A stretch of DNA of 64,000 bases from a virus, in the IMG/VR virus record IMGVR_UViG_3300017991_000104, positions 1 to 64,000 of that record. One strand, written 5' to 3'. The notes below the pieces were generated by a model, which saw only the letters and a program-made list of their open reading frames with translations, was not told the origin of the DNA and ran no database searches. Position 1 is the first letter of the stretch. Each line of letters begins with the position of its first letter. The position numbers and the translations under genes were made by a program. Shown here piece after piece: positions 1 through 64,000 of the stretch.

Positions 1-35
1 AACGGGTCTTTTTTATTCTGTAGGACGAGGACATC

Positions 36-287
36 ATGCCTAAGGACGAAGAAAGCTACACCTTTGAGTTGGTAATGTTCAAGCGAGACAGTCGAGGTAA
101 CCCGACTAGTCAGCGTATCTCTAAGAAATCTAACAAAGCAGGAGCGATTGCGGCGTTTTGGTACAAGGAAGGTGCTATTTACGGAAAGAAGCGAAAGAGA
201 AAGACTGATAAAGCTGCGACCAAGGACCAAGCAGACAAAATTCTGACGGAGATGAATAAGAGTACCCCCAATGTCGATAATTCATGA
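36..287 (+). CDS. Hypothetical basic protein, 83 aa
   Basis: I do not recognise this gene. The product is small and Lys/Arg-rich, with a KKRKRK stretch near residue 52 that could bind nucleic acid or simply reflect composition. An AGGA-type site (ggacgagga) precedes the ATG. Its end overlaps the start of the ribonucleotide reductase gene by 17 bases, so the two are probably co-translated. No membrane segment or Cys motif is visible. Confidence 0.65.
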   Translation: MPKDEESYTFELVMFKRDSRGNPTSQRISKKSNKAGAIAAFWYKEGAIYGKKRKRKTDKAATKDQADKILTEMNKSTPNVDNS

Positions 288-3200
288 GTTGCAAAACTAC
301 ACCTTCACATCCAAATACGCTAATCATTTATCAGAGGAGAAACGACGAGAAGACTGGAAGGAATCAGTAGGCCGCGTAGAAGCTATGATGCTTCGTAAGT
401 ATGCAGGGTATGGTGTCGATGATGACATCCGCTTTGCATACGGCATGATGAGAAAGAAGAAGTCGCTAGGGTCACAACGGGCTCTGCAATTCGGTGGCAA
501 GGCAGCAGAGAAACGCAACACTCGTTTGTTTAACTGCACTGGCAGTTTCTGTGACCGGCTGAGATTTTTCCAAGAAGCTTTTTGGCTATTGCTGTGCGGG
601 TGTGGTGTAGGCTACTCCGTTCAGACTCACCATGTAGCTAAGCTTCCACCGCTATACACAGGTAAGCGTAAGGGTACAAAGACCTTTACTATTCCCGACA
701 CTATTGAGGGTTGGGCTGATGCTGTAGGCGTATTGCTTAGCAGTTACTTTCAGGAAGCTGCTGATGATGAGCATGAGAAGTACATCGGCTATTCTATCAA
801 GTTCAAGTATGATAAGATACGCCCAGAAGGCTCCAAGCTTAGTTCAGGTGGCAAGGCCCCTGGTCCTGCACCACTTAGAAAGTCTCTCGAAGCAATCCGT
901 GAACTACTCAAGAGATGCGTCAAGGGTGGACAAACCGGACTCAGGACTATTGATGCCCATGACATTGTCTGCCACGTAGCTGACGCTGTGCTGTCGGGTG
1001 GCATTCGTCGCTCTGCTTGTATCGCTCTATTCAGCTTGGATGACGAGTTGATGATGCGGTGTAAAAGTGGGGATTGGTACGAAGAAAACCCGCAGCGGCA
1101 ACGAGCTAACAACTCTGTGGTGTTGGTTCGTAATAGGTTGAAGTTTGAGGACTTTGACCGTATCGTCCAGCTTATCAGGAAGAATAGGGGCGAACCTGGG
1201 TTTGTTATCACAGATAGTACAGAGATTGCCATTAACCCGTGTCAGCCTGGATGGGCTCAGCTTTTAACCCCAGATGGTATTCGTCCTATGTCCGAGATTA
1301 ATGTGGGAGATGAAATCTGGAGCGAGACTGGCTGGACCAAGGTTCTAAATAAGTGGTCTACTGGTGTCAATAAGGTCTTTAAGTATACGACTAATGGAGG
1401 GGTCTTTTATGGCACCGAGGGACACCGTTTAGTAAGTAATGGTCAGAAGATAGAAGCTAAGGATGCACCTTCTATAGATACACTTACCTGTGAAGACCGG
1501 CTATACGCTGTGCAGAATAATAATCTACAAGCTATAATGGACGGGCTCGTCATAGGTGATGGGAGTGTACATGCGGCTAGTAACAACTTAGTCTATCTGT
1601 GCATAGGTAAGGATGATGTGATGAGCTACATGGCTGATGCTGTGAGGCCATTGATAGAAAGGCACCGTCCTGGCATCAAGAAGTATGCGTGGGAAGTGAC
1701 TACGACTATTAAGCACTCCGAATTACCCAAGACCCACCTTCGCACAGTGCCGGAAAGGTATATACAGGGTAGCTTTGGAGATAAGTGTTCGTTTCTCAGA
1801 GGGCTTTATTCAGCCAATGGGTCCGTGGTAAGAAATCGTATCACACTCAAGGCCGCTTCTCGTCCGTTGATTGAACAAGTGCAGATGATGCTCTCCTCTA
1901 TTGGCATTCGGTCCTATGTGACAACTAATAAGACCAATAAGGTGGAGTTTGCAAACGGCACATACCAGTGTCGTGAAAGTTATGACCTTAACATTACTGC
2001 TGACCGGGATAAGTTTGCTTTACACATCGGCTTTATACAGAAGTATAAGGATGAAAAGATAAATCTGGATACTGTTAGTAAAGGCAAGAAGGTCACGTAT
2101 GATATTGTAGATGTGGAACTAGTATCTGAGGAGGAGACTTTTGACATCACTGTGGATAATAATACCCACACATATTGGACACAGGGGGTAAATGTATCCA
2201 ACTGCGGCGAGGTTATGTTCTGGCCTGTGTGTATGGTTACTAAGCTGACTGGGTGGGGTTTCTGTAACCTCAGTACAATCAACTGCAAGTTAGTCAAGAC
2301 CGTTGAGGACTTCTACGAGTGTTGTCGGTCTGCGGCTATCAAGGGCACGTTACAGGCTGGGTTTACCGACTTCCACTACCTGGGTGAAACTAGTCAGAAC
2401 ATTGCTAAGCAGGAGGCTCTGATTGGGGTGTCTCTGACCGGGGTAATGGACTCGTATGAAATCGTGCTGGACCCTGAGGTACAACGGAAGGGGGCGAAAA
2501 TAGTCAGGGAGGAGAATGAGCGGATAGCTAAACTCCTGGGTATTAACCCTGCTGCCCGTACTACTCTTGGTAAGCCTGAGGGAACGTCCAGTTTGATGTT
2601 GGGTTGCTCAGTCAGTATGAACGCCCATCATGCCAACCGGTTCCTACGTGGGGTCATTGCGAATCCATTGGAGACTACCTATCAGTACTTCAAGTTACAT
2701 AATCCCCTTGCGTGTGAGCGGTCACTGACTTCGGCTAACGGCAAGGATGAGATGATTCGGTTTCCGATTGAGGTACCCGATGGCTCTAAGACTCGCAACC
2801 AACTTCCCGCGATTGAGATGCTCAAGATTATCCAGAGTACTAAGAAGAATTGGGTAGACCCTGGGCAGAACCGCGATACCTGTGCACAGCCATGGCTATC
2901 CCACAATATATCCAACACGATTACCGTGAAGGATGACGAGTGGGAGGAAGTGACACAGTTCATCTATGATAATAAGGATGACTTCATAGGTGTGACGCTA
3001 TTAAACTATAGTGGTGACCGAGACTATAAGCAAGCACCCTATGTAGAAGTACTAACTTCGCGTCAGATTATACGTGAGTATGGTGACCCCGGTGTGTGGT
3101 GTTCGGGCCTGATTGAACTTGGGCTTGAAGCATTCGACGACGACCTCTGGGATGCCTGTACAGCGATGGAGGATGACGAGTTTCCTACCTCATTAAAAGA

Positions 3201-3465
3201 AAACGTAGGGGATGACTCTGCCGCTCTGTTTAAAGCTTCTCGGCAAGCTAGATTCTATGAGAAAGCTCGCAAGTTTGCCACCAAGTACTTCGATGGCGAC
3301 CTGCGAAGGCTGAGTTACTGCCTCAAAGATGTCTATAACTGGAAGCGTTACTGTGACATTAAGGAAGCTTTTGTGCCCGTTGACTACAAGAAGATGGTCG
3401 AGGAAGAAAACGGGACTAACTTTGAGGGTGAAATGGTATGCAGTGGCGGGAGTTGTGAACTCTAA
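271..3465 (+). CDS. nrdJ: Class II (B12-dependent) ribonucleotide reductase, interrupted by an intein
   Basis: Reduces ribonucleotides to deoxyribonucleotides in the cytoplasm using an adenosylcobalamin radical. The ORF encodes 1064 residues. Removing the intein at residues 324-644 leaves 743, matching the monomeric Lactobacillus-type triphosphate reductase (about 739). Visible landmarks are the N-terminal redox Cys in LFNCTGS (C89), the GGIRRSA segment, the radical-site motif NP-CGE rebuilt by splicing, the GFCNL motif, and a C-terminal redox pair C1057/C1062 in VCSGGSCEL. The thiyl-radical Cys of CGE is the first residue after the intein. The start overlaps the upstream small gene. Class and role are confident; B12 dependence follows from family membership. 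Confidence 0.95.
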   Translation: MSIIHELQNYTFTSKYANHLSEEKRREDWKESVGRVEAMMLRKYAGYGVDDDIRFAYGMMRKKKSLGSQRALQFGGKAAEKRNTRLFNCTGSFCDRLRFFQEAFWLLLCGCGVGYSVQTHHVAKLPPLYTGKRKGTKTFTIPDTIEGWADAVGVLLSSYFQEAADDEHEKYIGYSIKFKYDKIRPEGSKLSSGGKAPGPAPLRKSLEAIRELLKRCVKGGQTGLRTIDAHDIVCHVADAVLSGGIRRSACIALFSLDDELMMRCKSGDWYEENPQRQRANNSVVLVRNRLKFEDFDRIVQLIRKNRGEPGFVITDSTEIAINPCQPGWAQLLTPDGIRPMSEINVGDEIWSETGWTKVLNKWSTGVNKVFKYTTNGGVFYGTEGHRLVSNGQKIEAKDAPSIDTLTCEDRLYAVQNNNLQAIMDGLVIGDGSVHAASNNLVYLCIGKDDVMSYMADAVRPLIERHRPGIKKYAWEVTTTIKHSELPKTHLRTVPERYIQGSFGDKCSFLRGLYSANGSVVRNRITLKAASRPLIEQVQMMLSSIGIRSYVTTNKTNKVEFANGTYQCRESYDLNITADRDKFALHIGFIQKYKDEKINLDTVSKGKKVTYDIVDVELVSEEETFDITVDNNTHTYWTQGVNVSNCGEVMFWPVCMVTKLTGWGFCNLSTINCKLVKTVEDFYECCRSAAIKGTLQAGFTDFHYLGETSQNIAKQEALIGVSLTGVMDSYEIVLDPEVQRKGAKIVREENERIAKLLGINPAARTTLGKPEGTSSLMLGCSVSMNAHHANRFLRGVIANPLETTYQYFKLHNPLACERSLTSANGKDEMIRFPIEVPDGSKTRNQLPAIEMLKIIQSTKKNWVDPGQNRDTCAQPWLSHNISNTITVKDDEWEEVTQFIYDNKDDFIGVTLLNYSGDRDYKQAPYVEVLTSRQIIREYGDPGVWCSGLIELGLEAFDDDLWDACTAMEDDEFPTSLKENVGDDSAALFKASRQARFYEKARKFATKYFDGDLRRLSYCLKDVYNWKRYCDIKEAFVPVDYKKMVEEENGTNFEGEMVCSGGSCEL
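1240..2202 (+). mobile_element. Intein in ribonucleotide reductase (321 aa, LAGLIDADG type)
   Basis: In-frame insertion that starts with Cys (CQPGWAQ...TPDG, block A) and ends GVNVSN before the extein Cys of CGE. Block B contains GTEGHRL. Two dodecapeptide motifs mark a LAGLIDADG endonuclease: GLVIGDGS and GLYSANGS. In the second, the usual catalytic Asp is Asn, which may weaken or abolish cutting. The penultimate residue is Ser rather than the usual His. The reading frame is intact, so splicing is likely to be retained. Confidence 0.93.
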
Positions 3466-3488
3466 GACCTAACGGGAAGGGGCATTAA

Positions 3489-3635
3489 ATGCTGACTAGA
3501 AAAGAACAGCAACGTCTGAAGCATATGAGGTTTGTGGCACACTTGGAGAAGGCTAGTCGTATCGTGGCTACATGGCCGTTGTGGAAGCAGAATTTACTTA
3601 GCAACTCGCTGTCCAGCAAAAGGGTGACACAATGA
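3489..3635 (+). CDS. Microprotein with WPLWK motif, copy A (48 aa)
   Basis: Short gene that starts MLTRKEQQRLKHM, preceded by an AAGGGG-type site. Its first 34 residues are identical to a second gene at 24052-24189, while the DNA differs at 12 codons, all silent. This shows selection on the protein and makes it a real gene. The product is basic and probably helical, with a W-P-x-W-K motif near residue 29. Function unknown. It overlaps the next gene by 4 bases. Confidence 0.8.
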   Translation: MLTRKEQQRLKHMRFVAHLEKASRIVATWPLWKQNLLSNSLSSKRVTQ

Positions 3636-3979
3636 AAGTAATAATTGCAGGGTCAAGGAACTTCAAGGATTACGAGTTGCTAAAGAAGAAGATGGACTTC
3701 TTCAACAGTAATGGGAAGATAACCGAAGTGGTAAGCGGGGCAGCTAGGGGAGCGGATACCCTTGGTGAGAAGTGGGCTGAGGAGCGAGACATTCCTATCA
3801 AGTCCTGCCCTGCTAACTGGGCTAAGTTGGGTAGGTCTGCGGGTTATATACGCAATAAGGAAATGGCTGAGTATGCAGATGCTCTAGTAGCCTTCTGGGA
3901 CGGAGTATCAAGAGGCACTAACCATACCATCGACATCATGACAGAGATGGGTAAACCAATCCGCATTGTGAATTTTTGA
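3632..3979 (+). CDS. SLOG-family (DUF2493/YspA-like) nucleotide-binding protein
   Basis: 115 residues starting MKVIIAGSRNF, the typical opening of the DUF2493/YspA branch of the SLOG (SMF/DprA-LOG) Rossmann-like superfamily. The conserved SGAARGADTLGEKWA segment (around 36-50) is the predicted nucleotide-binding loop, and the C-terminal GTNHTID region is also typical. These proteins are thought to bind or process nucleotide-derived ligands, but the exact role is unknown. The ATG overlaps the stop of the microprotein gene, so translation is probably coupled. Confidence 0.85.
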   Translation: MKVIIAGSRNFKDYELLKKKMDFFNSNGKITEVVSGAARGADTLGEKWAEERDIPIKSCPANWAKLGRSAGYIRNKEMAEYADALVAFWDGVSRGTNHTIDIMTEMGKPIRIVNF

Positions 3980-4015
3980 GATTTTTAGTGATTTTTTACC
4001 GCTTTGGGGTATAAT
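3976..4015 (+). promoter_or_regulatory. Probable promoter for tRNA-Tyr
   Basis: A perfect TATAAT lies at 4010-4015, 10 bases before the tRNA 5' end. No good TTGACA sits at 17 bp spacing. Instead, two T-tracts (3982-3986 and 3992-3997) occupy the upstream region. The same layout (TTTGA, then T5, then T6-7, then TATAAT about 30 bp on) occurs upstream of ssb. Confidence 0.55.
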
Positions 4016-4024
4016 AGAGTACGA

Positions 4025-4108
4025 GCGTTGGCATTGGGCATTGGCGAGCCCAAGTGACTGTAAATCACCCGCCAAACGGCTGTGTAGGTTCGACTCCTAC
4101 CCGACGCA
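4025..4108 (+). tRNA. tRNA-Tyr (anticodon GTA)
   Basis: An 84-nt cloverleaf can be folded by eye. The acceptor arms GCGTTGG and CCGACGC pair with one G-T. The anticodon loop CTGTAAA holds GTA at 4060-4062. A long variable arm (GCC AAAC GGC) is expected for bacterial tRNA-Tyr. The T arm is GTAGG TTCGACT CCTAC, and the discriminator base is A. CCA is not encoded. The lower pair of the anticodon stem is an A-C mismatch. Confidence 0.93.
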
Positions 4109-4157
4109 CTTCCTAACCCTTTTCACCGCATAATCCTCCGAAGCAAAGGGCCACTTT

Positions 4158-4238
4158 ATGTCAGATGAAGCTCATGCTGTGTTGATGTTCGTATTCCTAG
4201 TTATCGCTCTGCCTCTTGGTTTTATTTTTGGGCTATGA
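4158..4238 (+). CDS. Single-span membrane peptide, 26 aa
   Basis: Very short ORF (MSDEAHAVLMF...) with a hydrophobic stretch rich in Val, Leu, Ile and Phe from about residue 8 to 26, enough for one membrane span. The ribosome site is weak (gcaaaggg). It fills the gap between the tRNA and the next gene. Similar tiny membrane peptides occur at 20488 and 22128. Could be chance. Confidence 0.4.
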   Translation: MSDEAHAVLMFVFLVIALPLGFIFGL

Positions 4239-4252
4239 TTGGGAGGTGCCCT

Positions 4253-4336
4253 GTGAGATACACTATTCCTGAAACAGTGACCCTAGTAGGAAATAATAAG
4301 GAGTGGGATGATGGTACAAATTGTACTCAAGACTAA
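4253..4336 (+). CDS. Possible tiny gene, 27 aa
   Basis: GTG-started ORF behind GGGAGGTG, ending inside the next gene in another frame. No recognisable feature. The good ribosome site is the only support; the site could instead be a remnant or leader element. Confidence 0.25.
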   Translation: MRYTIPETVTLVGNNKEWDDGTNCTQD

Positions 4337-4559
4337 GCCACTACCCAAGACTCCCGAAGAATGGGAAGCATGGTCGGAGGAATTGCACGAATATCTAATG
4401 CGAAAGATGGCCAATGCTGAGGAATTTGAAAGGGTAAGCCGAGAATCTATAGAGAACGATGAGACAAGAATCATAGGCAAGTCAGCAGCGGATATCATGG
4501 ACGAAGCTGGTGTACCAAATGCCTTGGAAGGACGAACCTTAAACCTGAGGACTAAGTAA
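4311..4559 (+). CDS. Hypothetical protein, 82 aa
   Basis: Acidic, probably helical small protein beginning MVQIVLKTKPLPKTPEEW. Two ATGs occur in tandem (4308 and 4311). The second is 7 bases from AAGGAG (4298-4303) and is preferred. It ends in TAATG, sharing a base with the start of the zinc-ribbon gene. No family recognised. Confidence 0.6.
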   Translation: MVQIVLKTKPLPKTPEEWEAWSEELHEYLMRKMANAEEFERVSRESIENDETRIIGKSAADIMDEAGVPNALEGRTLNLRTK

Positions 4560-5005
4560 TGCCTGAGTATACCTTTGAATGCCCTGATTGTAATGCTATC
4601 TTCGTATACTTCATGAGAATGGCTGAGTATGATGCGGCTCAAACATGTGACCAGTGCGGGGGCGACCTCAAGAGAAACTACCAAGCCGACCTCCCGCGTG
4701 GCAATGTGAAGTTGAATCCGACTGATATCCATTGCCCGATGACGATTGGTGAGCTTGCCCAGATGAACACCGAGACTATCTCGGCTGATGAGCGACGGGC
4801 TATCTATGAGAAGAACAACGCATACAAAGGTCATGGCGAGGGCGAAGATACGCGGGGTAAGCATAAGCGTGTGCTTAAGCGTCATTATGACCCGAACCTG
4901 ACATCCGAACATGCCAAGGCTAACCCGCCAAGGCAATCTTACCCAGGGGAAACTCGGCGTAAGATACAAAAGAAGAAGAGGACGCAAAAGAAGAAGGATA
5001 AGTAA
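4559..5005 (+). CDS. FmdB-like zinc-ribbon protein
   Basis: 148 residues. The N-terminus MPEYTFECPDC...F...M...CDQCGG is a classic FmdB-type zinc ribbon (CxxC pairs at about 9-12 and 34-37), a domain common in phages and bacteria with little known function. The remainder is hydrophilic and ends in a Lys-rich tail (KIQKKKRTQKKKDK) that could contact nucleic acid. Start and previous stop overlap (TAATG). Confidence 0.75.
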   Translation: MPEYTFECPDCNAIFVYFMRMAEYDAAQTCDQCGGDLKRNYQADLPRGNVKLNPTDIHCPMTIGELAQMNTETISADERRAIYEKNNAYKGHGEGEDTRGKHKRVLKRHYDPNLTSEHAKANPPRQSYPGETRRKIQKKKRTQKKKDK

Positions 5006-5007
5006 TC

Positions 5008-5229
5008 ATGCCAGAAGCAGTTATACTGATTAAGGTAGAGGTTAAGGAATCTCCAGCCACTATAGGACGCAATGGTGGCAGCAAGGTCATAGCATTCCAA
5101 GCTGATGACTATGCAACACTCGCCAATAAAATCCAACTATTCATGAAAGGTGTAGCTAATGCCTACCAAGAAGTCGAAGAAGAAAACGGCGAAAGCCAAG
5201 AAACCGAAGAAGAAAACACAGGAGATTGA
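5008..5229 (+). CDS. Hypothetical protein with acidic overprinted tail, 73 aa
   Basis: Unknown protein. Residues 1-50 look like a small mixed alpha/beta fold (MPEAVILIKVEVKES...). The last 22 residues are almost all Glu, Gln, Asn and Thr. They are encoded by the same bases as the Lys-rich start of the next gene read in the +1 frame (71-base overlap). The acidic tail may therefore be a by-product of overlapping coding. Confidence 0.55.
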   Translation: MPEAVILIKVEVKESPATIGRNGGSKVIAFQADDYATLANKIQLFMKGVANAYQEVEEENGESQETEEENTGD

Positions 5230-5749
5230 GGCTCCTCGGGTAGCCCCTGATGACTCTCAGCCTGTTCAGATTCAGTCATCGCGTGTGCGGCCCTCTGACC
5301 TAGCGGAAGCCGTAAGGCCCATCCGTAAGCAGGAAAAGGTAACCGTACCCTCTGACCGTCCAGTGATTGCCTACACTATGAACGACGCTAAGTCGATGAC
5401 GATGAACGAGTTCATGCATAAGGACCAGGATGGTAACTGGGTCTTGGAGGATGTTCCGTATGATGACAGTGACAATGTCCTCCCCGCTGAGAAGCGTGAT
5501 GAAGCATTCGCCAAGGAAGTCTTCACGAGAGAGCGTGTCAAGTACTTCGTTAAGCGTAACTCGCGTGGTCGCTTCCTAAACCCGATGGGTATGTTCTCTG
5601 AGATGCGACATGCTAAGGAAATGCACTCGGCTGGTACTGCTGAGTGGACATATCGAGAGGTTAACAAGAAGGTATTCGTATTGTACCTGACATTCCTCAA
5701 GACTAAGAATCAGGCTTGGCTTCTTAATGCTGAGCGGGAGGCTGTGTAA
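5159..5749 (+). CDS. Hypothetical protein with Lys-rich N-terminus, 196 aa
   Basis: Unrecognised. Residues 1-20 are Lys/Ala-rich (MPTKKSKKKTAKAKKPKKK), then a proline-containing linker, then a hydrophilic region with aromatic residues towards the C-terminus (WTYREVNKKVFVLYL). An AAGGTG site precedes the ATG. It overlaps the upstream gene by 71 bases and the downstream gene by one base. A basic tail plus a small domain fits a DNA-binding accessory protein, but that is inference. Confidence 0.65.
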   Translation: MPTKKSKKKTAKAKKPKKKTQEIEAPRVAPDDSQPVQIQSSRVRPSDLAEAVRPIRKQEKVTVPSDRPVIAYTMNDAKSMTMNEFMHKDQDGNWVLEDVPYDDSDNVLPAEKRDEAFAKEVFTRERVKYFVKRNSRGRFLNPMGMFSEMRHAKEMHSAGTAEWTYREVNKKVFVLYLTFLKTKNQAWLLNAEREAV

Positions 5750-6369
5750 TGAATCGGAAAGGACGACTGACCAATGTTGACAAGTATACCATACAGGGTA
5801 TGGTTGCTGACGAAAAGAGCCCCGAAGAAATTAGTAAGGCTCTTGGTCGCAAGCCCGAGACTATTCAAAAGTATATTGACACAGAACTTCGTGATGTGCA
5901 GGAGACTGTGGCGTATGCTCAGATGCAAGCGTTGAAGAAGGAACTGGCTGACCGCGATGCTGAGATTGCAGAGCTAAAGGAGCAGGTTCCCAAGAAGCTG
6001 CCGAAGGGAGAAATCGCTGCTGCTGCCATTCGTGAGTTGCGGAAGCGTGGTTACCCGAAGGCTGATGCTGAGAAGTTAGTCATTGCAGCATGGGAGAGTG
6101 CGGAAAAGAAGTTCGACGAAGTGGATAAGCTCGTTGAAGCTGCACTCGCTAAGCCCATGGACGCACGAGACTTGATGCACATGAGGACTATGGTTAAGGG
6201 CGATAAGGGAGTTGCTGTGATGACCGAAGCTGCTTCGGCACGCGGTGATAATCTCTTGGACAGATATCCACAGGACAGTGTGGCAGAGGGTGTGGTTGCT
6301 CGTACATCGAAGCCAGCCATCTACCACCCAGACCAAGGAAAGATGAGCGATGGCACAGTCCCAGACTGA
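5749..6369 (+). CDS. Putative helix-turn-helix / coiled-coil protein, 206 aa
   Basis: Residues 10-45 (TIQGMVADEKSPEEISKALGRKP) resemble a helix-turn-helix of the kind in sigma-4-like or transposase DNA-binding domains. A coiled coil follows (QALKKELADRDAEIAELKEQV, about 60-80). The C-terminal half is helical with KFDEVDKLVEAAL and no known motif. It sits just ahead of the RecA-like gene and overlaps the next ORF by 20 bases. A role in transcription or recombination is possible but not shown. Confidence 0.65.
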   Translation: MNRKGRLTNVDKYTIQGMVADEKSPEEISKALGRKPETIQKYIDTELRDVQETVAYAQMQALKKELADRDAEIAELKEQVPKKLPKGEIAAAAIRELRKRGYPKADAEKLVIAAWESAEKKFDEVDKLVEAALAKPMDARDLMHMRTMVKGDKGVAVMTEAASARGDNLLDRYPQDSVAEGVVARTSKPAIYHPDQGKMSDGTVPD

Positions 6370-6835
6370 GAAATCGAGCTACCCTTCTAGGTATTCCCCT
6401 GGTGCCTTCGTCACAGCGGCTCAGTATATTATTGAGCTAGTCTGTGAACGAAAGGCCGCACAGAATTGTGTTGACTTACCTATGAAGTTTTGGAAACAGA
6501 AAGAGTGGGCGGGTTTCTTCCGCTCCCAGTTGCGTAAGTGTCATAAACTTCTCAAGAGCTATGATGCTCAGGCTATCATTGAAGCACTGCAAGATAAGCA
6601 GTGTAAGAATGTGTACTCATTGTTTGCCCCATGGCTAGAGGATATCATTGCGTTGAAGCAGAAAGCCCTCGAAGCTAAGAAGGCAGTCTCTGAATACCAG
6701 CAGCCAATTAAGGTCAACAGGGAAGCTAAGGAACATAAGCAACGTCCACGGCGTATCAAAAATAACCTACTAGCGACGTTGGAGGAAATAGATGGCGAAG
6801 AAAGCAGCACCAAAAGGGAAACCCAAGAAGAATAA
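6350..6835 (+). CDS. Hypothetical protein, 161 aa
   Basis: Unrecognised helical protein with several aromatic residues (MKFWKQKEWAGFFRSQL around residues 45-61). The C-terminus turns acidic (EEIDGEESSTKRETQEE) where it shares 44 bases with the Lys-rich start of the RecA-like gene in the +1 frame. Its position directly before recA-like and after an HTH protein suggests a recombination accessory role, unproven. Confidence 0.65.
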   Translation: MAQSQTEKSSYPSRYSPGAFVTAAQYIIELVCERKAAQNCVDLPMKFWKQKEWAGFFRSQLRKCHKLLKSYDAQAIIEALQDKQCKNVYSLFAPWLEDIIALKQKALEAKKAVSEYQQPIKVNREAKEHKQRPRRIKNNLLATLEEIDGEESSTKRETQEE

Positions 6836-7820
6836 GTTTGGTGACAATGTTGTACTTGGTTCCGAGTTTGCGGAAACAGAACCGACAATCATCCCGTTGA
6901 GCCCACGCCTGGATATCATTCTAGGTGGTGGTGTACCCGAAGGTAGTGTGGTCATCTTCACGGGTCAGCCCAAGGTGGGCAAGACGGTGTCGGCCCTATC
7001 ATTGGCATCAAATGCTCAGCAGGAAGCTAACTGGGGCGAGTTGTGCCCAAACGGCAGGGACGTATTTTACTATGATATTGAGGCTCGCTTTAAACCGCGA
7101 GATATCAATGGGATTAAGGGCCTGGATAAGGACCGCTTCCACATTGTGAAGTCTGAGCCTGGGAAAATCCTTCGTGGTGAGGACTTCCTGCAAAGGGCAG
7201 ATGAGAACATCAATAAGTATGTGGGTAGCGTCCACATCATTGACTCTTTTTCCGCACTATGTACTGAGGCTGAGTTGACCACCGGGATGGATAAGATGCA
7301 GCGTGCTGACGGACCTAAGCTAATTGCTAAGTTCTGTCGCAAGGTATGTAACATCGTTCCGGTGAATAAGAATATCGTCATCGGTGTAACCCACTTGATG
7401 GGCAACCCTAGCGGTAAAGGCAAGGCATTCAAGGAGAAGAGTGGGCAAGCGATTGCCTACGCTGTGGATGTTAAGCTGCATGCCCTCTTCCATGAAAAGT
7501 GGATTGAGGGTGACACTCAGGTTGGACAGACTGTCCACTGGGAATGTATGACCTCTGCCATTGGGCCACCTGGGCGTAAGCTCGACAGTTGGATTCGCTA
7601 TGGAGAGGGCATCGACAGAGAGTTGGAGTTGCTGTTACTAGCTAAGGACTTCGGGCTCGTCAATGTCAACGGTGCGTGGTACACGTTCCTTGATGGAGAG
7701 GGCGAAGAGATAGCCAAGGCACAGGGCAAGGAGAAATCCGCCCACTTACTTAAGGAAGACACTGAGTTGCGAGAGAAACTTCAAGTAGCACTAGGGAATC
7801 TCTTAGGGAGGACAGTATGA
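6792..7820 (+). CDS. RecA/RadA-like recombinase
   Basis: 342 residues with a RecA-fold ATPase core. Walker A is GQPKVGKT at 58-65. A Walker B-like strand is VHIIDSFSAL near 148, and conserved IVIGVTHLMGNP near 197 resembles the region that precedes the DNA-binding loops. The Lys-rich N-terminus (MAKKAAPKGKPKKNK) replaces the usual RecA N-terminal helix domain. The expected role is strand exchange on SSB-coated DNA during phage recombination-dependent replication or repair. Neighbours include a nuclease and DnaB. It could be closer to UvsX or RadA than to RecA proper. Confidence 0.85.
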   Translation: MAKKAAPKGKPKKNKFGDNVVLGSEFAETEPTIIPLSPRLDIILGGGVPEGSVVIFTGQPKVGKTVSALSLASNAQQEANWGELCPNGRDVFYYDIEARFKPRDINGIKGLDKDRFHIVKSEPGKILRGEDFLQRADENINKYVGSVHIIDSFSALCTEAELTTGMDKMQRADGPKLIAKFCRKVCNIVPVNKNIVIGVTHLMGNPSGKGKAFKEKSGQAIAYAVDVKLHALFHEKWIEGDTQVGQTVHWECMTSAIGPPGRKLDSWIRYGEGIDRELELLLLAKDFGLVNVNGAWYTFLDGEGEEIAKAQGKEKSAHLLKEDTELREKLQVALGNLLGRTV

Positions 7821-8149
7821 AGTACTGCAAGAACTGTGAACATTGGCAGCAGGGGAAAATGTACTTGACACATGACTATGACACAGAGGGTAATAAAATA
7901 GGGTCATCGTGGTCATCTAGTCACCATCCAGCATTTGGCGATGACCTTATAGGGGTTCGCATGGGTATCTTTGGCAACTGCCTTAGTGACAAGTTTGTTT
8001 ATGAAGACCCAGAGGGTGATGACCGTAACTATGACACACCAGATGATGGTCTGATGTACTGGGACGGGGAATGCTGGAGAGCATATTTCCAAACTGGTCA
8101 GCATTTCTCCTGTTGTCACTGGAAGGAATTGAAGAATGAAGGTAGTTGA
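7817..8149 (+). CDS. Hypothetical Cys-rich protein, 110 aa
   Basis: Starts MKYCKNCEHW and contains further Cys residues around 53, 86 and 98-99 (FSCCHW), so a zinc or iron site is likely. Strong site GGGAGG before the ATG. It overlaps recA-like by four bases (ATGA). Function unknown; many phages carry similar CxxCxxW small proteins. Confidence 0.65.
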   Translation: MKYCKNCEHWQQGKMYLTHDYDTEGNKIGSSWSSSHHPAFGDDLIGVRMGIFGNCLSDKFVYEDPEGDDRNYDTPDDGLMYWDGECWRAYFQTGQHFSCCHWKELKNEGS

Positions 8150-8546
8150 CTTAGACGGTAAGCGTTCCACATGGAGACTCACCGGTCACATCAACCCCAA
8201 TATCAAGGGCCAGTCGAAGTTGCACATTAAGGCCAGGGAACTCTTGAAAGAGATGTTCCCCACCGTGCAACTACTTGAGGAGGTACCTATACAGATACGA
8301 TGGGGTACCACACTATACCTAGACTTTTATATTCCGCTGTATCAACTAGCTATTGAAGTGAATGGGGAACAGCACTATAAGTACATCCCCCACTTCCATG
8401 GTCATCCGCTTGGGTTCGCTCGGCATCAGCAGCGGGATAAGGATAAGCTTACTTGGTGTGATATTAATGAGATTGAGGTTGTTGTACTACCGTTTGATGC
8501 CATAGATAACTGGAGTATATTTCTCAATGAATACTGGGACGATTAA
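8136..8546 (+). CDS. PD-(D/E)XK nuclease of the Vsr/DUF559 type
   Basis: 136 residues with the layout of small Vsr/DUF559-type nucleases: an early Glu (LEEVPIQ, near 50), then LYLDFYIP with a catalytic Asp (near 65) and AIEVNGEQHY (near 77) with the second acidic residue and a His. It lies between recA-like and dnaB, which suggests branched-DNA or recombination cleavage rather than homing. The same core recurs in the endonuclease at 38676-39503. Exact substrate unknown. Confidence 0.65.
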   Translation: MKVVDLDGKRSTWRLTGHINPNIKGQSKLHIKARELLKEMFPTVQLLEEVPIQIRWGTTLYLDFYIPLYQLAIEVNGEQHYKYIPHFHGHPLGFARHQQRDKDKLTWCDINEIEVVVLPFDAIDNWSIFLNEYWDD

Positions 8547-9039
8547 GCCACCTGACGAACGAATCGCTGCCCTACGTGCAGAGGTTGAAGCATATGAGGA
8601 ACGCAACGCTGTTCCAAGACCTATGGTCCCTGGTCCCGAGGGGGAGTTAACTGAATACCTAACCATGGACCGCAAGGTGCTTGCCAAGAAGACCGGCGAG
8701 GACTGTGCGGAGATTGCGTGTAGGCTGGCACAGTTCAGTCTCTACATCCAAAGACTCATCAACGAAGAGAAAGCCGACTTGGGATGGGCCAATGCTGTCA
8801 TGAACGACGTATGTGCTGGACAACTTGGTAACTACGATAAGTATATGAAGCATGAAGTGAAGATGTCACTGATTGTCAAGGAGAATTCCTACGCCGCTAA
8901 TGTCTACAAGATTATCTTGGAGATTCAGGGTAGGATTAGCAGACTAGAGCACTTAGCTCGCAGTATCGGCAGTCTAGCTGACAAGTTAGAGCGATTACAG
9001 TTTGCTAAGAACGCAACGATAAAACAGAGTGGAGGATAA
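8527..9039 (+). CDS. Hypothetical helical protein, 170 aa
   Basis: Largely helical, with a C-terminal segment (ILEIQGRISRLEHLARSIGSLADKLERLQFAK) of coiled-coil character. No motif recognised. Overlaps the nuclease gene by 20 bases and lies two genes before dnaB, so a replication-accessory role (for example helicase loader) is conceivable but unsupported. Confidence 0.6.
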   Translation: MNTGTIKPPDERIAALRAEVEAYEERNAVPRPMVPGPEGELTEYLTMDRKVLAKKTGEDCAEIACRLAQFSLYIQRLINEEKADLGWANAVMNDVCAGQLGNYDKYMKHEVKMSLIVKENSYAANVYKIILEIQGRISRLEHLARSIGSLADKLERLQFAKNATIKQSGG

Positions 9040-9040
9040 A

Positions 9041-9772
9041 ATGTTAGATACCACGAAACTTCGGGTCGCTGAGATTCGACAGATGCTCATTGATAAGGGT
9101 GTTAACCCCGTCACAGTGGGCAAGATTAAGGGCAAGAAGAACCTCGTCGATGAGCTTGAACGGTGCATCGACAAGGAGTATCAGCAACGTGCTGATGAAG
9201 TCGCGGATGAGATGTACTCGACTACCTTTGAGATTCCTCCGGTAGCAACCAACGAAGTGAATCCGATAAACCCTCTTGACCCCGCCGTTGCCCCACCGCA
9301 ACCCGTGGAGCCATTAGACCCCGCCATGCTCATGCAGCAACAGATGCTAGAGCAAATGCAAGCCATGACTAATCAGATGGCTGAGATGAAGAAGGAACTT
9401 GATGCGGCAAAGAAGGGAAATAAGGGGCGAATGCGAAAGGGCGTTAGTCAGCAACGTCGCGGCTCACGTGGTGGTAATGCTATGGCTGTGGCTCAGGGGA
9501 TTGATGTCTCTGGTGAGCGGCCCAACTACTTTCTCAACCCTGAGGAGGGGCGACCTGACCTCGCTGGCGTTGCCGATAGCTGTAAGCAGGATACCAAGAC
9601 TGATAAAAAGCTTAATGCTGGTCGTAAGCCTACCCAACGACGACCTGAGATGGAGTTCGTGGAGGCTGAGTGCATTATCTGTCGTAGAGTGGAGTGGGTG
9701 AGTCCCGCGATTCTTCTACCTGATGAAAAGACGGGTGTGCCCCGCTATCGCTGTAACGACTGTATCCACTAG
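9041..9772 (+). CDS. HeH/SAP-like domain protein with C-terminal zinc finger, 243 aa
   Basis: The ATG at 9041 is chosen because GGAGG lies 5-6 bases upstream; an in-frame ATG at 9029 precedes the site. Residues 5-40 (KLRVAEIRQMLIDKGVN...GKIKGKKNLVDEL) look like a HeH/SAP-type helix-extended-helix DNA-binding motif. A Pro-rich linker, a Met/Gln-rich coiled coil (MLMQQQMLEQMQAM), a basic segment and a CIIC...CNDC zinc finger follow. Similar N-termini occur at 39503-40447. Likely DNA-associated; function not known. Confidence 0.65.
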   Translation: MLDTTKLRVAEIRQMLIDKGVNPVTVGKIKGKKNLVDELERCIDKEYQQRADEVADEMYSTTFEIPPVATNEVNPINPLDPAVAPPQPVEPLDPAMLMQQQMLEQMQAMTNQMAEMKKELDAAKKGNKGRMRKGVSQQRRGSRGGNAMAVAQGIDVSGERPNYFLNPEEGRPDLAGVADSCKQDTKTDKKLNAGRKPTQRRPEMEFVEAECIICRRVEWVSPAILLPDEKTGVPRYRCNDCIH

Positions 9773-9787
9773 GCCGACGAGGGAAGT

Positions 9788-12259
9788 ATGACAAGACTGA
9801 GTGACGTTGCTGCTGAGAGAGCAGTATTAGCTGGAATCTGTAGGTACGGTGCCGATGCATACTTAGATATCGTGAGTATGTTACAGCCTAAGACCTTTAC
9901 GCTCGGCTCTAACGAGTGTATCTTTAACTGCGTCCAAAGGATAATGGAAAATGATGACCGCTCATCGGTCGATATTCCTTCCATTCTTTCCGCAGCACAT
10001 GACATTGGTATCAGCCATGTCTTTGAGAATCCTGATGAGGCTAAGCATCTAAAGGCCATCTTTTCCTTTCCCGTAGAGCTTAATAATGTACGTAAGTTCG
10101 CGGCCAAGATTCGGAAGTTGGAGATTGCTAGGCTTATCCGTGAGCAGATGGACATAGCCAAGTCTGAAGTGGGCGAAATCACTGGTGATGAGCCTGTCGC
10201 AGAGATTATGAGCATAGCTGAGGACCGTGTCTTTCGACTGGGGTCTTTACTGCATGATGACTCTGAGGAACCGCAGAAGTTAGGCATGGGTTTAACTGAA
10301 TACCTAGCCTACCTAGCTGAGAATCCGGTCGAGCAGATGGGTATCTCTACAGGGTTCCATGCTTATGATGGGGCGATTGGTGGTGGTGTGCGGGATGGCA
10401 CAGTCAATGTGATTGCTGCTCGGCCTAAGGCCCAGCCACTGTACTGTCGTATAGCTACACCCGATGGGTTCAAAAGAATGTCTCAGATTCAAGTTGGAGA
10501 CCAGATAAGTGACCCAGTAACAGGTGGGACTACCCAGGTGGTTCAACTACACCCTATGGGAGTTAGGCCGGTCTTTCAGGTAACCTTTGACGATGGTTCT
10601 TTTACACAATGTTGTGCTGACCATGAATGGAGAGTACGACATGCTAGGAAAAAGCATGATGAGATTAAGACCACTCTGGAATTAATGAATACGCTTAAGA
10701 CACCCAACGGAGATACCGAACGATACACATGGAGAATCCCCATAACACATCCTGTAGGTATGAATAACAAGTTCGTTAAAATTCACCCATACGTAATGGG
10801 ATGCCTACTGGGGGATGGGTCATTTAGACATAACCTACGGCTGTCTTCGGCAGACCTATACATCGTTAGGAAAGTTAGTTCATTGCTAAATGAAGAGGGG
10901 TATACCTTAAATCATGTAGCTAACTATGACTACAGTGTGACACATGGGCAGCATGGTCAGCCCAATAAGTATATCGACTGGTTGCGTGACTATTGTTTAT
11001 GGATGGAAGATTCTCACAATAAGTTTATTCCTGCGTCTTATCTTGAGAATCATATAGATGTTAGAATTCAATTGTTACAGGGATTGATGGATACAGATGG
11101 TTACGTGGATGAGAAGGGAAGGGTCGAGTACACTACGGTATCTGCTAAACTTGCTGTGCACGTTAAACAGTTAGTCCAATCCCTTGGTGGCAAGGCTACT
11201 ATATCTATACATCAAACCAAAGAATGTACCTCATATAGGCTGTATATCGCCTTTTTAGATAATTCTATATGCTTTAGCCTTCCTCGTAAAGTAAGTCGAT
11301 GTAAGCCACGGCAAAAAAGACTTGAGAGAAAGATAGTGTCTATCGAGTATGTAGAGGATACTGAGTGTCAGTGTATTACCGTAGACTCTGCGGATAACCT
11401 TTATCTTACAGACCGATATATCGTGACAAAGAATTGTGGCAAAACGATGCTGTCGGACAATATCGCTGACAACATCACGGACCAGAGTATCCCAGTGCTA
11501 AACATGGATACCGAGATGCTACTTGAGGACCATCAACACAGGTTCACCGCCAAGGTATCTCACACAGCTATCGACCTCATTGAGACTGGTAAGTTTGCCA
11601 ACGACCCAGAGGTTAAGCGACGGGTGATGGGTGCTGCCAAGAAGATTGGTGACAAGCCCTACTACCATAAGAGCATCTCTGGCATGCCTTTTGAGGAGCA
11701 ACTAGCTCTCATGCGACGATGGATAACCAAAGAGGTTGGCCTTAATGCCGATGGTACAGCCAAGCCATGTGTTATCATCTATGACTATCTCAAGTTGATG
11801 GACTCTCAGGGCATATCTGCCGACCTTAAGGAGTACCAGTTACTTGGCTTCATGATGACGACATTGCACAACTTCGCGGTACGCTACAAAATCCCCATCA
11901 TTGCCTTCATGCAGTTGAACAGGGATGGGATTACCAAGGAGAGTACTGATACTGCTAGCGGTTCAGACCGAATCATCTGGCTTTGCAGCAACTTCTCTAT
12001 ATTTAAACGAAAAAGCCCCGAGGAAATGCAAGCCGATGGCGTTAGAAACGGCAACCGCAAGTTGGTGCCTGTCGTTGCTAGACATGGGGCTGAGTTTGAC
12101 CCGAATGATTACATTAACTTCCACATGGAGGGTTGGTGTGCTACCATCAAAGAGGGAAAGACGAAGTTTGAGATAGAGGCTGAGGGTGATACTCCCAATG
12201 AGTCCGATGGCTTCGTTGCTGAGGAAGAGTACCCTGATGATGGAGTGCCTTTTGAATGA
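9788..12259 (+). CDS. dnaB: Replicative DNA helicase DnaB, interrupted by an intein
   Basis: Unwinds DNA ahead of the replisome. The 823-residue precursor minus the 335-residue intein gives 488, normal for DnaB. The N-terminal domain starts with SDVAAERAVLAGI, the usual DnaB-N opening. The Walker A loop is broken exactly by the intein (AARPK | CGKTML). After the intein come the Walker B region (CVIIYDYLKLM), the QLNR-type motif (IIAFMQLNR) and a conserved arginine region near the end. The start is preceded by GAGGGA. Primase is encoded downstream. Confidence 0.95.
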   Translation: MTRLSDVAAERAVLAGICRYGADAYLDIVSMLQPKTFTLGSNECIFNCVQRIMENDDRSSVDIPSILSAAHDIGISHVFENPDEAKHLKAIFSFPVELNNVRKFAAKIRKLEIARLIREQMDIAKSEVGEITGDEPVAEIMSIAEDRVFRLGSLLHDDSEEPQKLGMGLTEYLAYLAENPVEQMGISTGFHAYDGAIGGGVRDGTVNVIAARPKAQPLYCRIATPDGFKRMSQIQVGDQISDPVTGGTTQVVQLHPMGVRPVFQVTFDDGSFTQCCADHEWRVRHARKKHDEIKTTLELMNTLKTPNGDTERYTWRIPITHPVGMNNKFVKIHPYVMGCLLGDGSFRHNLRLSSADLYIVRKVSSLLNEEGYTLNHVANYDYSVTHGQHGQPNKYIDWLRDYCLWMEDSHNKFIPASYLENHIDVRIQLLQGLMDTDGYVDEKGRVEYTTVSAKLAVHVKQLVQSLGGKATISIHQTKECTSYRLYIAFLDNSICFSLPRKVSRCKPRQKRLERKIVSIEYVEDTECQCITVDSADNLYLTDRYIVTKNCGKTMLSDNIADNITDQSIPVLNMDTEMLLEDHQHRFTAKVSHTAIDLIETGKFANDPEVKRRVMGAAKKIGDKPYYHKSISGMPFEEQLALMRRWITKEVGLNADGTAKPCVIIYDYLKLMDSQGISADLKEYQLLGFMMTTLHNFAVRYKIPIIAFMQLNRDGITKESTDTASGSDRIIWLCSNFSIFKRKSPEEMQADGVRNGNRKLVPVVARHGAEFDPNDYINFHMEGWCATIKEGKTKFEIEAEGDTPNESDGFVAEEEYPDDGVPFE
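10430..11434 (+). mobile_element. Class 3-like intein in the DnaB P-loop (335 aa, LAGLIDADG type)
   Basis: The insert starts with Ala (AQPLYCRIATPDG), not Cys or Ser, and ends VTKN before the extein Cys of CGKT. It shows the WCT signature of class 3 inteins: Trp in block B (DHEWRV), a Cys in block F (ECQCITVDS) and Thr in block G (VTKN). The penultimate residue is Lys. Two LAGLIDADG motifs with both Asp residues (CLLGDGSF, GLMDTDGYV) suggest an active endonuclease. Confidence 0.93.
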
Positions 12260-12292
12260 GGTTCTCACTGGGAAGAGGAGAAGGTTTTACCT

Positions 12293-12520
12293 GTGAAATT
12301 TAGCAGACGTACAATAAGATATCGGGTACCTATGTCTATGATGAATTGTCTTGAGCGACCACTACTTGACCCGAGACATCCAGTTAGACTCAAGCGACCA
12401 GTGGCACTGTACGGTAGGAATAATGAGAAGCATTCATGGCATAGGAGATACTCGGTGTACTCTGATGGTATGTACTTTAGCGATGAAATTTGGGAAACAT
12501 TAAGAGTGGGGTGGTTATGA
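12293..12520 (+). CDS. Small basic protein, 75 aa
   Basis: GTG start 8 bases after GGAGAAGG. Arg-rich, with aromatic residues at the C-terminus. First of five consecutive small basic genes linked by overlapping stop/start codons between dnaB and the primase. Function unknown. Confidence 0.55.
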   Translation: MKFSRRTIRYRVPMSMMNCLERPLLDPRHPVRLKRPVALYGRNNEKHSWHRRYSVYSDGMYFSDEIWETLRVGWL

Positions 12521-12729
12521 GGCACTTCCGACGAGCCAAGATGCGACGTAGTAAGTGGAGATATATCCGCAAGTCAACCAGATTCGGAAGCTACCTTTGT
12601 TCAAATAGAAGAACCTATGATGTAAGAGGTGCTATAGATTGGATTGTTGAACATGCGAATAATGATATTAGATGGGATGTTTTGACAAAGGCATGGGACA
12701 TATTACATGATAACTATTCTTCAACGTAA
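12517..12729 (+). CDS. Small Arg-rich protein, 70 aa
   Basis: Starts MRHFRRAKMRRSKWRYIRK, strongly basic, then a more ordinary C-terminal half (GAIDWIVEHANNDIRWDVL). The ATGA overlap with the previous stop picks this start over an upstream ATG at 12490. Probably nucleic-acid-binding by charge; no family recognised. Confidence 0.55.
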   Translation: MRHFRRAKMRRSKWRYIRKSTRFGSYLCSNRRTYDVRGAIDWIVEHANNDIRWDVLTKAWDILHDNYSST

Positions 12730-12934
12730 AATCCGACATAGTAGTGTGATGCATGCTAGGCACTCACGTATCAATGGATGCTTGGAAACATTCTCCCACC
12801 CAATGATGATGAGTACCTACAGGGGTGTACTCGGAACTAACTACCGAAACTCAGCCCTAGACTGGGGTGCAAGATTCAATGAGGTACTTAGGATGGCCCA
12901 CTCATTGGGGTTTCTAGGGGAAGGTGTAACATGA
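12707..12934 (+). CDS. Small basic protein, 75 aa
   Basis: Contains RKIRHSSVMHARHSRIN near the N-terminus and a neutral C-terminal helix (RFNEVLRMAHSLGFL). It overlaps the previous gene by 23 bases and lacks a clear ribosome site, so the start may be further in. Part of the basic gene train. Confidence 0.45.
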   Translation: MITILQRKIRHSSVMHARHSRINGCLETFSHPMMMSTYRGVLGTNYRNSALDWGARFNEVLRMAHSLGFLGEGVT

Positions 12935-13143
12935 GATATGCAAGGCATAGAGTCAGCGGTGTCAGGAGAAAGAGAAACTCGTGTTACCAGAATAGCCCTG
13001 GAACATTCTTCTTCTCACGGACTAACAGGTCTACCTTCAGTGGTAGCCGCTTTACATGCATGGAGGGTAGTGGTATATGGGGCTTTGCACGTTGGGGAAC
13101 AGCTGTGCTTGATAATCGGAGGGTGCTGTTGGCTTCGCTATGA
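12931..13143 (+). CDS. Small Arg/Ser-rich protein, 70 aa
   Basis: ATGA overlap with the previous stop and a good GGGGAAGGTG site support this frame over a competing ORF at 12938-13162. The N-terminus is MRYARHRVSGVRRKRN, and the rest is rich in Ser, Phe and Gly. Unknown function. Confidence 0.5.
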   Translation: MRYARHRVSGVRRKRNSCYQNSPGTFFFSRTNRSTFSGSRFTCMEGSGIWGFARWGTAVLDNRRVLLASL

Positions 13144-13370
13144 CCTACTTTCAATTGATTAAGCATAACAGAACGGCGATGATATCCAGTGGCCCAAAGA
13201 TATCTACCAGATACTATAAACCATCCCCATTGTCCTACATGGGTATGAATGGGCACGGCACTCACTATAACGGTCACGCGAAGAGTCATATTGTCAATGA
13301 GGTAGGGCATTTCACCCGTAGGCTTATATCTTTGATGAAGACAGTGATGAGGAGACAGAATGAGCAATGA
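13140..13370 (+). CDS. Small basic protein, 76 aa
   Basis: ATGA overlap with the previous gene and an 11-base overlap with the primase start. His-rich centre (GHGTHYNGHAKSH) and a basic C-terminus. Last member of the small basic train; unknown function. Confidence 0.5.
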   Translation: MTYFQLIKHNRTAMISSGPKISTRYYKPSPLSYMGMNGHGTHYNGHAKSHIVNEVGHFTRRLISLMKTVMRRQNEQ

Positions 13371-14484
13371 CCAAGCAAAGTTGAAACTCATCACAGATGA
13401 AGTGATGGAGCGATTTGATGACCTAGCGACTATTATGGAGCTAGGCTTAAACAAAGGTCGCAAGTCGTGGTACGGAGCGTGTCCAATCCATGGTGGTGAT
13501 AACCCCCATGCCCTAGATATCTACTTTAGGGGTAGAAGTTACGTTGGTAACTGGCAGTGCCATACCCATCAGTGTGAAGATGTGTTCTTGAACTCAGTCA
13601 TCGGATTTGTCCGAGGGTGCCTGTCCCGTAATCGCTATGGGTGGCATCATAAGGGGGATAAGATGGCGACCTTCAAGGAAACCATGGACTTCCTTATGGA
13701 TTTTCTGGAAAAGAAAGAGGCTGACTTCACAGTGGATGAGGATGCTGTGAACAAGCGTAGATTCACATCACATATGGAGAGTATTTATGGCCGACAAAGA
13801 CCCAAGATACAGACTACAGTTACCAGGAGCGACATTCGACGTAGCCTGTCCATCCCGGCTGAGTATTATCTTAGTAGGGGTTACTCCGAAAGCATACTTG
13901 ACAAGTACGATGTTGGACTATGCGAGAACAAGCATAAGCCTATGTATGGCAGAGTGGTTGCACCCGTTTACGATGACAACCATAAGTACATGATGGGATG
14001 TACGGGACGCAGTATCTTTGAGAGGTGTGCTGAATGTGGTATGTATCACAACCCTAAGTACCCCTGTCCAGACAAGAGTGACCAGTGGAAGTTCTCTAAG
14101 TGGAGGCATAGTGCTAACTTCCATGGGGCCGACTTTCTTTACAATTACTGGTACGCGAAGAAGCATATTCAGCAGAAAAATTCCGTGATTTTGGTGGAAA
14201 GTCCTGGGAATGTTTGGCGTTTAGTCGAGGCAGGGTGGTATAATGTTGTAGGACTCTTCGGTTCTGCACTCTCTGAGGGTCAAAGGAGTATCCTTGACTC
14301 ATCCGGGGCACTAACCCTGATATTATGCCTCGATAATGATGAAGCCGGTAAGTCCGGTACTCAGAAAATCATTAAGGAATGCAACCGCATCTACAATGTC
14401 CGTGTAGTTGAGCTTCCTGATGGATATGAGGACGTTGGAGAGATGCCTACCGCCCAAGTTAAGGAGCTACCCTTTGAAAGATAG
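13360..14484 (+). CDS. DnaG-type primase (CHC2 zinc finger + TOPRIM)
   Basis: 374 residues. The zinc-binding domain shows C41-x2-H44 (ACPIHGG) and C67...C72 (NWQCHTHQC), as in CHC2 primases. The middle region holds an extra Cys cluster (CAECGMYHNPKYPCP, about 220-240) that may bind a second zinc. The TOPRIM core follows, with the conserved Glu in ILVESPG (near 279) and the DxD pair in CLDNDEAG (D325, D327). It makes RNA primers and would act with DnaB encoded upstream. Shorter than host DnaG (about 600), lacking a C-terminal DnaB-binding domain, as is usual in phages. Confidence 0.9.
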   Translation: MSNDQAKLKLITDEVMERFDDLATIMELGLNKGRKSWYGACPIHGGDNPHALDIYFRGRSYVGNWQCHTHQCEDVFLNSVIGFVRGCLSRNRYGWHHKGDKMATFKETMDFLMDFLEKKEADFTVDEDAVNKRRFTSHMESIYGRQRPKIQTTVTRSDIRRSLSIPAEYYLSRGYSESILDKYDVGLCENKHKPMYGRVVAPVYDDNHKYMMGCTGRSIFERCAECGMYHNPKYPCPDKSDQWKFSKWRHSANFHGADFLYNYWYAKKHIQQKNSVILVESPGNVWRLVEAGWYNVVGLFGSALSEGQRSILDSSGALTLILCLDNDEAGKSGTQKIIKECNRIYNVRVVELPDGYEDVGEMPTAQVKELPFER

Positions 14485-14830
14485 TGATATCAAGCTGGAA
14501 TTCACCAAGGGTAAAGGTCCAGGTGGACAAAACAAGAATAAGCTTGAGACTGCTGTCCGTGCCACCCATATTCCCACCGGTATAACGGTCTTCATTGATG
14601 GTCGCAAGCGAGGCCAGAATATCAAGAAGGCAAAGCAGGAGCTAAAGAGGCGTGTTGATGCGGTGAAAAAGGAAAGACGGGCGGCTGCAAAGAAATCGCG
14701 GCGTGACGCGAAAATCAAAGAGCGGAATGTCATTAGGACGTATGATTATAGTCGTAATGAAGTGATTGACCATAGAACTGGGAAGCGAGCCCCTCTTAAG
14801 CGTGTGCTAAGGAAGGGGAGACTAGACTGA
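14474..14830 (+). CDS. Stand-alone GGQ (RF-1 domain) release-factor-like protein
   Basis: 118 residues from a TTG start that lies 7 bases after AAGGAG (14461-14466). This gives MKDSDIKLEFTKGKGPGGQ, with the peptidyl-tRNA hydrolysis motif GGQ at 17-19. A long basic helix follows, then an IRTYDYSRNEVIDHRTG segment as in class I release factors. The codon-recognition domain is absent. It could rescue stalled ribosomes like ArfB or influence termination. An in-frame ATG at 14408 inside the primase gene is a poorer start. Confidence 0.8.
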   Translation: MKDSDIKLEFTKGKGPGGQNKNKLETAVRATHIPTGITVFIDGRKRGQNIKKAKQELKRRVDAVKKERRAAAKKSRRDAKIKERNVIRTYDYSRNEVIDHRTGKRAPLKRVLRKGRLD

Positions 14831-14843
14831 CTAGGAGGAAACG

Positions 14844-15083
14844 ATGAGAATGCCTCATGCCGGTGAAAACCTACGTGGATATGTGTGTGTTTGTAGCGTT
14901 GGACGAGTGGCCATTGTCGTTGGTAAGCAGATGTTTGACTTTGGGGAGGCGTGGGTGGGGCTTGGCCTCGATGGCAAGGGAACGTGGGCAAGTACAAAAC
15001 CATGCATCCTTGCTGAGAGTGGGATTGAGTTCCACGATAAGCTTTTAGGTCGCTTTGGTGGGAAGATGAGCTACAATGGTTGA
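14844..15083 (+). CDS. Hypothetical protein, 79 aa
   Basis: Preceded by a consensus AGGAGG. Beta-strand-rich, with many Gly residues (LGLDGKGTWAS) and three Cys. No family recognised. Overlaps the next start by 8 bases. Confidence 0.6.
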   Translation: MRMPHAGENLRGYVCVCSVGRVAIVVGKQMFDFGEAWVGLGLDGKGTWASTKPCILAESGIEFHDKLLGRFGGKMSYNG

Positions 15084-15225
15084 CCTTAAGGAATTCTATA
15101 TGTGGGAGGTTGTAGGTGGTGCCATCACTGATGTTGGTATGGTACATGAGATGCCATTAGATGACCTCACCGATGAACAAGTTGATAAACTAGAAGAACT
15201 GATAGAGGAAGAGAAAGATGACTAA
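15076..15225 (+). CDS. Small acidic protein, 49 aa
   Basis: Starts MVDLKEFYMWEVVGG and ends in an acidic helix (DEQVDKLEELIEEEKDD). Overlaps both neighbours by 8 bases, which supports translation coupling. Unknown function. Confidence 0.55.
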   Translation: MVDLKEFYMWEVVGGAITDVGMVHEMPLDDLTDEQVDKLEELIEEEKDD

Positions 15226-16192
15226 GATTATCTGTATCTCGGGCCGCAAACAGGCTGGAAAGAACGTCTGCTCAAACTTTATGGTTGGCATGACAATGAT
15301 GCACCTTGGTATCATTCGCGGTTCCGATGGGAATAAGGGCGAAATGGCCCTCAAACAGAACGGCGACCTGTGGATATCTGATATCATGGGGGAGGCTGGT
15401 ACTGAGGGTGTCTTCGACATTACACGAACCGATGATACCTTCCTTGAGTTCGCCAATGAATACCTGTTTCCCTACATCAAGCCGTACAGCTTCGCGGATG
15501 TGCTGAAACAAACGGTGTGTATGGACGTACTGGGCCTTAGTAAGGAAGCATGCTATGGTACCGACGAACAGAAGAACGCCCCCACCCACTTGAGGTGGGA
15601 GGATATGCCTGGGGTAACTACAAATGAGGCCCTTTTCAACCGCATAATGAAGACTATCCGTAAGGTCACAGCCTCTGACCCCGAGAAGTTTGAAGACCCT
15701 CATTTTAAACTGGTCTACCATGCTCCTGGCCCCATGTCTGGTCGTGAGGTCATGCAATATGTTGGCTCAGACATCTTCCGTCGCATGTATGGACTGGTAT
15801 GGGCCAATGCTACCATCAATAAAATCAAGAAAGAAGATACTATCATCGCTACTATTACTGACTGCCGATTTCCCAATGAGGTTAAGGCAGTACAGGACAA
15901 TGGTGGCACGGTAATCCGACTGACCCGTGACCCGTTCCACGATGAACATATGAGCGAGACTGCACTGGACCCAGAGAACTATGACTGGGAACAGTTCGAC
16001 CATATCATTGACAACACTGAGTTGAGTATTGATGACCAGTGTGCGGCATTGTATCGTATCTGTGTGGAAGAGGGTGTGATGGCACCCCATCCTTCATTTG
16101 ATGCTAGCATTGAGGGAGATGAAGATGCAGACGTTCGTAGTGAGGACGGTTCGCGGGAGAAAGTATCAGAAGCTACTGCCGATACACCCTAA
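15218..16192 (+). CDS. Deoxynucleoside monophosphate kinase-like protein
   Basis: 324 residues with an N-terminal P-loop GRKQAGKN (9-16), a long insertion, and a C-terminal TITDCRFPNEVKAVQ...VIRLTR segment typical of T4 gp1-like phage dNMP kinases. It would phosphorylate dNMPs to dNDPs, feeding the same pool as the ribonucleotide reductase. The last 22 residues are acidic and share 68 bases with the basic start of the next gene in the +1 frame. Confidence 0.8.
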   Translation: MTKIICISGRKQAGKNVCSNFMVGMTMMHLGIIRGSDGNKGEMALKQNGDLWISDIMGEAGTEGVFDITRTDDTFLEFANEYLFPYIKPYSFADVLKQTVCMDVLGLSKEACYGTDEQKNAPTHLRWEDMPGVTTNEALFNRIMKTIRKVTASDPEKFEDPHFKLVYHAPGPMSGREVMQYVGSDIFRRMYGLVWANATINKIKKEDTIIATITDCRFPNEVKAVQDNGGTVIRLTRDPFHDEHMSETALDPENYDWEQFDHIIDNTELSIDDQCAALYRICVEEGVMAPHPSFDASIEGDEDADVRSEDGSREKVSEATADTP

Positions 16193-16325
16193 GAACGTAG
16201 AGTGTGGAGATGAGTGGAGGGTTGATGGCAAACTACATGTTGTGTCGATTATTGTCTATCAGTCCGACTTCCGCACGGGAATAACAAGTAAGTTCATCTA
16301 TCTGGTGAGAGATGATAATGAGTGA
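16125..16325 (+). CDS. Small protein, 66 aa
   Basis: The ATG at 16125 is chosen because GAGGGAG lies 8 bases upstream; earlier in-frame ATGs are too close to or before that site. Starts MQTFVVRTVRGRKYQ, followed by beta strands (LHVVSIIVYQ). Overlaps the dNMP kinase tail by 68 bases. Unknown function. Confidence 0.5.
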   Translation: MQTFVVRTVRGRKYQKLLPIHPKNVECGDEWRVDGKLHVVSIIVYQSDFRTGITSKFIYLVRDDNE

Positions 16326-16470
16326 CAGCGTTGATGAAATAAAAAGGCTCGTGACAAGACTCCGAGACTATGTAGAGTCTATGGGGGTTGGGTTGCTAGT
16401 CAATTCTGTCTACCGACAGAGTATCTGTGCCCAACTAGATAGAATACTCACTTTATTGGAGAGTGAATAA
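16318..16470 (+). CDS. Small helical protein, 50 aa
   Basis: MSDSVDEIKRLVTRL..., mostly amphipathic helix. Eight-base overlap with the previous gene and a one-base TAATG junction with the next. No family recognised. Confidence 0.55.
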   Translation: MSDSVDEIKRLVTRLRDYVESMGVGLLVNSVYRQSICAQLDRILTLLESE

Positions 16471-17498
16471 TGCTCGTACCGTACTTTCGGTCCTCATCTT
16501 ATACCCGTTGGGACTTCTGTCCATTCTGTTACTGGGCAGAGTATGTCCTAGGATGGCAAGGTCCATCTAATCAGGCTGCTGAGAAAGGTACTATCGTACA
16601 TAAGGTACTTGAGCTTCTAGCAGCAATGAAGAAGTGTGACCAAGATGGTGTGCCCTATACTGATGTCGCTGAGGAACATCCGTATGTCACATTGCCATCA
16701 CAGGGTAAACCAGCAGACATAGATATGCTGACAGAGCAAGTCTACGGGTACTTTAGCGAGCATGCTACCCATCTTAAGTGGCGACCGGCTGACTTTCGAG
16801 ACTGTCGCAACTGGACCCAGATGGCACTAGACTTCAATGGTGGTTCATTTGACCCACGACAGAGAGATGTCGTAGATGCTGAGCCTCACTTTGATTTCGC
16901 AATTGATGATGACTGGGCTAAGCTCCCAGATGGTAGCCAACTGCGGATGAAGGGTACCATTGACCTAGTCACCCGTATCTCCCCTACGATGTATGAGATT
17001 ATTGACTGGAAGTCTGGGAGTACACGGAAGAACTGGGCAACTGATAAGATAAAAGAGTTACCCGACTTCCAGGTGGACCCTCAAGTGCGTATCTATCATT
17101 ATGCGGCATCAGAGCTATATCCAGAAATGGAGAGCATGATGGTAACCGTCTTCTTCATTCGTGCTGGTGGGCCTTTCACGGTTTGCCTGACGAAGGATGA
17201 CATCGCGGAAACCAAGCGTATGCTTAAACGTCGCTTTGAGATAATCACCGATTGCTCATTCCCCACTCAGCGGAAGTCGTGGAAGTGTAGTCGTTTCTGC
17301 TTCCTGGGTAAGACCACCTTTGAGAAGACCGGAATCCAGGCTCTCGCCATGAATGGGGAGCCCATGACGAAGTGTCAACAACTACACTATTGCCTGTCGC
17401 GTAGGTCATTTGATAGTGTGGTGGCTAATATGAGTAGACCGGGGTTTGATGCCACCGTGTATGTGGACCCAGGACAACCGAAGGAGCAAATAAAATGA
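16470..17498 (+). CDS. RecB-like PD-(D/E)XK exonuclease with Cys cluster
   Basis: 342 residues. RecB-family nuclease motifs are in order: KGTIVHK (H44), GTIDLV (D165), IIDWKSG (D179-x-K181) and a downstream Q...Y (QVRIYHY). Cys pairs at C17/C20 near the N-terminus and WKCSRFC near the C-terminus suggest a 4Fe-4S cluster of the Cas4/AddB type. It probably resects DNA ends in phage recombination or replication; exonuclease activity is inferred from family. Confidence 0.85.
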   Translation: MLVPYFRSSSYTRWDFCPFCYWAEYVLGWQGPSNQAAEKGTIVHKVLELLAAMKKCDQDGVPYTDVAEEHPYVTLPSQGKPADIDMLTEQVYGYFSEHATHLKWRPADFRDCRNWTQMALDFNGGSFDPRQRDVVDAEPHFDFAIDDDWAKLPDGSQLRMKGTIDLVTRISPTMYEIIDWKSGSTRKNWATDKIKELPDFQVDPQVRIYHYAASELYPEMESMMVTVFFIRAGGPFTVCLTKDDIAETKRMLKRRFEIITDCSFPTQRKSWKCSRFCFLGKTTFEKTGIQALAMNGEPMTKCQQLHYCLSRRSFDSVVANMSRPGFDATVYVDPGQPKEQIK

Positions 17499-17537
17499 AC
17501 AGTAAAAAGGGGCGATACGCCCAATAGGGAGGAATAG

Positions 17538-17858
17538 ATGGCACCTAGTGGAATTAGTGACCGCGATATTGCACAGGCCACCCACTCTGCCGAAACAGCG
17601 ATGGCAGAGATTGAGCAAAGCCACGATGAACTTGTCAACCGCATCATGGAGTTGGAAGATGAGAACGAGATGTTGAGAGGGCAGTTATACCCAGAAGGCT
17701 CTGAGAATGCCAGTAGACCTTCCGTTGACCAACAGGCTCATGCGTGGCAAAAGGTACATCGTCATGCATGTGAGTGTGGCTTGCTAAGATTTGTAGGTAG
17801 CTTGCGAGGTGGAAGTTGCCAGCGTTTGATAGAGTGGATTACGGAGTTAACGAAATGA
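17538..17858 (+). CDS. Hypothetical coiled-coil protein, 106 aa
   Basis: A GGGAGGA site precedes the ATG. Residues 20-48 form a clear coiled coil (HDELVNRIMELEDENEMLRGQL), then a short C-terminal region with two Cys in CEC. The stop overlaps the DnaE start (ATGA). The 40-base gap upstream contains a small GGGCG/CGCCC hairpin. Function unknown. Confidence 0.6.
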   Translation: MAPSGISDRDIAQATHSAETAMAEIEQSHDELVNRIMELEDENEMLRGQLYPEGSENASRPSVDQQAHAWQKVHRHACECGLLRFVGSLRGGSCQRLIEWITELTK

Positions 17859-19708
17859 ACTATACGCCATTGCACTGCCACAGTCACTACTCCCTGCTAG
17901 ATGGACTCAGTCAGCCTGAGGACATGGTTGGTAGGGCAGAAGAACTGGGTATGGATGCGATAGCCATGACGGACCATGGGTCTGTTAGTGGCACGGTTGA
18001 GATGCTCAAGCAGTCTAAGGACAAAGTGAAACCTATCCTGGGTATTGAAGCCTATGTTTGTGATATGGATGCATCAGTAAAGAACACTGATAATAAGAAG
18101 CTCTCCCACCTTGTTCTGCTTGCCAAGAATGATGCTGGTTGGAAGTCACTCTTGAAGATTGTCTCCGAAAGTAATCAGAAGGCTCACTTCTATCATAAGC
18201 CACGACTTCATCTGGAACAGATAGCTCCATTGGTTGATGGAAACATCTTCGCGATATCTGGGCATCTTGGCTCAACTATCGCACGTACTGTTATGAATAA
18301 CCCTTCGTGGGAAAATGAGGGAATAAGACTTGCCGAGTTGCACGAAGAGATATTTGGCAAAGGCAACTTTTTTCTGGAAGTCCAGTTAATCGACAAGGAT
18401 ACGATTGATGAGATGGTCGAGTGCACCGACAAGGTGCGGAGCATCGGTAGAAAGACTGGCATTCCTGTGGTGGCGACTCCCGACGCTCACTACTGTAGAA
18501 AAGAGGATGCTTATGACCAGCGTATCGTCTTGTGTAAGAATCTCGGTGGACTGACACTTGCTCAGGCTCGGAAGAAGGTGGATATGCCCTTCTTCAAGAG
18601 TAATAACTTCCACATACCGAGCTTCGATGAGATGCAAGCGTGTGGTCATACGATGGAAGAGTTGGATAACACCAACTTGATAGCATCGCAGTGTAAGGGT
18701 TACTCAGATATCCTTCATCCTCCGATGCTTCCTCCATTTGCTTGCCCTGGTGACCATAACCCAGACACTTGGTTGAGACAACTATGTAGGGACGGTTGGA
18801 GACAGAAGATTGCTGACAGAGTGCCGAAGGATAAGCACCAAGAGTATGCTGACCGAGTGAAGCATGAACTCTCAGTGCTACAAGGTGCTGGCCTGTCTAG
18901 CTACTTCCTAATGGTAAAGGATATCGTTGACTTTGTGACTGATAATGGGTGGCTCCCAGGTCCAGGGCGAGGCTCTGCTGCTGGCTGTCTTGTATCCTAC
19001 CTCCTAGGTATTACAGGCATTGACCCGCTACCCTATGACCTCATTTTCGAGAGATTCTACAATGCTGGCCGTAACACTGATACTCATATCTCTATGCCGG
19101 ATATTGATGTTGACGTACCCTCGGGCAAGCGTGATGAAATAATTGATTACATCAAGAAGGAGTATGGTGAAGACAAGGTTGGACAGATGATTTCCTTCCA
19201 GACTATGAAGGGAAGGGCCGCTATCAAGGATGTGCTTAGAGCATATGGTGGCATCTCCAACGACGAAATGGATATGATAACGTCAAGGTTCCCCGAAGAA
19301 CCTAAAATCGCGGGTGAGCTTCAAGAGATGGAAAAAGAGACAGGTGAGTCAAGTAGTGTGTTGTACACATTGCTCCATGATGATGAAGGTAGGCTGAAAG
19401 ACTGGTGTTATATTGAGGATGGTGAGTTCCGTGGACCGCTTGCGAAGAGATTTGAACAAGCATGCCGTTTGGAAGGCACCAAGACCGCTCAGTCAAAGCA
19501 TGCTGCTGGTATCGTAGTCGCACCTGTAGCGTTGGAAGAGTTTTGTCCGATTGTCTATGATACGAAGACGAAAAGTCGCGTAGCTGCTTGGGAAATGAAT
19601 GACTTGGAGGCTGGTGGTGGACTAAAGCTGGACATTTTGGGCCTCAGCATGCTTGACAAAGCTATGGGGTCTGCGGATATCCTAGAAGATGGAGATGTGA
19701 GATTGTGA
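17855..19708 (+). CDS. dnaE: DNA polymerase III alpha (DnaE-type), N-terminal piece: PHP + palm
   Basis: 617 residues. The start at 17855 puts the PHP domain at the very N-terminus (MNYTPLHCHSHYSLLDGL). PHP metal motifs HxH, TDHGS, GIEAYV and PDAHYC look intact, so a proofreading-like exonuclease is possible. The palm follows, with PGRGSAAG, PDIDVDV (catalytic D418, D420) and LKLDILGL (third Asp D593). The protein stops about 24 residues after the last catalytic Asp. Fingers and beyond are on a separate gene at 24919. No intein fragment is present at the break. Total of the two pieces without the intein is about 1183 residues, normal for DnaE. Confidence 0.93.
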   Translation: MNYTPLHCHSHYSLLDGLSQPEDMVGRAEELGMDAIAMTDHGSVSGTVEMLKQSKDKVKPILGIEAYVCDMDASVKNTDNKKLSHLVLLAKNDAGWKSLLKIVSESNQKAHFYHKPRLHLEQIAPLVDGNIFAISGHLGSTIARTVMNNPSWENEGIRLAELHEEIFGKGNFFLEVQLIDKDTIDEMVECTDKVRSIGRKTGIPVVATPDAHYCRKEDAYDQRIVLCKNLGGLTLAQARKKVDMPFFKSNNFHIPSFDEMQACGHTMEELDNTNLIASQCKGYSDILHPPMLPPFACPGDHNPDTWLRQLCRDGWRQKIADRVPKDKHQEYADRVKHELSVLQGAGLSSYFLMVKDIVDFVTDNGWLPGPGRGSAAGCLVSYLLGITGIDPLPYDLIFERFYNAGRNTDTHISMPDIDVDVPSGKRDEIIDYIKKEYGEDKVGQMISFQTMKGRAAIKDVLRAYGGISNDEMDMITSRFPEEPKIAGELQEMEKETGESSSVLYTLLHDDEGRLKDWCYIEDGEFRGPLAKRFEQACRLEGTKTAQSKHAAGIVVAPVALEEFCPIVYDTKTKSRVAAWEMNDLEAGGGLKLDILGLSMLDKAMGSADILEDGDVRL

Positions 19709-19929
19709 GAATCCGATTGAAAAAGATACCACTTGGAGAAGTGTTCGTTTGCAATGGGATGCAGTTCATAAGAATCAAGCCTATCTTTGAGGAGAATTGT
19801 TGCTTCCCTAAGTGGAATGTGCGGTGTGTAGAAGATGAAACAGATGATGAAGACTACAGCTACATCCCTAACGATGCTACTGTAGACTGGGAACCTAAGA
19901 AACTGGAGAATGATGATGAGTCTAGTTAG
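19705..19929 (+). CDS. Small acidic protein, tandem paralogue 1 (74 aa)
   Basis: GTG start overlapping the DnaE stop (GTGA). The pattern KKIPLGEVFVCNGMQFIRI...IPNDATVDWEPKK resembles that of the next gene, pointing to a tandem duplication of a small beta-rich protein. Such short proteins are common in phages; role unknown. Confidence 0.6.
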   Translation: MRIRLKKIPLGEVFVCNGMQFIRIKPIFEENCCFPKWNVRCVEDETDDEDYSYIPNDATVDWEPKKLENDDESS

Positions 19930-20368
19930 CTTTAAAGAGATACCCGTTGGTGGCCTTTTTAAACTGAATGGTGAAGTGTGGAAGAAGACCAATGTTGTAT
20001 ATAAAGATGGAACAGTCCATGTTCCTCAGTCTAATTGTGTGAGTCAGGACCGGGATGGTAGTCCGACTAACTACTTGGCTAATGGCGTGAAGGTTGAACC
20101 TGTTGAGGAGATTGATAATGGCGAAGAAAGTGTTGGATGCGAAGAATCCCAGTGGGAAACAGACGGTGGAGCCTCCTTCGTCAACTTCCCCACCATCGAA
20201 GAAGAAGAGGTCGAGGAAGAAGAAAGCACCGCCGAAGGAAGTGATATCGACGGGAGCGTGGGTTTACGAGAATCCACCGAAGGGGATGCCGAAGATAACG
20301 AAACCGGAACCGATTCCACGTGGGACGAAGATGACGAGGGAGGAAGTGGCACACCATGTCTCGTATAA
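19916..20368 (+). CDS. Small protein, tandem paralogue 2, with long acidic overprinted tail
   Basis: The third of three ATGs (19916) is 7 bases from CTGGAG. Residues 1-62 (FKEIPVGGLFKLNGEVWKKT...VKVEPVEE) match the preceding paralogue. The remaining 85 or so residues are extremely Glu/Asp/Ser-rich and share 251 bases with the following Lys-rich gene in the +1 frame. The tail may exist only because the frame stays open over that gene. Confidence 0.5.
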   Translation: MSLVSFKEIPVGGLFKLNGEVWKKTNVVYKDGTVHVPQSNCVSQDRDGSPTNYLANGVKVEPVEEIDNGEESVGCEESQWETDGGASFVNFPTIEEEEVEEEESTAEGSDIDGSVGLRESTEGDAEDNETGTDSTWDEDDEGGSGTPCLV

Positions 20369-20498
20369 TGGGCTTGGTGAGTGTGTTTTTGAGCTAATCC
20401 AGCCTAGTCAGATTGAGGATGTCGCACTTCGTAAGCTGTGGCGTGATGCGGCAAAGAAGTTAACGGTGATACAGGAGGCACTTTGGGATGAAGGATGA
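20118..20498 (+). CDS. Hypothetical protein with Lys/Pro-rich N-terminus, 126 aa
   Basis: ATG 7 bases after GAGGAG. Residues 1-45 are basic and proline-rich (PPSKKKRSRKKKAPPKE). The C-terminal half (CVFELIQPSQIEDVALRKLWRDAAKKL) looks folded and helical. Almost the whole basic part overlaps the acidic tail of the gene before. Function unknown; of the two overlapping frames this one looks more like a folded protein. Confidence 0.6.
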   Translation: MAKKVLDAKNPSGKQTVEPPSSTSPPSKKKRSRKKKAPPKEVISTGAWVYENPPKGMPKITKPEPIPRGTKMTREEVAHHVSYNGLGECVFELIQPSQIEDVALRKLWRDAAKKLTVIQEALWDEG

Positions 20499-20628
20499 AA
20501 AGCTATTCTGGGTAGCATTCGCCGGGGCATGTCTGGGGTGTATCAACTTGATATTGGGCGTTGCCTCATCGCTATCTATGCTCGGAGTTCTGTGTTTTCT
20601 TGGTATATGTATGTGGGAAATGTGGTAA
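20488..20628 (+). CDS. Small membrane protein, 46 aa
   Basis: A perfect AGGAGG lies 9 bases before the ATG. After MKDEKLFW the sequence is almost wholly hydrophobic (VAFAGACLGCINLILGVASS, then LSMLGVLCFLGICM), consistent with one or two membrane spans. TAATG junction with the next gene. Could be a holin-like or accessory membrane peptide, but nothing specific supports that. Confidence 0.6.
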   Translation: MKDEKLFWVAFAGACLGCINLILGVASSLSMLGVLCFLGICMWEMW

Positions 20629-20801
20629 TGGGTAGCACGACTATCATCTATGCTCAGAATGAGATGGATAAGCGGTGCGATGCTGTGTTCTCGGTCTTGG
20701 GTCACCTGACTGATGAGCAGCAGATTGAGGTTTTGAGGCAGTGTTTAGATTACGCAAAGATGTCTAAGATACATTCGGAGGTTTGTGGAGATGAGACTTG
20801 A
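20628..20801 (+). CDS. Small helical protein, 57 aa
   Basis: Start shares a base with the previous stop (TAATG). MGSTTIIYAQNEMDK followed by helix LTDEQQIEVLRQCLDYAK. An upstream in-frame ATG at 20529 would overlap the membrane protein and is less likely. Unknown function. Confidence 0.55.
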   Translation: MGSTTIIYAQNEMDKRCDAVFSVLGHLTDEQQIEVLRQCLDYAKMSKIHSEVCGDET

Positions 20802-20958
20802 CTACGACGATGGCCACTTGGAAGTGATGGACAAGGTTAATAAGGCTTTGGAAAGGCATGGTTTACAGTTCGTCTTTGATGAAGACCAGCCAGAAGATAT
20901 TCCATCCATCTTCTATAACATTGAGGCAGTGGAAAGGGCACAACATGAAGGTTCGTAG
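20791..20958 (+). CDS. Small acidic protein, 55 aa
   Basis: MRLDYDDGHLEVMDKVNKAL..., 11-base overlap with the previous gene, GTGGAG upstream. Overlaps the next start by 14 bases. No family recognised. Confidence 0.5.
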   Translation: MRLDYDDGHLEVMDKVNKALERHGLQFVFDEDQPEDIPSIFYNIEAVERAQHEGS

Positions 20959-21253
20959 TGGATTTGTGAGTAACAGTTCGTCATCCAGCTTCACCATGGT
21001 GACTACCAAGGCGTGGCACGAGGCAGTCGTAGCCAGTTTGACCCCTGAGCAACGAGAGTTCATGGAGAGCGTTATGCCAAGAGAGGCCACGATTGGTTTT
21101 GATAAATTCATGGTCATTACCGGAACGCATGGTAACTGTGGTGATTGGATTGGGGCTTACGAGATTCGTAGCGATGATGACTACGACATGTGGCAAGCCT
21201 ACCTAGTCAAGGTTGGCAGGGAAAATTACATCTATACCGATGTGGGTATGTGA
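20945..21253 (+). CDS. SNSSSSSF-motif protein, 102 aa
   Basis: Starts MKVRSGFVSNSSSSSF. This N-terminal signature is shared by a widespread family of uncharacterised bacterial and phage proteins. The remainder has GTHGNCGDWIGAYEIRSDDDYD, mixed alpha/beta. The start at 20945 places the motif at the N-terminus as in other members. Biological role unknown. Confidence 0.65.
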   Translation: MKVRSGFVSNSSSSSFTMVTTKAWHEAVVASLTPEQREFMESVMPREATIGFDKFMVITGTHGNCGDWIGAYEIRSDDDYDMWQAYLVKVGRENYIYTDVGM

Positions 21254-21429
21254 TGAAATATTGGTTACAGATAAGAAAACTTTGTCACATAGAAGCTTAC
21301 AAGAGAAGGAATAGGTCATGCCAGTGGATGTTTACTATATTCAACAATGAGTATAAGATGTTCTCACTAAGACTCACAAGCAAAGCTCCTGCTGGTTATC
21401 TTCGCTCATGGGTAAAAGTATATGATTAA
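21253..21429 (+). CDS. Small basic protein, 58 aa
   Basis: The ATG at 21253 overlaps the previous stop (TGATG). Basic and aromatic (MKYWLQIRKLCHIEAYKRRNR). Ends with an 8-base overlap into the exonuclease-like gene. Unknown. Confidence 0.5.
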   Translation: MKYWLQIRKLCHIEAYKRRNRSCQWMFTIFNNEYKMFSLRLTSKAPAGYLRSWVKVYD

Positions 21430-22141
21430 CTTCAACAACATTTGCGTTTTTCAGTTTGATATGGACGGGCGGAACCCATGGGATGACAGTCCCATTAAGC
21501 TCAGTGCCATAATGATTGACCCTCGTAAGCTTGAGATTATTGATGGGTCTGAGTTCTTCTCTATTATTCAGCCATTAGATATCAAGATGACGATGCTGAA
21601 TGAGGATGAGGAAGAAGAAGACTACTACACTCGCCATAAGGACGTTATCGACGCCATGGCTAAGGCTGAGGTATCCACCCCAGATAAGATTATCGAAAGG
21701 TTGGAGAAGGCTCAGGAGGCTGACTGGGTGTGGCATGAGTGGTCTGAGTATCTTCTGAGATACAATGTGGACCCTGTCAAGCGTTCTCAGTATGGGGCTC
21801 CTATCCCTGCTGGCTACAATCTATTCGACAAGGAATGGATTCTCATGCGTAGGCTGGCCCGTCAGTTCAAGGATATGGATAGGAACTACAGTCCGAAGGT
21901 CTTCCATCCCACCCACAAGTTTGATGCCTTCTTAATGTGCGTCAACTGGCTGGAAAACCTCGCTGAGCCACAGTCCTATGGGTTCGATACAATTCGCCCC
22001 TACTTTGGCATGGACCCCAAGAGAAACGAGTTGGATAATATTGCACGTTTAGTCATTCGCTTCCTTGGTATGACACGTAAGCATGCTGAGAAGGTGAGAT
22101 TTAAGAATGCCTTTAAGGAGGTTGATGATGAGTTGGCTTAA
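21422..22141 (+). CDS. DnaQ-like 3'-5' exonuclease domain protein, possibly degenerate
   Basis: 239 residues. The opening (VFQFDMDGRNPWDDSPIKLSAIMIDPRKLEI) has the shape of a DnaQ-type Exo I strand, but the DxE is read as D-M-D. AGYNLFDKEWI matches Exo II (N...FD). The C-terminal region (LVIRFLGMTRKHAEKVRFKNAF) sits where Exo III (H...D) should be but lacks the Asp. It is encoded between the two DnaE pieces, so it could be a proofreading or structural partner. Activity is doubtful from the motifs. Confidence 0.55.
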   Translation: MINFNNICVFQFDMDGRNPWDDSPIKLSAIMIDPRKLEIIDGSEFFSIIQPLDIKMTMLNEDEEEEDYYTRHKDVIDAMAKAEVSTPDKIIERLEKAQEADWVWHEWSEYLLRYNVDPVKRSQYGAPIPAGYNLFDKEWILMRRLARQFKDMDRNYSPKVFHPTHKFDAFLMCVNWLENLAEPQSYGFDTIRPYFGMDPKRNELDNIARLVIRFLGMTRKHAEKVRFKNAFKEVDDELA

Positions 22142-22205
22142 AGCTGGCGTTGTCATCTTACTATCAGTGGCTATCTTCATAGCCGTAATCATTTTGACAG
22201 GATAA
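22128..22205 (+). CDS. Single-span membrane peptide, 25 aa
   Basis: A perfect AAGGAGG lies 6 bases before the second of two ATGs (22125, 22128). MSWLKAGVVILLSVAIFIAV is one membrane span. The strong ribosome site makes translation likely despite the size. Confidence 0.5.
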   Translation: MSWLKAGVVILLSVAIFIAVIILTG

Positions 22206-22209
22206 GTAT

Positions 22210-22446
22210 ATGTTTACTTGGAAACCGTGGCAATTTGTTTTGAAATCGTGCTGTGCCCACTGTGGGACAGTGTTTATGTTCCAGACAGACTTTTGTCCCA
22301 ACTGTAGCCTTGAGGGGTGTCCAGTCTCGACCAAGGTTACCTACTTTCGCTGGATATCCAAAGCTACAGCCAACCCGCTGACATGGCTCGATGGGTACTG
22401 GATTGACATAGGGAGAAACATATGGACGCCATTGAAAAAGTCCTAG
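22210..22446 (+). CDS. Zinc-ribbon protein, 78 aa
   Basis: Two CxxC pairs in CCAHCGTVF and FCPNCSLEGC (about 14-40) form a zinc ribbon. The C-terminal half is Trp-rich (WISKATANPLTWLDGYWID). Overlaps the next gene by 25 bases. Function unknown. Confidence 0.6.
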   Translation: MFTWKPWQFVLKSCCAHCGTVFMFQTDFCPNCSLEGCPVSTKVTYFRWISKATANPLTWLDGYWIDIGRNIWTPLKKS

Positions 22447-23216
22447 GTAAGATTAGTGAGAATCGCGGGTATATCTACTTGATTGCCCTGGTGATTATCT
22501 TACTCGCACTGTTTAGTCGCAATGCCAGTGGTATAGAGTGGCAAACGCACCCTCCTATCCAGCCGATAAACCAATCGCTCGGCGTGGTGTTGGGTGACAT
22601 CGAAAGTCACATGCCAAGGGGTCATCAGTATCGCTCACGCGACAAGAGAACCTGGGCTCACGAAACTACCCATGGAATACACAGTCTGTTGCGGCAAAGA
22701 AATGGGGGCACTGGCAAGGTTAACTGTTTTTATGTGGGGCGAAACCGATATATCACGTTCAATGAGCCTAAAGGGACGTTGGCTGATGTGTCTAGGATGG
22801 TACCGGTGTCCTTGCGTGGTGAGCATACCTATAGCCTGTACATGGTAAGGCAGAGGGAGCACTGGAACAATGAACCACTTTACGTATGCGATGAATGGGT
22901 GGCCTATGCTAACGGAGCCGCGACCGGCATTGATATCAAGGACACATCGTATCCTAGCGATACACTATTCGCCCTACACTTTACAGTGTACGCTTGGACG
23001 ATGGTGGTGAACTGTCAGATAGATGACCCGCGATTCATTGAGTTTGCCAAGTGGCATACGGAAAGGGTGATGAGGCTGGCTAAGTTAGCTGGTATGAGAG
23101 AAGCTCACAATGCATATCTACATACCTTTCAGACCGCACCAGATGCGGAGAACATTAGAGGATGGATAAGATATCATGGCGGTAGAGAGTGGACAAATCG
23201 AGTACTTGGATTCTGA
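22422..23216 (+). CDS. Membrane-anchored metallopeptidase-like protein (HETTH)
   Basis: 264 residues. One membrane segment at about 17-35 (IYLIALVIILLALFSR), then a soluble domain. The zinc-peptidase signature HExxH is present as HETTH at 80-84 (WAHETTHGIHS). A downstream Glu in CDEWVAYANG could be the third ligand, as in gluzincins. Both fit an anchored protease with its domain outside the membrane. The target is unknown. Two TM peptides and a zinc ribbon are nearby. Confidence 0.65.
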   Translation: MDAIEKVLGKISENRGYIYLIALVIILLALFSRNASGIEWQTHPPIQPINQSLGVVLGDIESHMPRGHQYRSRDKRTWAHETTHGIHSLLRQRNGGTGKVNCFYVGRNRYITFNEPKGTLADVSRMVPVSLRGEHTYSLYMVRQREHWNNEPLYVCDEWVAYANGAATGIDIKDTSYPSDTLFALHFTVYAWTMVVNCQIDDPRFIEFAKWHTERVMRLAKLAGMREAHNAYLHTFQTAPDAENIRGWIRYHGGREWTNRVLGF

Positions 23217-23367
23217 GGCTGCTAGGGAGCTATTGATAGCTTTATGGCCATACCAGATTAATTTACGTGATTTACTTGATGAGATATATGATATACAGCC
23301 CTTGAATGACGGGGCTACACCTGAGTTTCCGTTGGACTTTGTCAGGGAGGAAGATGATGAGCTTTGA
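23176..23367 (+). CDS. Small acidic protein, 63 aa
   Basis: MAVESGQIEYLDSEAARELL..., acidic with an EEDDEL end. Overlaps both neighbours (41 and 11 bases). No family recognised. Confidence 0.5.
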   Translation: MAVESGQIEYLDSEAARELLIALWPYQINLRDLLDEIYDIQPLNDGATPEFPLDFVREEDDEL

Positions 23368-23650
23368 TGGTGCAAGTGGTCGGCCTCGATGGGTCGATGA
23401 CCAAATGTGTGATTTTTGTGGGCATCCCAAGGTACATGAAACTGCGTTAGAATTCGTTGAGCCAGGGGTGATGGACGAAAACGGGGGCTGGACAGACAAG
23501 GTCTACACCAAAGAAAAGGGTGATAAGTGGAGTATGGCACTGCACAAGGCTTATGATAAACTTCAAAAAAGATGCCTCTGCTTCTATACATATACTGATG
23601 ATGATGGGAGAATCTGTAGGGACTGTTTAGAGGAGTTTATGAATGAGTAA
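23357..23650 (+). CDS. Putative zinc-binding protein, 97 aa
   Basis: ATG 6 bases after AGGGAGG. CDFCGHPKVH near residue 18 and CLCFYT...CRDC near the C-terminus form two Cys pairs, a likely zinc site. Unknown role. Confidence 0.55.
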   Translation: MSFDGASGRPRWVDDQMCDFCGHPKVHETALEFVEPGVMDENGGWTDKVYTKEKGDKWSMALHKAYDKLQKRCLCFYTYTDDDGRICRDCLEEFMNE

Positions 23651-24062
23651 GCGATGGGTATACCAATACGATGATGGTAGTTACTTCCGATATGCGGGTA
23701 GTTACTTCCGATATGCGGGAGAGTGTTCAACATACTGTCCAGAGTATAAGACTAACAGTTTGGATTCGGCTCAGGACATTGACGACCCAAAACAAGCTGA
23801 AAAATCTCATCCTCATTGGTTTAGTGGTGGCCAGTGGGTTAATACAGTACAAACTATTAGGAAAGAAGAAGAGGAAGCAGTAGTCTATGTTGTCCTGTTC
23901 TACAACTTTGGTGACCAAGGTACTGCATTTATGGGTGTATTTTCTTCCGAGGAAAAGGCCCAGGCGTACATCAATAGTAAAGAGCCGGATGAAAACGAGA
24001 GACAATACTGGGACATTGAAGAGTGCTTCATAGATGAATTAGGAGCATTAGATGCTAACTAG
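23643..24062 (+). CDS. Hypothetical protein with internal 7-residue duplication, 139 aa
   Basis: Residues 12-25 read GSYFRYA twice in a row because of a perfect 21-bp tandem duplication (23676-23717). The remainder has a VVYVVLFYNFGDQG strand-turn region and an acidic tail. The duplication keeps frame, so the gene remains intact. Function unknown. Confidence 0.6.
   Translation: MSKRWVYQYDDGSYFRYAGSYFRYAGECSTYCPEYKTNSLDSAQDIDDPKQAEKSHPHWFSGGQWVNTVQTIRKEEEEAVVYVVLFYNFGDQGTAFMGVFSSEEKAQAYINSKEPDENERQYWDIEECFIDELGALDAN
23676..23717 (+). repeat. Perfect 21-bp tandem direct repeat
   Basis: Two identical 21-bp units (23676-23696, 23697-23717) within a gene. In frame, seven codons each. No sequence divergence between copies, suggesting a recent event. 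Confidence 0.97.
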
Positions 24063-24189
24063 AAAAGAACAACAACGCCTAAAACACATGAGGTTTGTGG
24101 CACACTTAGAGAAGGCTAGTCGTATTGTAGCCACATGGCCGTTGTGGAAACAACGACTACTCACCAATTCAAGGTTAAATAATGAATGA
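24052..24189 (+). CDS. Microprotein with WPLWK motif, copy B (45 aa)
   Basis: The first 34 residues are identical to the protein at 3489-3635; 12 codons differ, all silently. The C-terminal dozen residues diverge (RLLTNSRLNNE). AGGAGC precedes the ATG. The silent-only pattern shows strong purifying selection on both copies. Function unknown. Confidence 0.8.
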   Translation: MLTRKEQQRLKHMRFVAHLEKASRIVATWPLWKQRLLTNSRLNNE

Positions 24190-24517
24190 CTTTTATACCA
24201 AGCTACCCTTGGCAACTAAGCATGTAACGTTAAGGCCGGTATTCTTTGATAGCTATCCAGAATGTTTTGGTATAGAGATACAGGCATACGTCAATAGCAA
24301 GGACACTCCTATTATCTGGGATAGTGGCCTCTATGATACGCATCCAGATGAAGTCGAATGGAGCTATGAGAAACTTCGCGAAGAGGCTGAGGCTGCGTTC
24401 GACCACTATGGATGGGACGTATCTGAAATAAAAAACTATAGCAAAAATTGTGTTATTGACTGGGAGTGGACCAAACAGCTAATAGAGGAAATGCCCTATA
24501 TATTTGACGAGGACTAA
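24182..24517 (+). CDS. Hypothetical acidic protein, 111 aa
   Basis: MNDFYTKLPLATKHVTLRP..., acidic, with several Trp. Overlaps the microprotein by 8 bases. No family recognised. Confidence 0.6.
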   Translation: MNDFYTKLPLATKHVTLRPVFFDSYPECFGIEIQAYVNSKDTPIIWDSGLYDTHPDEVEWSYEKLREEAEAAFDHYGWDVSEIKNYSKNCVIDWEWTKQLIEEMPYIFDED

Positions 24518-24518
24518 T

Positions 24519-24719
24519 ATGCCTATTTTTGAAGTAACAGCAGACGTTATGGATGCTCGTGGCACACAAACCTACCAAATTAAAGCTAAGAATGCCAAAG
24601 AGGCGTTTGATGCGGTAAAAAAGGGTGGGGGCAAATGCGTGGACGAATGTGTAGAGGTCATGGACATACAGTGGGACGAGAACAGTGTGGTGGAGATGCC
24701 TCCTGAGAAGAAAGGGTAA
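24519..24719 (+). CDS. Small protein, 66 aa
   Basis: MPIFEVTADVMDARGTQTYQ... resembles a small beta-alpha-beta domain with an AKNAKEAFDAVKKGG helix. GAGGACTA precedes the ATG. An upstream in-frame ATG at 24504 lies inside the previous gene. Unknown role. Confidence 0.55.
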   Translation: MPIFEVTADVMDARGTQTYQIKAKNAKEAFDAVKKGGGKCVDECVEVMDIQWDENSVVEMPPEKKG

Positions 24720-24721
24720 TA

Positions 24722-24922
24722 ATGAGTAGTAGTGAACCTCGTTGGGCGACTAGGAAGTTGGTAGCATGTAATCAGTGCGACCATTGTAGAATTAGTCATA
24801 GGCATTCTGGTAGGATATGGCTATGTTTAGAGACAAACTATGCCATCAATAAAGAAGATGACCCAGACTGGATTTATCACAATATCCCTCACTGGTGTCC
24901 ATTACCGAAGGTGGGCGAATGA
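24722..24922 (+). CDS. Small Cys-rich protein, 66 aa
   Basis: ACNQCDHCRISHRHSG has CxxCxxC near residue 16, with a further Cys at 35 and 59; a metal site is likely. The stop overlaps the DnaE C-piece start (ATGA). Unknown function. Confidence 0.55.
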   Translation: MSSSEPRWATRKLVACNQCDHCRISHRHSGRIWLCLETNYAINKEDDPDWIYHNIPHWCPLPKVGE

Positions 24923-27390
24923 CCGAAGAAACCAAAACTACCGTTAAACAGTTCGAGTTCCCCTGTGGGTGTCAGTTTGAACTAATCGAGGAGCGTGAGG
25001 ATGGGGCACTTCGTGTAAAGTTCTTCCCAGATATCAACAAGATTGCGTTAGATTGCACACGTACTTGGGACTTGATTAGCTCTGGTAACACCAAGGGGTG
25101 TTTTCAGTTGGAAAGCCGACTTGGTCAGAGCTTGGCATCGAAATTGAAGCCAAGGAACATGGAGCATCTTGCTGCCCTCACGGCAATAATGCGTCCTGGG
25201 TGTGTTTCCAAGTCATCACGTATAGCTATAGGTAAGTATAAACATACCAAGGATGGCAGGATAAGGTTTAAGCAAGAGTCTATAGAGGACTTGTACAAGA
25301 AGCATCAAAGAAACCATCCGGCCTATACAAGAAGCATCCTTTCCTATGATGAGAAAAATCACTGTCTGGTTGAGAACAAGATAGTTAACGTGATGTATAG
25401 TGGTATTCAACCAGTGGTTAAAATCAAGTATCGCAAGACTGCATATAATAATCGCTGTACAAGTCACAAGAGGTCTTATGGTTTAGAATGTACATTAGAC
25501 CATCCACTGTACGTATTCAAAAAGGGCTGGACTGCGGTTCAGGATATGAAACTGGGCGATAGATTTCTTGCGAGGTCTGTCGGAGAGGGTGCCGTAAGAG
25601 AAAGAACGCTTACAGAACATCAAAAAACTTTTCGTGATATCTGTTTTAGGAATTACGAATATAAGTGTGTTATTTGTGACTGGAATAATGCCTCACTTGA
25701 TGTGAACCACTTAGATGGTAATAGAGAGGTTAATAACCACCCCGACAATCTCGTGTTCCTTTGCCCTAACCATCATCGAGAGTATACAGAAGGGTGTCTT
25801 ACTCAGGGGGAGATAATTGGTTCCCGTGAAAGACACAGACTTCCTCAAGATGATGACCTGATATGGATGGTATATGAGGGTTGGGAAAATGCTGGTGAGG
25901 TTGAAACTTATGATATAGAGGTTGAAGGACCACATCATAATTTCATCGCTAACGAGACTATTGTTCACAACTGCTTGGAGGCTAAGCGGGACAAAAAGTC
26001 CATCACTATGCATTATATCGACAGGAAGAATGGTGAGGAAGAGGTTACTTACTCTCACCCAGCACTTGAGTCTATCCTTGCTAGTACCTACGGGGAGATG
26101 GTCTTCCAAGAGCAGGCCATGATGATTGCTCAGAAGATTGCGGGTTTCGACCTGCAACAAGCTGACGTACTTCGTAAGGCTATCGGCAAAAAGAAGCCTG
26201 AGATTATGGCTAAGGTCAAGGATGAGTTCCTTCAAGGGTGCTCTAAGATGGGTATCGTTGATGACGAGAAAGCCATGGAGTTGTGGGAGCAGATTGAGAA
26301 ATCGCAGCGTTATTCCTTCAATAAGAGTCACTCCGTAGCATATGCTTACAACTGCTACCTATCGGCCTTCATCAAGGCTCACTTCCCACGAGCATTCTTC
26401 ACTTCCTATCTTTTCTTTGCCCGTAAGAAGTCCAAGACCTACGATGAGGTTAGTGACCTTATCGCTAATGCTGTCCATATGGATATCGCCATCTGTAAAC
26501 CCGACCTTATGAAGCGTAATGCACGTTTCAAACTATATGGTCGCGATATCTATTACGGCTTCTCCGATATAAAAGGAATCGGTGATGCAATGGCGGCTAG
26601 AATGATTAAAGGACTCTTCAAAGCCGAGGAACAGCGTGGCAAACCCGTTGAGGAATTCTCTTGGTCGGAAATGCTCGTCTTCCTATCAGACAAGATGGCA
26701 AAGAACTGCATGGAGAAGAGTATCGGTGCGGGTGCCATGGACTTCACAGGGGTATCTCGGAGTAAGATGCTCCATGACTATGGGGTATTCCGCGAACTCA
26801 AGGACCGCGAGGTCGAGTGGATAGTCAGGAAGTATGATAGCTTAGAAGACCAGACTATCGAGGGCATGTTTCGTGCCATTCTTGCCGCACCAACCGGCAC
26901 TGGTAAAGACCCTGAGAAGGCGTGTTCTAGTACCAAGCGACTGGCTAAAGTGCAATCGCTACTCAATGGTATTCTCAACCCATCCTACAAACTGATAGAT
27001 AAGCCAGGATGGTTGGCTGGTACAGAGGAACAGTTGCTTGGTGTACCACTCACATGTAACAGTGTCGAAGACTGTGACATTAGTGAGGCGAACTGCACAT
27101 GTAAGCAGTTCCTACAAGAGCGTGAGCGTGACCCAGTCATTATCATCGCGTGTAAGATTAAGCAAGTCAAAGAAATCACGGTGAAGAATGGGAAGAATGC
27201 TGGCGACAAGATGGCATTTCTCACTGTGGAAGATAAAACAGGACAGGTCGAAACCGTCACTGTGTTCTCCGACAAATGGCCAGAGGTCAAGCCACTGTCT
27301 ATTGAGCGTAACCATGTCATGTTACAGGGTGAGCGTGGTCAGAGAAAAAATAAGGAGTCTCTTATTGTAAAAAAGATGACTCAAATTTGA
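24919..27390 (+). CDS. dnaE: DNA polymerase III alpha (DnaE-type), C-terminal piece: fingers to OB fold, with intein
   Basis: 823 residues including a 257-residue intein (95-351). The ATG at 24919 overlaps the previous stop. After a short leader with a CGC motif (FPCGCQF), the sequence resumes DnaE at the start of fingers: GNTKGCFQLES, LAALTAIMRPG, then after the intein YGEMVFQEQAMMIAQ, ADVLRKAIGKKK and SFNKSHSVAYA. The tandem HhH region and a C-terminal OB fold (VTVFSDKWPEVKPL) follow. All three catalytic Asp are in the other gene 5.2 kb upstream. The two proteins must associate to make a working polymerase; this is inference. Confidence 0.93.
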   Translation: MTEETKTTVKQFEFPCGCQFELIEEREDGALRVKFFPDINKIALDCTRTWDLISSGNTKGCFQLESRLGQSLASKLKPRNMEHLAALTAIMRPGCVSKSSRIAIGKYKHTKDGRIRFKQESIEDLYKKHQRNHPAYTRSILSYDEKNHCLVENKIVNVMYSGIQPVVKIKYRKTAYNNRCTSHKRSYGLECTLDHPLYVFKKGWTAVQDMKLGDRFLARSVGEGAVRERTLTEHQKTFRDICFRNYEYKCVICDWNNASLDVNHLDGNREVNNHPDNLVFLCPNHHREYTEGCLTQGEIIGSRERHRLPQDDDLIWMVYEGWENAGEVETYDIEVEGPHHNFIANETIVHNCLEAKRDKKSITMHYIDRKNGEEEVTYSHPALESILASTYGEMVFQEQAMMIAQKIAGFDLQQADVLRKAIGKKKPEIMAKVKDEFLQGCSKMGIVDDEKAMELWEQIEKSQRYSFNKSHSVAYAYNCYLSAFIKAHFPRAFFTSYLFFARKKSKTYDEVSDLIANAVHMDIAICKPDLMKRNARFKLYGRDIYYGFSDIKGIGDAMAARMIKGLFKAEEQRGKPVEEFSWSEMLVFLSDKMAKNCMEKSIGAGAMDFTGVSRSKMLHDYGVFRELKDREVEWIVRKYDSLEDQTIEGMFRAILAAPTGTGKDPEKACSSTKRLAKVQSLLNGILNPSYKLIDKPGWLAGTEEQLLGVPLTCNSVEDCDISEANCTCKQFLQERERDPVIIIACKIKQVKEITVKNGKNAGDKMAFLTVEDKTGQVETVTVFSDKWPEVKPLSIERNHVMLQGERGQRKNKESLIVKKMTQI
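25201..25971 (+). mobile_element. Intein in DnaE C-terminal piece (257 aa, HNH type)
   Basis: Starts with Cys (CVSKSSRIAIG) and ends with the standard IVHN before an extein Cys. Block B is CTLDHPLYV. The middle holds an HNH endonuclease: YKCVICDW, VNHLDGNREVNNHPDNL and CPNHHREY. The insert lies in the conserved RPG-C segment of the polymerase fingers. Both splicing and endonuclease motifs look intact. Confidence 0.93.
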
Positions 27391-27427
27391 AGTTTTTCTG
27401 TTTTTTTCTATCTGCTACTGGTATAAT
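27387..27427 (+). promoter_or_regulatory. Probable promoter for ssb and sigma-like genes
   Basis: Extended -10 TGGTATAAT (TG at 27419, TATAAT at 27422-27427) with two T-tracts upstream. No clear TTGACA at standard spacing. Layout matches the promoter before the tRNA. A 41-base leader precedes the ssb ATG. Confidence 0.6.
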
Positions 27428-27468
27428 GTAGTAGTTAGAATTTTGTTTTCCAATTTTGGGAGGATAGT

Positions 27469-27915
27469 ATGAATTTCGTATTGCAAATGGGTAACGTCAC
27501 TAAGGATTTGGAACTGCGTAAGGTTCAAACAGGCGACAAAGAAGTTTCTGTAGTGAACTTCACTCTCGCTGTGAATCGTCGCTTCCGAAAGAAAGACAAG
27601 TCGAAGGCAGAAGAGACTAACTTCTTCCGCTGTGAAGCTTGGGACAGTGGTGCCGAAATCCTGGCTAAGTATGTGAAGAAGGGTGACCCTCTTCTTGTAC
27701 AAGGTTCCCTTCGGCAGGACCGATTCCCCGATAAGGACGGGAATGACCGCGAAGTCTACAAGATTCGCGTTGACGAGTTTAAGCTTTTGCCCCGTGGTAA
27801 CAAGCAGTCTTCTTCCACTGATACTGTTGAACCTGTTGATGAAAGCGGTGGAGAGGGTGAGCCTCAACAGGAAGGTGGTGAAGGTGGCGAAGGCGACGAC
27901 AACATCCCGTTCTAA
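27469..27915 (+). CDS. ssb: Single-stranded DNA-binding protein
   Basis: 148 residues. N-terminal OB fold begins MNFVLQMGNVTKDLELR and contains NFTLAVNRRF, FFRCEAWDS and LLVQGSLRQDRF. An acidic, Gly-rich linker leads to the conserved tip DDNIPF that recruits partner proteins. GGGAGGATAG site. It stabilises ssDNA for the split DnaE and RecA-like protein. The linker shares 32 bases with the sigma-like gene in the +1 frame. Confidence 0.95.
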   Translation: MNFVLQMGNVTKDLELRKVQTGDKEVSVVNFTLAVNRRFRKKDKSKAEETNFFRCEAWDSGAEILAKYVKKGDPLLVQGSLRQDRFPDKDGNDREVYKIRVDEFKLLPRGNKQSSSTDTVEPVDESGGEGEPQQEGGEGGEGDDNIPF

Positions 27916-28387
27916 GCTATCCGATGAGCAAGTCGAAGTACTAATCAAAGAGAACATGCCCCTGATTCTTCGGCTTGCTCAATCTTTTTGTCCACGTACA
28001 GCAGACGACCTTGAAGAAATGATTCAGATAGGTCGTATTGCTGTGTGGAATGCTGCCGAAAAGTTCGATAGTAGTCGTGCTAAGAAACTATCGACCTTGA
28101 TGTGGCGATACATAAGGTGGGACATAATACGCTACCTTGAGAAAGAAAAGCGGCAGTACATGCAAACCTCTGATTTTGTATGCTGCCCACCAGACGACAA
28201 GAAGCACCAGGGCATGTGGGAAATACTCCCAAGCAACCTAACCGAAGAAGAAGCAGAAGTAATTCGACTCCGTGCGTTGCACAACTGCACCTTCAAGGAG
28301 ATAGGGAAGCAAATGGGCTATGGTCGCAACTGGGCTAATCGGAAGTATCAATCTGCTTTACGCAAGATAGGTGTAGCAAACAAATGA
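27884..28387 (+). CDS. Sigma-70-family-like transcription factor, 167 aa
   Basis: GTG start chosen because AGGAAGG lies 8 bases upstream; an ATG far upstream at 27683 would run out of frame through ssb. Region 2 is visible (DLEEMIQIGRIAVWNAAEKFDSS...LMWRYIRWDIIRY), and a region 4 helix-turn-helix at the C-terminus (LTEEEAEVIRLRALHNCTFKEIGKQMGYG). It would redirect host RNA polymerase to phage promoters. The stop overlaps the following glycosyltransferase (ATGA). Confidence 0.8.
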   Translation: MAKATTTSRSKLSDEQVEVLIKENMPLILRLAQSFCPRTADDLEEMIQIGRIAVWNAAEKFDSSRAKKLSTLMWRYIRWDIIRYLEKEKRQYMQTSDFVCCPPDDKKHQGMWEILPSNLTEEEAEVIRLRALHNCTFKEIGKQMGYGRNWANRKYQSALRKIGVANK

Positions 28388-31224
28388 GAAAGAAGCGAGT
28401 CCTATTTCTAGGTGAGGCTCCGTTCGTAGTGTCTGGGTTTGGCAAGTACGCTAAGGAAGTACTTGACCGTCTTGAAGCTACAGGCAAGTATGAACTGGCT
28501 CTCTTGGCTAGCTATGGTAAGGTCCGTGACCCACGTGACACAGGTATCAAGTACTGGTACTATGCTAATCATGTGACTGACCAGAAGCACCCTGAGTTCA
28601 AAGCCTACAAGAGTAATCCTGTGGCTCAGTTCGGGGAGTGGCGGCTGGAACGTACAATGCTGGACTTCAAGCCTGATATAGTGGCTTGCTATCGTGACTA
28701 TTGGATGGACTCATTCGTCCGACGTAGTCCATATCGTAAGTACTTTCACTGGGTATGGATGCCCACTGTTGATAGTGCACCACAGCAAGAGGAGTGGATT
28801 GATACGTTTATCTCGGCTGATGGGATAATGACGTACACCGACTGGGCACAAGGGGTGTTGCGGCAAGAAGGTAATGGGGCGATTACTCTCTGTGGCACAG
28901 CAGCACCTGGGGTAGACCTTAAGGTGTATAGTCCTGTGAGGGATAAGGCTGCTCATAAAGAGCGGATGGGCCTTGACCCGAGCATGAATATTATCGGAAC
29001 AGTGATGAGGAACCAGAAGCGGAAGCTATTCCCTGACCTGTTTGAAGCATTCTCCCTTTTTCTCAAGAGGGCTAAGGCTGATGTGGCTGCGAAGACATTC
29101 TTATACTGTCATACCAGCTACCCCGACAATGGATGGGACATCCCCAGGCTATTGAAGGAGCATCAGATTGGCCACAAAGTCCTCTTTACATATGTGTGTA
29201 GCCAATGTCGTAAGCCTCACGTGGCGTTCTTTAAGGGTGCAATTGCGGCCTGCCCACATTGCAAGAACCTTACTGCCCTATTACCTAATGTCAGTTTTGG
29301 CGTGGACGCAGAATACCTAGCGGCTCTGATGAACTGCTTTGATGTGTATGTGCAATATGCTATCTGCCTTGGTAAAGACGAAGAGGTTCGCACCCTTGGA
29401 GGATGGACCCCTATAAAGGATATTAACCAGGGGGATATGGTGTTGACCCATACAGGCACATATCATCCTGTGACGATGACTATGGCAAGTCCGAATAAGG
29501 GGAGCGTTAAAGAGATTAGTCTCTGTGGTGACTATGAGACACTAACTATTACGGACAATCACCCAGTTTATTGTTACACTAAGGAGACATTGGGGTCTAC
29601 ACAGGATAAGACCGCCAGGGAAATCTTTGGGGATAAATTGCGAAAAGGTCAGGTGATTCCTACTCCCGAGTGGAAGCCGGTTGCTGACCTGAGCCCTGGT
29701 GATTTGATTGCGATGCCTATTGATAGTGAGATTGTTGAGTTGAAAGACCTCGATATCTCAGAGTATGCTAAGAAGTCTGATTGTACAATCACCGAGGATG
29801 AGATTGCATATACTTATGGCAATACCTATCCACGATACGTGAAGCTCACGGATGATTTTTGCTACTTTGTGGGGCTATATGCTGCTGACGGCCATGCTAA
29901 TAAAAGCTGTGGTCAAATACAGGTTACACAAGCTAGTAAAGAGCTTGATAATTTACACCTGTGTACTAGAGTGGCCAGGGAGATATGTCCAAATAATCTA
30001 CTTACCATCTCACCATACGATGGTAGAGATGCTGTAGATATTAAGATACCTTCGACCTTATATCGAGATGTCTTTAAATCATGGTGTAAGAGTCATGGTG
30101 AAAAGCAGTTACCCTACTGGGCGATAACTCAGATTGGATTAGCTAAACAGGCCAGGGTTCTTCAAGGATTGTTCAGTGGAGATGGATGTTACTCCAACCA
30201 CCGTGGAAGAAACGTGACCTCATTCAGCACCATATCCAAGGTACTGGCAGACCAAGTAAAGGTTCTACTGCGAAGACAACGATGTAATTTCAACTGTTGC
30301 ATCATCCATAAGTCTGGAAACCGTCAACCTCAATATACATTTGAGATTCCTGGTGATGTGGTAAAGGATGGTTTCACGCCAACTAAACGGACTAGCTCGG
30401 CACATCTATACTATGGAGACTATCACTTGCTAAAGATAAAGGGTATTAGTGATAGTGACTATAAGGATGATGTATATAATATTGAAGTAGCTGATGACAA
30501 TAGCTATGTTACCAAGCTAGGTTGTGTACATAACTGCGAGGGAATGGGCATGCCAGCGATTGAAGCAGCAGCTTGCGGGGTGCCCATTATGGCTGTAGAC
30601 TACAGTGCCATGGAGGATGTTGCTAAGTATACTGGTGGAGTCGCCCTTAAGGTGAAGCACCTGTTCCGAGAGATGGAGAGCCACGCCTATCGTGCATCTC
30701 CTGACAATGAGTATCTGGCTGATAAGCTGGTCGACTTCTTTAACAAGCCAACCCAGATGCGTAACCGTGTTGGTCGCACCGCCCGTAAGGCTGCTGAGAA
30801 ACACTGGGATTGGGACAAGACCGCTAAGAAGTGGGAGCGATACTTCGATGCTGTCGACATGAGTGACCTCCAAGGTCAATGGGATAATCCCCAGGTGGAT
30901 ATTAAGCCCATCGCACCCTTTGAGGCCGCACCACAAACTCAGGACAATGTAGCTTTCATGAAGTGGGCAACCTTGGATGTACTGGGTGACCCGACCTATC
31001 TTAATTCACAGCTATACCTGACGCTACTGAGAGACTTGAACATCAAGGGTATCGTCAAGGGTGGCAAGCTGCATCCATTTGAAAGGAAAGACGCTTACAA
31101 TATCTTTTCTAACATGGCAAAGAACCGTAACCGTCTAGAGGAAATCAGGAGTGGGCGTGTCCAGATGGCATCGCCTGACTTTATCGAGTATGCACATTTG
31201 AAGAAGGGATTAGTCAATGAATAA
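28384..31224 (+). CDS. GT4-like glycosyltransferase with zinc ribbon, interrupted by an intein
   Basis: 946 residues; 556 after removing the intein (328-717). GT-B architecture: N-terminal Rossmann half with VLFLGEAPFVVSGFGKYA, a middle MRNQKRKLFPDLFEAF nucleotide-sugar region, and the C-terminal ExxxxxxxE-type motif restored as CEGMGMPAIEAAACGVP. A CSQC...CPHC zinc ribbon near 270-297 sits inside the transferase. It transfers a sugar from an activated donor to an unknown acceptor. It heads a cluster of at least six further glycan genes. The intein insertion is precisely before the catalytic motif. Confidence 0.85.
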   Translation: MRKKRVLFLGEAPFVVSGFGKYAKEVLDRLEATGKYELALLASYGKVRDPRDTGIKYWYYANHVTDQKHPEFKAYKSNPVAQFGEWRLERTMLDFKPDIVACYRDYWMDSFVRRSPYRKYFHWVWMPTVDSAPQQEEWIDTFISADGIMTYTDWAQGVLRQEGNGAITLCGTAAPGVDLKVYSPVRDKAAHKERMGLDPSMNIIGTVMRNQKRKLFPDLFEAFSLFLKRAKADVAAKTFLYCHTSYPDNGWDIPRLLKEHQIGHKVLFTYVCSQCRKPHVAFFKGAIAACPHCKNLTALLPNVSFGVDAEYLAALMNCFDVYVQYAICLGKDEEVRTLGGWTPIKDINQGDMVLTHTGTYHPVTMTMASPNKGSVKEISLCGDYETLTITDNHPVYCYTKETLGSTQDKTAREIFGDKLRKGQVIPTPEWKPVADLSPGDLIAMPIDSEIVELKDLDISEYAKKSDCTITEDEIAYTYGNTYPRYVKLTDDFCYFVGLYAADGHANKSCGQIQVTQASKELDNLHLCTRVAREICPNNLLTISPYDGRDAVDIKIPSTLYRDVFKSWCKSHGEKQLPYWAITQIGLAKQARVLQGLFSGDGCYSNHRGRNVTSFSTISKVLADQVKVLLRRQRCNFNCCIIHKSGNRQPQYTFEIPGDVVKDGFTPTKRTSSAHLYYGDYHLLKIKGISDSDYKDDVYNIEVADDNSYVTKLGCVHNCEGMGMPAIEAAACGVPIMAVDYSAMEDVAKYTGGVALKVKHLFREMESHAYRASPDNEYLADKLVDFFNKPTQMRNRVGRTARKAAEKHWDWDKTAKKWERYFDAVDMSDLQGQWDNPQVDIKPIAPFEAAPQTQDNVAFMKWATLDVLGDPTYLNSQLYLTLLRDLNIKGIVKGGKLHPFERKDAYNIFSNMAKNRNRLEEIRSGRVQMASPDFIEYAHLKKGLVNE
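29365..30534 (+). mobile_element. Intein in glycosyltransferase (390 aa, LAGLIDADG type)
   Basis: Starts CLGKDEEVRTLGGWTPIKD (block A), has TDNHPVYCY (block B), and ends GCVHN before the extein Cys. LAGLIDADG motifs GLYAADGHA and GLFSGDGCY keep both Asp residues. All splicing positions look standard. Most known inteins sit in replication and nucleotide enzymes; a sugar transferase host is uncommon. Confidence 0.93.
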
Positions 31225-31750
31225 CGGTGATATGCTGCAAGCTTTTGAGGATGTCTTTGGGGATTTACTTCCAATGGTACCGTCTGCACCACAATTTAGC
31301 ATCTACTGTGCTGGTCCAATCTCTGGCCAGGGTTATGATGAGGTAGTAGGTTACTACAAGAAGATTGTCGGCAAACTATCTAAGATGGGCTTCGATGTAC
31401 TGTATCCCATGTGTGGTAAGAGCTACCTCAGGAACGAGATTGAGTTTAAGGCTGAGGGATATGAACACCCGCTGTCTACAAATCATGCTATCCTACGGCG
31501 TGACCGCTGGATGATTGAGAAGGCTGATGTCATCTATGTTAATCTTGTTCGTGGAGCAGAGAGAGTATCCATTGGTACTGTCGCTGAGATGGGTATGGCA
31601 CATGCACTGGGTGGCAAACACGTTGTTACAGTGCTGCCAGATGATAATATCCATAATCATAGTTTCGTCCTTGAGATGTCTGATGTTGTGTTCAAGACCG
31701 AGGATGAGGCTGAGGAGTACCTTGGTAAACTGGCGGGAGGAACAGTATGA
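31217..31750 (+). CDS. Nucleoside 2-deoxyribosyltransferase-like protein
   Basis: 177 residues with AGPISG near residue 32, then NHAILRRDRWMIEKADVIYV and a GTVAEMGMAHALG segment holding the catalytic-type Glu. These are hallmarks of the nucleoside 2-deoxyribosyltransferase/DUF4406 fold. It could salvage or remodel deoxynucleosides; location within the glycan cluster might instead point to glycosyl-nucleotide processing. Confidence 0.75.
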   Translation: MNNGDMLQAFEDVFGDLLPMVPSAPQFSIYCAGPISGQGYDEVVGYYKKIVGKLSKMGFDVLYPMCGKSYLRNEIEFKAEGYEHPLSTNHAILRRDRWMIEKADVIYVNLVRGAERVSIGTVAEMGMAHALGGKHVVTVLPDDNIHNHSFVLEMSDVVFKTEDEAEEYLGKLAGGTV

Positions 31751-31899
31751 TGGATAGTGTCCTGCTCGTCATTGCTGTCGTCATCCTCTTCTATGTATGG
31801 CCCACCCCTAAGGGCGAGGCTGTGGTAGATGACGAGGGGTGGCATCCAAGCCGTAACTACAAGTTGGGAATGTGGGGCGTGAGAGCCCCTTGGAGGTAG
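31747..31899 (+). CDS. Small membrane protein, 50 aa
   Basis: GGGAGGA precedes two tandem ATGs (31747, 31750). Hydrophobic span SVLLVIAVVILFYVW at the N-terminus, then a hydrophilic tail. Unknown function. Confidence 0.55.
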   Translation: MMDSVLLVIAVVILFYVWPTPKGEAVVDDEGWHPSRNYKLGMWGVRAPWR

Positions 31900-31901
31900 A
31901 A

Positions 31902-33023
31902 GTGAACATTCTCTTTATAGGTCCATACCGACAAGCTGATGGATGGGGTGAGGCTGCACGGAGCTATCTTCGTGCACTGATACGCACCACTCATAACATA
32001 GCGGCACGACCAGTCTACATGGGAAGTACTATACATACCCCTGGTCCAGACATTCTTGACCTTGAGGATATAGAGTGCTCAGAATATGATGTAGTTATAC
32101 AGAATGTATTGCCACACATGCTGACTCGTGTTGAGGGGGCTAAAAACATTGGCCTGTTCTACCTGGAAACTAAGAACATTGATTGGACGCCGTGGCCAGA
32201 TGCCTGTTCTTCGATGGATGAAATCTGGGTGTCTAGTGTTGATGAGTGCAAGGTGCTTGAGAATGCGGGAGTCTCGGTACCTGTCCATAGTATGCCCATT
32301 CCGGTAGATGTGGATAAGTATAGGAGTGTAGATTACACACGGTTTCCATTGTCTAAGCTGGACAACCACTTCAATATCTACTTCATCGGTGAGTTTATTC
32401 CACGGAAGAATATCCATGCACTGTTGGTAGCATTCCATCGCGAGTTTACTAACGATGAGCCGGTCAACTTAGTCATCAAGACATACCTTGGGAATATGCA
32501 CCCTCAGGTGTTATTGCAACAGGTGAATCAGCAGTTCCTTGACATTAAAAAGATACTGCGAATTTACCCTGACCCAAATATGTATAGACAAGAGATTGTG
32601 GTTGTCGATAGACTGTCCACGGAAGACCTGATGGGCTTACATAGGGCGTGTCAGTTGTTCGTCATGCCATCTCGCGGAGAAGCATGCTGTCAACCACTGC
32701 TTGATGCTATCGGTATGGGTAACCGTGCCCTGGTGACCGAAGGTACAAGCATGGAGTCTATTGTTCATAGCTGTCTCAATCGTGGCCCCTACCTGATTAA
32801 GGCCCACGAGACTCCCGTGTACAGTAAGCAAGCTCCGCTACCCTTCATTTACACTGGGCGTGAGACTTGGATGGAGGTTGACTTGCTCAACTTACAGCGT
32901 AGGCTCCGCACCCACTTTAATGAGTGGAAGAAAGACCCAGATAAGTATTGGGCTGATACTGTTAACCGTGTTGACTTCCTAAGCTATGATAGCATCGCAG
33001 AAAAGATGAGGGGTGTACTATGA
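31902..33023 (+). CDS. Glycosyltransferase (GT4-like)
   Basis: 373 residues from a GTG start directly after GGAGGT; the earlier ATG at 31872 lies before that site. N-terminal NILFIGPYRQADGWGEAAR is a typical GT-B start. The middle has NIYFIGEFIPRKNI (GT4-like strand) and the C-terminal half FVMPSRGEACCQPLLDAIG, corresponding to the E-x7-E donor-binding motif. The donor and acceptor are unknown. Part of the 28-39 kb glycan module. Confidence 0.8.
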   Translation: MNILFIGPYRQADGWGEAARSYLRALIRTTHNIAARPVYMGSTIHTPGPDILDLEDIECSEYDVVIQNVLPHMLTRVEGAKNIGLFYLETKNIDWTPWPDACSSMDEIWVSSVDECKVLENAGVSVPVHSMPIPVDVDKYRSVDYTRFPLSKLDNHFNIYFIGEFIPRKNIHALLVAFHREFTNDEPVNLVIKTYLGNMHPQVLLQQVNQQFLDIKKILRIYPDPNMYRQEIVVVDRLSTEDLMGLHRACQLFVMPSRGEACCQPLLDAIGMGNRALVTEGTSMESIVHSCLNRGPYLIKAHETPVYSKQAPLPFIYTGRETWMEVDLLNLQRRLRTHFNEWKKDPDKYWADTVNRVDFLSYDSIAEKMRGVL

Positions 33024-33292
33024 TAGACCCAGTTATCACACTGGCCCTGATAGTTTATTTTACAACAGCCATATGGTCTTATAAAATATTTCGCCACGTG
33101 TTGAAAAATCATCCAGACAATCCAAGCTGGAACCGTCAGGATAGAGTTTTATCAATAGTATTGGCTACAGGTGGCCCACTGTCGTTCATCTCTATGATAA
33201 TTGTGTTTATTGCAGTGAAAATCTACGAATGGCATCAGGCCACAGACTGGACTGAGTGGAGAGATTTCTGGAATGAGGAGGTTGATTGGTGA
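33020..33292 (+). CDS. Two-span membrane protein, 90 aa
   Basis: Hydrophobic segments at about 5-22 (VITLALIVYFTTAIWSY) and 50-72 (ATGGPLSFISMIIVFIAV), Trp-rich C-terminus. ATGA overlap before, GTGA overlap after. Could anchor the glycosyltransferases to the membrane, but this is a guess. Confidence 0.6.
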   Translation: MIDPVITLALIVYFTTAIWSYKIFRHVLKNHPDNPSWNRQDRVLSIVLATGGPLSFISMIIVFIAVKIYEWHQATDWTEWRDFWNEEVDW

Positions 33293-34239
33293 GTATCACA
33301 ATCCACAACATAGTACGTCGTGCAAAGACGCACTCTGCATACAACATCCTGTGTTTTCCGCACGATGGCTTCTTTGAGAGGATGCTTTGTCAGGCTTTCC
33401 CCGAACACCATTTCTATGGGATAAAGGAAACCAGTCAGTATCCATGGAATACACAGGCACTGCCACCAGAGGCTAACTTTCATCTGCTGCCACCGGCTAA
33501 TGACTTTGTTCCTCCACACGTGGACTTCGACTTTATCCTGTGCAATAATCATGCTACACAATGGGATAATGCGAGGCGACTTGCTAGCGAAATGCATCTC
33601 CCGATTGTGCTGATGGAACATATGCTGATGCCACCTTCTCTCAAGCCTGAGGAGGTCTTTCTGTGGAATAAGAATAACAAGCCGTGCGTGAGAGTATTCA
33701 CAGACCAACGGGCTTTGGAGCAGTGGGGCACTGGCAAGGTAGTCCCATATGGTATTCCAGACTACGAATGGATGGATAAGAAGGACCAGATAGCTATCAG
33801 CGGTGACTTTGTTCGCAATGAGATTCCGCTGCTGCAAGAGTTGTCCAAGCAAATCTCCATTCCTATGAAATTTGTGGGGCATAGTCCAGACGTTTCGCCT
33901 ATAATAACTTCACCGAACGAGTTGGAGTGGGCTATTGGTCAGAGTCGGATATTCCTCAACATTAAGGAAGCAGTCTACGTTCCTATCATGCTTTTGGAAG
34001 CTATGGCACGTGGCTGCACAGTGATAACAACGGCATCACCATTATTGGATGATATTGTTATTCACGGGAAAACTGGGTACATTATCAAATCACTGCCTGA
34101 GCTAAAACAGTATCTTAACAAGCCCAGCCTGGGCGAAGAGGCTGCGGCCTTTGTTAAGAAGCTGTTCAACTTCAAGTCTTTCGTAGCAGCTTGGGCTCCC
34201 ATCTTTAACAAAGCAGCAACCGAGGTATATACCCGATGA
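33289..34239 (+). CDS. Glycosyltransferase (GT-B type)
   Basis: 316 residues; the GTG start overlaps the previous stop and follows GAGGAGG. The C-terminal half has IFLNIKEAVYVPIMLLEAMARGC, the E-x7-E-like donor loop, and a following GKTGYIIKSLPEL. The N-terminal acceptor domain is divergent. Sugar specificity unknown. Confidence 0.75.
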   Translation: MSITIHNIVRRAKTHSAYNILCFPHDGFFERMLCQAFPEHHFYGIKETSQYPWNTQALPPEANFHLLPPANDFVPPHVDFDFILCNNHATQWDNARRLASEMHLPIVLMEHMLMPPSLKPEEVFLWNKNNKPCVRVFTDQRALEQWGTGKVVPYGIPDYEWMDKKDQIAISGDFVRNEIPLLQELSKQISIPMKFVGHSPDVSPIITSPNELEWAIGQSRIFLNIKEAVYVPIMLLEAMARGCTVITTASPLLDDIVIHGKTGYIIKSLPELKQYLNKPSLGEEAAAFVKKLFNFKSFVAAWAPIFNKAATEVYTR

Positions 34240-34646
34240 AGATTAAACTCATTCTGGAACGTAAGCAAGGTGTACAGTATAGTGGCACGGTGTTCACAGT
34301 CAATGAGCTGATGCAGTTAGATAATAGCTGCTGTGAAGAGATTGACATGGGTGATGTTGCTGACTATGTTGTGGAACGAGATAAGTTTCTCGACGCTGTA
34401 GCACAGAAACTGGTCTATGGTGGTACCCTTATCATGAGTGGCACCGACCTTACCAGTGTCTCACGTGCGTACTATGTCAAGGAGATGGCACTGGGTGATG
34501 CGGTAAAGAAGTTGTATGGTGGGCGACACTCGATTTCCAGCTACCTCGATATGTACAACTGGTTTAATAGCAAGGGTCTGGCTGTGATTAGGACTGAGCG
34601 GATTAAACATGAGTATAGCTTTGTGGTGGAGAGGCCGAGTCCATGA
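34236..34646 (+). CDS. Hypothetical protein, methyltransferase-remnant-like, 136 aa
   Basis: Contains EEIDMGDVADYV and KLVYGGTLIMSGTDL, which resemble the later strands of a class I SAM methyltransferase, but no SAM-binding glycine motif is present. Such truncated methyltransferase-like proteins accompany glycan genes in phages. Could be catalytically inactive. Overlaps neighbours on both sides. Confidence 0.45.
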   Translation: MKIKLILERKQGVQYSGTVFTVNELMQLDNSCCEEIDMGDVADYVVERDKFLDAVAQKLVYGGTLIMSGTDLTSVSRAYYVKEMALGDAVKKLYGGRHSISSYLDMYNWFNSKGLAVIRTERIKHEYSFVVERPSP

Positions 34647-34915
34647 GAGAGTGGAAGAAGTGGGAAGTGCTTTATAAACCACAGTTCAAGATAGAGCCTA
34701 CCGATGGAAAGGGTACGTCCCTTGCTAACCAGTGGTACAGGAATGAACAGGGGATTTGCGGTACTCAGGACTGTGGCAATCCCATTGATGATGAGTCGGA
34801 GGATTTCTGTGGCTCTGTTAGGTGTGCAAAGTGTGCGGCCAGTTTTCATAAAGTAATCGAGGATTTGAGAATACGGATTGATGAGGACATACTTAGGAGA
34901 CTAAACTATGGATGA
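34643..34915 (+). CDS. Small zinc-binding protein, 90 aa
   Basis: CGTQDCGNP and CGSVRCAKCAASF (about 39-65) give four or five Cys that could bind zinc. Helical C-terminus. ATGA overlap with the previous gene. Unknown function. Confidence 0.55.
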   Translation: MREWKKWEVLYKPQFKIEPTDGKGTSLANQWYRNEQGICGTQDCGNPIDDESEDFCGSVRCAKCAASFHKVIEDLRIRIDEDILRRLNYG

Positions 34916-35175
34916 ATACCTAGTCATCAGAGTAAACCTAGACTACGACTATGTGGAAAGCGTCGAATTCGTAGAGAGATTTCAGACCGAAGAGGATGCT
35001 AACGAGTATCTTCAAAAGATACATAACACATGGCTACAGTGGTGTGATAGGTGGCACATGGCTACAGTGGTGTGATAGGTGGCATAAGGCTAAAGGTGGG
35101 GAGTCGTTTGATGAACCTGCACCACCGGCCATCAGTGACTTGAGAGTATTATTCGTTCCTATGAGAGGACTATAA
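34908..35175 (+). pseudogene. Small gene frameshifted by a 28-bp tandem duplication
   Basis: As it stands the ORF runs from 34908 to a stop at 35075 (55 aa). If one 28-bp repeat copy is removed, the frame continues to a stop at 35175, giving 79 residues and ending one base before the next ATG. This is the normal spacing for this genome. The downstream part (SDLRVLFVPMRGL) then reads as coherent protein. Either a recent mutation or an assembly artefact. Function unknown. Confidence 0.8.
35028..35083 (+). repeat. Perfect 28-bp tandem direct repeat
   Basis: Identical units at 35028-35055 and 35056-35083. Length is not a multiple of three, so it shifts the reading frame of the gene it lies in. 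Confidence 0.97.
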
Positions 35176-35176
35176 C

Positions 35177-35947
35177 ATGATAAGTACGGTACACACATCG
35201 TGTAAGGATTGTATCTGGGCTGAGTATGACGAGGTTACTCAGATTGGGTGCGAGCGTAAGCAGTTGGAGAAATTCCTGGCCCATGAGGTCGAGGTTATAG
35301 AAGTATATGACGAAGAGAAGGAATTCTATGTTATCAACAATCGACGATGTAAGTGTCATCGCACTCAGGCGTGGCGTGATGCTGTAGCTAAGTCTGAATG
35401 GACAGAGGATGATGAGCTTGAGGCCGAGATGGACCTGCAATATCAGGCTGTCATCTTTAGTAATGATTCGATTGAAGACCTTAAAACAACTGTAGATAGC
35501 ATCTCCAAGCAGTCGGTTCGCCCAAATCACATCAGCGTGATAATCAAGAATCCGCTCATCAAGCCTACCTCCATCCGCGATGTCCTTGACTCATGTGGTA
35601 TCCCATGGAAGATTAAGGCGGTTGCTAGTGCTTACAGTGACAATAAGGCACTGGATGAGCTTATCATGTTCTGCAACTCGTCCTTCTACAGTGTTTTCCG
35701 TGCTGGATGTAAAGTACCGGACGACACATTTGAGCAACTCACCAAGATGGTCAATGACGACCTCCTGCAATTCCCGCTGATTGCCCCTACCAAGGCTGGC
35801 AACGGCATGGTTGTCCCACTTCAAGTGCATAAGGCACTCGGTGGACAGGGAGAGAATGGTCTGCGGCTCAAGATTGAAACGCAATGTCCCGACGACGCCA
35901 AGCACATCAAGAGGATTACTGAGCTATGCAGCAACTTCCCCGAGTAA
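35177..35947 (+). CDS. GT2-like glycosyltransferase domain protein, 256 aa
   Basis: The N-terminal 90 residues are Cys-containing (SCKDCIWAEYDE...RCKCH). Then QAVIFSNDSIEDLKTTVDSI resembles the first strand and helix of a GT-A family 2 transferase, followed by FRAGCKVPDDTFEQL, comparable to the acceptor-side segment. A canonical DxD is not obvious. Overlaps the next GT2-like gene by 22 bases. Activity uncertain. Confidence 0.6.
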   Translation: MISTVHTSCKDCIWAEYDEVTQIGCERKQLEKFLAHEVEVIEVYDEEKEFYVINNRRCKCHRTQAWRDAVAKSEWTEDDELEAEMDLQYQAVIFSNDSIEDLKTTVDSISKQSVRPNHISVIIKNPLIKPTSIRDVLDSCGIPWKIKAVASAYSDNKALDELIMFCNSSFYSVFRAGCKVPDDTFEQLTKMVNDDLLQFPLIAPTKAGNGMVVPLQVHKALGGQGENGLRLKIETQCPDDAKHIKRITELCSNFPE

Positions 35948-36438
35948 TCACGTTCCACGGCGATGAGAATAAGGTCCATGAGGGCGAGGGTTCGGCCCCT
36001 GCCCTTTTCAACCGCATCATCCAAGAAGTAGAGGCCGACGCATATGGTTTCTACTCCGAGAATGATACTGTGTACGAGGGCTTTCTTCCAGAGTCTACCT
36101 TCAAGACTGTACGTCGTATCTTCAAGGAATATCCACGGTTCGGTGGTGTGTATGGAGATACAATGATACACGATGGGCAGCGAGAGATTGCCCAGTATGG
36201 TAGGGACTTCATTCCGAACATGCAACATGTGGTCAATGTACCGCTGTTCATAGACAAGCGTCACAGGGAGGTGAGGTTCAACGAGGAGCTACAGAACCTA
36301 TACTTCTTTGATGTGCTACGTCGCTATCCAATGGTGGTGTGGTACCATATCCCAGAAGTGATTGCGGTCACCAAGATGGTGGAGTTCGACAGTTCACATG
36401 ATATGAGGATACTTCAAGGTGAGCAACGCAAGGCGTAA
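35926..36438 (+). CDS. GT2-like glycosyltransferase fragment, 170 aa
   Basis: YGFYSENDTVYEGFLPESTF resembles the metal-binding strand of a GT-A fold, with SEND in the DxD position. FGGVYGDTMI follows, as in phage GT2 proteins. Too short for a full GT-A enzyme (usually 220 or more), so it may pair with the preceding protein or be a reduced form. Confidence 0.55.
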   Translation: MQQLPRVITFHGDENKVHEGEGSAPALFNRIIQEVEADAYGFYSENDTVYEGFLPESTFKTVRRIFKEYPRFGGVYGDTMIHDGQREIAQYGRDFIPNMQHVVNVPLFIDKRHREVRFNEELQNLYFFDVLRRYPMVVWYHIPEVIAVTKMVEFDSSHDMRILQGEQRKA

Positions 36439-37150
36439 CGTAGCCCCTATTTTTCAGAAGGCTCGACCACTACAAGGTCGTAAGTATAGCATCATCATCC
36501 CTGCGGCTGGTGAAGGTGTGCGTATGAAGTCCTATGGGCCTAAACCGCTCATCAAGATTACTCCGAATCGCACTATCATTCAACACCAGTTAGATATCAT
36601 AGCTGGTATGTTTGGGAAGTATGAGGTTATCCTGGTGGCTGGCTACGAAGCCTGTCGCGTGATGAACCAAATGCCACCTGATGTTGTCTGCGTTGAGAAC
36701 GAGATGTATGCAGAGACTAATGTCCTACGTAGCATCGGGATGGGGCTAAGAGCAGCTACCACCGATAGTGTCTTAATAGTTTATGGCGACTTGGTGTTTA
36801 ACACGGAGGCACTACAGTACAAGTTCAAAGATGAGTCTACTGTGATTATCGCCCCAAGTACCATGACAGACAATGAAGTTGGTTGCACTATCTCCAACGA
36901 TGGTATCATAGAGAATGTGATGTACGACCTACCTAATAAGTGGGCACAGATTGCCTACTTCACTGGGCGTGAGCTACAACTGCTCAAGAACATTGCCTGG
37001 GCAGAAGGTAAGGAAAAGCTATTTGGCTTTGAGGCATTGAACTTCATCATCGAGCATGGAGGTAAGCTACATGCGGTGATGCCAACGGGTATCAAGGTCA
37101 ATGACATGGACTCTTCCAAGGACTTAAAGACAGTGAAAGGAATATTATGA
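36419..37150 (+). CDS. Sugar-1-phosphate nucleotidyltransferase-like protein
   Basis: 243 residues from GTG behind CAAGG. IIIPAAGEGVRMKSYGPKPLIKI (about 25-47) is the signature loop of NTP-transferases (GxGxRM...PKP). IVYGDLVFNTEAL gives the metal-binding Asp, and the end has KVNDMDSSKDL. It would activate a sugar phosphate for the neighbouring glycosyltransferases. Nucleotide and sugar are unknown. Confidence 0.85.
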   Translation: MSNARRNVAPIFQKARPLQGRKYSIIIPAAGEGVRMKSYGPKPLIKITPNRTIIQHQLDIIAGMFGKYEVILVAGYEACRVMNQMPPDVVCVENEMYAETNVLRSIGMGLRAATTDSVLIVYGDLVFNTEALQYKFKDESTVIIAPSTMTDNEVGCTISNDGIIENVMYDLPNKWAQIAYFTGRELQLLKNIAWAEGKEKLFGFEALNFIIEHGGKLHAVMPTGIKVNDMDSSKDLKTVKGIL

Positions 37151-37506
37151 GTCATCTTGTAGACCAAGCTAGCGATGAGTTGGCGAAACGGTTTGAAGAC
37201 ATCTTGTCATACCGTAAAGGGGAAGAGGTAATACACTCAATGGTAGCTTATGATGAGTCGCTTATGAGACAGGGTCGTCTTGGATGGTGGTTCAAGCTAT
37301 GGTTCAACAGTCCTAACACAATAAGTCAGGACGCTAACAGCACCATTATAGAAGAAGAGGGTGGGGCTGTTGATATTAGCATTACTGCTCTTTTGAAAAG
37401 CTGGAATCATGATATACGCTTTAGTGCAATCGACATACTAGTTGATTTTGAGGAGCATTTCAGAGGATTTATGAGTCGACGCCTAACCGAAGAGGCTTCC
37501 AAATGA
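37147..37506 (+). CDS. Hypothetical protein, 119 aa
   Basis: Unrecognised; aromatic cluster GRLGWWFKLWFNSP near residue 43, otherwise helical. Overlaps neighbours by 4 bases on each side within the glycan module. Confidence 0.6.
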   Translation: MSHLVDQASDELAKRFEDILSYRKGEEVIHSMVAYDESLMRQGRLGWWFKLWFNSPNTISQDANSTIIEEEGGAVDISITALLKSWNHDIRFSAIDILVDFEEHFRGFMSRRLTEEASK

Positions 37507-38249
37507 AAATAGTAATCTCACATAAGCCAGGACAACCAATCTGGGATGGTGTAGCAGGTGCACTGTCTACCCTGGGTCACGAGGTCGTCGCATGGCAACC
37601 TAAGGTGAAACCTGTCAATGATATGGCTGTGGAAATATCACCAGATATGCTCATCATTGAGCCTGATGATGTGACGCACAGCTTTCCGGCTGCACTCGAC
37701 CGCTGCGATGCCAAGTTGGTGATGATGGGGGTTGGCAGTTGGGATGAGTTAACACCAGACTTATTCTGTGTGACTCATCATACACCTGAAACCATACTTA
37801 AGAACCTGGATAGTCCCTGGGTGAGAATGACTCACTGTGCTGACTTAGCTCACTTTCCAATTGTGGACGGTGATGAACGCTACATGTCGGATGTACTATG
37901 TATTGTAGACCGTCCAATTGGTATAGAACAAATGGATGTCTTGTACAACCATATTGTAGATGGTGAGCGTGTTTTCGTTGTGGGTGAGTTCCGAGTACCC
38001 ATGCCTCAGTATCTTGGCCAAGTCACAACTCGGGAAACATCACTCTTAATGGCATCGACAAAGTTGGGAATCTGCTTCGACGAACAACATCCACATGACT
38101 ATGCCATCCGCGATACCCCCGTACACTCATCTGTCCCACCTGAACAGCTTAACCTTAGGGAAACTTATTACCATCGGGTAGCGGAAATCTTCGGTGTCCT
38201 GGGGTACGAAAAAGAGTCACAGAAAGCCATGGAGAAAGTGCCACAATGA
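37503..38249 (+). CDS. Putative GT-B-type glycosyltransferase-like protein, 248 aa
   Basis: Opens MKIVISHKPGQPIWDGVAGALSTLGHEV, a Rossmann-like start as in GT-B or CgeB-type proteins. The later STKLGICFDEQHPHDYAIRDTPVHSS is comparable to the end of CgeB-like transferases. The catalytic motif is weak. Likely a member of the glycan pathway. Confidence 0.55.
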   Translation: MKIVISHKPGQPIWDGVAGALSTLGHEVVAWQPKVKPVNDMAVEISPDMLIIEPDDVTHSFPAALDRCDAKLVMMGVGSWDELTPDLFCVTHHTPETILKNLDSPWVRMTHCADLAHFPIVDGDERYMSDVLCIVDRPIGIEQMDVLYNHIVDGERVFVVGEFRVPMPQYLGQVTTRETSLLMASTKLGICFDEQHPHDYAIRDTPVHSSVPPEQLNLRETYYHRVAEIFGVLGYEKESQKAMEKVPQ

Positions 38250-38704
38250 GTCAGTTTGGTGTTTTAATAAAAGACCTAGTGCCATCACAGCATAATATTT
38301 TAATGGTGTCCTGCCTCAATCGCGTGGTGGACGAGGCACCGCATTTGAACCCTGTCCTCTTCACTGAGAATCCAGGGTTACCAACCGAGATAGCACGATT
38401 CCCCATCATGGGTATGATTGAGGCGTGGGGCTTCCGTGGGAAGCTAATCGCCACTGACTTGGAAACGGCATTTATTTTGAAGAAGCTGCCGTGTGCATCC
38501 GAAAAGTTCTTCTATGTGTGGGACTTGGAGTGGTTGTTCGCTCCTTCCTCTCGCTATGGATTGATGCATGCCGCATACTATGACAGTAACACCATCGTGC
38601 GTAGTGAACACCACGAGAAACTGATGACTAAGTGTTGGAAGCAACCCTACGCTATTCTAAAGGACTATGACCACAATGAGCTTATCAAAATCGTTACTCA
38701 GTAG
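38246..38704 (+). CDS. Hypothetical glycan-module protein, 152 aa
   Basis: IATDLETAFILKKL and KFFYVWDLEWL are patterns found in small phage proteins next to glycosyltransferases, where they look like half of a GT-B fold. It could act as partner of the preceding protein. No catalytic motif seen. Confidence 0.55.
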   Translation: MSQFGVLIKDLVPSQHNILMVSCLNRVVDEAPHLNPVLFTENPGLPTEIARFPIMGMIEAWGFRGKLIATDLETAFILKKLPCASEKFFYVWDLEWLFAPSSRYGLMHAAYYDSNTIVRSEHHEKLMTKCWKQPYAILKDYDHNELIKIVTQ

Positions 38705-39503
38705 AGCTAAGAAGTATCTGACGCTGGATGATACTGGTAAAGCTAAGTTCCTGCGTGAAGCATACGAAGAATGCCAGCATAGCATTCCAGAAATTGCCGA
38801 AGCATGTGGGACATACAATAACAAGATTCGGCGTGACCTCAAACGGTTCGGGATTCACATCCGCTCTCGTAGTGAGGCTCAGAAGTTAGCCCTGGCTAGT
38901 GGGCGGCATGAGCATCCGACTCAGGACAAGGGCCATACGGAAGAGTCCAAGATTAAGATGAGTGAGAAAATGTCGGAGGTCTATGACAATCTCAGTGATG
39001 CGGCAAAGAAAGAAAGGTCCGAGGCTGGCAAGGAACAGTGGAATCGCAAGTCTAAGGCCGAAAAGGAACTGTTCATTAAGACTGGGCAGGAGCATATACG
39101 CGAGGCCGCGAAGCACGGGTCTAAGCTGGAACGGTTTCTCCACAAGGAACTGTTGAAGGCTGGCTATCAGGTGAGTTGTCACGAAGTCCATATGGTGAAG
39201 AATCAGCGGCTTCATATTGACCTGTACGTGAAGGATTTGGCGACCATCATTGAGGTTGATGGGCCATCTCATGAACGTAATGTGTGGGGCACAAAGGAAC
39301 TCACACAGACTAAAACGGCAGATGCCGAGAAGGATGCCCTGGTGCTGAACCTGGGTATGGTTCTCATACGAGTGAAACAGACTAAGTCGTTGTCGGCTAA
39401 GTTTAAGCGTGATGTGCTGGCAGAGTTGCTGGCTACTTTGGAAAGAGTGAAAACCAAGCGGCCCCGAGGGGATAACCGCTACATTGTACTGGGAGATAAG
39501 TAA
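38676..39503 (+). CDS. Free-standing homing-type endonuclease (Vsr-like with HTH/NUMOD3)
   Basis: 275 residues; ATG at 38676 preferred over 38667, which is only 2 bases from AGGA. N-terminus has a helix-turn-helix (IPEIAEACGTYNNKIRRDLKRFG). NUMOD3-like segments (HTEESKIKMSEKM) follow. The C-terminal nuclease has KLERFLHKEL, HIDLYVKD and TIIEVDGPSH, the Vsr/DUF559 EDxHD-type core. NUMOD3 plus this nuclease is characteristic of selfish phage endonucleases. No obvious intron lies beside it. Confidence 0.75.
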   Translation: MSLSKSLLSRAKKYLTLDDTGKAKFLREAYEECQHSIPEIAEACGTYNNKIRRDLKRFGIHIRSRSEAQKLALASGRHEHPTQDKGHTEESKIKMSEKMSEVYDNLSDAAKKERSEAGKEQWNRKSKAEKELFIKTGQEHIREAAKHGSKLERFLHKELLKAGYQVSCHEVHMVKNQRLHIDLYVKDLATIIEVDGPSHERNVWGTKELTQTKTADAEKDALVLNLGMVLIRVKQTKSLSAKFKRDVLAELLATLERVKTKRPRGDNRYIVLGDK

Positions 39504-40447
39504 TGGCTGAAACAGTTGCTAAGTTACGTGACAAGTTAGTAGCCCTGGGCATGCCCCGAGAAAAGGCGAATAAAGTCAAGGGGAAGGCCAATGTCATTGA
39601 GGCTCTTGAGAAACTACAAAACGAGAAGGTTGTAGAATCCCGTAAGGATATGATTGAACAAGAAGCTCTTGTGTCAAACTTTGAAGACTCATTAGAGGGC
39701 GACGACGATGAGCCTATCGTCCTTGAGGATATGTTTGAAGCTGTCTCGGATACCCCGGCAGAGGAAACTGATGATGAGCCGCCCATGGGTGTTGAGCATC
39801 CTCGGTGGACAGAGCATGTGCTGAACTCGCTCTGTGACGATGAGAAGTACGACGAGAAGACTCCTGTGGTTAATGGGTTGCGTCGTATAGTTGAATCTCA
39901 GGTGGGCGAAATTGTCGAATCCGACAGTGACCTGATGGCATGCTCCCATGATAAGCTAGCTGTGGTGAAGCATACGATATCTGTGGCGTGGAACTTTGAC
40001 AAGCAGGACATTCGCGTATTCTCAAGCATAGCCAGTGCCACACCCTCGAATGCTGGCGAGTACATTGACTATCTCTTTGCCGCAGCAGACACGATGGCAG
40101 AGAGTCGTGCACTCAAAAGACTTCTGAAATTAAATAAGATTTTAGTAGCAGAAGAGGCTAGCAAGGGGTATAATAATGTAGAGCCCGCGTTTACTGACGC
40201 AGTAAGCGATGGTGCTAATGATGGACAGTTGGCAGTATTAGAAACCTTGTGTGGTGACCCGAAACGGGGATTGGATATTAACATTAACAAGTTGATTGAA
40301 GCCGAAATCGGCAGTCCTAAACCCGCCGCAGACCTCTCTGGTGCTAATGTCGCTAGCTTGATTCAAGCAGTGTCTAAATTACAGGGTGAACCCGATAACA
40401 TCCCCGAAGAGTTGCGGGGATACGACTCTAGTTGGAGGACTAAGTAA
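39503..40447 (+). CDS. HeH/SAP-like domain protein, possible ssDNA-annealing protein, 314 aa
   Basis: N-terminal VAKLRDKLVALGMPREKANKVKGKANVIEAL is a helix-extended-helix DNA-binding type motif like that at 9041. An acidic linker follows. The middle (PVVNGLRRIVESQVGEIVES...AADTMAESRALKRLL) has the general pattern of Rad52-superfamily annealing proteins, including a repeated-helix ending of the R.xE.RALxRxL kind. Assignment is tentative. It could equally be an unrelated recombination accessory. Confidence 0.5.
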   Translation: MAETVAKLRDKLVALGMPREKANKVKGKANVIEALEKLQNEKVVESRKDMIEQEALVSNFEDSLEGDDDEPIVLEDMFEAVSDTPAEETDDEPPMGVEHPRWTEHVLNSLCDDEKYDEKTPVVNGLRRIVESQVGEIVESDSDLMACSHDKLAVVKHTISVAWNFDKQDIRVFSSIASATPSNAGEYIDYLFAAADTMAESRALKRLLKLNKILVAEEASKGYNNVEPAFTDAVSDGANDGQLAVLETLCGDPKRGLDININKLIEAEIGSPKPAADLSGANVASLIQAVSKLQGEPDNIPEELRGYDSSWRTK

Positions 40448-40827
40448 TGTTGAAAGCTCAAAAGAAAGTGAACTCATCCGTCATCGTCGAAGCAGAAGGT
40501 GACAACATTGTTGAATTGTGGGAGGAGTTAGCAAAGCTCCAAGAGGTTTTTGAAGAAGCTAGCTGCGGCTGCTGCTCCAAGACTAATCTGCGTTTCGTAG
40601 TCCGTCAGAATGCTGACGAAGATAAGTTCTACGAACTGCACTGCAAGGACTGTTATGCCCGACTCGTATTTGGTGCTACCAAAAAGGGCAAAGGTCTGTA
40701 TCCTAAACGTCGATGGGACGCTCTCTCGGATAGCGAGAAGAAGAACCGAGCCGACCAAGAAGATGACTGCAAGAATGGTTATCTTCCCAACCGTGGTTGG
40801 TACAAGTGGGTGAAGAAGGAAGACTAA
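40447..40827 (+). CDS. Conserved phage zinc-ribbon protein, 126 aa
   Basis: CGCCSKTNLRFVVRQN (about 40-55) and ELHCKDCYARLVFG (about 68-81) form a two-CxxC zinc ribbon, then GKGLYPKRRW and a C-terminal GWYKW. This arrangement occurs in many phage genomes without assigned function. TAATG start. Confidence 0.65.
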   Translation: MLKAQKKVNSSVIVEAEGDNIVELWEELAKLQEVFEEASCGCCSKTNLRFVVRQNADEDKFYELHCKDCYARLVFGATKKGKGLYPKRRWDALSDSEKKNRADQEDDCKNGYLPNRGWYKWVKKED

Positions 40828-40880
40828 GGTGTAGTCACCACACCTGTTTGGTGACATTAAGTTTTAGGAGGTAGAACCCT

Positions 40881-41048
40881 ATGACTGATGCTGAAAAATC
40901 TGCACGAAAGTTTGATGAGGCTATCGAAGTCTTAGCTGCAAAAGCAAAGGAGAGTAGCACATCTGGAGAGGCTATGCAGTTCACACAAGCTGCATTAAAC
41001 CTCGCACATGCCAAAAGTAAACTATTTACCTTGCACGAACCTGATTAA
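40881..41048 (+). CDS. Small helical protein, 55 aa
   Basis: Strong TAGGAGGTAG site. MTDAEKSARKFDEAIEVLAAK...FTQAALNLAHAK is one or two amphipathic helices, a type of short protein commonly seen in phages. Last plus-strand gene; its stop overlaps the convergent minus-strand gene by 4 bases. A GTCACCA/TGGTGAC hairpin lies at 40834-40855 just upstream. Confidence 0.7.
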   Translation: MTDAEKSARKFDEAIEVLAAKAKESSTSGEAMQFTQAALNLAHAKSKLFTLHEPD

Positions 41049-41425
41049 GGTTTCTTCCCACAACCCTTGCATTCCTCATCCCCCTGTCGCTTGTTCTTAG
41101 TGGCAGGGGGATTTTTCTTTGGCTTGGGTGGACCTTTTAATGCTGGTCTATCATCCTGGCTAATGTTCTTCCACTTCGGAGGAACCAACGGACATCTTGT
41201 AGTAGCCCATGCCAGCTTATTCCACGCCTCGCCCTCCATCTTAATGAAGCAACCGCACACATTGCACCGCGACTGTTCCCCATCGAAGTGTTCGCATGGC
41301 TTGCAGATATTCTCATAGATGTACTTGATGAGCTTAGCTGGACGCATAGGCTTGCCAGCAGCCTTCCACTCCCTACGTTCCCGCACATAGTTAACACCCT
41401 GTGCAGCTAGGCTAGGCTTCTTCAT
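41045..41425 (-). CDS. Zinc-ribbon protein of the late region, 126 aa
   Basis: CKPCEHFDGEQSRCNVCGC (about 41-59) is a zinc-binding motif, followed by NKLAWATTRCPL. The C-terminus is Lys/Pro-rich (PPKPKKNPPATKNKRQGD) ending CKGCGKK. Similar proteins sit near tail genes in other phages. Last gene of the minus-strand operon. Confidence 0.65.
   Translation of the reverse strand: MKKPSLAAQGVNYVRERREWKAAGKPMRPAKLIKYIYENICKPCEHFDGEQSRCNVCGCFIKMEGEAWNKLAWATTRCPLVPPKWKNISQDDRPALKGPPKPKKNPPATKNKRQGDEECKGCGKKP
41078..41117 (+). terminator. Rho-independent terminator ending the plus-strand block
   Basis: Stem ATCCCCCTGTC/GGCAGGGGGAT (41078-41088 with 41102-41112, one G-T pair), 13-base loop, then TTTTTC. 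It lies inside the 3' end of the convergent minus-strand gene, whose codons there are Cys/Lys/Gly. Position 30 bases past the last plus stop fits a terminator. Confidence 0.7.
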
Positions 41426-41943
41426 TTCTTCTTTACCTCATGGTCTGCATAACCAACATGAGCGATTGAGAATCTAGCCTTCAAAACCCTGTCTCTAAAA
41501 GTTTGGCAGATACATCCAGTTAGCCGAACTTGTTTATCGTCCGTGTAGCGAAGCGTGAACCAGGGAGGTTCGATAGCCTCAAGAACTTTGCGTGATGTTC
41601 GCCAGATGCCAGTGTGGAATGCGTTGTACGACGCCCATCCCTCTTCGTGAGTGCGGCCTATCGGATACTCACAACACACCACATCAGCCTCAGCCTCTAA
41701 CCATGGTCGCATCTGTGTCTGGATAGGCTTCAAGTCATTATCGCAGAAGATGAAGTGGTTGAAGTTAGAGGCAAGGGCCATCTCTATATAGGCATTGTAA
41801 ACAGTGTGCTCTGCCTTAGTCTTCTCATTGAGAGACATCACGTTGTGCACACCAATATTGCTTAGCCACCGCGTCAACTTGCATGTGGCAGTGTCGTTGG
41901 GATACGATAGAATAATAGCGGCATGTTTCTCGGGCTTGAACAT
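41422..41943 (-). CDS. GT2-like glycosyltransferase in the tail operon, 173 aa
   Basis: Start at 41943 shares a base with the stop of the large tail protein (TAATG). Residues 1-30 give KHAAIILSYPNDTAT, then FIFCDNDLKPI with a DxD-like CDND, and later NAFHTGIWRTSRKVLEAI and FSIAHVGYADHE. This matches a GT-A fold similar to small phage transferases. Being co-transcribed with tail genes, it may glycosylate a virion protein; inference. Confidence 0.6.
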   Translation of the reverse strand: MFKPEKHAAIILSYPNDTATCKLTRWLSNIGVHNVMSLNEKTKAEHTVYNAYIEMALASNFNHFIFCDNDLKPIQTQMRPWLEAEADVVCCEYPIGRTHEEGWASYNAFHTGIWRTSRKVLEAIEPPWFTLRYTDDKQVRLTGCICQTFRDRVLKARFSIAHVGYADHEVKKK

Positions 41944-44900
41944 TACATATACCTTTCCTGAATCTTCTCCGCAATCCATGGCATGCGGTTATCCTCTGTA
42001 GAATGGAACAGCCCTGAGCGACTATCTAAATCTGCCTCAGGCACAAGTGTCGGCGGGTCAACATAGTCCCACGGATAGTTCCCAGGTTTAAGCTGAGTAT
42101 GCCATCCAGGCTGACCAGATGCTGCCGACGTTTGAATATCATATGGGTACGAGTCGGGGGCCTCCCATACATACAGTGCGTCATCGACACCCTGGTAACC
42201 ACTGACCTGCGTATAGTCAGAGCATTCCCATCCCATGTAATGGGCATGCCCTGTATGCGGCACATAGTGAGGATTGATAGCGATACCCGTGATACCACCT
42301 GTGGTACCAACTGTTGTGTAATCACACGAACCAACATACCCGCTATCGTCAGCACATTCTTCACTAGTACACCAACCAACAATAGTTCGACCACAACTGT
42401 CGGGAAGGATTCTCCAACCTCGACGCAACGTGCCACCATTGTACATCTTGATGGTGCCAATGGGGTCATCATAGCAGTCGGACGTTACAAGACCAGAGCC
42501 ATAATTGTCCAGCTTGACAGTCAGCTTGTCACCAGACCAAATAGCTAAGTCTTGGTTGGGCGAAGGAGGAACCCATACGGGGAACGCAGCCTCTTCCTCT
42601 GTCAGATATTGTGGACCAGACGATTGATGTGGAGCCCGAATAGGAGTCACATGAACGAGTCGAGCAACATCAGCCTCTTGGTTGACCCATCCGCCTACTC
42701 CGGTGGGTTCTTTAACTTCTACCCATACCTCATCGCTCGGAATCGTTTTAACGTACCAGTCGGCAGCAGCTTGGTTATACTCTATGTAGACCGGTGTTCC
42801 CGATGGATAACGTAACGCTAACTCTGTCAGGCTACGCACGGGAGTCGGAACATTGGCTAAGAGGTTCGGAGGCAATGGACTGCCGTCTGTGAGTAACCGG
42901 TCAACAGTCACATTCAAGGTGTATCTGCCAAACTCACCATCTTGCAAAAACGGGTTAGCTAAGCCGCTTTCCTTGACGGTTGCCTTCTCAAAGATGTTGG
43001 ATGGCCATCCGATAATATCGTAAACAGGCTCACTATTATCTTCATCGCAACATCCTGTCAATGGATAGTTACCAGATACAACTTGGAATGCCCAGCCAGG
43101 GGTCATACGAGACACGCCTGTTATCTGAACATCACCTTCATGCATATCTGGGTTATTCGGCCAAGAGAATGTTAGGTCTGCTGTTTGGGTGTTATTGCAA
43201 GCATCGTCCAATGCACACAGCGATGGGTCACCGGTTTTAGTAATCGCTGTGTATTGAGATTCCTGCACACCACTAGTAGTGCTACCACTTCCAGGTGCAG
43301 TAATGATGATATGCTGTCTATGGAACGGGTCAAAGTAGGTGGCGATTCTATCTCCACTAACTGGACTCAGGTTCATAAAGTCAACAGCAGTGATAACACC
43401 TGTTTCTAGCGTACCACCTGTCGCATCAACCAAGCCATCAGCACCCTTATAGGTAATAGCTGGCCCCCATCCAGGCTGCATCTCATACCCTATGATGTTA
43501 CCATCATCATCAGTCTGAGGGTCATAATTCCCATTGGCTGTGAACCCCTGGAAAACTGAGTAGGTGAGGCGGTAAGAAGGTGGGGCAGTCCAGCAATTTC
43601 GCTCATCATCCCACCTGAGGTCAATCGGACCAACCTTCCATGTCTGGGGTTTACGCATCCAGTGGTCAATGAACTTAGTGGGGTCATCAGCACTGGCGGG
43701 TACAGGTCGACCATCAAGGTCGAATCCCCAGCCACCAACAATAACCGGACCACGAATGACCATTGGTCGCTGACCACCCTCTGTAGGATAGTCTTGGTTT
43801 TTCAGAGAGTCGAAACCGGAACCTGTACCAAGGGCAGAGAAGCCCATCAGCAGCCCACCAGTACCAGTTGGGGCACTTAAGCCACGTGCTATAATATCAA
43901 CATCGTGACCATGGTCAGGAGTATTGCTATATCCAGATTGCGGGAATCCATTGGTTATGGCGAATGCGTTAAGATATGTACTACTGATGAGGTTGTCATA
44001 GGCATTCGTAACCCATTGGGAGAATCCGGTAATACCAGTATTGGCGGCACCAGTCCCATACACACCTGTATCCACGACAGAATTAAGGGGCGGTTGTGCC
44101 CCCTTGGGTTGTGTCCATCCACCTACATCCTCGCCCAGGCCAGGATAGATATGGTCCTTCTTATTGTCTTGATATTGCGGAAGATTACTCTCTCCATCTA
44201 CCTCGGCTGGTCTGAACAGGGCATCCCAACTACAGATAGCCTTATCTGAATAATCAAAGATACCACCCCCAGCCAGTTCACTGGGGATTTCACTCAGGGG
44301 CTCAGTCGCTATACAGGTACGCATGTAGTTACCTGTGTCGGCAATACCAGTACCCGTGGCAGATGTCTCGGCTGTCCATTTGTAATAGGAGCCGACCAGT
44401 GCTTCGTGCGGTGAGCGTGCTGGCCCTGCCATCACACCAACATCCACACCTTCTTCGTTCAGCCCCTTGAGTCGCCTAGACTCAGCAGCCACCATACCTT
44501 CATGGCTACGTGTCTTCGCAAGCTTAAGAACATTCTTCCTGTCCTTATGGACAGTCATAGCGTTCTGGCTGATTTTCTGCAACCGACCAGCGTTGTACTT
44601 GGCAAACTTACCATACTGAGGAGTGTGAGTCCTCATAGCATAGGTAGTAGATACGCCCCCAGGCCCAACATTGACAGATACATTGGTGATATTGGGTCCA
44701 TAGGTACCATCCCAACCACCAATTGGCACGTTGTAGTAATCTACGTTAAAGGAGCCCAACGATTGATGTGGCTGATTATAGTTAGTGGCAGAGGTTGTGC
44801 GATGTTCAACAAGATGTGTGCCAGGACCATAGAATCCCTGACCTAGTGCAAGTAACTCTGTACCGCCAGGAAGTGTAGGATAGCCAGGGGCATTGATATC

Positions 44901-47609
44901 GCCCATCTCCCCTACCTGACGCTGTGTGATACCCTCATCTGCTATCGCCTGACCGGCAAGATTCATCAGTCGATAATTCCCATACTGCCATGGAACAAGA
45001 CCATCGTCTGTTTCAATCTTAATCTGCCCAGCCGGTCCCTCTGTTATCCAAGGACCATAGCGAAGGATGTTACTCTTTAAACCAAATGCCGCAGCATCAG
45101 GAATGTAACCAGATGTTGGAATAACATAGTCTGCCATCTTATTTGCCGGTGCAGATAAAAGCTTTTTAATCTTATCTCTCACCTTGGCAATCGCAGCAAC
45201 ACGTGCCGGTCCCGCTGGAAGTTTCTCAGCAGCAAAGTACTCCATAAGTAATGGGACTGAACGTATCCCAGGCATCCCAAGACTATCTGGTAGCTCATGA
45301 ACCGGGGCGGGGAGTTCCAGTACAACACGTGGACTGAATCTGGTATCATAGTCCATGTATGCATACTCAGGTTCAGCAGTAGCTCGTATCCATGTGCCCC
45401 CACTGTACTGGATATAATCGTCAGAGCTAAACTTCGTCATGTCGAAGTCTCGCGTACCGCTTGCGACTATCCTCCACGTTTCATCCAAGTCTGGGTCTTC
45501 ACGCTTATCATAGAAGTCCACCACACGGACGATGTCAGAATTGAAGCGAACCATCGCTCCATACCTACCATCATCAAGCTGGAAGAATGGGGCTCCCGAT
45601 ATTTGGTCTGTCGGTAAGCCTATAATACCCGTTTGTTCTGTCCAGCCACCGTCACTAGGCTCCTCACTTGTGAGGATTTGGAAGCTTTCTCCGTCCGTTC
45701 TCAGTGCAGTGTACGGTACCCGCACTTGGAACTTCCTGGCATAGTTGGAGGCAAACGAGTTTATCCATGAATAGATTGACTGTAGGTCTTGGGCCAAGTC
45801 TGCTTCCTCAGCAACCTGACTCTTGACCTTACCGGCGTTTGGATGCATCTGCTGGAAGTCTCTAGGTAACACTTGTGCGTTATTGTCTAAGATGGCCTTA
45901 GCAGCACGTACAAAGTTTAATGGGGCAACAGCTTCTATATCTGGGGGATATGCCCTCATTGCCTCACTGGCATAAAGGGTACCAGCAGCGTCAAGATAGG
46001 ATGTGGCATAAGATGACCACGTATCATACCCGCCCAAAGCAGCCATCATCTCTAACTCGGTGATGGTCACCACTCCGGTGGTCAGTGGATAGGCTAGCTG
46101 GGAATTAACCTTGTCAGTATAAACCTTGATACCCCAACCGTTGTTCCTATCCTTAAACGGCATTATGATATCACCATTGTCATACTTACCGAAGTAGGGC
46201 AGGATTACATCATCAGCAGACTCATTCTCTGTTTCATAGCAGTCTCCTAACTGACAAATATCATCCCCTTCGCCATCTGGGTCATCGCTCTGACCTATTT
46301 GGTAAACGGTCTGCTTCTCGCCACCCAGGACGAAAGCAGCGGTGGGTTCATTTCGGAGTTCCTTACCCTGGCTGGCACTAATATATCCATCACCATCACC
46401 TATGAACTGACCGATAGCATCTACATTAATCTGGTCTGTTCTCCTGGCGGTACGAATTTTGATGAACTTGGAAATGCCACTACTGGATAGTCCAGGCTGA
46501 ACGACTGGGATTAGCTCTACATAATAGTCATATCCAGCCGCATCGCACACCTGTTGAATGGCATCCATCAAGTTTATGTTAGAACCAGAGAGCCGCCAGT
46601 TATCTGGCATGACTGGCAGTTCACTGATATCGACCAAATACTCACTCAGGAAGTTACTCAAACCAGAGAAAGGCCCCAGTGCCTCAATCTGGTCGTACCC
46701 CATAATTCCCATACCAAGGGCAGAGTCAGCACCACGGTACATCACTCGACCATATGGCGACCAATTATTACGCAGTCTAGGATGAGAGTTAAGAAGTAAG
46801 TTGATAGCAAGTGCGAGTCGATTCCACTGCACTCCATTATCATTGTTTACCGCACCACCGAAACCACCAGCGGGACTACCGAATGTTGCACCGTCAGGAC
46901 CGAAGTTCCCAGGTAAGTATCCGCCCGTTGTAGCGTCATAAGAATAGGCGGGTGCTGACGAACCAAAGCCCTCCATAAAACCAAAGGCATTTACCAAGTT
47001 ATATGGGCCAGTAGACTCACTCCATCCTGCACCACCAACCGCACCAGCATAGTTATCAATGATTACTTGTGTACCCTCTAGAAGTAGGCGAGGGTCAGAA
47101 ATCTTCACTCCATAAGTTGGGTTGGCAGTGTTGCCACGGTTCTGAGTCCATGATTGAATGATACCACAGTATTCAAAGTCACCCACTCGGAAGTATACAG
47201 GGCAACCTTCAATATCTAAGGCTGCTCGTACAAGGGTATCCCCAGTGTTCTCCTTTGTACCAGAGTATTGGGTGCCATTAGCCCTCTGCCATCGGTCCAT
47301 CCCAAAGAAACCAGGGTCGACAGCAGTGGTGGTTTGCTTGCTAAGACTATCATCCCAATATGTCTTGTATGCACCCGCAGGTGATGTACATGTATCCTCT
47401 GCCAAGTGAACTGTTAGCTCACTCTGCTGAGAATTCCATCCCATAGACAGGGAGAAAGACATAACGCTACACCCAAGGAATAGCGTATGGTCATATGGTC
47501 CGTGGATACTCTCTGTGGTCATCCCTAATTTTGAGTATTGACCAACAGTTAAATCGCTCCACTGTTCTAGGGTAAGGTTACCCCAGAATAAGGGACATGA
47601 GTTTGGCAT
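41943..47609 (-). CDS. Large tail-tip/baseplate structural protein, 1888 aa
   Basis: Very large Gly/Asn/Tyr-rich protein with little predicted helix in its second half, encoded just past the tape measure and another tail protein, the place of the tail-tip hub or receptor-binding apparatus. Residues 1-350 have strand-rich features (CPVYFRVGDFEYCGIIQS, GWNSQQSELTVHL) like tail hub proteins. The later part contains many repeated PGWG-type turns. No catalytic motif recognised. Structural role is inferred from position and composition. Confidence 0.7.
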   Translation of the reverse strand: MPNSCPLFWGNLTLEQWSDLTVGQYSKLGMTTESIHGPYDHTLFLGCSVMSFSLSMGWNSQQSELTVHLAEDTCTSPAGAYKTYWDDSLSKQTTTAVDPGFFGMDRWQRANGTQYSGTKENTGDTLVRAALDIEGCPVYFRVGDFEYCGIIQSWTQNRGNTANPTYGVKISDPRLLLEGTQVIIDNYAGAVGGAGWSESTGPYNLVNAFGFMEGFGSSAPAYSYDATTGGYLPGNFGPDGATFGSPAGGFGGAVNNDNGVQWNRLALAINLLLNSHPRLRNNWSPYGRVMYRGADSALGMGIMGYDQIEALGPFSGLSNFLSEYLVDISELPVMPDNWRLSGSNINLMDAIQQVCDAAGYDYYVELIPVVQPGLSSSGISKFIKIRTARRTDQINVDAIGQFIGDGDGYISASQGKELRNEPTAAFVLGGEKQTVYQIGQSDDPDGEGDDICQLGDCYETENESADDVILPYFGKYDNGDIIMPFKDRNNGWGIKVYTDKVNSQLAYPLTTGVVTITELEMMAALGGYDTWSSYATSYLDAAGTLYASEAMRAYPPDIEAVAPLNFVRAAKAILDNNAQVLPRDFQQMHPNAGKVKSQVAEEADLAQDLQSIYSWINSFASNYARKFQVRVPYTALRTDGESFQILTSEEPSDGGWTEQTGIIGLPTDQISGAPFFQLDDGRYGAMVRFNSDIVRVVDFYDKREDPDLDETWRIVASGTRDFDMTKFSSDDYIQYSGGTWIRATAEPEYAYMDYDTRFSPRVVLELPAPVHELPDSLGMPGIRSVPLLMEYFAAEKLPAGPARVAAIAKVRDKIKKLLSAPANKMADYVIPTSGYIPDAAAFGLKSNILRYGPWITEGPAGQIKIETDDGLVPWQYGNYRLMNLAGQAIADEGITQRQVGEMGDINAPGYPTLPGGTELLALGQGFYGPGTHLVEHRTTSATNYNQPHQSLGSFNVDYYNVPIGGWDGTYGPNITNVSVNVGPGGVSTTYAMRTHTPQYGKFAKYNAGRLQKISQNAMTVHKDRKNVLKLAKTRSHEGMVAAESRRLKGLNEEGVDVGVMAGPARSPHEALVGSYYKWTAETSATGTGIADTGNYMRTCIATEPLSEIPSELAGGGIFDYSDKAICSWDALFRPAEVDGESNLPQYQDNKKDHIYPGLGEDVGGWTQPKGAQPPLNSVVDTGVYGTGAANTGITGFSQWVTNAYDNLISSTYLNAFAITNGFPQSGYSNTPDHGHDVDIIARGLSAPTGTGGLLMGFSALGTGSGFDSLKNQDYPTEGGQRPMVIRGPVIVGGWGFDLDGRPVPASADDPTKFIDHWMRKPQTWKVGPIDLRWDDERNCWTAPPSYRLTYSVFQGFTANGNYDPQTDDDGNIIGYEMQPGWGPAITYKGADGLVDATGGTLETGVITAVDFMNLSPVSGDRIATYFDPFHRQHIIITAPGSGSTTSGVQESQYTAITKTGDPSLCALDDACNNTQTADLTFSWPNNPDMHEGDVQITGVSRMTPGWAFQVVSGNYPLTGCCDEDNSEPVYDIIGWPSNIFEKATVKESGLANPFLQDGEFGRYTLNVTVDRLLTDGSPLPPNLLANVPTPVRSLTELALRYPSGTPVYIEYNQAAADWYVKTIPSDEVWVEVKEPTGVGGWVNQEADVARLVHVTPIRAPHQSSGPQYLTEEEAAFPVWVPPSPNQDLAIWSGDKLTVKLDNYGSGLVTSDCYDDPIGTIKMYNGGTLRRGWRILPDSCGRTIVGWCTSEECADDSGYVGSCDYTTVGTTGGITGIAINPHYVPHTGHAHYMGWECSDYTQVSGYQGVDDALYVWEAPDSYPYDIQTSAASGQPGWHTQLKPGNYPWDYVDPPTLVPEADLDSRSGLFHSTEDNRMPWIAEKIQERYM

Positions 47610-47621
47610 GTGTCATAATCC

Positions 47622-49157
47622 TTAGCAAAGTGACGTTCCTGATGTACCACAGTTGATAAATGTCCAACCAACCTGTCTCGAATATCGGCCTGTAGTCCAG
47701 TCCCAGTTCTCTACATTATTATGTAGGAAAACCGTATCATATGTCGCCTGTAAATCTTGTTCAAACGCACATAATATTGGGTCAACCTGATTCTTAGGGC
47801 TACTGGCATAGATAGCCGCAATGTTTCCTGTTGTGGTTGGGCAAATAGTCACCGGAGGCATGACTGCCTCGATTGTTACATCTCTTGTGCTATGTGTACG
47901 TGTATTGATATCTTGTAAAATCGGTCCAGATACTCGTCCTAAGACCACCAGCGATGCAAACACATCAGACGGGTGAGTATCCTGTACCGAGAACACTTCC
48001 GACAAAGCCCCAGTGATGCAGGTTTGCGGCCTGTCATCATACGTGTACGAATAGGAAATAGAGCCCTGACTGGGAGACTTCCCCAAGGTAGTGGTCAAGG
48101 GATTGATATTAAGGTTGCGGTTAGCTATCGGCTCGACTGCAAGCTGTGCCCGAGAGTATAGTCTATCGGCTACCACAGTCCAGTAGCTACTAGCTGACGT
48201 ATACTTATCCTCGGTGATAGTGAAGTCACCAGCAGTTCCAGTGGTGGGGCTACCATAATCTCTAGTTTCCACACCTTGGATGTTACCATCAATAGACACT
48301 GTAGTAAGGTCAGTATCTACGGTAGTGCTGACATTAGCAGTCCAATCCTCTATAGCATGGCTAGGAACCCCACTCTCTCCCGTACTCATAACAATCCACG
48401 ACTCACTTACAGAAAAGGAGCCATTGTATTCATCGAGAGTATTAGTCCTCATATGATTGTAGGCATTGAAAATGCTAGGGTCTAGATTAAACGCACCACC
48501 AGAAATATATGTGTCATCAAAGCCCAGTCTGGTTAGGACGAAGTCTCTAGCTTGCTCATACCCTTCACCACTAACCGCACCATTATTATACTGTCGTCTT
48601 CCGTGGGCACTTACGTTGTGCGTCATTCTCAGTAGGTACGGGCTTTTGTCAATATCATAGTACTCGCCATCCTTGGGCTGCTGAATGTTTCCCGTCCCTG
48701 TTGCGGTTGAAAGGTCAAGTGTATAGCGAGAGACATCCTCCATGAACTCGATAGTCCACTCATCTGAGGCATCATCAATAAAGGGGGCGTTTCCGCTAAC
48801 ATCGAACTCCATCTCGATAGTGTAGGTTGAGTGCGTTACCCAGTTGTTAGTGGTGGGCGGTAGATTAATAGCATTAATTCGTGGATAGCATTCCAGAAGA
48901 CCGCTCGCACCACAGTTCACGTAGAATCGCTGGCCTTCGGTGGAGAAAGCGTCGACCAACTCATCTTGTAACGCATCAACTACTACAATATCTCCGAATG
49001 TGTCCGGTTGAGCAGTAAGCGTTCCCTCTAATGTTAGTTGCACAACATGACCAACGGGAACTCCCCCATTAGTCTTATTGAATTGGTGTTGGTATGTCAT
49101 TAAGGGCACAGGGGAAAAGCTATAGCTCCCATATGTCATTGTTACGTTAGTGGCCAT
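47622..49157 (-). CDS. Tail structural protein (distal-tail-like), 511 aa
   Basis: Strand-rich protein with MTYGSYSFSPVPLMTY at the N-terminus and HVVQLTLEGTL. It sits directly after the tape measure (5 bases), the usual place of distal tail or hub-associated proteins in siphophages. An internal region includes repeated STxT/VS segments. Exact component unknown. Confidence 0.65.
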   Translation of the reverse strand: MATNVTMTYGSYSFSPVPLMTYQHQFNKTNGGVPVGHVVQLTLEGTLTAQPDTFGDIVVVDALQDELVDAFSTEGQRFYVNCGASGLLECYPRINAINLPPTTNNWVTHSTYTIEMEFDVSGNAPFIDDASDEWTIEFMEDVSRYTLDLSTATGTGNIQQPKDGEYYDIDKSPYLLRMTHNVSAHGRRQYNNGAVSGEGYEQARDFVLTRLGFDDTYISGGAFNLDPSIFNAYNHMRTNTLDEYNGSFSVSESWIVMSTGESGVPSHAIEDWTANVSTTVDTDLTTVSIDGNIQGVETRDYGSPTTGTAGDFTITEDKYTSASSYWTVVADRLYSRAQLAVEPIANRNLNINPLTTTLGKSPSQGSISYSYTYDDRPQTCITGALSEVFSVQDTHPSDVFASLVVLGRVSGPILQDINTRTHSTRDVTIEAVMPPVTICPTTTGNIAAIYASSPKNQVDPILCAFEQDLQATYDTVFLHNNVENWDWTTGRYSRQVGWTFINCGTSGTSLC

Positions 49158-49162
49158 TATCC

Positions 49163-52100
49163 TTACCTTGTTCCTGCTGGTTTCATATCATTATTGACGT
49201 TCTCTTGTCCTAGTGGGTCAACACCCTTCATAGTCCTTTGCTCAATTAGCTCCTCGATAGCTGGACGAACTTGGTCAACAAGCTGTTGGGCCAGTGCAGT
49301 CCCGCCATTAACAACAATATTCATACTGTGTTCACCAGTCAACATGATGTTTTCTGGGATACGCCCAAGGGTTTCGTTTAAGCCACCAAGAGTTTCCTTG
49401 ATAACTCCCGCACCCTCTAATAGTGCCTCACCAGCCTCCTTAAAGGAGGCTGTAGAGTTGGCTATCAATTTAGCCGCTTCATCAAACTTGGCAAAGTCTT
49501 CCCTTGTTAATGCTTCACCAAGTGCTTTCTTCTCAGCCTCTTTACGAGCCTCCACCTCTCCAGGCAAGCCCTTGGCACGGTCTTTGGCGATGTCTGCCTG
49601 TATTTGAGCCGCTTCCTCTTGTCGTTTAGCAGCATCCTTAGCTTGCTGAATAGCCTTCTTGCCTTCTGGTGTATCCTGAGCTTCGGCACCTAGGTCGGTA
49701 AGGAACTTTCGATACTCATCTGCCTCCTGACCTTTAAGGCCACTCTGTCTGACAGACACATCAATACCAGTTTGCCTGACCTGTTTAGTCAACTGTCTCC
49801 GCTTCTCTTCTCCTCCAGCAATGAAACCTATCTCGGGAGCAAACTTCTGAGCCCTACCTATATCCTTCGCCGTTGCGGTTTTTGGAGCAAACAGTGTCTT
49901 CAGGGTGGATATCCCACTACGTTCTAATTCTCTACGGTCTTTAGCCGAACCACCTATGATGGTATCGACAAGATTCTGACCAGCCTTTTGTCTCGCTTGT
50001 ACCTTATTGAAATCACTGATAGCGGCGTCTAGCGATACCGTGTCCTTTGATAAAATGTCTAACTGCTTCTGTGCATTGCGTAACTCTGCTGTATTAGCAT
50101 GCATAGCTTGCTGATTGGCATCAAGCATTTGGGTATTCTTATCCCTGGCAGCTTGTAAAGCCTGATTCTCATCGGGGGCACCTAGTGTTGGTGATACCGG
50201 GGAAAATAGCGGTGATGTTGCACCAATCCCAAGAGGTAAACTGGGAAGAGGGGCTGTCTTAGTGGCTTGGATATCCGACTCAGTCTTAGATATACTCTTG
50301 TCTAGCTCCTTTATCTCATCCGTAAGGGCTACTATCCTACGACTTTCATTATGCCTCTCGACATTAGCCTCATTTCTAGGTTTAGTATCAAATTCCCAGG
50401 CAGCATAACCACCAGACAACGTATTTAACCATGAATTGTCTATCCTGTTCTGAGCTTCGTCCTGCCTATTTCTAGCATCAACAACCCTGTCGGTGGCGAT
50501 GTCCCTAGCACTAAACGCAATCCTTCTTTCGGTCTGTTGTAGGTCAAGCTTTTTCTCTAACTCGACAAGCTTCTCTTGTCTCTTTGCTCCTTCTACAACT
50601 TCGTCTATCCCCTTGGGGAATGGAGCCCTTTCAGATGCAGTGGGAAGGGACACAGGTTCCCCAAGCCTCTTTCGCTGAGCCTCTAACCTATCCCGTTCAT
50701 CTAATGCCCTGCGTACTCGGTCACCAGCGGTGGCTGGTGTAATCTCTGTAGCATCTGGCAGTTTAGTGGCAGATAATTGGGCAAGAAGGTCATCTCCCTG
50801 AGGTGCTAAACTTTCCAACTGACTTTTTAGGCCCCTGGTCTTATCCTCAAACGTCAACTCCTTACCAAGTGCCTGAGCAATTTTGTTTTCATTCTTAATT
50901 CGCTTCTGGTTAACACTCTCTTGTTGTGCCGCTACCTTCTCATTAACCTGAATAATCTGGTTCCAGCTTTCGACATATCTCTTCTCGATATCGTTGAGAG
51001 CCTTCACTATCTCAGAGCCAGCAGTTGTTAGATTCTTAGCAAGTTGACCGGTGGCTTTCTCGACGAGCCCACCACCCAATAACCTATCCTCAAGGCGAGA
51101 CTGTGTACCTTTGATATTACCAGTCTGGAATTCGGTAGCCTTTGTTCGCACTCTGTCAATCGCATCTTGAGATACACCAGCTTCTACAGCCTTGGCCAGT
51201 AGTGAACTTAGCTTATCCCCAAAGATAGTCTCTGCACTGTCTGCCCCAGGCTTAGCAGATTCCCTTAGGGTTGAAGTGGCAACATCCTTTAACCCCTCTT
51301 GGAGGAACTTCAATCCACGAGCCTCATCCCTAAGCCGACTACCTACGTTAGTTTTACCTATAGTTCTGTCTAGTCTATCGAATGTCTTAGTCAAGTCACC
51401 CTGAGAAGCAGCGTTGAAGTTCTCAAACGGATTTCTCCTCGCAGGGGCTTGCAATTGTGCCTGACCACCGAGTAATTCAGTAGCAGTCCTATTGATAGCC
51501 TGAGTATACTCAATATGGGCCTGAGCAGCATACTTCACACTATCTGCGGTATCCTTAAGTAGCTGATTTAGGATGAGTATTTCCGTGTTAGCTTTTTGAA
51601 CCTCTGTATCTAGAGTAGCTTGCTTAGCTAACTCTTCTCGTATCTTTTCCCATGCACCACGTGCAGTAGCTGTTGTCCTAATAAGCTTGGACTGCTCATC
51701 ATCCATCTTAGAGAGTTGCAAGGTAAGAGATGCAGCCCTACCCTCGCTCTCACCGAATGCAAGAACATCAATCAAACCTTCTCGACCCTCAGTCAGTTGC
51801 TCAAACGTCAGGTCAGCATTCTTCCTCAATTCTGAAATAATTGTATCTTGAGCCTTGGCAAACGCTGGCTGTGCCTGTTGGAATGTCGCACGGCCCTGTG
51901 CACGGGTAGCTCTAAACCTAGCTTGCTTTTCTGCTACCCTTTCCTCATTCAATGTTTTACGACCCTGGATTGCCTGTTTAATACCAGGAACATCCTCTAA
52001 GAAATCAGGAGTAAACTTACGTAGGTCTACGAACTCAGAAGCAAATGAGAAGGGGTCAAGCGTTGCAATAGCAGTACCAATCTCAGAAACTACCTGTTTC

Positions 52101-55100
52101 CCCAAACCTCTCTCGGCAGCTAAGTCAGCAGCACCAGCCCTGCGACCAATGTTTACATCACCTATGGCAAACAATCGAGTAAAGCTAGCAAGTGAGCTAG
52201 AGCCATCACGCTGAACCTCATTATAGTTCTTTAACTCTTTACCTATCTTATTAAAGGCATCATCTAAGTCTTTCAGACTTCCTGATTTCTCGAACTTCTT
52301 GAGTGCATCGTCTAACGACTTCAGGGAGTTAGATACATTCTCAGTAGCTATTTCTACTGCCCTAGCTTGCTTAGCTGATAAAGCCCCACTCGCCCCGACA
52401 ATTCCACCGACTACCGCACCTGGGGCTCCACCAAACTGAGCACCAGTTGCAGCACCAAGTAAGCCACCGGATACAGCAGAACCTAAACCTACTGAACCAG
52501 CAGACCGACCACCTTGTTTTTCGATAGCCTCTTGAAGTAGTGGTGCGGCAAGAAAGGCACCAAAGAGGGCGTTATCACCAAACTTACCTTTGAGCCTACC
52601 TGCGAATCCTTGTTTGGGGGCACTCTTACCAGCGGCAAGACCAGCCCTAGTGGCAGCGATGGCATCACCAGACCTCTTCATCTCCCTTCGATAAGCCTGT
52701 TGAGCTTTCTTGGTTTGATGAGTGGTCGCCTCTACTCTTTTCAGTTCACGGTCAAGCACACGTAGGCCAGCCGCTGCCGCAGGAGTTTTCAACCTTGCAG
52801 ATGCCTGTCGTCGAGCATCAATCTGACCAGCTATCCTCCCAGGAATACTCTGAATGCCAGCAACTGCACGGTTGCCAGCACTAGCAAGTCCAGCCACTCC
52901 TCTATCAGCAAGACCTATGCCGCGACCAGCCAACGCTCGGCCTCTTGAGGCTACGGCTTGACCGGCACCAGTTACTCTACCAACTACAGCTTGACCAGCA
53001 GCCCTAGCTCTATCAAGTGCCCCAGGCCCACTAGCAATAGGCACTCTTGTTGGCGGCAGGGCAGACGGTAATATCTGTCGACCAGCAGAGGGCGTAGTGG
53101 TAGCATACCTCTGGGCTTGCTGTGACGCACTTAACTTCTGAGAGTCAATGATAGCCTTAGACTGTCTCTTAGCTACTTGCTGCGAAAGTTGATTGCGTTT
53201 GTTCTCAGCTATTGCCGTTTTCTTAGAAGCCACCTCAAGTTTCTTAGCTTCTACAGCACGCTGCTTATCTATCCGCAGAAGTTCCTTCTCAAGGTTAACA
53301 CCAGCGTCAGGTCTTTTACTTGCCTGAGCCCGTGCTGTTCCAATAAGAGCTTGCGTGGTGAACCCAAGATTACGGGACGTACCCGCTGTCTCACGACCTC
53401 TCCTAAGTGCCTGTTCAGTTTGCCTTCTTATATTGTCAGAAAGGCCACCTCTTTCCATACCTACAAGGCCACCGCGATTGTAACCCCTAAGCTTCTCAGT
53501 GGAGTCTTTACGGATAACGAACGACCCAGGCTCAAGATTAGCGGGAACGGTATCGGTGTTGCCTTGGCCAGGAACAATTTGTGTCCCAGGTGGCAGTCCG
53601 GTGCCACCAGTTCCTGCACGACTCGCGTTATTCATTGCCATCAGTCGAGACAAGCCCTGCCGCTTAGCCTCGTCTGCTGGTACTACACCCTCACCGGGAG
53701 TTAAGATGGTATTCGGGGCACCGAATCCACCAAGGGCTCGTGCTATTTGGGTGGTACGGCTTCGGCTAGCACGGGCTCTTTGTCTAAATCCACCTCTTTT
53801 GACTACTGTAGGAATCTCATTAGGACGCTCTGCTGCATAGTTGGCTACTTTAGTAGCCAGCCCACTGAATGATTTGTCATTAACCGATATTTTAGCATCA
53901 GCATGCACTACATTATTAGGCAGGGGGCCAAACAACCTATTGAATGATGGCCTTTGAGCAGGCCCAATAACAAAGTCTAGAGTGTCCTTGCCAGCAGGAG
54001 TTTTAGCCTTTTGCCGATAGGTATTCGTAGCAACTGCAACTGTACCTTCAAACAACTGCCCCAAGAGAGATTTCTTATTCATTCTCTCCATAAGTTCATC
54101 GCCCTTACCCTTGACATTAGGGGCGAAGAACGGTATAAATTCATTAGCAGCTATCTCTAAGGCTCTGAACAAATGCTTTCTAATGATAGGTTCAAATTTC
54201 TTCCTAGCATCATCACCTATCCCGAATGCTCTAGTAGGTGCAAGGAACTTCTCAACCCCATACTCCCTGACTATCTTACTTGGGCCTTTGACTATAGCCC
54301 CCTCTGGAACCTGACCCTTTTTAAACTGCCCAGCTTTCCCCTTGACTTTTTGCTGAACCGATACATTCTTACTAATTCTATTTAACGCAGATTGCCCTCT
54401 GCCTGGGCGTGGTGTATTTCTATCATATAGAGTTGGGTCAAGTGTATTTCTAACCAACCTTCTCTGAGTATCTGCATCAAGACCCTTAAAGCTCTTGGCG
54501 GATAGAAACTTAGGTCTATCTGACACAGACTTAGACTGGCGGGGGTCATCAAAGAATAGTCCCGCAACTGTTCTACGTGCCCGAATGTTCACCCTCTCTT
54601 GGTTTTCTGGTGTCTTTCGCTCAGCGGTTTTTATTCCTGGCACACCAGTACCGGTACGAGGAGCCTGTGCAAGAGTCGGTATCCCAGGAATATGTTCTGG
54701 TGACCTCCTAGGAGGTCGAGCCAGTGTGGGGAGCCCCTTCAACCCACCGTTGAACATACGGTCCAGGTTTCTTTCGCCTACCCTCTTCACACCCTCACGA
54801 TTGACAACATACTCACCGTCTTCAACAGATGCCAGCAGATTATCTCGTTCGCCCCGTGGACCGCGAATCATACCACCGCTAGCAAATGCACCTACATAGC
54901 CACCCTTGTTCTTTCTTACTTTACCCTTACCTAACACTCCAGCAGAAACTGGAGTCTTGCCAATACTGGCCTTAACCATCTTAGCTAACTCTTGTACCGC
55001 AGCAGTATTCTTCTTAATCTCGCCAGAGTTAGCCTGGGTACTCTTCGTTTGCTCTTTCTGTAGAGTCTTAGCCTCAGGGTCAGGTGCCAACCCACTGATG

Positions 55101-56545
55101 AAACCAGGGATAATCTGCTTCAACGCACCGATACCCTTAACGGCACCAAGTGCAGTGATGATAGGAAGGATAGGCTTTGCAGCTTTTGCAATCTTAATAA
55201 AGCCGCTAGCTAGTCCCAACACCGAGTCTGCGATGGCTTTAAACGATTCGGTCTGTGTAATTTCACGGATAAGAGCTAAAAACTCCTCCTTGACCCGCTG
55301 GACGCGAACCTCAAGGGTCTGTAAGGCTGCGGCACTCTGGGTTGTCAGAGAGTTCGCCCCTCGTTGAGCCGTGAGGTACGCTTCCTGGGCTGTAGCAAAC
55401 TCCTTAATAAGCGGAATGAACTTACCAATCTGACGGAAACCACCCAACTGTTCACCTAACGCTGCGAACCGGATGTCTCTGGTTTCCAAGTCTTTTAGCC
55501 CCTCATTGAGTCTCCGAACAGCTTCAAAGACACCAACGAACCTTCCCCTATTATCGCTAAGCTGAATACCAAACTGTTTCAAATACTGGATGGTACTCTT
55601 CCGCTGAATACGACTAAAGATTGTTCTCAGACCAGTAGCAATACTCTCGGCACTTTCACGTGTCGTCGCACGTACTGATGTGAAGAGAGCAATAAACTGC
55701 TGTAGCTGCTTCTGCCCACTCAATAGTGAGCCATCTAAATCTTGAACACCACGAGATGCCGCTGCGAACACACCACCAGCACGACGAATAGCAGCAACAA
55801 TATCTTCCGCCTCAACGGCGAACTTACCAGCTACCGCATTGATAGAGCCAAGAGAACCTTCTAAGTCTTTAGTCTCTAACCTAAACTGACGTAGGGATGC
55901 AATGGCACCCTCCGCAGTTTGCTGAATGTTATTGAAAGTAGGAGCTAGCGTAGTCTTAGCCAGGGCTTCCAATGCAATCTTAGTGTCCCGTGCTGACAAG
56001 CCAGCTTGGGCTAAAATACGAGACACATCAATCAAGTCGGATGATGCGGCTCCAAATTGTGTGGAAAGGCGAGTTATCTCATCGGTCAACGACTTCAAAT
56101 TCTTAGCTGATGTGCCCGTGACCTGAGATACCTTGGCGAGTTGACGTTCAAACGAGATTGCTGCTCCGGTGGCCTTTGTCACCGCACCAATAAACCCGAA
56201 GATGATACCGGTGGCGATTGAGAAACCCGCGAAACGACGAACAGCAAGACCAGCAACCTCACCAAACTTAGTAAGCTTAGTGGTAGCTACATCTGTAGCC
56301 TGACCAACCTTCGTCATGCTAGCACTAGCCTTGTCGGCTGACTTAGCCACGGCGTTCATACCTTGGCTAGCTTTCTTAGCATCGCCCCCCATGGACTTGA
56401 CAGCAGCAGCCGCCTTAGGGTCCATAGTTACCTTGATGGGGGCGGAAATACCAGCAATCTGCTGCTTGATATTCTTAACTACAGCCGATAAGTTAGCGGG
56501 GCCTTGTAGATGAAGTTGGGCAGTAAGGTCGAATCCACCAGCCAT
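49163..56545 (-). CDS. Tape measure protein with embedded PD-(D/E)XK-like domain, 2460 aa
   Basis: Sets tail length and lies in the tail lumen. Residues 1-450 hold the tape-measure core, including a hydrophobic stretch (FAGFSIATGIIFGFIGAVTKA, about 100-125) and SFERQLAKVSQVTGTSAKNL. Motifs of the kind YVVNREGVKRVG and VPANLEPGSFVIRKD occur several times. Around 833-885 a nuclease-like core appears: LFEGTV (E833), TLDFVIG (D857), HADAKIS (D883-x-K885). A glycine-rich segment and long coiled coils make up the rest. Nuclease assignment is by motif only. Confidence 0.92.
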   Translation of the reverse strand: MAGGFDLTAQLHLQGPANLSAVVKNIKQQIAGISAPIKVTMDPKAAAAVKSMGGDAKKASQGMNAVAKSADKASASMTKVGQATDVATTKLTKFGEVAGLAVRRFAGFSIATGIIFGFIGAVTKATGAAISFERQLAKVSQVTGTSAKNLKSLTDEITRLSTQFGAASSDLIDVSRILAQAGLSARDTKIALEALAKTTLAPTFNNIQQTAEGAIASLRQFRLETKDLEGSLGSINAVAGKFAVEAEDIVAAIRRAGGVFAAASRGVQDLDGSLLSGQKQLQQFIALFTSVRATTRESAESIATGLRTIFSRIQRKSTIQYLKQFGIQLSDNRGRFVGVFEAVRRLNEGLKDLETRDIRFAALGEQLGGFRQIGKFIPLIKEFATAQEAYLTAQRGANSLTTQSAAALQTLEVRVQRVKEEFLALIREITQTESFKAIADSVLGLASGFIKIAKAAKPILPIITALGAVKGIGALKQIIPGFISGLAPDPEAKTLQKEQTKSTQANSGEIKKNTAAVQELAKMVKASIGKTPVSAGVLGKGKVRKNKGGYVGAFASGGMIRGPRGERDNLLASVEDGEYVVNREGVKRVGERNLDRMFNGGLKGLPTLARPPRRSPEHIPGIPTLAQAPRTGTGVPGIKTAERKTPENQERVNIRARRTVAGLFFDDPRQSKSVSDRPKFLSAKSFKGLDADTQRRLVRNTLDPTLYDRNTPRPGRGQSALNRISKNVSVQQKVKGKAGQFKKGQVPEGAIVKGPSKIVREYGVEKFLAPTRAFGIGDDARKKFEPIIRKHLFRALEIAANEFIPFFAPNVKGKGDELMERMNKKSLLGQLFEGTVAVATNTYRQKAKTPAGKDTLDFVIGPAQRPSFNRLFGPLPNNVVHADAKISVNDKSFSGLATKVANYAAERPNEIPTVVKRGGFRQRARASRSRTTQIARALGGFGAPNTILTPGEGVVPADEAKRQGLSRLMAMNNASRAGTGGTGLPPGTQIVPGQGNTDTVPANLEPGSFVIRKDSTEKLRGYNRGGLVGMERGGLSDNIRRQTEQALRRGRETAGTSRNLGFTTQALIGTARAQASKRPDAGVNLEKELLRIDKQRAVEAKKLEVASKKTAIAENKRNQLSQQVAKRQSKAIIDSQKLSASQQAQRYATTTPSAGRQILPSALPPTRVPIASGPGALDRARAAGQAVVGRVTGAGQAVASRGRALAGRGIGLADRGVAGLASAGNRAVAGIQSIPGRIAGQIDARRQASARLKTPAAAAGLRVLDRELKRVEATTHQTKKAQQAYRREMKRSGDAIAATRAGLAAGKSAPKQGFAGRLKGKFGDNALFGAFLAAPLLQEAIEKQGGRSAGSVGLGSAVSGGLLGAATGAQFGGAPGAVVGGIVGASGALSAKQARAVEIATENVSNSLKSLDDALKKFEKSGSLKDLDDAFNKIGKELKNYNEVQRDGSSSLASFTRLFAIGDVNIGRRAGAADLAAERGLGKQVVSEIGTAIATLDPFSFASEFVDLRKFTPDFLEDVPGIKQAIQGRKTLNEERVAEKQARFRATRAQGRATFQQAQPAFAKAQDTIISELRKNADLTFEQLTEGREGLIDVLAFGESEGRAASLTLQLSKMDDEQSKLIRTTATARGAWEKIREELAKQATLDTEVQKANTEILILNQLLKDTADSVKYAAQAHIEYTQAINRTATELLGGQAQLQAPARRNPFENFNAASQGDLTKTFDRLDRTIGKTNVGSRLRDEARGLKFLQEGLKDVATSTLRESAKPGADSAETIFGDKLSSLLAKAVEAGVSQDAIDRVRTKATEFQTGNIKGTQSRLEDRLLGGGLVEKATGQLAKNLTTAGSEIVKALNDIEKRYVESWNQIIQVNEKVAAQQESVNQKRIKNENKIAQALGKELTFEDKTRGLKSQLESLAPQGDDLLAQLSATKLPDATEITPATAGDRVRRALDERDRLEAQRKRLGEPVSLPTASERAPFPKGIDEVVEGAKRQEKLVELEKKLDLQQTERRIAFSARDIATDRVVDARNRQDEAQNRIDNSWLNTLSGGYAAWEFDTKPRNEANVERHNESRRIVALTDEIKELDKSISKTESDIQATKTAPLPSLPLGIGATSPLFSPVSPTLGAPDENQALQAARDKNTQMLDANQQAMHANTAELRNAQKQLDILSKDTVSLDAAISDFNKVQARQKAGQNLVDTIIGGSAKDRRELERSGISTLKTLFAPKTATAKDIGRAQKFAPEIGFIAGGEEKRRQLTKQVRQTGIDVSVRQSGLKGQEADEYRKFLTDLGAEAQDTPEGKKAIQQAKDAAKRQEEAAQIQADIAKDRAKGLPGEVEARKEAEKKALGEALTREDFAKFDEAAKLIANSTASFKEAGEALLEGAGVIKETLGGLNETLGRIPENIMLTGEHSMNIVVNGGTALAQQLVDQVRPAIEELIEQRTMKGVDPLGQENVNNDMKPAGTR

Positions 56546-56631
56546 TGAAAAGTTGTCCTATAAAAGTAGCGTAATACCTCTAATGGGCACTTAACACTGT
56601 CCAGTATGACTGCTATCCGTTCTCCCACTAT

Positions 56632-56661
56632 ATTATACACAAAACACGGCTAGGCGTCCAA
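56632..56661 (-). promoter_or_regulatory. Possible promoter before the tape measure gene
   Basis: On the minus strand a TATAAT (56637 to 56632) lies about 87 bases before the tape measure ATG, with TTGGAC as a poor -35 at 18-base spacing. The 104-base gap holds nothing else. Moderate to weak support. Confidence 0.35.
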
Positions 56662-57318
56662 GTTATAGTTGTAGACCTCGAAAGACCCGTTTGCACTATT
56701 CGCGGCGTCCTCATAGTGATTAGCAGCATAGTGATACTGCATATCATTACCCGAGGTGGATACTGTTACCGTCAGTGTGGAAACCGTGGTAATATCAAAA
56801 CCACCAGAAAAGATATTACATGTCACTACCCCGGTAGAGTCATTCCAGTTGACCCGAATATAATACCTAGTGCCTACAGAAAGAACTCCAGCACCAGTTT
56901 CCTGGTTAGACGACGCACCATCTACAAACTCGTACAACTGCATCCTTACAGTATCACCCCTGTATCTTAGGTACATGCGTTCATAGGTGTTAACTGCCAT
57001 ATCATATACACCAGCCAAATTAGTGGAGATACACCACGGAAACATCAGGGCAGCACCACCTGAGTTACCTATAAACTCAAACTCGTGAGTGAAACCGGGA
57101 GAAATCCCATTAACACCCTTGTCTATATAGGCATATGAAACCCCTTGGTTACGAGTTAAAGAGGCTGTTAGCTTAGTAGCGGAAACCACCTCTATATCGT
57201 TAGTCCCATTCTCAACTACCGTATAAGCATTGAAGCCATGAGGACGATAGATTCTTCCAGTCGGCATATATATGGCCGCACCTGGACGCCGCAGGGGGTA
57301 GTGACAGCCATTATTCAT
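56650..57318 (-). CDS. LamG/concanavalin-like virion protein, 222 aa
   Basis: The ATG at 57318 overlaps the previous stop; the upstream in-frame ATG at 57477 lies inside another gene. The sequence is beta-rich with FTHEFEFIGNSGG, YERMYLRYRGDTVRMQLYEF and YYIRVNWNDSTGVVTCNIFSG, the pattern of LamG jelly-roll domains that bind sugars or proteins. Placement among tail genes suggests a decoration or receptor-binding protein. Confidence 0.65.
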   Translation of the reverse strand: MNNGCHYPLRRPGAAIYMPTGRIYRPHGFNAYTVVENGTNDIEVVSATKLTASLTRNQGVSYAYIDKGVNGISPGFTHEFEFIGNSGGAALMFPWCISTNLAGVYDMAVNTYERMYLRYRGDTVRMQLYEFVDGASSNQETGAGVLSVGTRYYIRVNWNDSTGVVTCNIFSGGFDITTVSTLTVTVSTSGNDMQYHYAANHYEDAANSANGSFEVYNYNLDA

Positions 57319-58168
57319 CTTCTTTCTTTGCTTTCGGAGGACGACCACGCCGCTTAGGCTTCTCTTCCTCTTCTTCTTTCTTGACGGGTTCGACAGTCTT
57401 ACCAGCTTTGGTAAACGGTTTACGCTCAACGATGAAGTTCCCCTCCTCGTCAATCCGTCGACCATCGCGGTCAACAAAGTTCCCGTCCTTATCTACGAAG
57501 CGGTTGTTCTCATCAATCAGACGACCTTCATCGTCAATGAGATGGCCATCCTTATTAATCAGACGAAGTTCACTGTCTACAAAACCATAGTCTGTCAGGA
57601 ACTGGTTTTCGGGCAGCTTGCCGTGCATATCCGCATCCCAGTTGTGAAGCATGGTTGCCAATGTTTGTGCACCAAAGATAGCAACCGCACTATCTGCATC
57701 ATCTTCAAATGCATCTAGGGAATCATAAATTCGCTTGTCCGTTTTATCGTCAACCAAGCACAATGCAGTAAGATGATTATGCTTAGTGTTATCTGCCATA
57801 CCCTCGGCAGTATTTGAGTCGAGAGAGCCACGCTCTACCTGAATATCCAGATATTTACCACGCCACTCACGCATGTCCAACGCAAGCTTATAGGCTTCGT
57901 CAATATCGAAGCCACCCTCATGGAGTCGGAAGGCACCCTCCCGAAGTTTATGCTGGATGTCCTTAAGCTCTGCTTCCTTGTCGTCGTTCCATTTACCACG
58001 TGAGCGTAGAATGTCGTCAATCTGCATCCTAAGCTTTGCACCTGCATCAACCGCTTGTGCATAGGCACGTTGGTATGTCTTTTGGGCTTCCCGCTGGTCC
58101 TTAGCCGTAGGCTTATTAACACGGTAAGTCTTGCCCTCTAATTCAAAAGTGTTGGGTTTGTCAGCCAT
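57311..58168 (-). CDS. Probable tail-assembly protein with 7-residue DG repeats and basic tail, 285 aa
   Basis: N-terminal two-thirds helical and acidic. Residues 203-244 are six tandem 7-residue units of the form LIDxDGx (for example LIDDEGR, FVDKDGN, FVDRDGR), rich in Asp as in calcium-binding turns. The C-terminus is Lys/Arg-rich with KRRGRPPKAKK, which resembles an AT-hook. Located between tail tube and tape measure genes, so a chaperone or assembly role is likely by position. Confidence 0.6.
   Translation of the reverse strand: MADKPNTFELEGKTYRVNKPTAKDQREAQKTYQRAYAQAVDAGAKLRMQIDDILRSRGKWNDDKEAELKDIQHKLREGAFRLHEGGFDIDEAYKLALDMREWRGKYLDIQVERGSLDSNTAEGMADNTKHNHLTALCLVDDKTDKRIYDSLDAFEDDADSAVAIFGAQTLATMLHNWDADMHGKLPENQFLTDYGFVDSELRLINKDGHLIDDEGRLIDENNRFVDKDGNFVDRDGRRIDEEGNFIVERKPFTKAGKTVEPVKKEEEEEKPKRRGRPPKAKKEDE
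57437..57562 (-). repeat. Six tandem 21-bp-phased DG repeats (coding)
   Basis: Degenerate units of 7 codons giving [LFR][IV][DN]xx[GN]x. DNA copies have diverged, unlike the exact duplications elsewhere in the window. Confidence 0.85.
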
Positions 58169-58181
58169 TAAGCTTCTCCTC

Positions 58182-58547
58182 TTAGTCCTGTTTGATAATG
58201 AACTCTGTTCGGTACCTATTCCAAGTCATCGTGTACTGGGCGATTTCGTCCAACGCAGCCCTTAATTGATTATTACCACTATTAAGGATTTTTGTTCGGA
58301 CTTTTTCCCACTCATCACGCCAAATTTTTTGTTCTTCTGTAGGGTTCTCTGGCCAATTACCGTGACCCCATACCTCACCAAAGGATTCTTCAAACGCAGC
58401 CAGTGCACCTATCATCAATGTCTTGAATTTTTTCTCAATATTTGTGATAAGTCGCTTTTTTGAACTGTTTTTGAACTTCTCGTCATTGTCACGACGAGCC
58501 TTCTCAATCATCTTACTAGCATTCTTTGGAACTGGTTGCTTGTCCAT
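58182..58547 (-). CDS. Hypothetical helical protein, tail-assembly region, 121 aa
   Basis: Basic N-terminus (KARRDNDEKFKNSSKKRL) then WGHGNWPENPTEEQKIW. Stop/start overlap with the gene before it. Position suggests a tail assembly chaperone or structural partner. Not recognised. Confidence 0.55.
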   Translation of the reverse strand: MDKQPVPKNASKMIEKARRDNDEKFKNSSKKRLITNIEKKFKTLMIGALAAFEESFGEVWGHGNWPENPTEEQKIWRDEWEKVRTKILNSGNNQLRAALDEIAQYTMTWNRYRTEFIIKQD

Positions 58548-59584
58548 TACTTATTTCCTTTCACAGTATCCATATATTGCTGGTTAGCTTGCATCTGCAA
58601 GTCACGCTGCACATCTGGCAGTTGTGATTCTTTAACTTTGCCCTTCTTCTTAATAACCTGCTCACGCTGCTTCTTAATTTCCGCAGCCGTTTGGTCATTT
58701 AGTTGGTTAATCTTTCGGGCATGTTCTGCATCTTTGGCAGGGATGAACAACTCTCCAGCACCCCGGTGCTTATCTCCCACACTTTCATCAGCATGCTTCT
58801 GCATCTTATTCTTCTCGTGCTTACGACGTTGAGTTATCTTCCATCCGTCAAACATATCATCATCTTCTATGATATGGTCGGGTGGACATTCTAGGCTCTC
58901 GTATGCGTTGTCGTACATCTTACTATACACTATAAGCAACTGCTGGTCACGACTAAGGTCTTTGACGGGTACATCAAATGGCTGTTCACCACACCTCCAA
59001 TAGATGCCCCACGGTTCAGTCCGTGCTAATTCACGTATCTGAGTATCGGACAAGGCTTTTGCATTTATCTCTTCTATGATGCGGTTAAGAAGTGTCATGG
59101 GGGCGTTATCTTCGTCCCACAGCTTGTGACCTTCTAGGGTGTATACGGTGTTTGCAGCAATATATTGGGCACGTACAAGGTCTGCATAGCCTTCAAGGGT
59201 CATCTCATCAAATTGGTGCTTTTGGCTAAGCAAGCTAGAGATGCTGGCTCGCGTGCGGGTGAGCTTCTTTCTGAGGTCGGCTATAAGAGTATCTGCCTTT
59301 AATGCCGCTTGGTATAGGTCGACCTTAAGGTTTTCCAGCACATCATAGAACTTCTCAACCCTTTGTTCTGCCTGAGGCCCCCACCCTATCATCTCATAGG
59401 CTTTCTCAGCAGTTAACATGGTAGAGAATCGCTCATCGTGTAAGACCTCTTCACGTTTTAGGAGCGATTGATACTGCAAGAAGCCACTAGGAGCCTTAAC
59501 TAGGTACTTGCGTTTCCCGATAGTGATGATTTGCTGTCCAGCCATAATCTGGTGAACAAGCTTTTGGCGTGTGTGGGAGTCCAT
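58547..59584 (-). CDS. Hypothetical tail-assembly region protein, 345 aa
   Basis: Helical and charged; N-terminus KLVHQIMAGQQIITIGKRKYLVKAPS then LLKREEVLHDERF. Lys-rich C-terminus. It follows the tail tube gene after a terminator, where tail chaperones usually sit. The short motif GTCCTATAAAA (read on the plus strand) lies just upstream, shared with the tape measure leader. Confidence 0.55.
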   Translation of the reverse strand: MDSHTRQKLVHQIMAGQQIITIGKRKYLVKAPSGFLQYQSLLKREEVLHDERFSTMLTAEKAYEMIGWGPQAEQRVEKFYDVLENLKVDLYQAALKADTLIADLRKKLTRTRASISSLLSQKHQFDEMTLEGYADLVRAQYIAANTVYTLEGHKLWDEDNAPMTLLNRIIEEINAKALSDTQIRELARTEPWGIYWRCGEQPFDVPVKDLSRDQQLLIVYSKMYDNAYESLECPPDHIIEDDDMFDGWKITQRRKHEKNKMQKHADESVGDKHRGAGELFIPAKDAEHARKINQLNDQTAAEIKKQREQVIKKKGKVKESQLPDVQRDLQMQANQQYMDTVKGNK

Positions 59585-59646
59585 CCTAAAGTCCTATAAA
59601 AAAGGTCGTCGTGTCACTTGCCTACAGGCTATCGCATCCACTTCGA

Positions 59647-59682
59647 CCAAAAGGGGTGGTCACCCACAGTGTGACCACCCCT
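59647..59682 (-). terminator. Rho-independent terminator after the tail tube gene
   Basis: Perfect 12-bp stem (59652-59663 with 59671-59682), 7-base loop. Read on the minus strand it is followed by a short T-run (CCCCTTTTTGG). It lies 20 bases past the tail tube stop, as expected for a strong structural gene with high expression. Confidence 0.85.
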
Positions 59683-59701
59683 GGATTGTTATGTAGTGGG
59701 A

Positions 59702-60826
59702 TTAACCACCAAGGTAATCGTCACGGTTAGTCCACCAACTGAGCGTGTCACCAGGGTCACCCGAGTGCAACACGGTCATGTCGTTGAATGTCGTGAACGA
59801 GTAAGTCGTAGTGACATTACCCCCACCAGCATCACCACCAGCATAGCTTACCGAGGCAAGCTTGTTCTTATCGCCAAGGTAAATACGTGTACCTTCGCAT
59901 GTGGCAATACGGATGGTTCGGTCAACAAGGTTACTCTTCTCGATGCAGAACGCACTACCCGAGCCATAGATACCTTCCTCAGTAGCCGAAACCATATCAC
60001 CAGAGATGGAGATGGTTTCAACTTCGCAGGTAACCTCAATCGGGAACGTGACCGGACGGTGATACGGCGACCGACGACCCAATTCAAAGATTTCCTCACG
60101 ACCTAAGTCGGCACTGCAACTAATGTTAGTAACGTGTGCACCGAAGTCACCACCAGACGAGTCATTGGTACCGCTGGAACTGATACCATAAACCTCATAC
60201 GGCAGCACTGTCGAGTCAACACCCGTGCCATCAAACACAAGGTCTTGTCGACGGTTCACACCACCCTGCCCAATAGGTTCATCGTTATTACCAGCAAACG
60301 CACCGTCAAACGAGACAGCAGCGATACGTGCAATAACGTCAGGGTTAGTCGGCTTAGTATCGTTCAGCCAAATCTTGTCGTTACCAACAAGGGTTACGTC
60401 TTCGGTGAAGTTCCCATCCACAGGGAACGTGTAGCTCAGCGAGCTTACGAACATACCAGAGCATTGCACCGAACTCAGAGCAGTACCAGCAGACGAGTCA
60501 GCGGTATCACTAAAGATGGACAGGCCGAAAACCGCACGGGCATTGGACCGACCAGCCAGAGTGGGCGATGTAGCATCAACGGTAGCGAGGTGATAAAGCA
60601 ACGGATATCCGTCTAACACCTTATTCAGCGTGATTTCTACGTCAGGAATCTCTTCAATGTTCTCGTAAATCGCTAGCTGACCTAACTCAAACACCTGTTC
60701 AAGGTTGAAGTTAGTAGTCATGCCCACACTTTGGACACCATGGGCCGCAGTAAGACCTGCATAAGCCGCATTACTACCTATACCAACCTGATGAACTGCG
60801 TAGTAGATTCTTTTGTTAGCAGCCAT
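59702..60826 (-). CDS. Major tail tube protein, 374 aa
   Basis: Strand-rich. Position upstream of the chaperone and tape measure genes, with its own candidate promoter, ribosome site AGGGAGAA and strong terminator, fits the abundant tail tube subunit. Two internal segments look related: NFNLEQVFELGQLAIYENI and DLGREEIFELGRRSPYHRP, suggesting a two-domain fold from duplication. The role is by position and expression signals, not by direct sequence identity. Confidence 0.7.
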   Translation of the reverse strand: MAANKRIYYAVHQVGIGSNAAYAGLTAAHGVQSVGMTTNFNLEQVFELGQLAIYENIEEIPDVEITLNKVLDGYPLLYHLATVDATSPTLAGRSNARAVFGLSIFSDTADSSAGTALSSVQCSGMFVSSLSYTFPVDGNFTEDVTLVGNDKIWLNDTKPTNPDVIARIAAVSFDGAFAGNNDEPIGQGGVNRRQDLVFDGTGVDSTVLPYEVYGISSSGTNDSSGGDFGAHVTNISCSADLGREEIFELGRRSPYHRPVTFPIEVTCEVETISISGDMVSATEEGIYGSGSAFCIEKSNLVDRTIRIATCEGTRIYLGDKNKLASVSYAGGDAGGGNVTTTYSFTTFNDMTVLHSGDPGDTLSWWTNRDDYLGG

Positions 60827-60869
60827 GTAATTTTCTCCCTATACGATATTCGGATAAAGCTTTATCCCT

Positions 60870-60895
60870 ACAGTATTATAATACACGAAAAGGTT
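60870..60895 (-). promoter_or_regulatory. Possible promoter before the tail tube gene
   Basis: Minus-strand TATAAT at 60880 to 60875 within TATTATAATAC, about 49 bases before the ATG. The 67-base gap contains no gene. No good -35 seen. Confidence 0.4.
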
Positions 60896-61871
60896 ACATA
60901 TCTCCATAAACTACTGATAAAGTGGCCCTTACGACAGCTTCGTGTAAATTGGGGTGTAACGAGTTAACCTCAGTCACTCTCACCTCCTCAAAATGACACT
61001 TTTTCCACTTGTAAGAAGCTACCAAATCTGGGTAGTTGATACTGTTAACCTTCCGACCTAAGTAATCCAATGGTAGCACGCCGCTATTAGCAGCCTCATT
61101 TGTGTCCATCAGCCAAATTGTCTTGTCTTTCTGGAGTCTATAAACGTCCAGAATATTGTTTCTATCGAACCTATTCTCTGCAATCACATGAAACAGCACA
61201 TCCTGATAGGTCCACAGGGAACCATTCCCTAGCTCATAACCCTTTGAGTCCATCTTCGGAACTATCTCAATAACCACAGCGGGTAGCTGTATCCTGTGAT
61301 GTGAGCCTATGGACCAGTCTCCCGTCATCTCGTCCTGGGTGAACTCAATGGATTCTGCGGCAAAAGAGTTAAGGTGGAGTTGCTGGAACCATGGGGCGTT
61401 ATCAGCCTTGTAGACCTGCACAGACCGGAAACTATAGTTAGCTTGTACATCGGATGTTGTGGGCAGGGCACTGTCGAACACCACCTGACCCTCAGGGTAG
61501 TTCACATACCATCCATAGGTTGCATCACCGGAAGGATACATTGTGCCATCTACTTGTATCCCAGTGATGTTGATGGGGTCTGGGTTAGTGGCGGCATCGT
61601 CAAACTCCACACCAGTCTCATGGACCCAGTCTTTACGGAAGCCTTCCCATACTTGACCACTTGACCTAGCTTTGTCTTCGGCCATTCTCAGGATATGATT
61701 GTAGCCACCCGCAATGCCAGTTGTGGGGATTACCACATCCTGCCACCCACCTATCGACAGGAAGGCCCAGTCACTCCACATCTCTAGGGCATTCTCTATC
61801 TCGTTAGACAACCCAGGATTGCTTAACTGAAAGATGCCTTTAAACTTGTCAGTATTCTGTGGACAACCCAT
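60894..61871 (-). CDS. Virion protein (tail completion region), 325 aa
   Basis: N-terminus GIFQLSNPGLSNEIENALEMW then strand-rich with WYVNYPEGQVVFDSALPTTSDVQANY. Between connector genes and tail tube, so a tail completion or terminator protein is likely. Not identified by motif. Confidence 0.6.
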   Translation of the reverse strand: MGCPQNTDKFKGIFQLSNPGLSNEIENALEMWSDWAFLSIGGWQDVVIPTTGIAGGYNHILRMAEDKARSSGQVWEGFRKDWVHETGVEFDDAATNPDPINITGIQVDGTMYPSGDATYGWYVNYPEGQVVFDSALPTTSDVQANYSFRSVQVYKADNAPWFQQLHLNSFAAESIEFTQDEMTGDWSIGSHHRIQLPAVVIEIVPKMDSKGYELGNGSLWTYQDVLFHVIAENRFDRNNILDVYRLQKDKTIWLMDTNEAANSGVLPLDYLGRKVNSINYPDLVASYKWKKCHFEEVRVTEVNSLHPNLHEAVVRATLSVVYGDM

Positions 61872-62536
61872 TACTTAATCCTCTTGGTTACTTCTTTCGT
61901 GACAAGAGCCGCCACTTCGTCTTCCACTGTATTCACCGCATCAGTGACAAAGTTCTTTCCTGCTATCCCACTGAACTCAGGGGGTACCCGCCATGACTTA
62001 CCACGCGATGCAACCATGACTACACCACCAGCACGACTCTTAGGGGTCGGCTTATACTCAATTTGATAGTCAAGAATAATAGCTTGGTCACCATAGTTCA
62101 GTAGCCAATCAAGCCAGCGAATCTCGCTACCCTTCTCAGTGGTATACATTGCATCTGAGAGATTTATCACATCACTATAGTCGCTAGGAATCATAGTAAT
62201 GGATATGCCGCCCATAAGCTTTTTGCCCTGGACTCGTATCTTATTGATTTTGACAACAAGGGAGTTGCTCCATGCTGCAAGTATCGCATCCATATTCTTC
62301 TGAGGATTCCTCAATCCAAATTCGTCTTGAAGTTTCCCAGATACAATAGAATCGTAAGTGGGCGATTCACGAATGGCGTTTATCACCAACTGTCGCGTGC
62401 CAGCTATGATAGGGGCACGTGCAGAGTCCAATGCTCGATTAACCACCCCACGGATGGCATCAAGAATCTTCCTCTCTATTTGTCCCTGGCTCTCTTTGAG
62501 CGACAGCGATGCTTTTATCACGACGTTTGCTCCCAT
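61871..62536 (-). CDS. Putative neck/connector protein, 221 aa
   Basis: Helix followed by basic and glycine-rich strands (RAGGVVMVASRGKSWRVPPEFSG), comparable in layout to HK97 gp10-like neck proteins. Stop/start overlap with the next gene, and 19-base overlap with the previous. Positional inference. Confidence 0.55.
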   Translation of the reverse strand: MGANVVIKASLSLKESQGQIERKILDAIRGVVNRALDSARAPIIAGTRQLVINAIRESPTYDSIVSGKLQDEFGLRNPQKNMDAILAAWSNSLVVKINKIRVQGKKLMGGISITMIPSDYSDVINLSDAMYTTEKGSEIRWLDWLLNYGDQAIILDYQIEYKPTPKSRAGGVVMVASRGKSWRVPPEFSGIAGKNFVTDAVNTVEDEVAALVTKEVTKRIK

Positions 62537-63048
62537 GTAGTTAGGATGTATGCATCAGCACCCCAACCTAATGGCTCAGGGTCGCCCACTCTCTGAAAAA
62601 TGTACTTACCATACGGTTCGATGTCAGTATCGAATACTATCTTTTGAGCCTGCACGATATCGTCATGGGTCGTAATCTTACTGAGAGTTAAGGCGGTCTT
62701 CCCTGGCGTTTTCACATTGGTGCTCATCTTGAGCCACTCTTTACTGTTGAAGAGTACCATGATGTTCATAGACTTTGTGTTATCCGTAGGTGGTGTCTTA
62801 CCCCTGCCATTACAGATGGGGCACACCATGCCGCGTGTGAACGACCGTGGACCAGTCCCATTGTATATCCCCGAAGACCTGTTGTTAACTGGGTCATACG
62901 TACAGTTGGGGCATAGCGTCCAATCTGTTTCTCCGTACACAAGCCGACACGGCACTGTTAGAGCAGTAGCCTCCAACAGCGAATCAATCATGTTTGTATA
63001 CAGCGTCTTCATATCAGCCGTAATAATACCACTAAACGGATTAGTCAT
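62518..63048 (-). CDS. Putative head-tail connector with zinc finger, 176 aa
   Basis: CPNCTYDP (about 46-53) and CPICNGRGK (about 75-83) give a four-Cys zinc site of the DnaJ-like CxxCxGxG type. Similar Cys-containing connectors occur in other siphophages. Function by position. Confidence 0.55.
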   Translation of the reverse strand: MTNPFSGIITADMKTLYTNMIDSLLEATALTVPCRLVYGETDWTLCPNCTYDPVNNRSSGIYNGTGPRSFTRGMVCPICNGRGKTPPTDNTKSMNIMVLFNSKEWLKMSTNVKTPGKTALTLSKITTHDDIVQAQKIVFDTDIEPYGKYIFQRVGDPEPLGWGADAYILTTWEQTS

Positions 63049-63053
63049 AATTC

Positions 63054-63272
63054 TTACCCTGTAGCATTGTCACCTGTGTAGTAACGAACATCATCAAATC
63101 GGTCTTCATACTTACCAGAGATTTCCGCAAGTGTGGGAACTCTCGGCAGTGTATGGTATTCCGAGCCATCATCAATGGCTTGACCGGATGGCGAGATGCG
63201 TGTAGTACGAATGATGACAGTACCATTCTTAATCGGATTACCCGAAAGGGAGTTGATAATATCCTGTCCCAT
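63054..63272 (-). CDS. Small virion-region protein, 72 aa
   Basis: ATG at 63272 (TAATG with the previous stop). MGQDIINSLSGNPIKNGTVIIRTTRIS..., short and unrecognised. Sits with head-tail genes. Confidence 0.5.
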   Translation of the reverse strand: MGQDIINSLSGNPIKNGTVIIRTTRISPSGQAIDDGSEYHTLPRVPTLAEISGKYEDRFDDVRYYTGDNATG

Positions 63273-63985
63273 TAGAATGAAACCTCCATTACTGTGTAGA
63301 TGGCGGCACCCCATCTGACAGTGTCACCACCACCAGTAGAATCCCTAACCTGTATAGCCAACGCATCGTTTGTATCATCAGCGATGGCACGAAATTCAAA
63401 ATTAGCATCATCAGCGTAGCCAGTTGTACTAACGAAGGTAAGTAGTGACGAAGTCCCACTCTGATTCCTTAATAGTCCATTCATAGCACACTCAAACGAT
63501 TTAGTGCAACCGGTAGAAGTCCCAATGAGTTCAGCCCTCCAACCCCATAATGTGTTAGAGGCAAGGGACGGTACCTGTGCGTAGTTATCATCCAGGTATA
63601 GGGTTGACCACCCTGTTCCCGAATGAGTAATTTCAGCACCGACTATAATCTCTTCCTTTTGAACATCACCAGCGTCACCGAACATACCACCACCATGAGT
63701 GATAACATTCTGATTAGTCGTCTTGCCCTTGGTCCCTTGTACCGTTGCGTATTTACTTTGTAATTGATTGCCCGAACCTAGACCAATAGGCTCCCACACA
63801 GCACCGCTGATGCTCGCATCGGTGCATAAGTACATTCCATTGTTTGTAGTATCTAGCCACTTACTCCACGTGTAGAACCAGCCATTGCCAGCCGTGTTGC
63901 CACTATCATCGTTAGCTACGGGTATACCAGTATCCATGATGACTGGACCTACCCTATCAGCCAACTCTTTAAAGCTGGTCGTCAT
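63272..63985 (-). CDS. Virion structural protein, 237 aa
   Basis: Gly/Thr-rich with strand pattern (WFYTWSKWLDTTNNGMYLCTDA). A frame to the right, cut by the window edge, ends at 63982 with an ATGA overlap here, showing that the late operon continues beyond the window. Fibre- or decoration-like composition; role uncertain. Confidence 0.55.
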   Translation of the reverse strand: MTTSFKELADRVGPVIMDTGIPVANDDSGNTAGNGWFYTWSKWLDTTNNGMYLCTDASISGAVWEPIGLGSGNQLQSKYATVQGTKGKTTNQNVITHGGGMFGDAGDVQKEEIIVGAEITHSGTGWSTLYLDDNYAQVPSLASNTLWGWRAELIGTSTGCTKSFECAMNGLLRNQSGTSSLLTFVSTTGYADDANFEFRAIADDTNDALAIQVRDSTGGGDTVRWGAAIYTVMEVSF

Positions 63986-64000
63986 GGTAGTGCCACCGGA

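Follow-up and report, generated by a model that had tools for sequence, protein, structure and literature searches.

Inteins are known to prefer conserved sites in their host proteins (PMC2814812), and it is equally established that those of phage proteins sit in functional motifs (PMC5050341). The mycobacteriophage inteins resemble the case described here, since they are phage-borne, placed in functional motifs, sporadic and able to occupy several sites in one gene (the terminase). Their hosts, however, are terminases, nucleases, methyltransferases, a nucleotidyltransferase and others, and the term "glycosyl" is absent from that account (PMC5050341). Among sugar-transferring enzymes, the fungal chitin synthase (CHS), a GT2 enzyme, carries inteins (PMC5784728). 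The nature of the host is thus shared with our case, but the four CHS cases concern a membrane enzyme with another fold, interrupted at another site and without phage involvement (PMC5784728). A preliminary description of the locus had regarded a sugar transferase as an uncommon host, which still stands, although the GT2 chitin synthase (PMC5784728) means that such a host is not unprecedented.

Full-text literature searches, whose scope stopped short of subscription papers and of InBase, returned no report of a GT4 enzyme or a phage glycosyltransferase as intein host. The candidates that did appear (Haloferax glycosylation clusters, Borgs and the Staphylococcus jumbo phage DC4) proved to be free-standing endonucleases or to involve other host genes. 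Nor did the literature searched hold the many earlier reports at this glycosyltransferase site against which the preliminary description had cautioned; the other cases lie in unannotated metagenomic contigs. What is new is the intein host family (GT4) with its two insertion sites, inteins at catalytic motifs being already known.

The DNA analysed here (64,000 nucleotides, hereafter the window) makes up most of an IMG/VR virus record of 67,945 bases. It encodes a tail tape-measure protein, SSB, a sigma factor, DnaB and DnaE, and its source is therefore a tailed bacteriophage. Judging from the sequences, we consider it very probable that the window carries, within a phage GT4-type glycosyltransferase, a class-1 mobile intein bearing a LAGLIDADG endonuclease, which would be spliced out post-translationally and would home at the DNA level.

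The interrupted gene and its insert

The reading frame in question (ORF 28384-31224, + strand) stays open throughout its 946 residues. The insert, which corresponds to residues 328-717, begins with CLGKDEEV and ends with TKLGCVHN, the next residue being a cysteine; when the flanks are joined without it, they give a 556-residue protein reading ...DVYVQYAI|CEGMGMPAIEA.... Both lengths, as well as the coordinates, are exactly those of the preliminary description, which had proposed a complete 390-residue intein (CLGKDE... to VHN|C, 29365-30534) and a joined product of 556 residues. The parts of the gene are the following:

28384..29364, + strand: N-extein, the first 327 residues of the GT4-type glycosyltransferase (PHROG 2170; the relatives' model matches GT4 structures)
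29197..29262, + strand: four-cysteine zinc-ribbon-like insertion in the glycosyltransferase, CxxC...CxxC
29365..30534, + strand: intein, 390 aa, class 1, with LAGLIDADG homing endonuclease
29365..29403, + strand: intein block A, Cys1 nucleophile, CLGKDEEV...
29551..29565, + strand: intein block B, TxxH motif TDNHP
29872..29892, + strand: first LAGLIDADG motif, GLYAADG (Pfam LAGLIDADG_3)
30166..30186, + strand: second LAGLIDADG motif, GLFSGDG
30475..30534, + strand: intein blocks F and G (YNIEVADDNSYVTKLGCVHN), with penultimate His and terminal Asn (TIGR01443 above cut-off)
30535..31221, + strand: C-extein, 229 residues, the first being Cys+1; stop codon at 31222-31224
30538..30564, + strand: GT4 EX7E catalytic/nucleotide-sugar motif EGMGMPAIE, one residue past the intein (Pfam Glycos_transf_1)

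Profile searches support the assignment of the insert, LAGLIDADG_3 matching with 41.6 bits (cut-off 22.5, E 1.6e-10) and TIGR01443, the intein C-terminal region, with 17.0 (cut-off 15.6). The generic Pfam models Intein_splicing and Hint also match, both under their cut-offs, which marks the window intein as a divergent one. The residues expected of class 1 are present: Cys1 as N-terminal nucleophile (found in all 14 complete inteins compared, and also in those of L149 and L157), TDNH at intein residues 63-66, and His389-Asn390 (VHN) followed by Cys+1. Both LAGLIDADG motifs (GLYAADG and GLFSGDG) are intact and acidic, and the insert is free of stops. The modelled insert matches the PI-SceI and TliVMA inteins (Foldseek E 4e-15 to 1e-13), the model having been built on four allelic inteins with moderate confidence (pLDDT 69). 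Finally, the insertion is in frame and at a precise point, being absent from all 95 fetched homologues (35-51% identical), which are uninterrupted at the junction. Because these 95 intein-free relatives align across the junction and 13 other phage genes are filled exactly there, the insert is not a chance feature. By sequence and modelled fold, it is built like a class-1 intein that has an endonuclease nested within it, and splicing and cleavage would be expected of it.

The composition of the insert also sets it apart, with a GC content of 0.43 (flanks 0.49 and 0.50) and a third-position GC of 0.40 (flanks 0.53 and 0.56), values that fit a foreign origin. An origin from the other inteins of the window was considered and discarded, no other match to this intein being present in its own record.

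The window phage has three more interrupted genes (271-3465, 9788-12259 and 24895-27390). Its B12-type ribonucleotide reductase and DnaB helicase hold LAGLIDADG inserts, and an HNH-type intein lies in the C-terminal part of DNA polymerase III alpha. The latter enzyme is encoded by two ORFs about 5 kb apart, one (17816-19708) with the PHP and NTPase part and the other (24895-27390) with the finger and OB part and the intein. Two further GT4-like genes are found downstream of the interrupted glycosyltransferase (31872-33023 and 33286-34239).

The host enzyme and the insertion site

The host family was identified through its intein-free relatives. Pfam Glycos_transf_1 matches 26 out of 26 of these, PHROG 2170 (glycosyltransferase) matches the relative L019 over residues 2-433 (2.5e-26), and a PDB profile search leads to BshA, MshA and PimB'. 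The GT-B fold was recognised in an AlphaFold model of L019 (pLDDT 93), which here stands for the joined window protein. Its best structural match is the chlorovirus NY2A glycosyltransferase B736L (3oy2, E 5.5e-20), followed by sucrose-phosphate synthase, MshA, BshA, PimB' and many GT4 enzymes. In the joined product, the two glutamates of the EX7E motif are E329 and E337; E337 is invariant across nine relatives, and E329 is missing in L013 only. Taken together, sequence and model identify the host as a GT4-type glycosyltransferase of presumed activity.

The insertion point, between Ile327 and Cys328 of the putative mature enzyme, precedes the first Glu of EX7E by one residue. In the L019 model this junction falls in a loop, with a strand (322-325) on one side and a helix (334-341) on the other; the intein thus splits the nucleotide-sugar-binding loop. 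By analogy with the GT4 family, the unspliced precursor, with its EX7E loop split, should be inactive as a glycosyltransferase. The preliminary claim of a GT4-like host, interrupted immediately before CEGMGMPAIEA at a catalytic motif, is in agreement with both the EX7E motif and the GT4 matches.

This phage GT4 family also has the zinc-ribbon-like insertion listed above, some 36 residues upstream of EX7E. Its four cysteines are invariant in nine relatives (alignment A1), Zn_ribbon_8 matches three of 26 relatives, and L157 is without the second Cys pair.

At least 590 relatives were obtained, of which the 95 already mentioned were checked at the junction; at position +1, 68 of these empty relatives have Cys, 26 have Ser and one has Ala. 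Conservation as high as at the junction is found in only 17 of 546 ten-residue windows (the window's own sequence being excluded from the count), and on this alignment evidence the insertion site belongs to the best conserved region of the enzyme. Conservation is also good at the DNA level: the closest empty site (L045) is 80% identical over 54 bases, the proteins themselves being about half identical. The earlier suggestions that the site was chosen for motif conservation, and that its position parallels that of inteins elsewhere, fit this conservation count and are instances of a known rule (PMC2814812, PMC5050341). Among cultured phage records, we found just uninterrupted glycosyltransferases of 22-25% identity and unrelated inteins. 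The host family is hence mostly uncultured, and the remoteness of its cultured relatives may explain why the site went unnoticed.

Allelic inteins and their probable movement

Further inteins were sought with junction patterns and intein profiles. A C-terminal junction pattern (H-N-[CST]-E-G-x-G-x-P), run over 2.9 million viral contigs, retrieved five stretches: three inteins at the exact main site (L103, L104 and L107) and two native sequences (L105 and L106), which match the pattern and yet read ...QPHNSEGFGIP... without an intein. An intein profile search added L113/L114, an N-junction pattern added L117, L118, L120, L121/L122, L123 (partial), L125 and L126, and a Gln-junction pattern, whose matches were mostly chance ORFs, added L149 and L157/L160. 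With the window included, there are at least 14 distinct inteins at the main site, the 13 others in environmental phages; this count is a lower bound and not a prevalence, since the patterns fix parts of the junction and bias the scans. The case is not a singleton, and the intein, its GT4-like host and its position hold as the preliminary description gave them.

All complete main-site inteins start with Cys, end with Asn or Gln and are followed by Cys+1. The last two residues are HN in six, FQ, PQ or YQ in six and NN in one, the L123 intein being cut. In the Gln-ended inteins (L113, L120, L121, L126, L149 and L157), which are allelic to the Asn-ended ones at this site, Phe, Pro or Tyr replaces the penultimate His. 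Gln-ended inteins are already known from the Pho and Pab PolII proteins (PMC8175363).

A second site, D(I/V)V|C...HN|C(G/S/D)IRD, lies about 225 residues upstream of the main one and is occupied in five relatives (L107, L108/L109, L110, L111, which is partial, and L157). The L107 and L157 genes are doubly invaded, with an intein at each site. The L107 record (G003, 160,023 bases) is intein-rich: Intein_splicing matches it ten times, and these matches are spread over several frames. Across diverse hosts, the inteins cluster by insertion site and not by genome (support 100/100).

Used as sole query, the window intein retrieved just three unrelated C-terminal matches, in fractured helicase inteins. 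The helicase gene concerned (L015:1918-4862, L016:2342-4323 and L017:2340-5272) seems to be fragmented: one ORF holds the N-intein and another the C-intein, and there is an overlapping ORF that is endonuclease-like, an arrangement that recalls fractured genes whose inteins are split.

The histories of inteins and hosts do not coincide. Mapped on a host tree of 72 rows, occupancy of the main site takes eight changes, and well supported branches make at least six of these unavoidable. The inteins resemble each other far more closely than their hosts do in the pairs L113/L125 (63% vs 34% identity), L113/L120 (65% vs 33%) and L120/L125 (61% vs 32%). Placing the hosts of the five closest inteins (L113, L120, L121, L125 and L126) in a single clade is rejected by an AU test (delta lnL 323); this group was picked after the inteins had been seen. 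In the near pair L120/L121, dS is 0.24 for the intein and 0.53 for the exteins, and dN/dS within inteins is 0.08-0.20 in the pairs tried. In L117, the first LAGLIDADG block is shortened or damaged (GLFAAGDG). Filled, decaying and empty alleles therefore coexist, as the homing cycle predicts.

The closest relative of the window intein is the one in L104 (43% identical). The L104 host groups with the L103 host (60%), whereas the two inteins share 28% identity, a mismatch that suggests an allele swap. Grouping the L104 intein with its host clade is not rejected by the intein AU test (p 0.16), and we have accordingly dropped L104 as proof of transfer. With a best relative at just 43%, homing by the window copy is undatable, and intein searches of the viral contigs found no near-identical copy in another host. 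On sequence comparison, the incongruence between inteins and hosts speaks for horizontal homing, with a conserved catalytic site as its target, in the allelic relatives as distinct from the window copy.

Proposed splicing and homing, and relation to known inteins

In the mechanism that we propose, Cys1 would form a thioester, the chain would be transferred to Cys+1, the terminal Asn would cyclise and an S-to-N shift would complete the ligation, yielding an intact 556-residue enzyme. The ligated junction peptide is predicted to be ...VQYAICEGMGMPAIEA..., containing VQYAICEGMGMP. At the DNA level, the endonuclease would cut the empty site (about ...CAATATGCTATC|TGCGAGGGA...) in co-infecting phages, and repair of the cut gene would copy the intein in.

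Other readings share part of this mechanism. Splicing could have been retained with the endonuclease dead, so that the window copy is now inherited vertically only; the damaged GLFAAGDG of L117 shows that degeneration does occur at the main site, and the failure to find a near-identical window intein in another host points the same way. We nevertheless hold this to be a plausible but unlikely state of the window copy, given that both of its acidic LAGLIDADG motifs are intact, that it has no stops and that related inteins are under purifying selection. The weak Pfam Hint and PT-HINT matches could instead indicate a Hint-type, bacterial-intein-like domain that cleaves without ligating, leaving the enzyme in halves or lost. 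This is highly improbable in view of the Cys+1 and the His-Asn end, the occurrence of inserts precisely at one conserved position that is uninterrupted in the empty alleles, the intact downstream host part in a conserved family, and a modelled fold nearest to splicing inteins.

Conditional splicing of other inteins has been published. A redox-, temperature- or metal-dependent reaction could make the intein a switch that controls the glycosyltransferase post-translationally in the course of infection, an idea favoured by this precedent, by two nucleophiles that are both cysteines and by a catalytic-site position that should leave the precursor inactive. On such grounds it might even be argued that the enzyme is on only at the right redox state or infection stage, and that the inteins are kept in some phages for this reason. 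We give little credence to either the switch or this account of retention, since the inteins are patchily present, the site is empty in most relatives and no result on the glycosyltransferase inteins indicates regulation.

The reading that we prefer, a splicing and homing intein, extends the host range of phage inteins to a sugar-metabolism enzyme without known nucleic-acid role. The site is populated rather than an oddity, with 14 inteins at one point, five at a second, two double invasions, a degenerate copy and intein-free alleles. The set bears on the question of why inteins favour DNA enzymes: it fits the idea that any phage gene with conserved, widely shared DNA may be targeted, without its function having to be related to DNA. 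In addition, the Asn-ended and Gln-ended members of one allelic family provide natural variants for studying the chemistry of the final step of splicing.

In its architecture, the window intein is like the PI-SceI/VMA1 and Thermococcus litoralis VMA inteins, with the same block A, B, F and G residues and a Hint fold that encloses two LAGLIDADG motifs; it differs from them in its glycosyltransferase host and in its sequence, which is about 14% identical to solved inteins. In its population pattern, the closest parallel is found in the haloarchaeal MCM-a/MCM-d inteins, where there are also several allelic sites per gene (some genes being doubly invaded), the +1 residue correlates with invasion and allelic inteins group by site (PMC10643990). 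There, however, the host is a helicase and homing was shown experimentally (PMC10643990), whereas the glycosyltransferase case is drawn from sequences.
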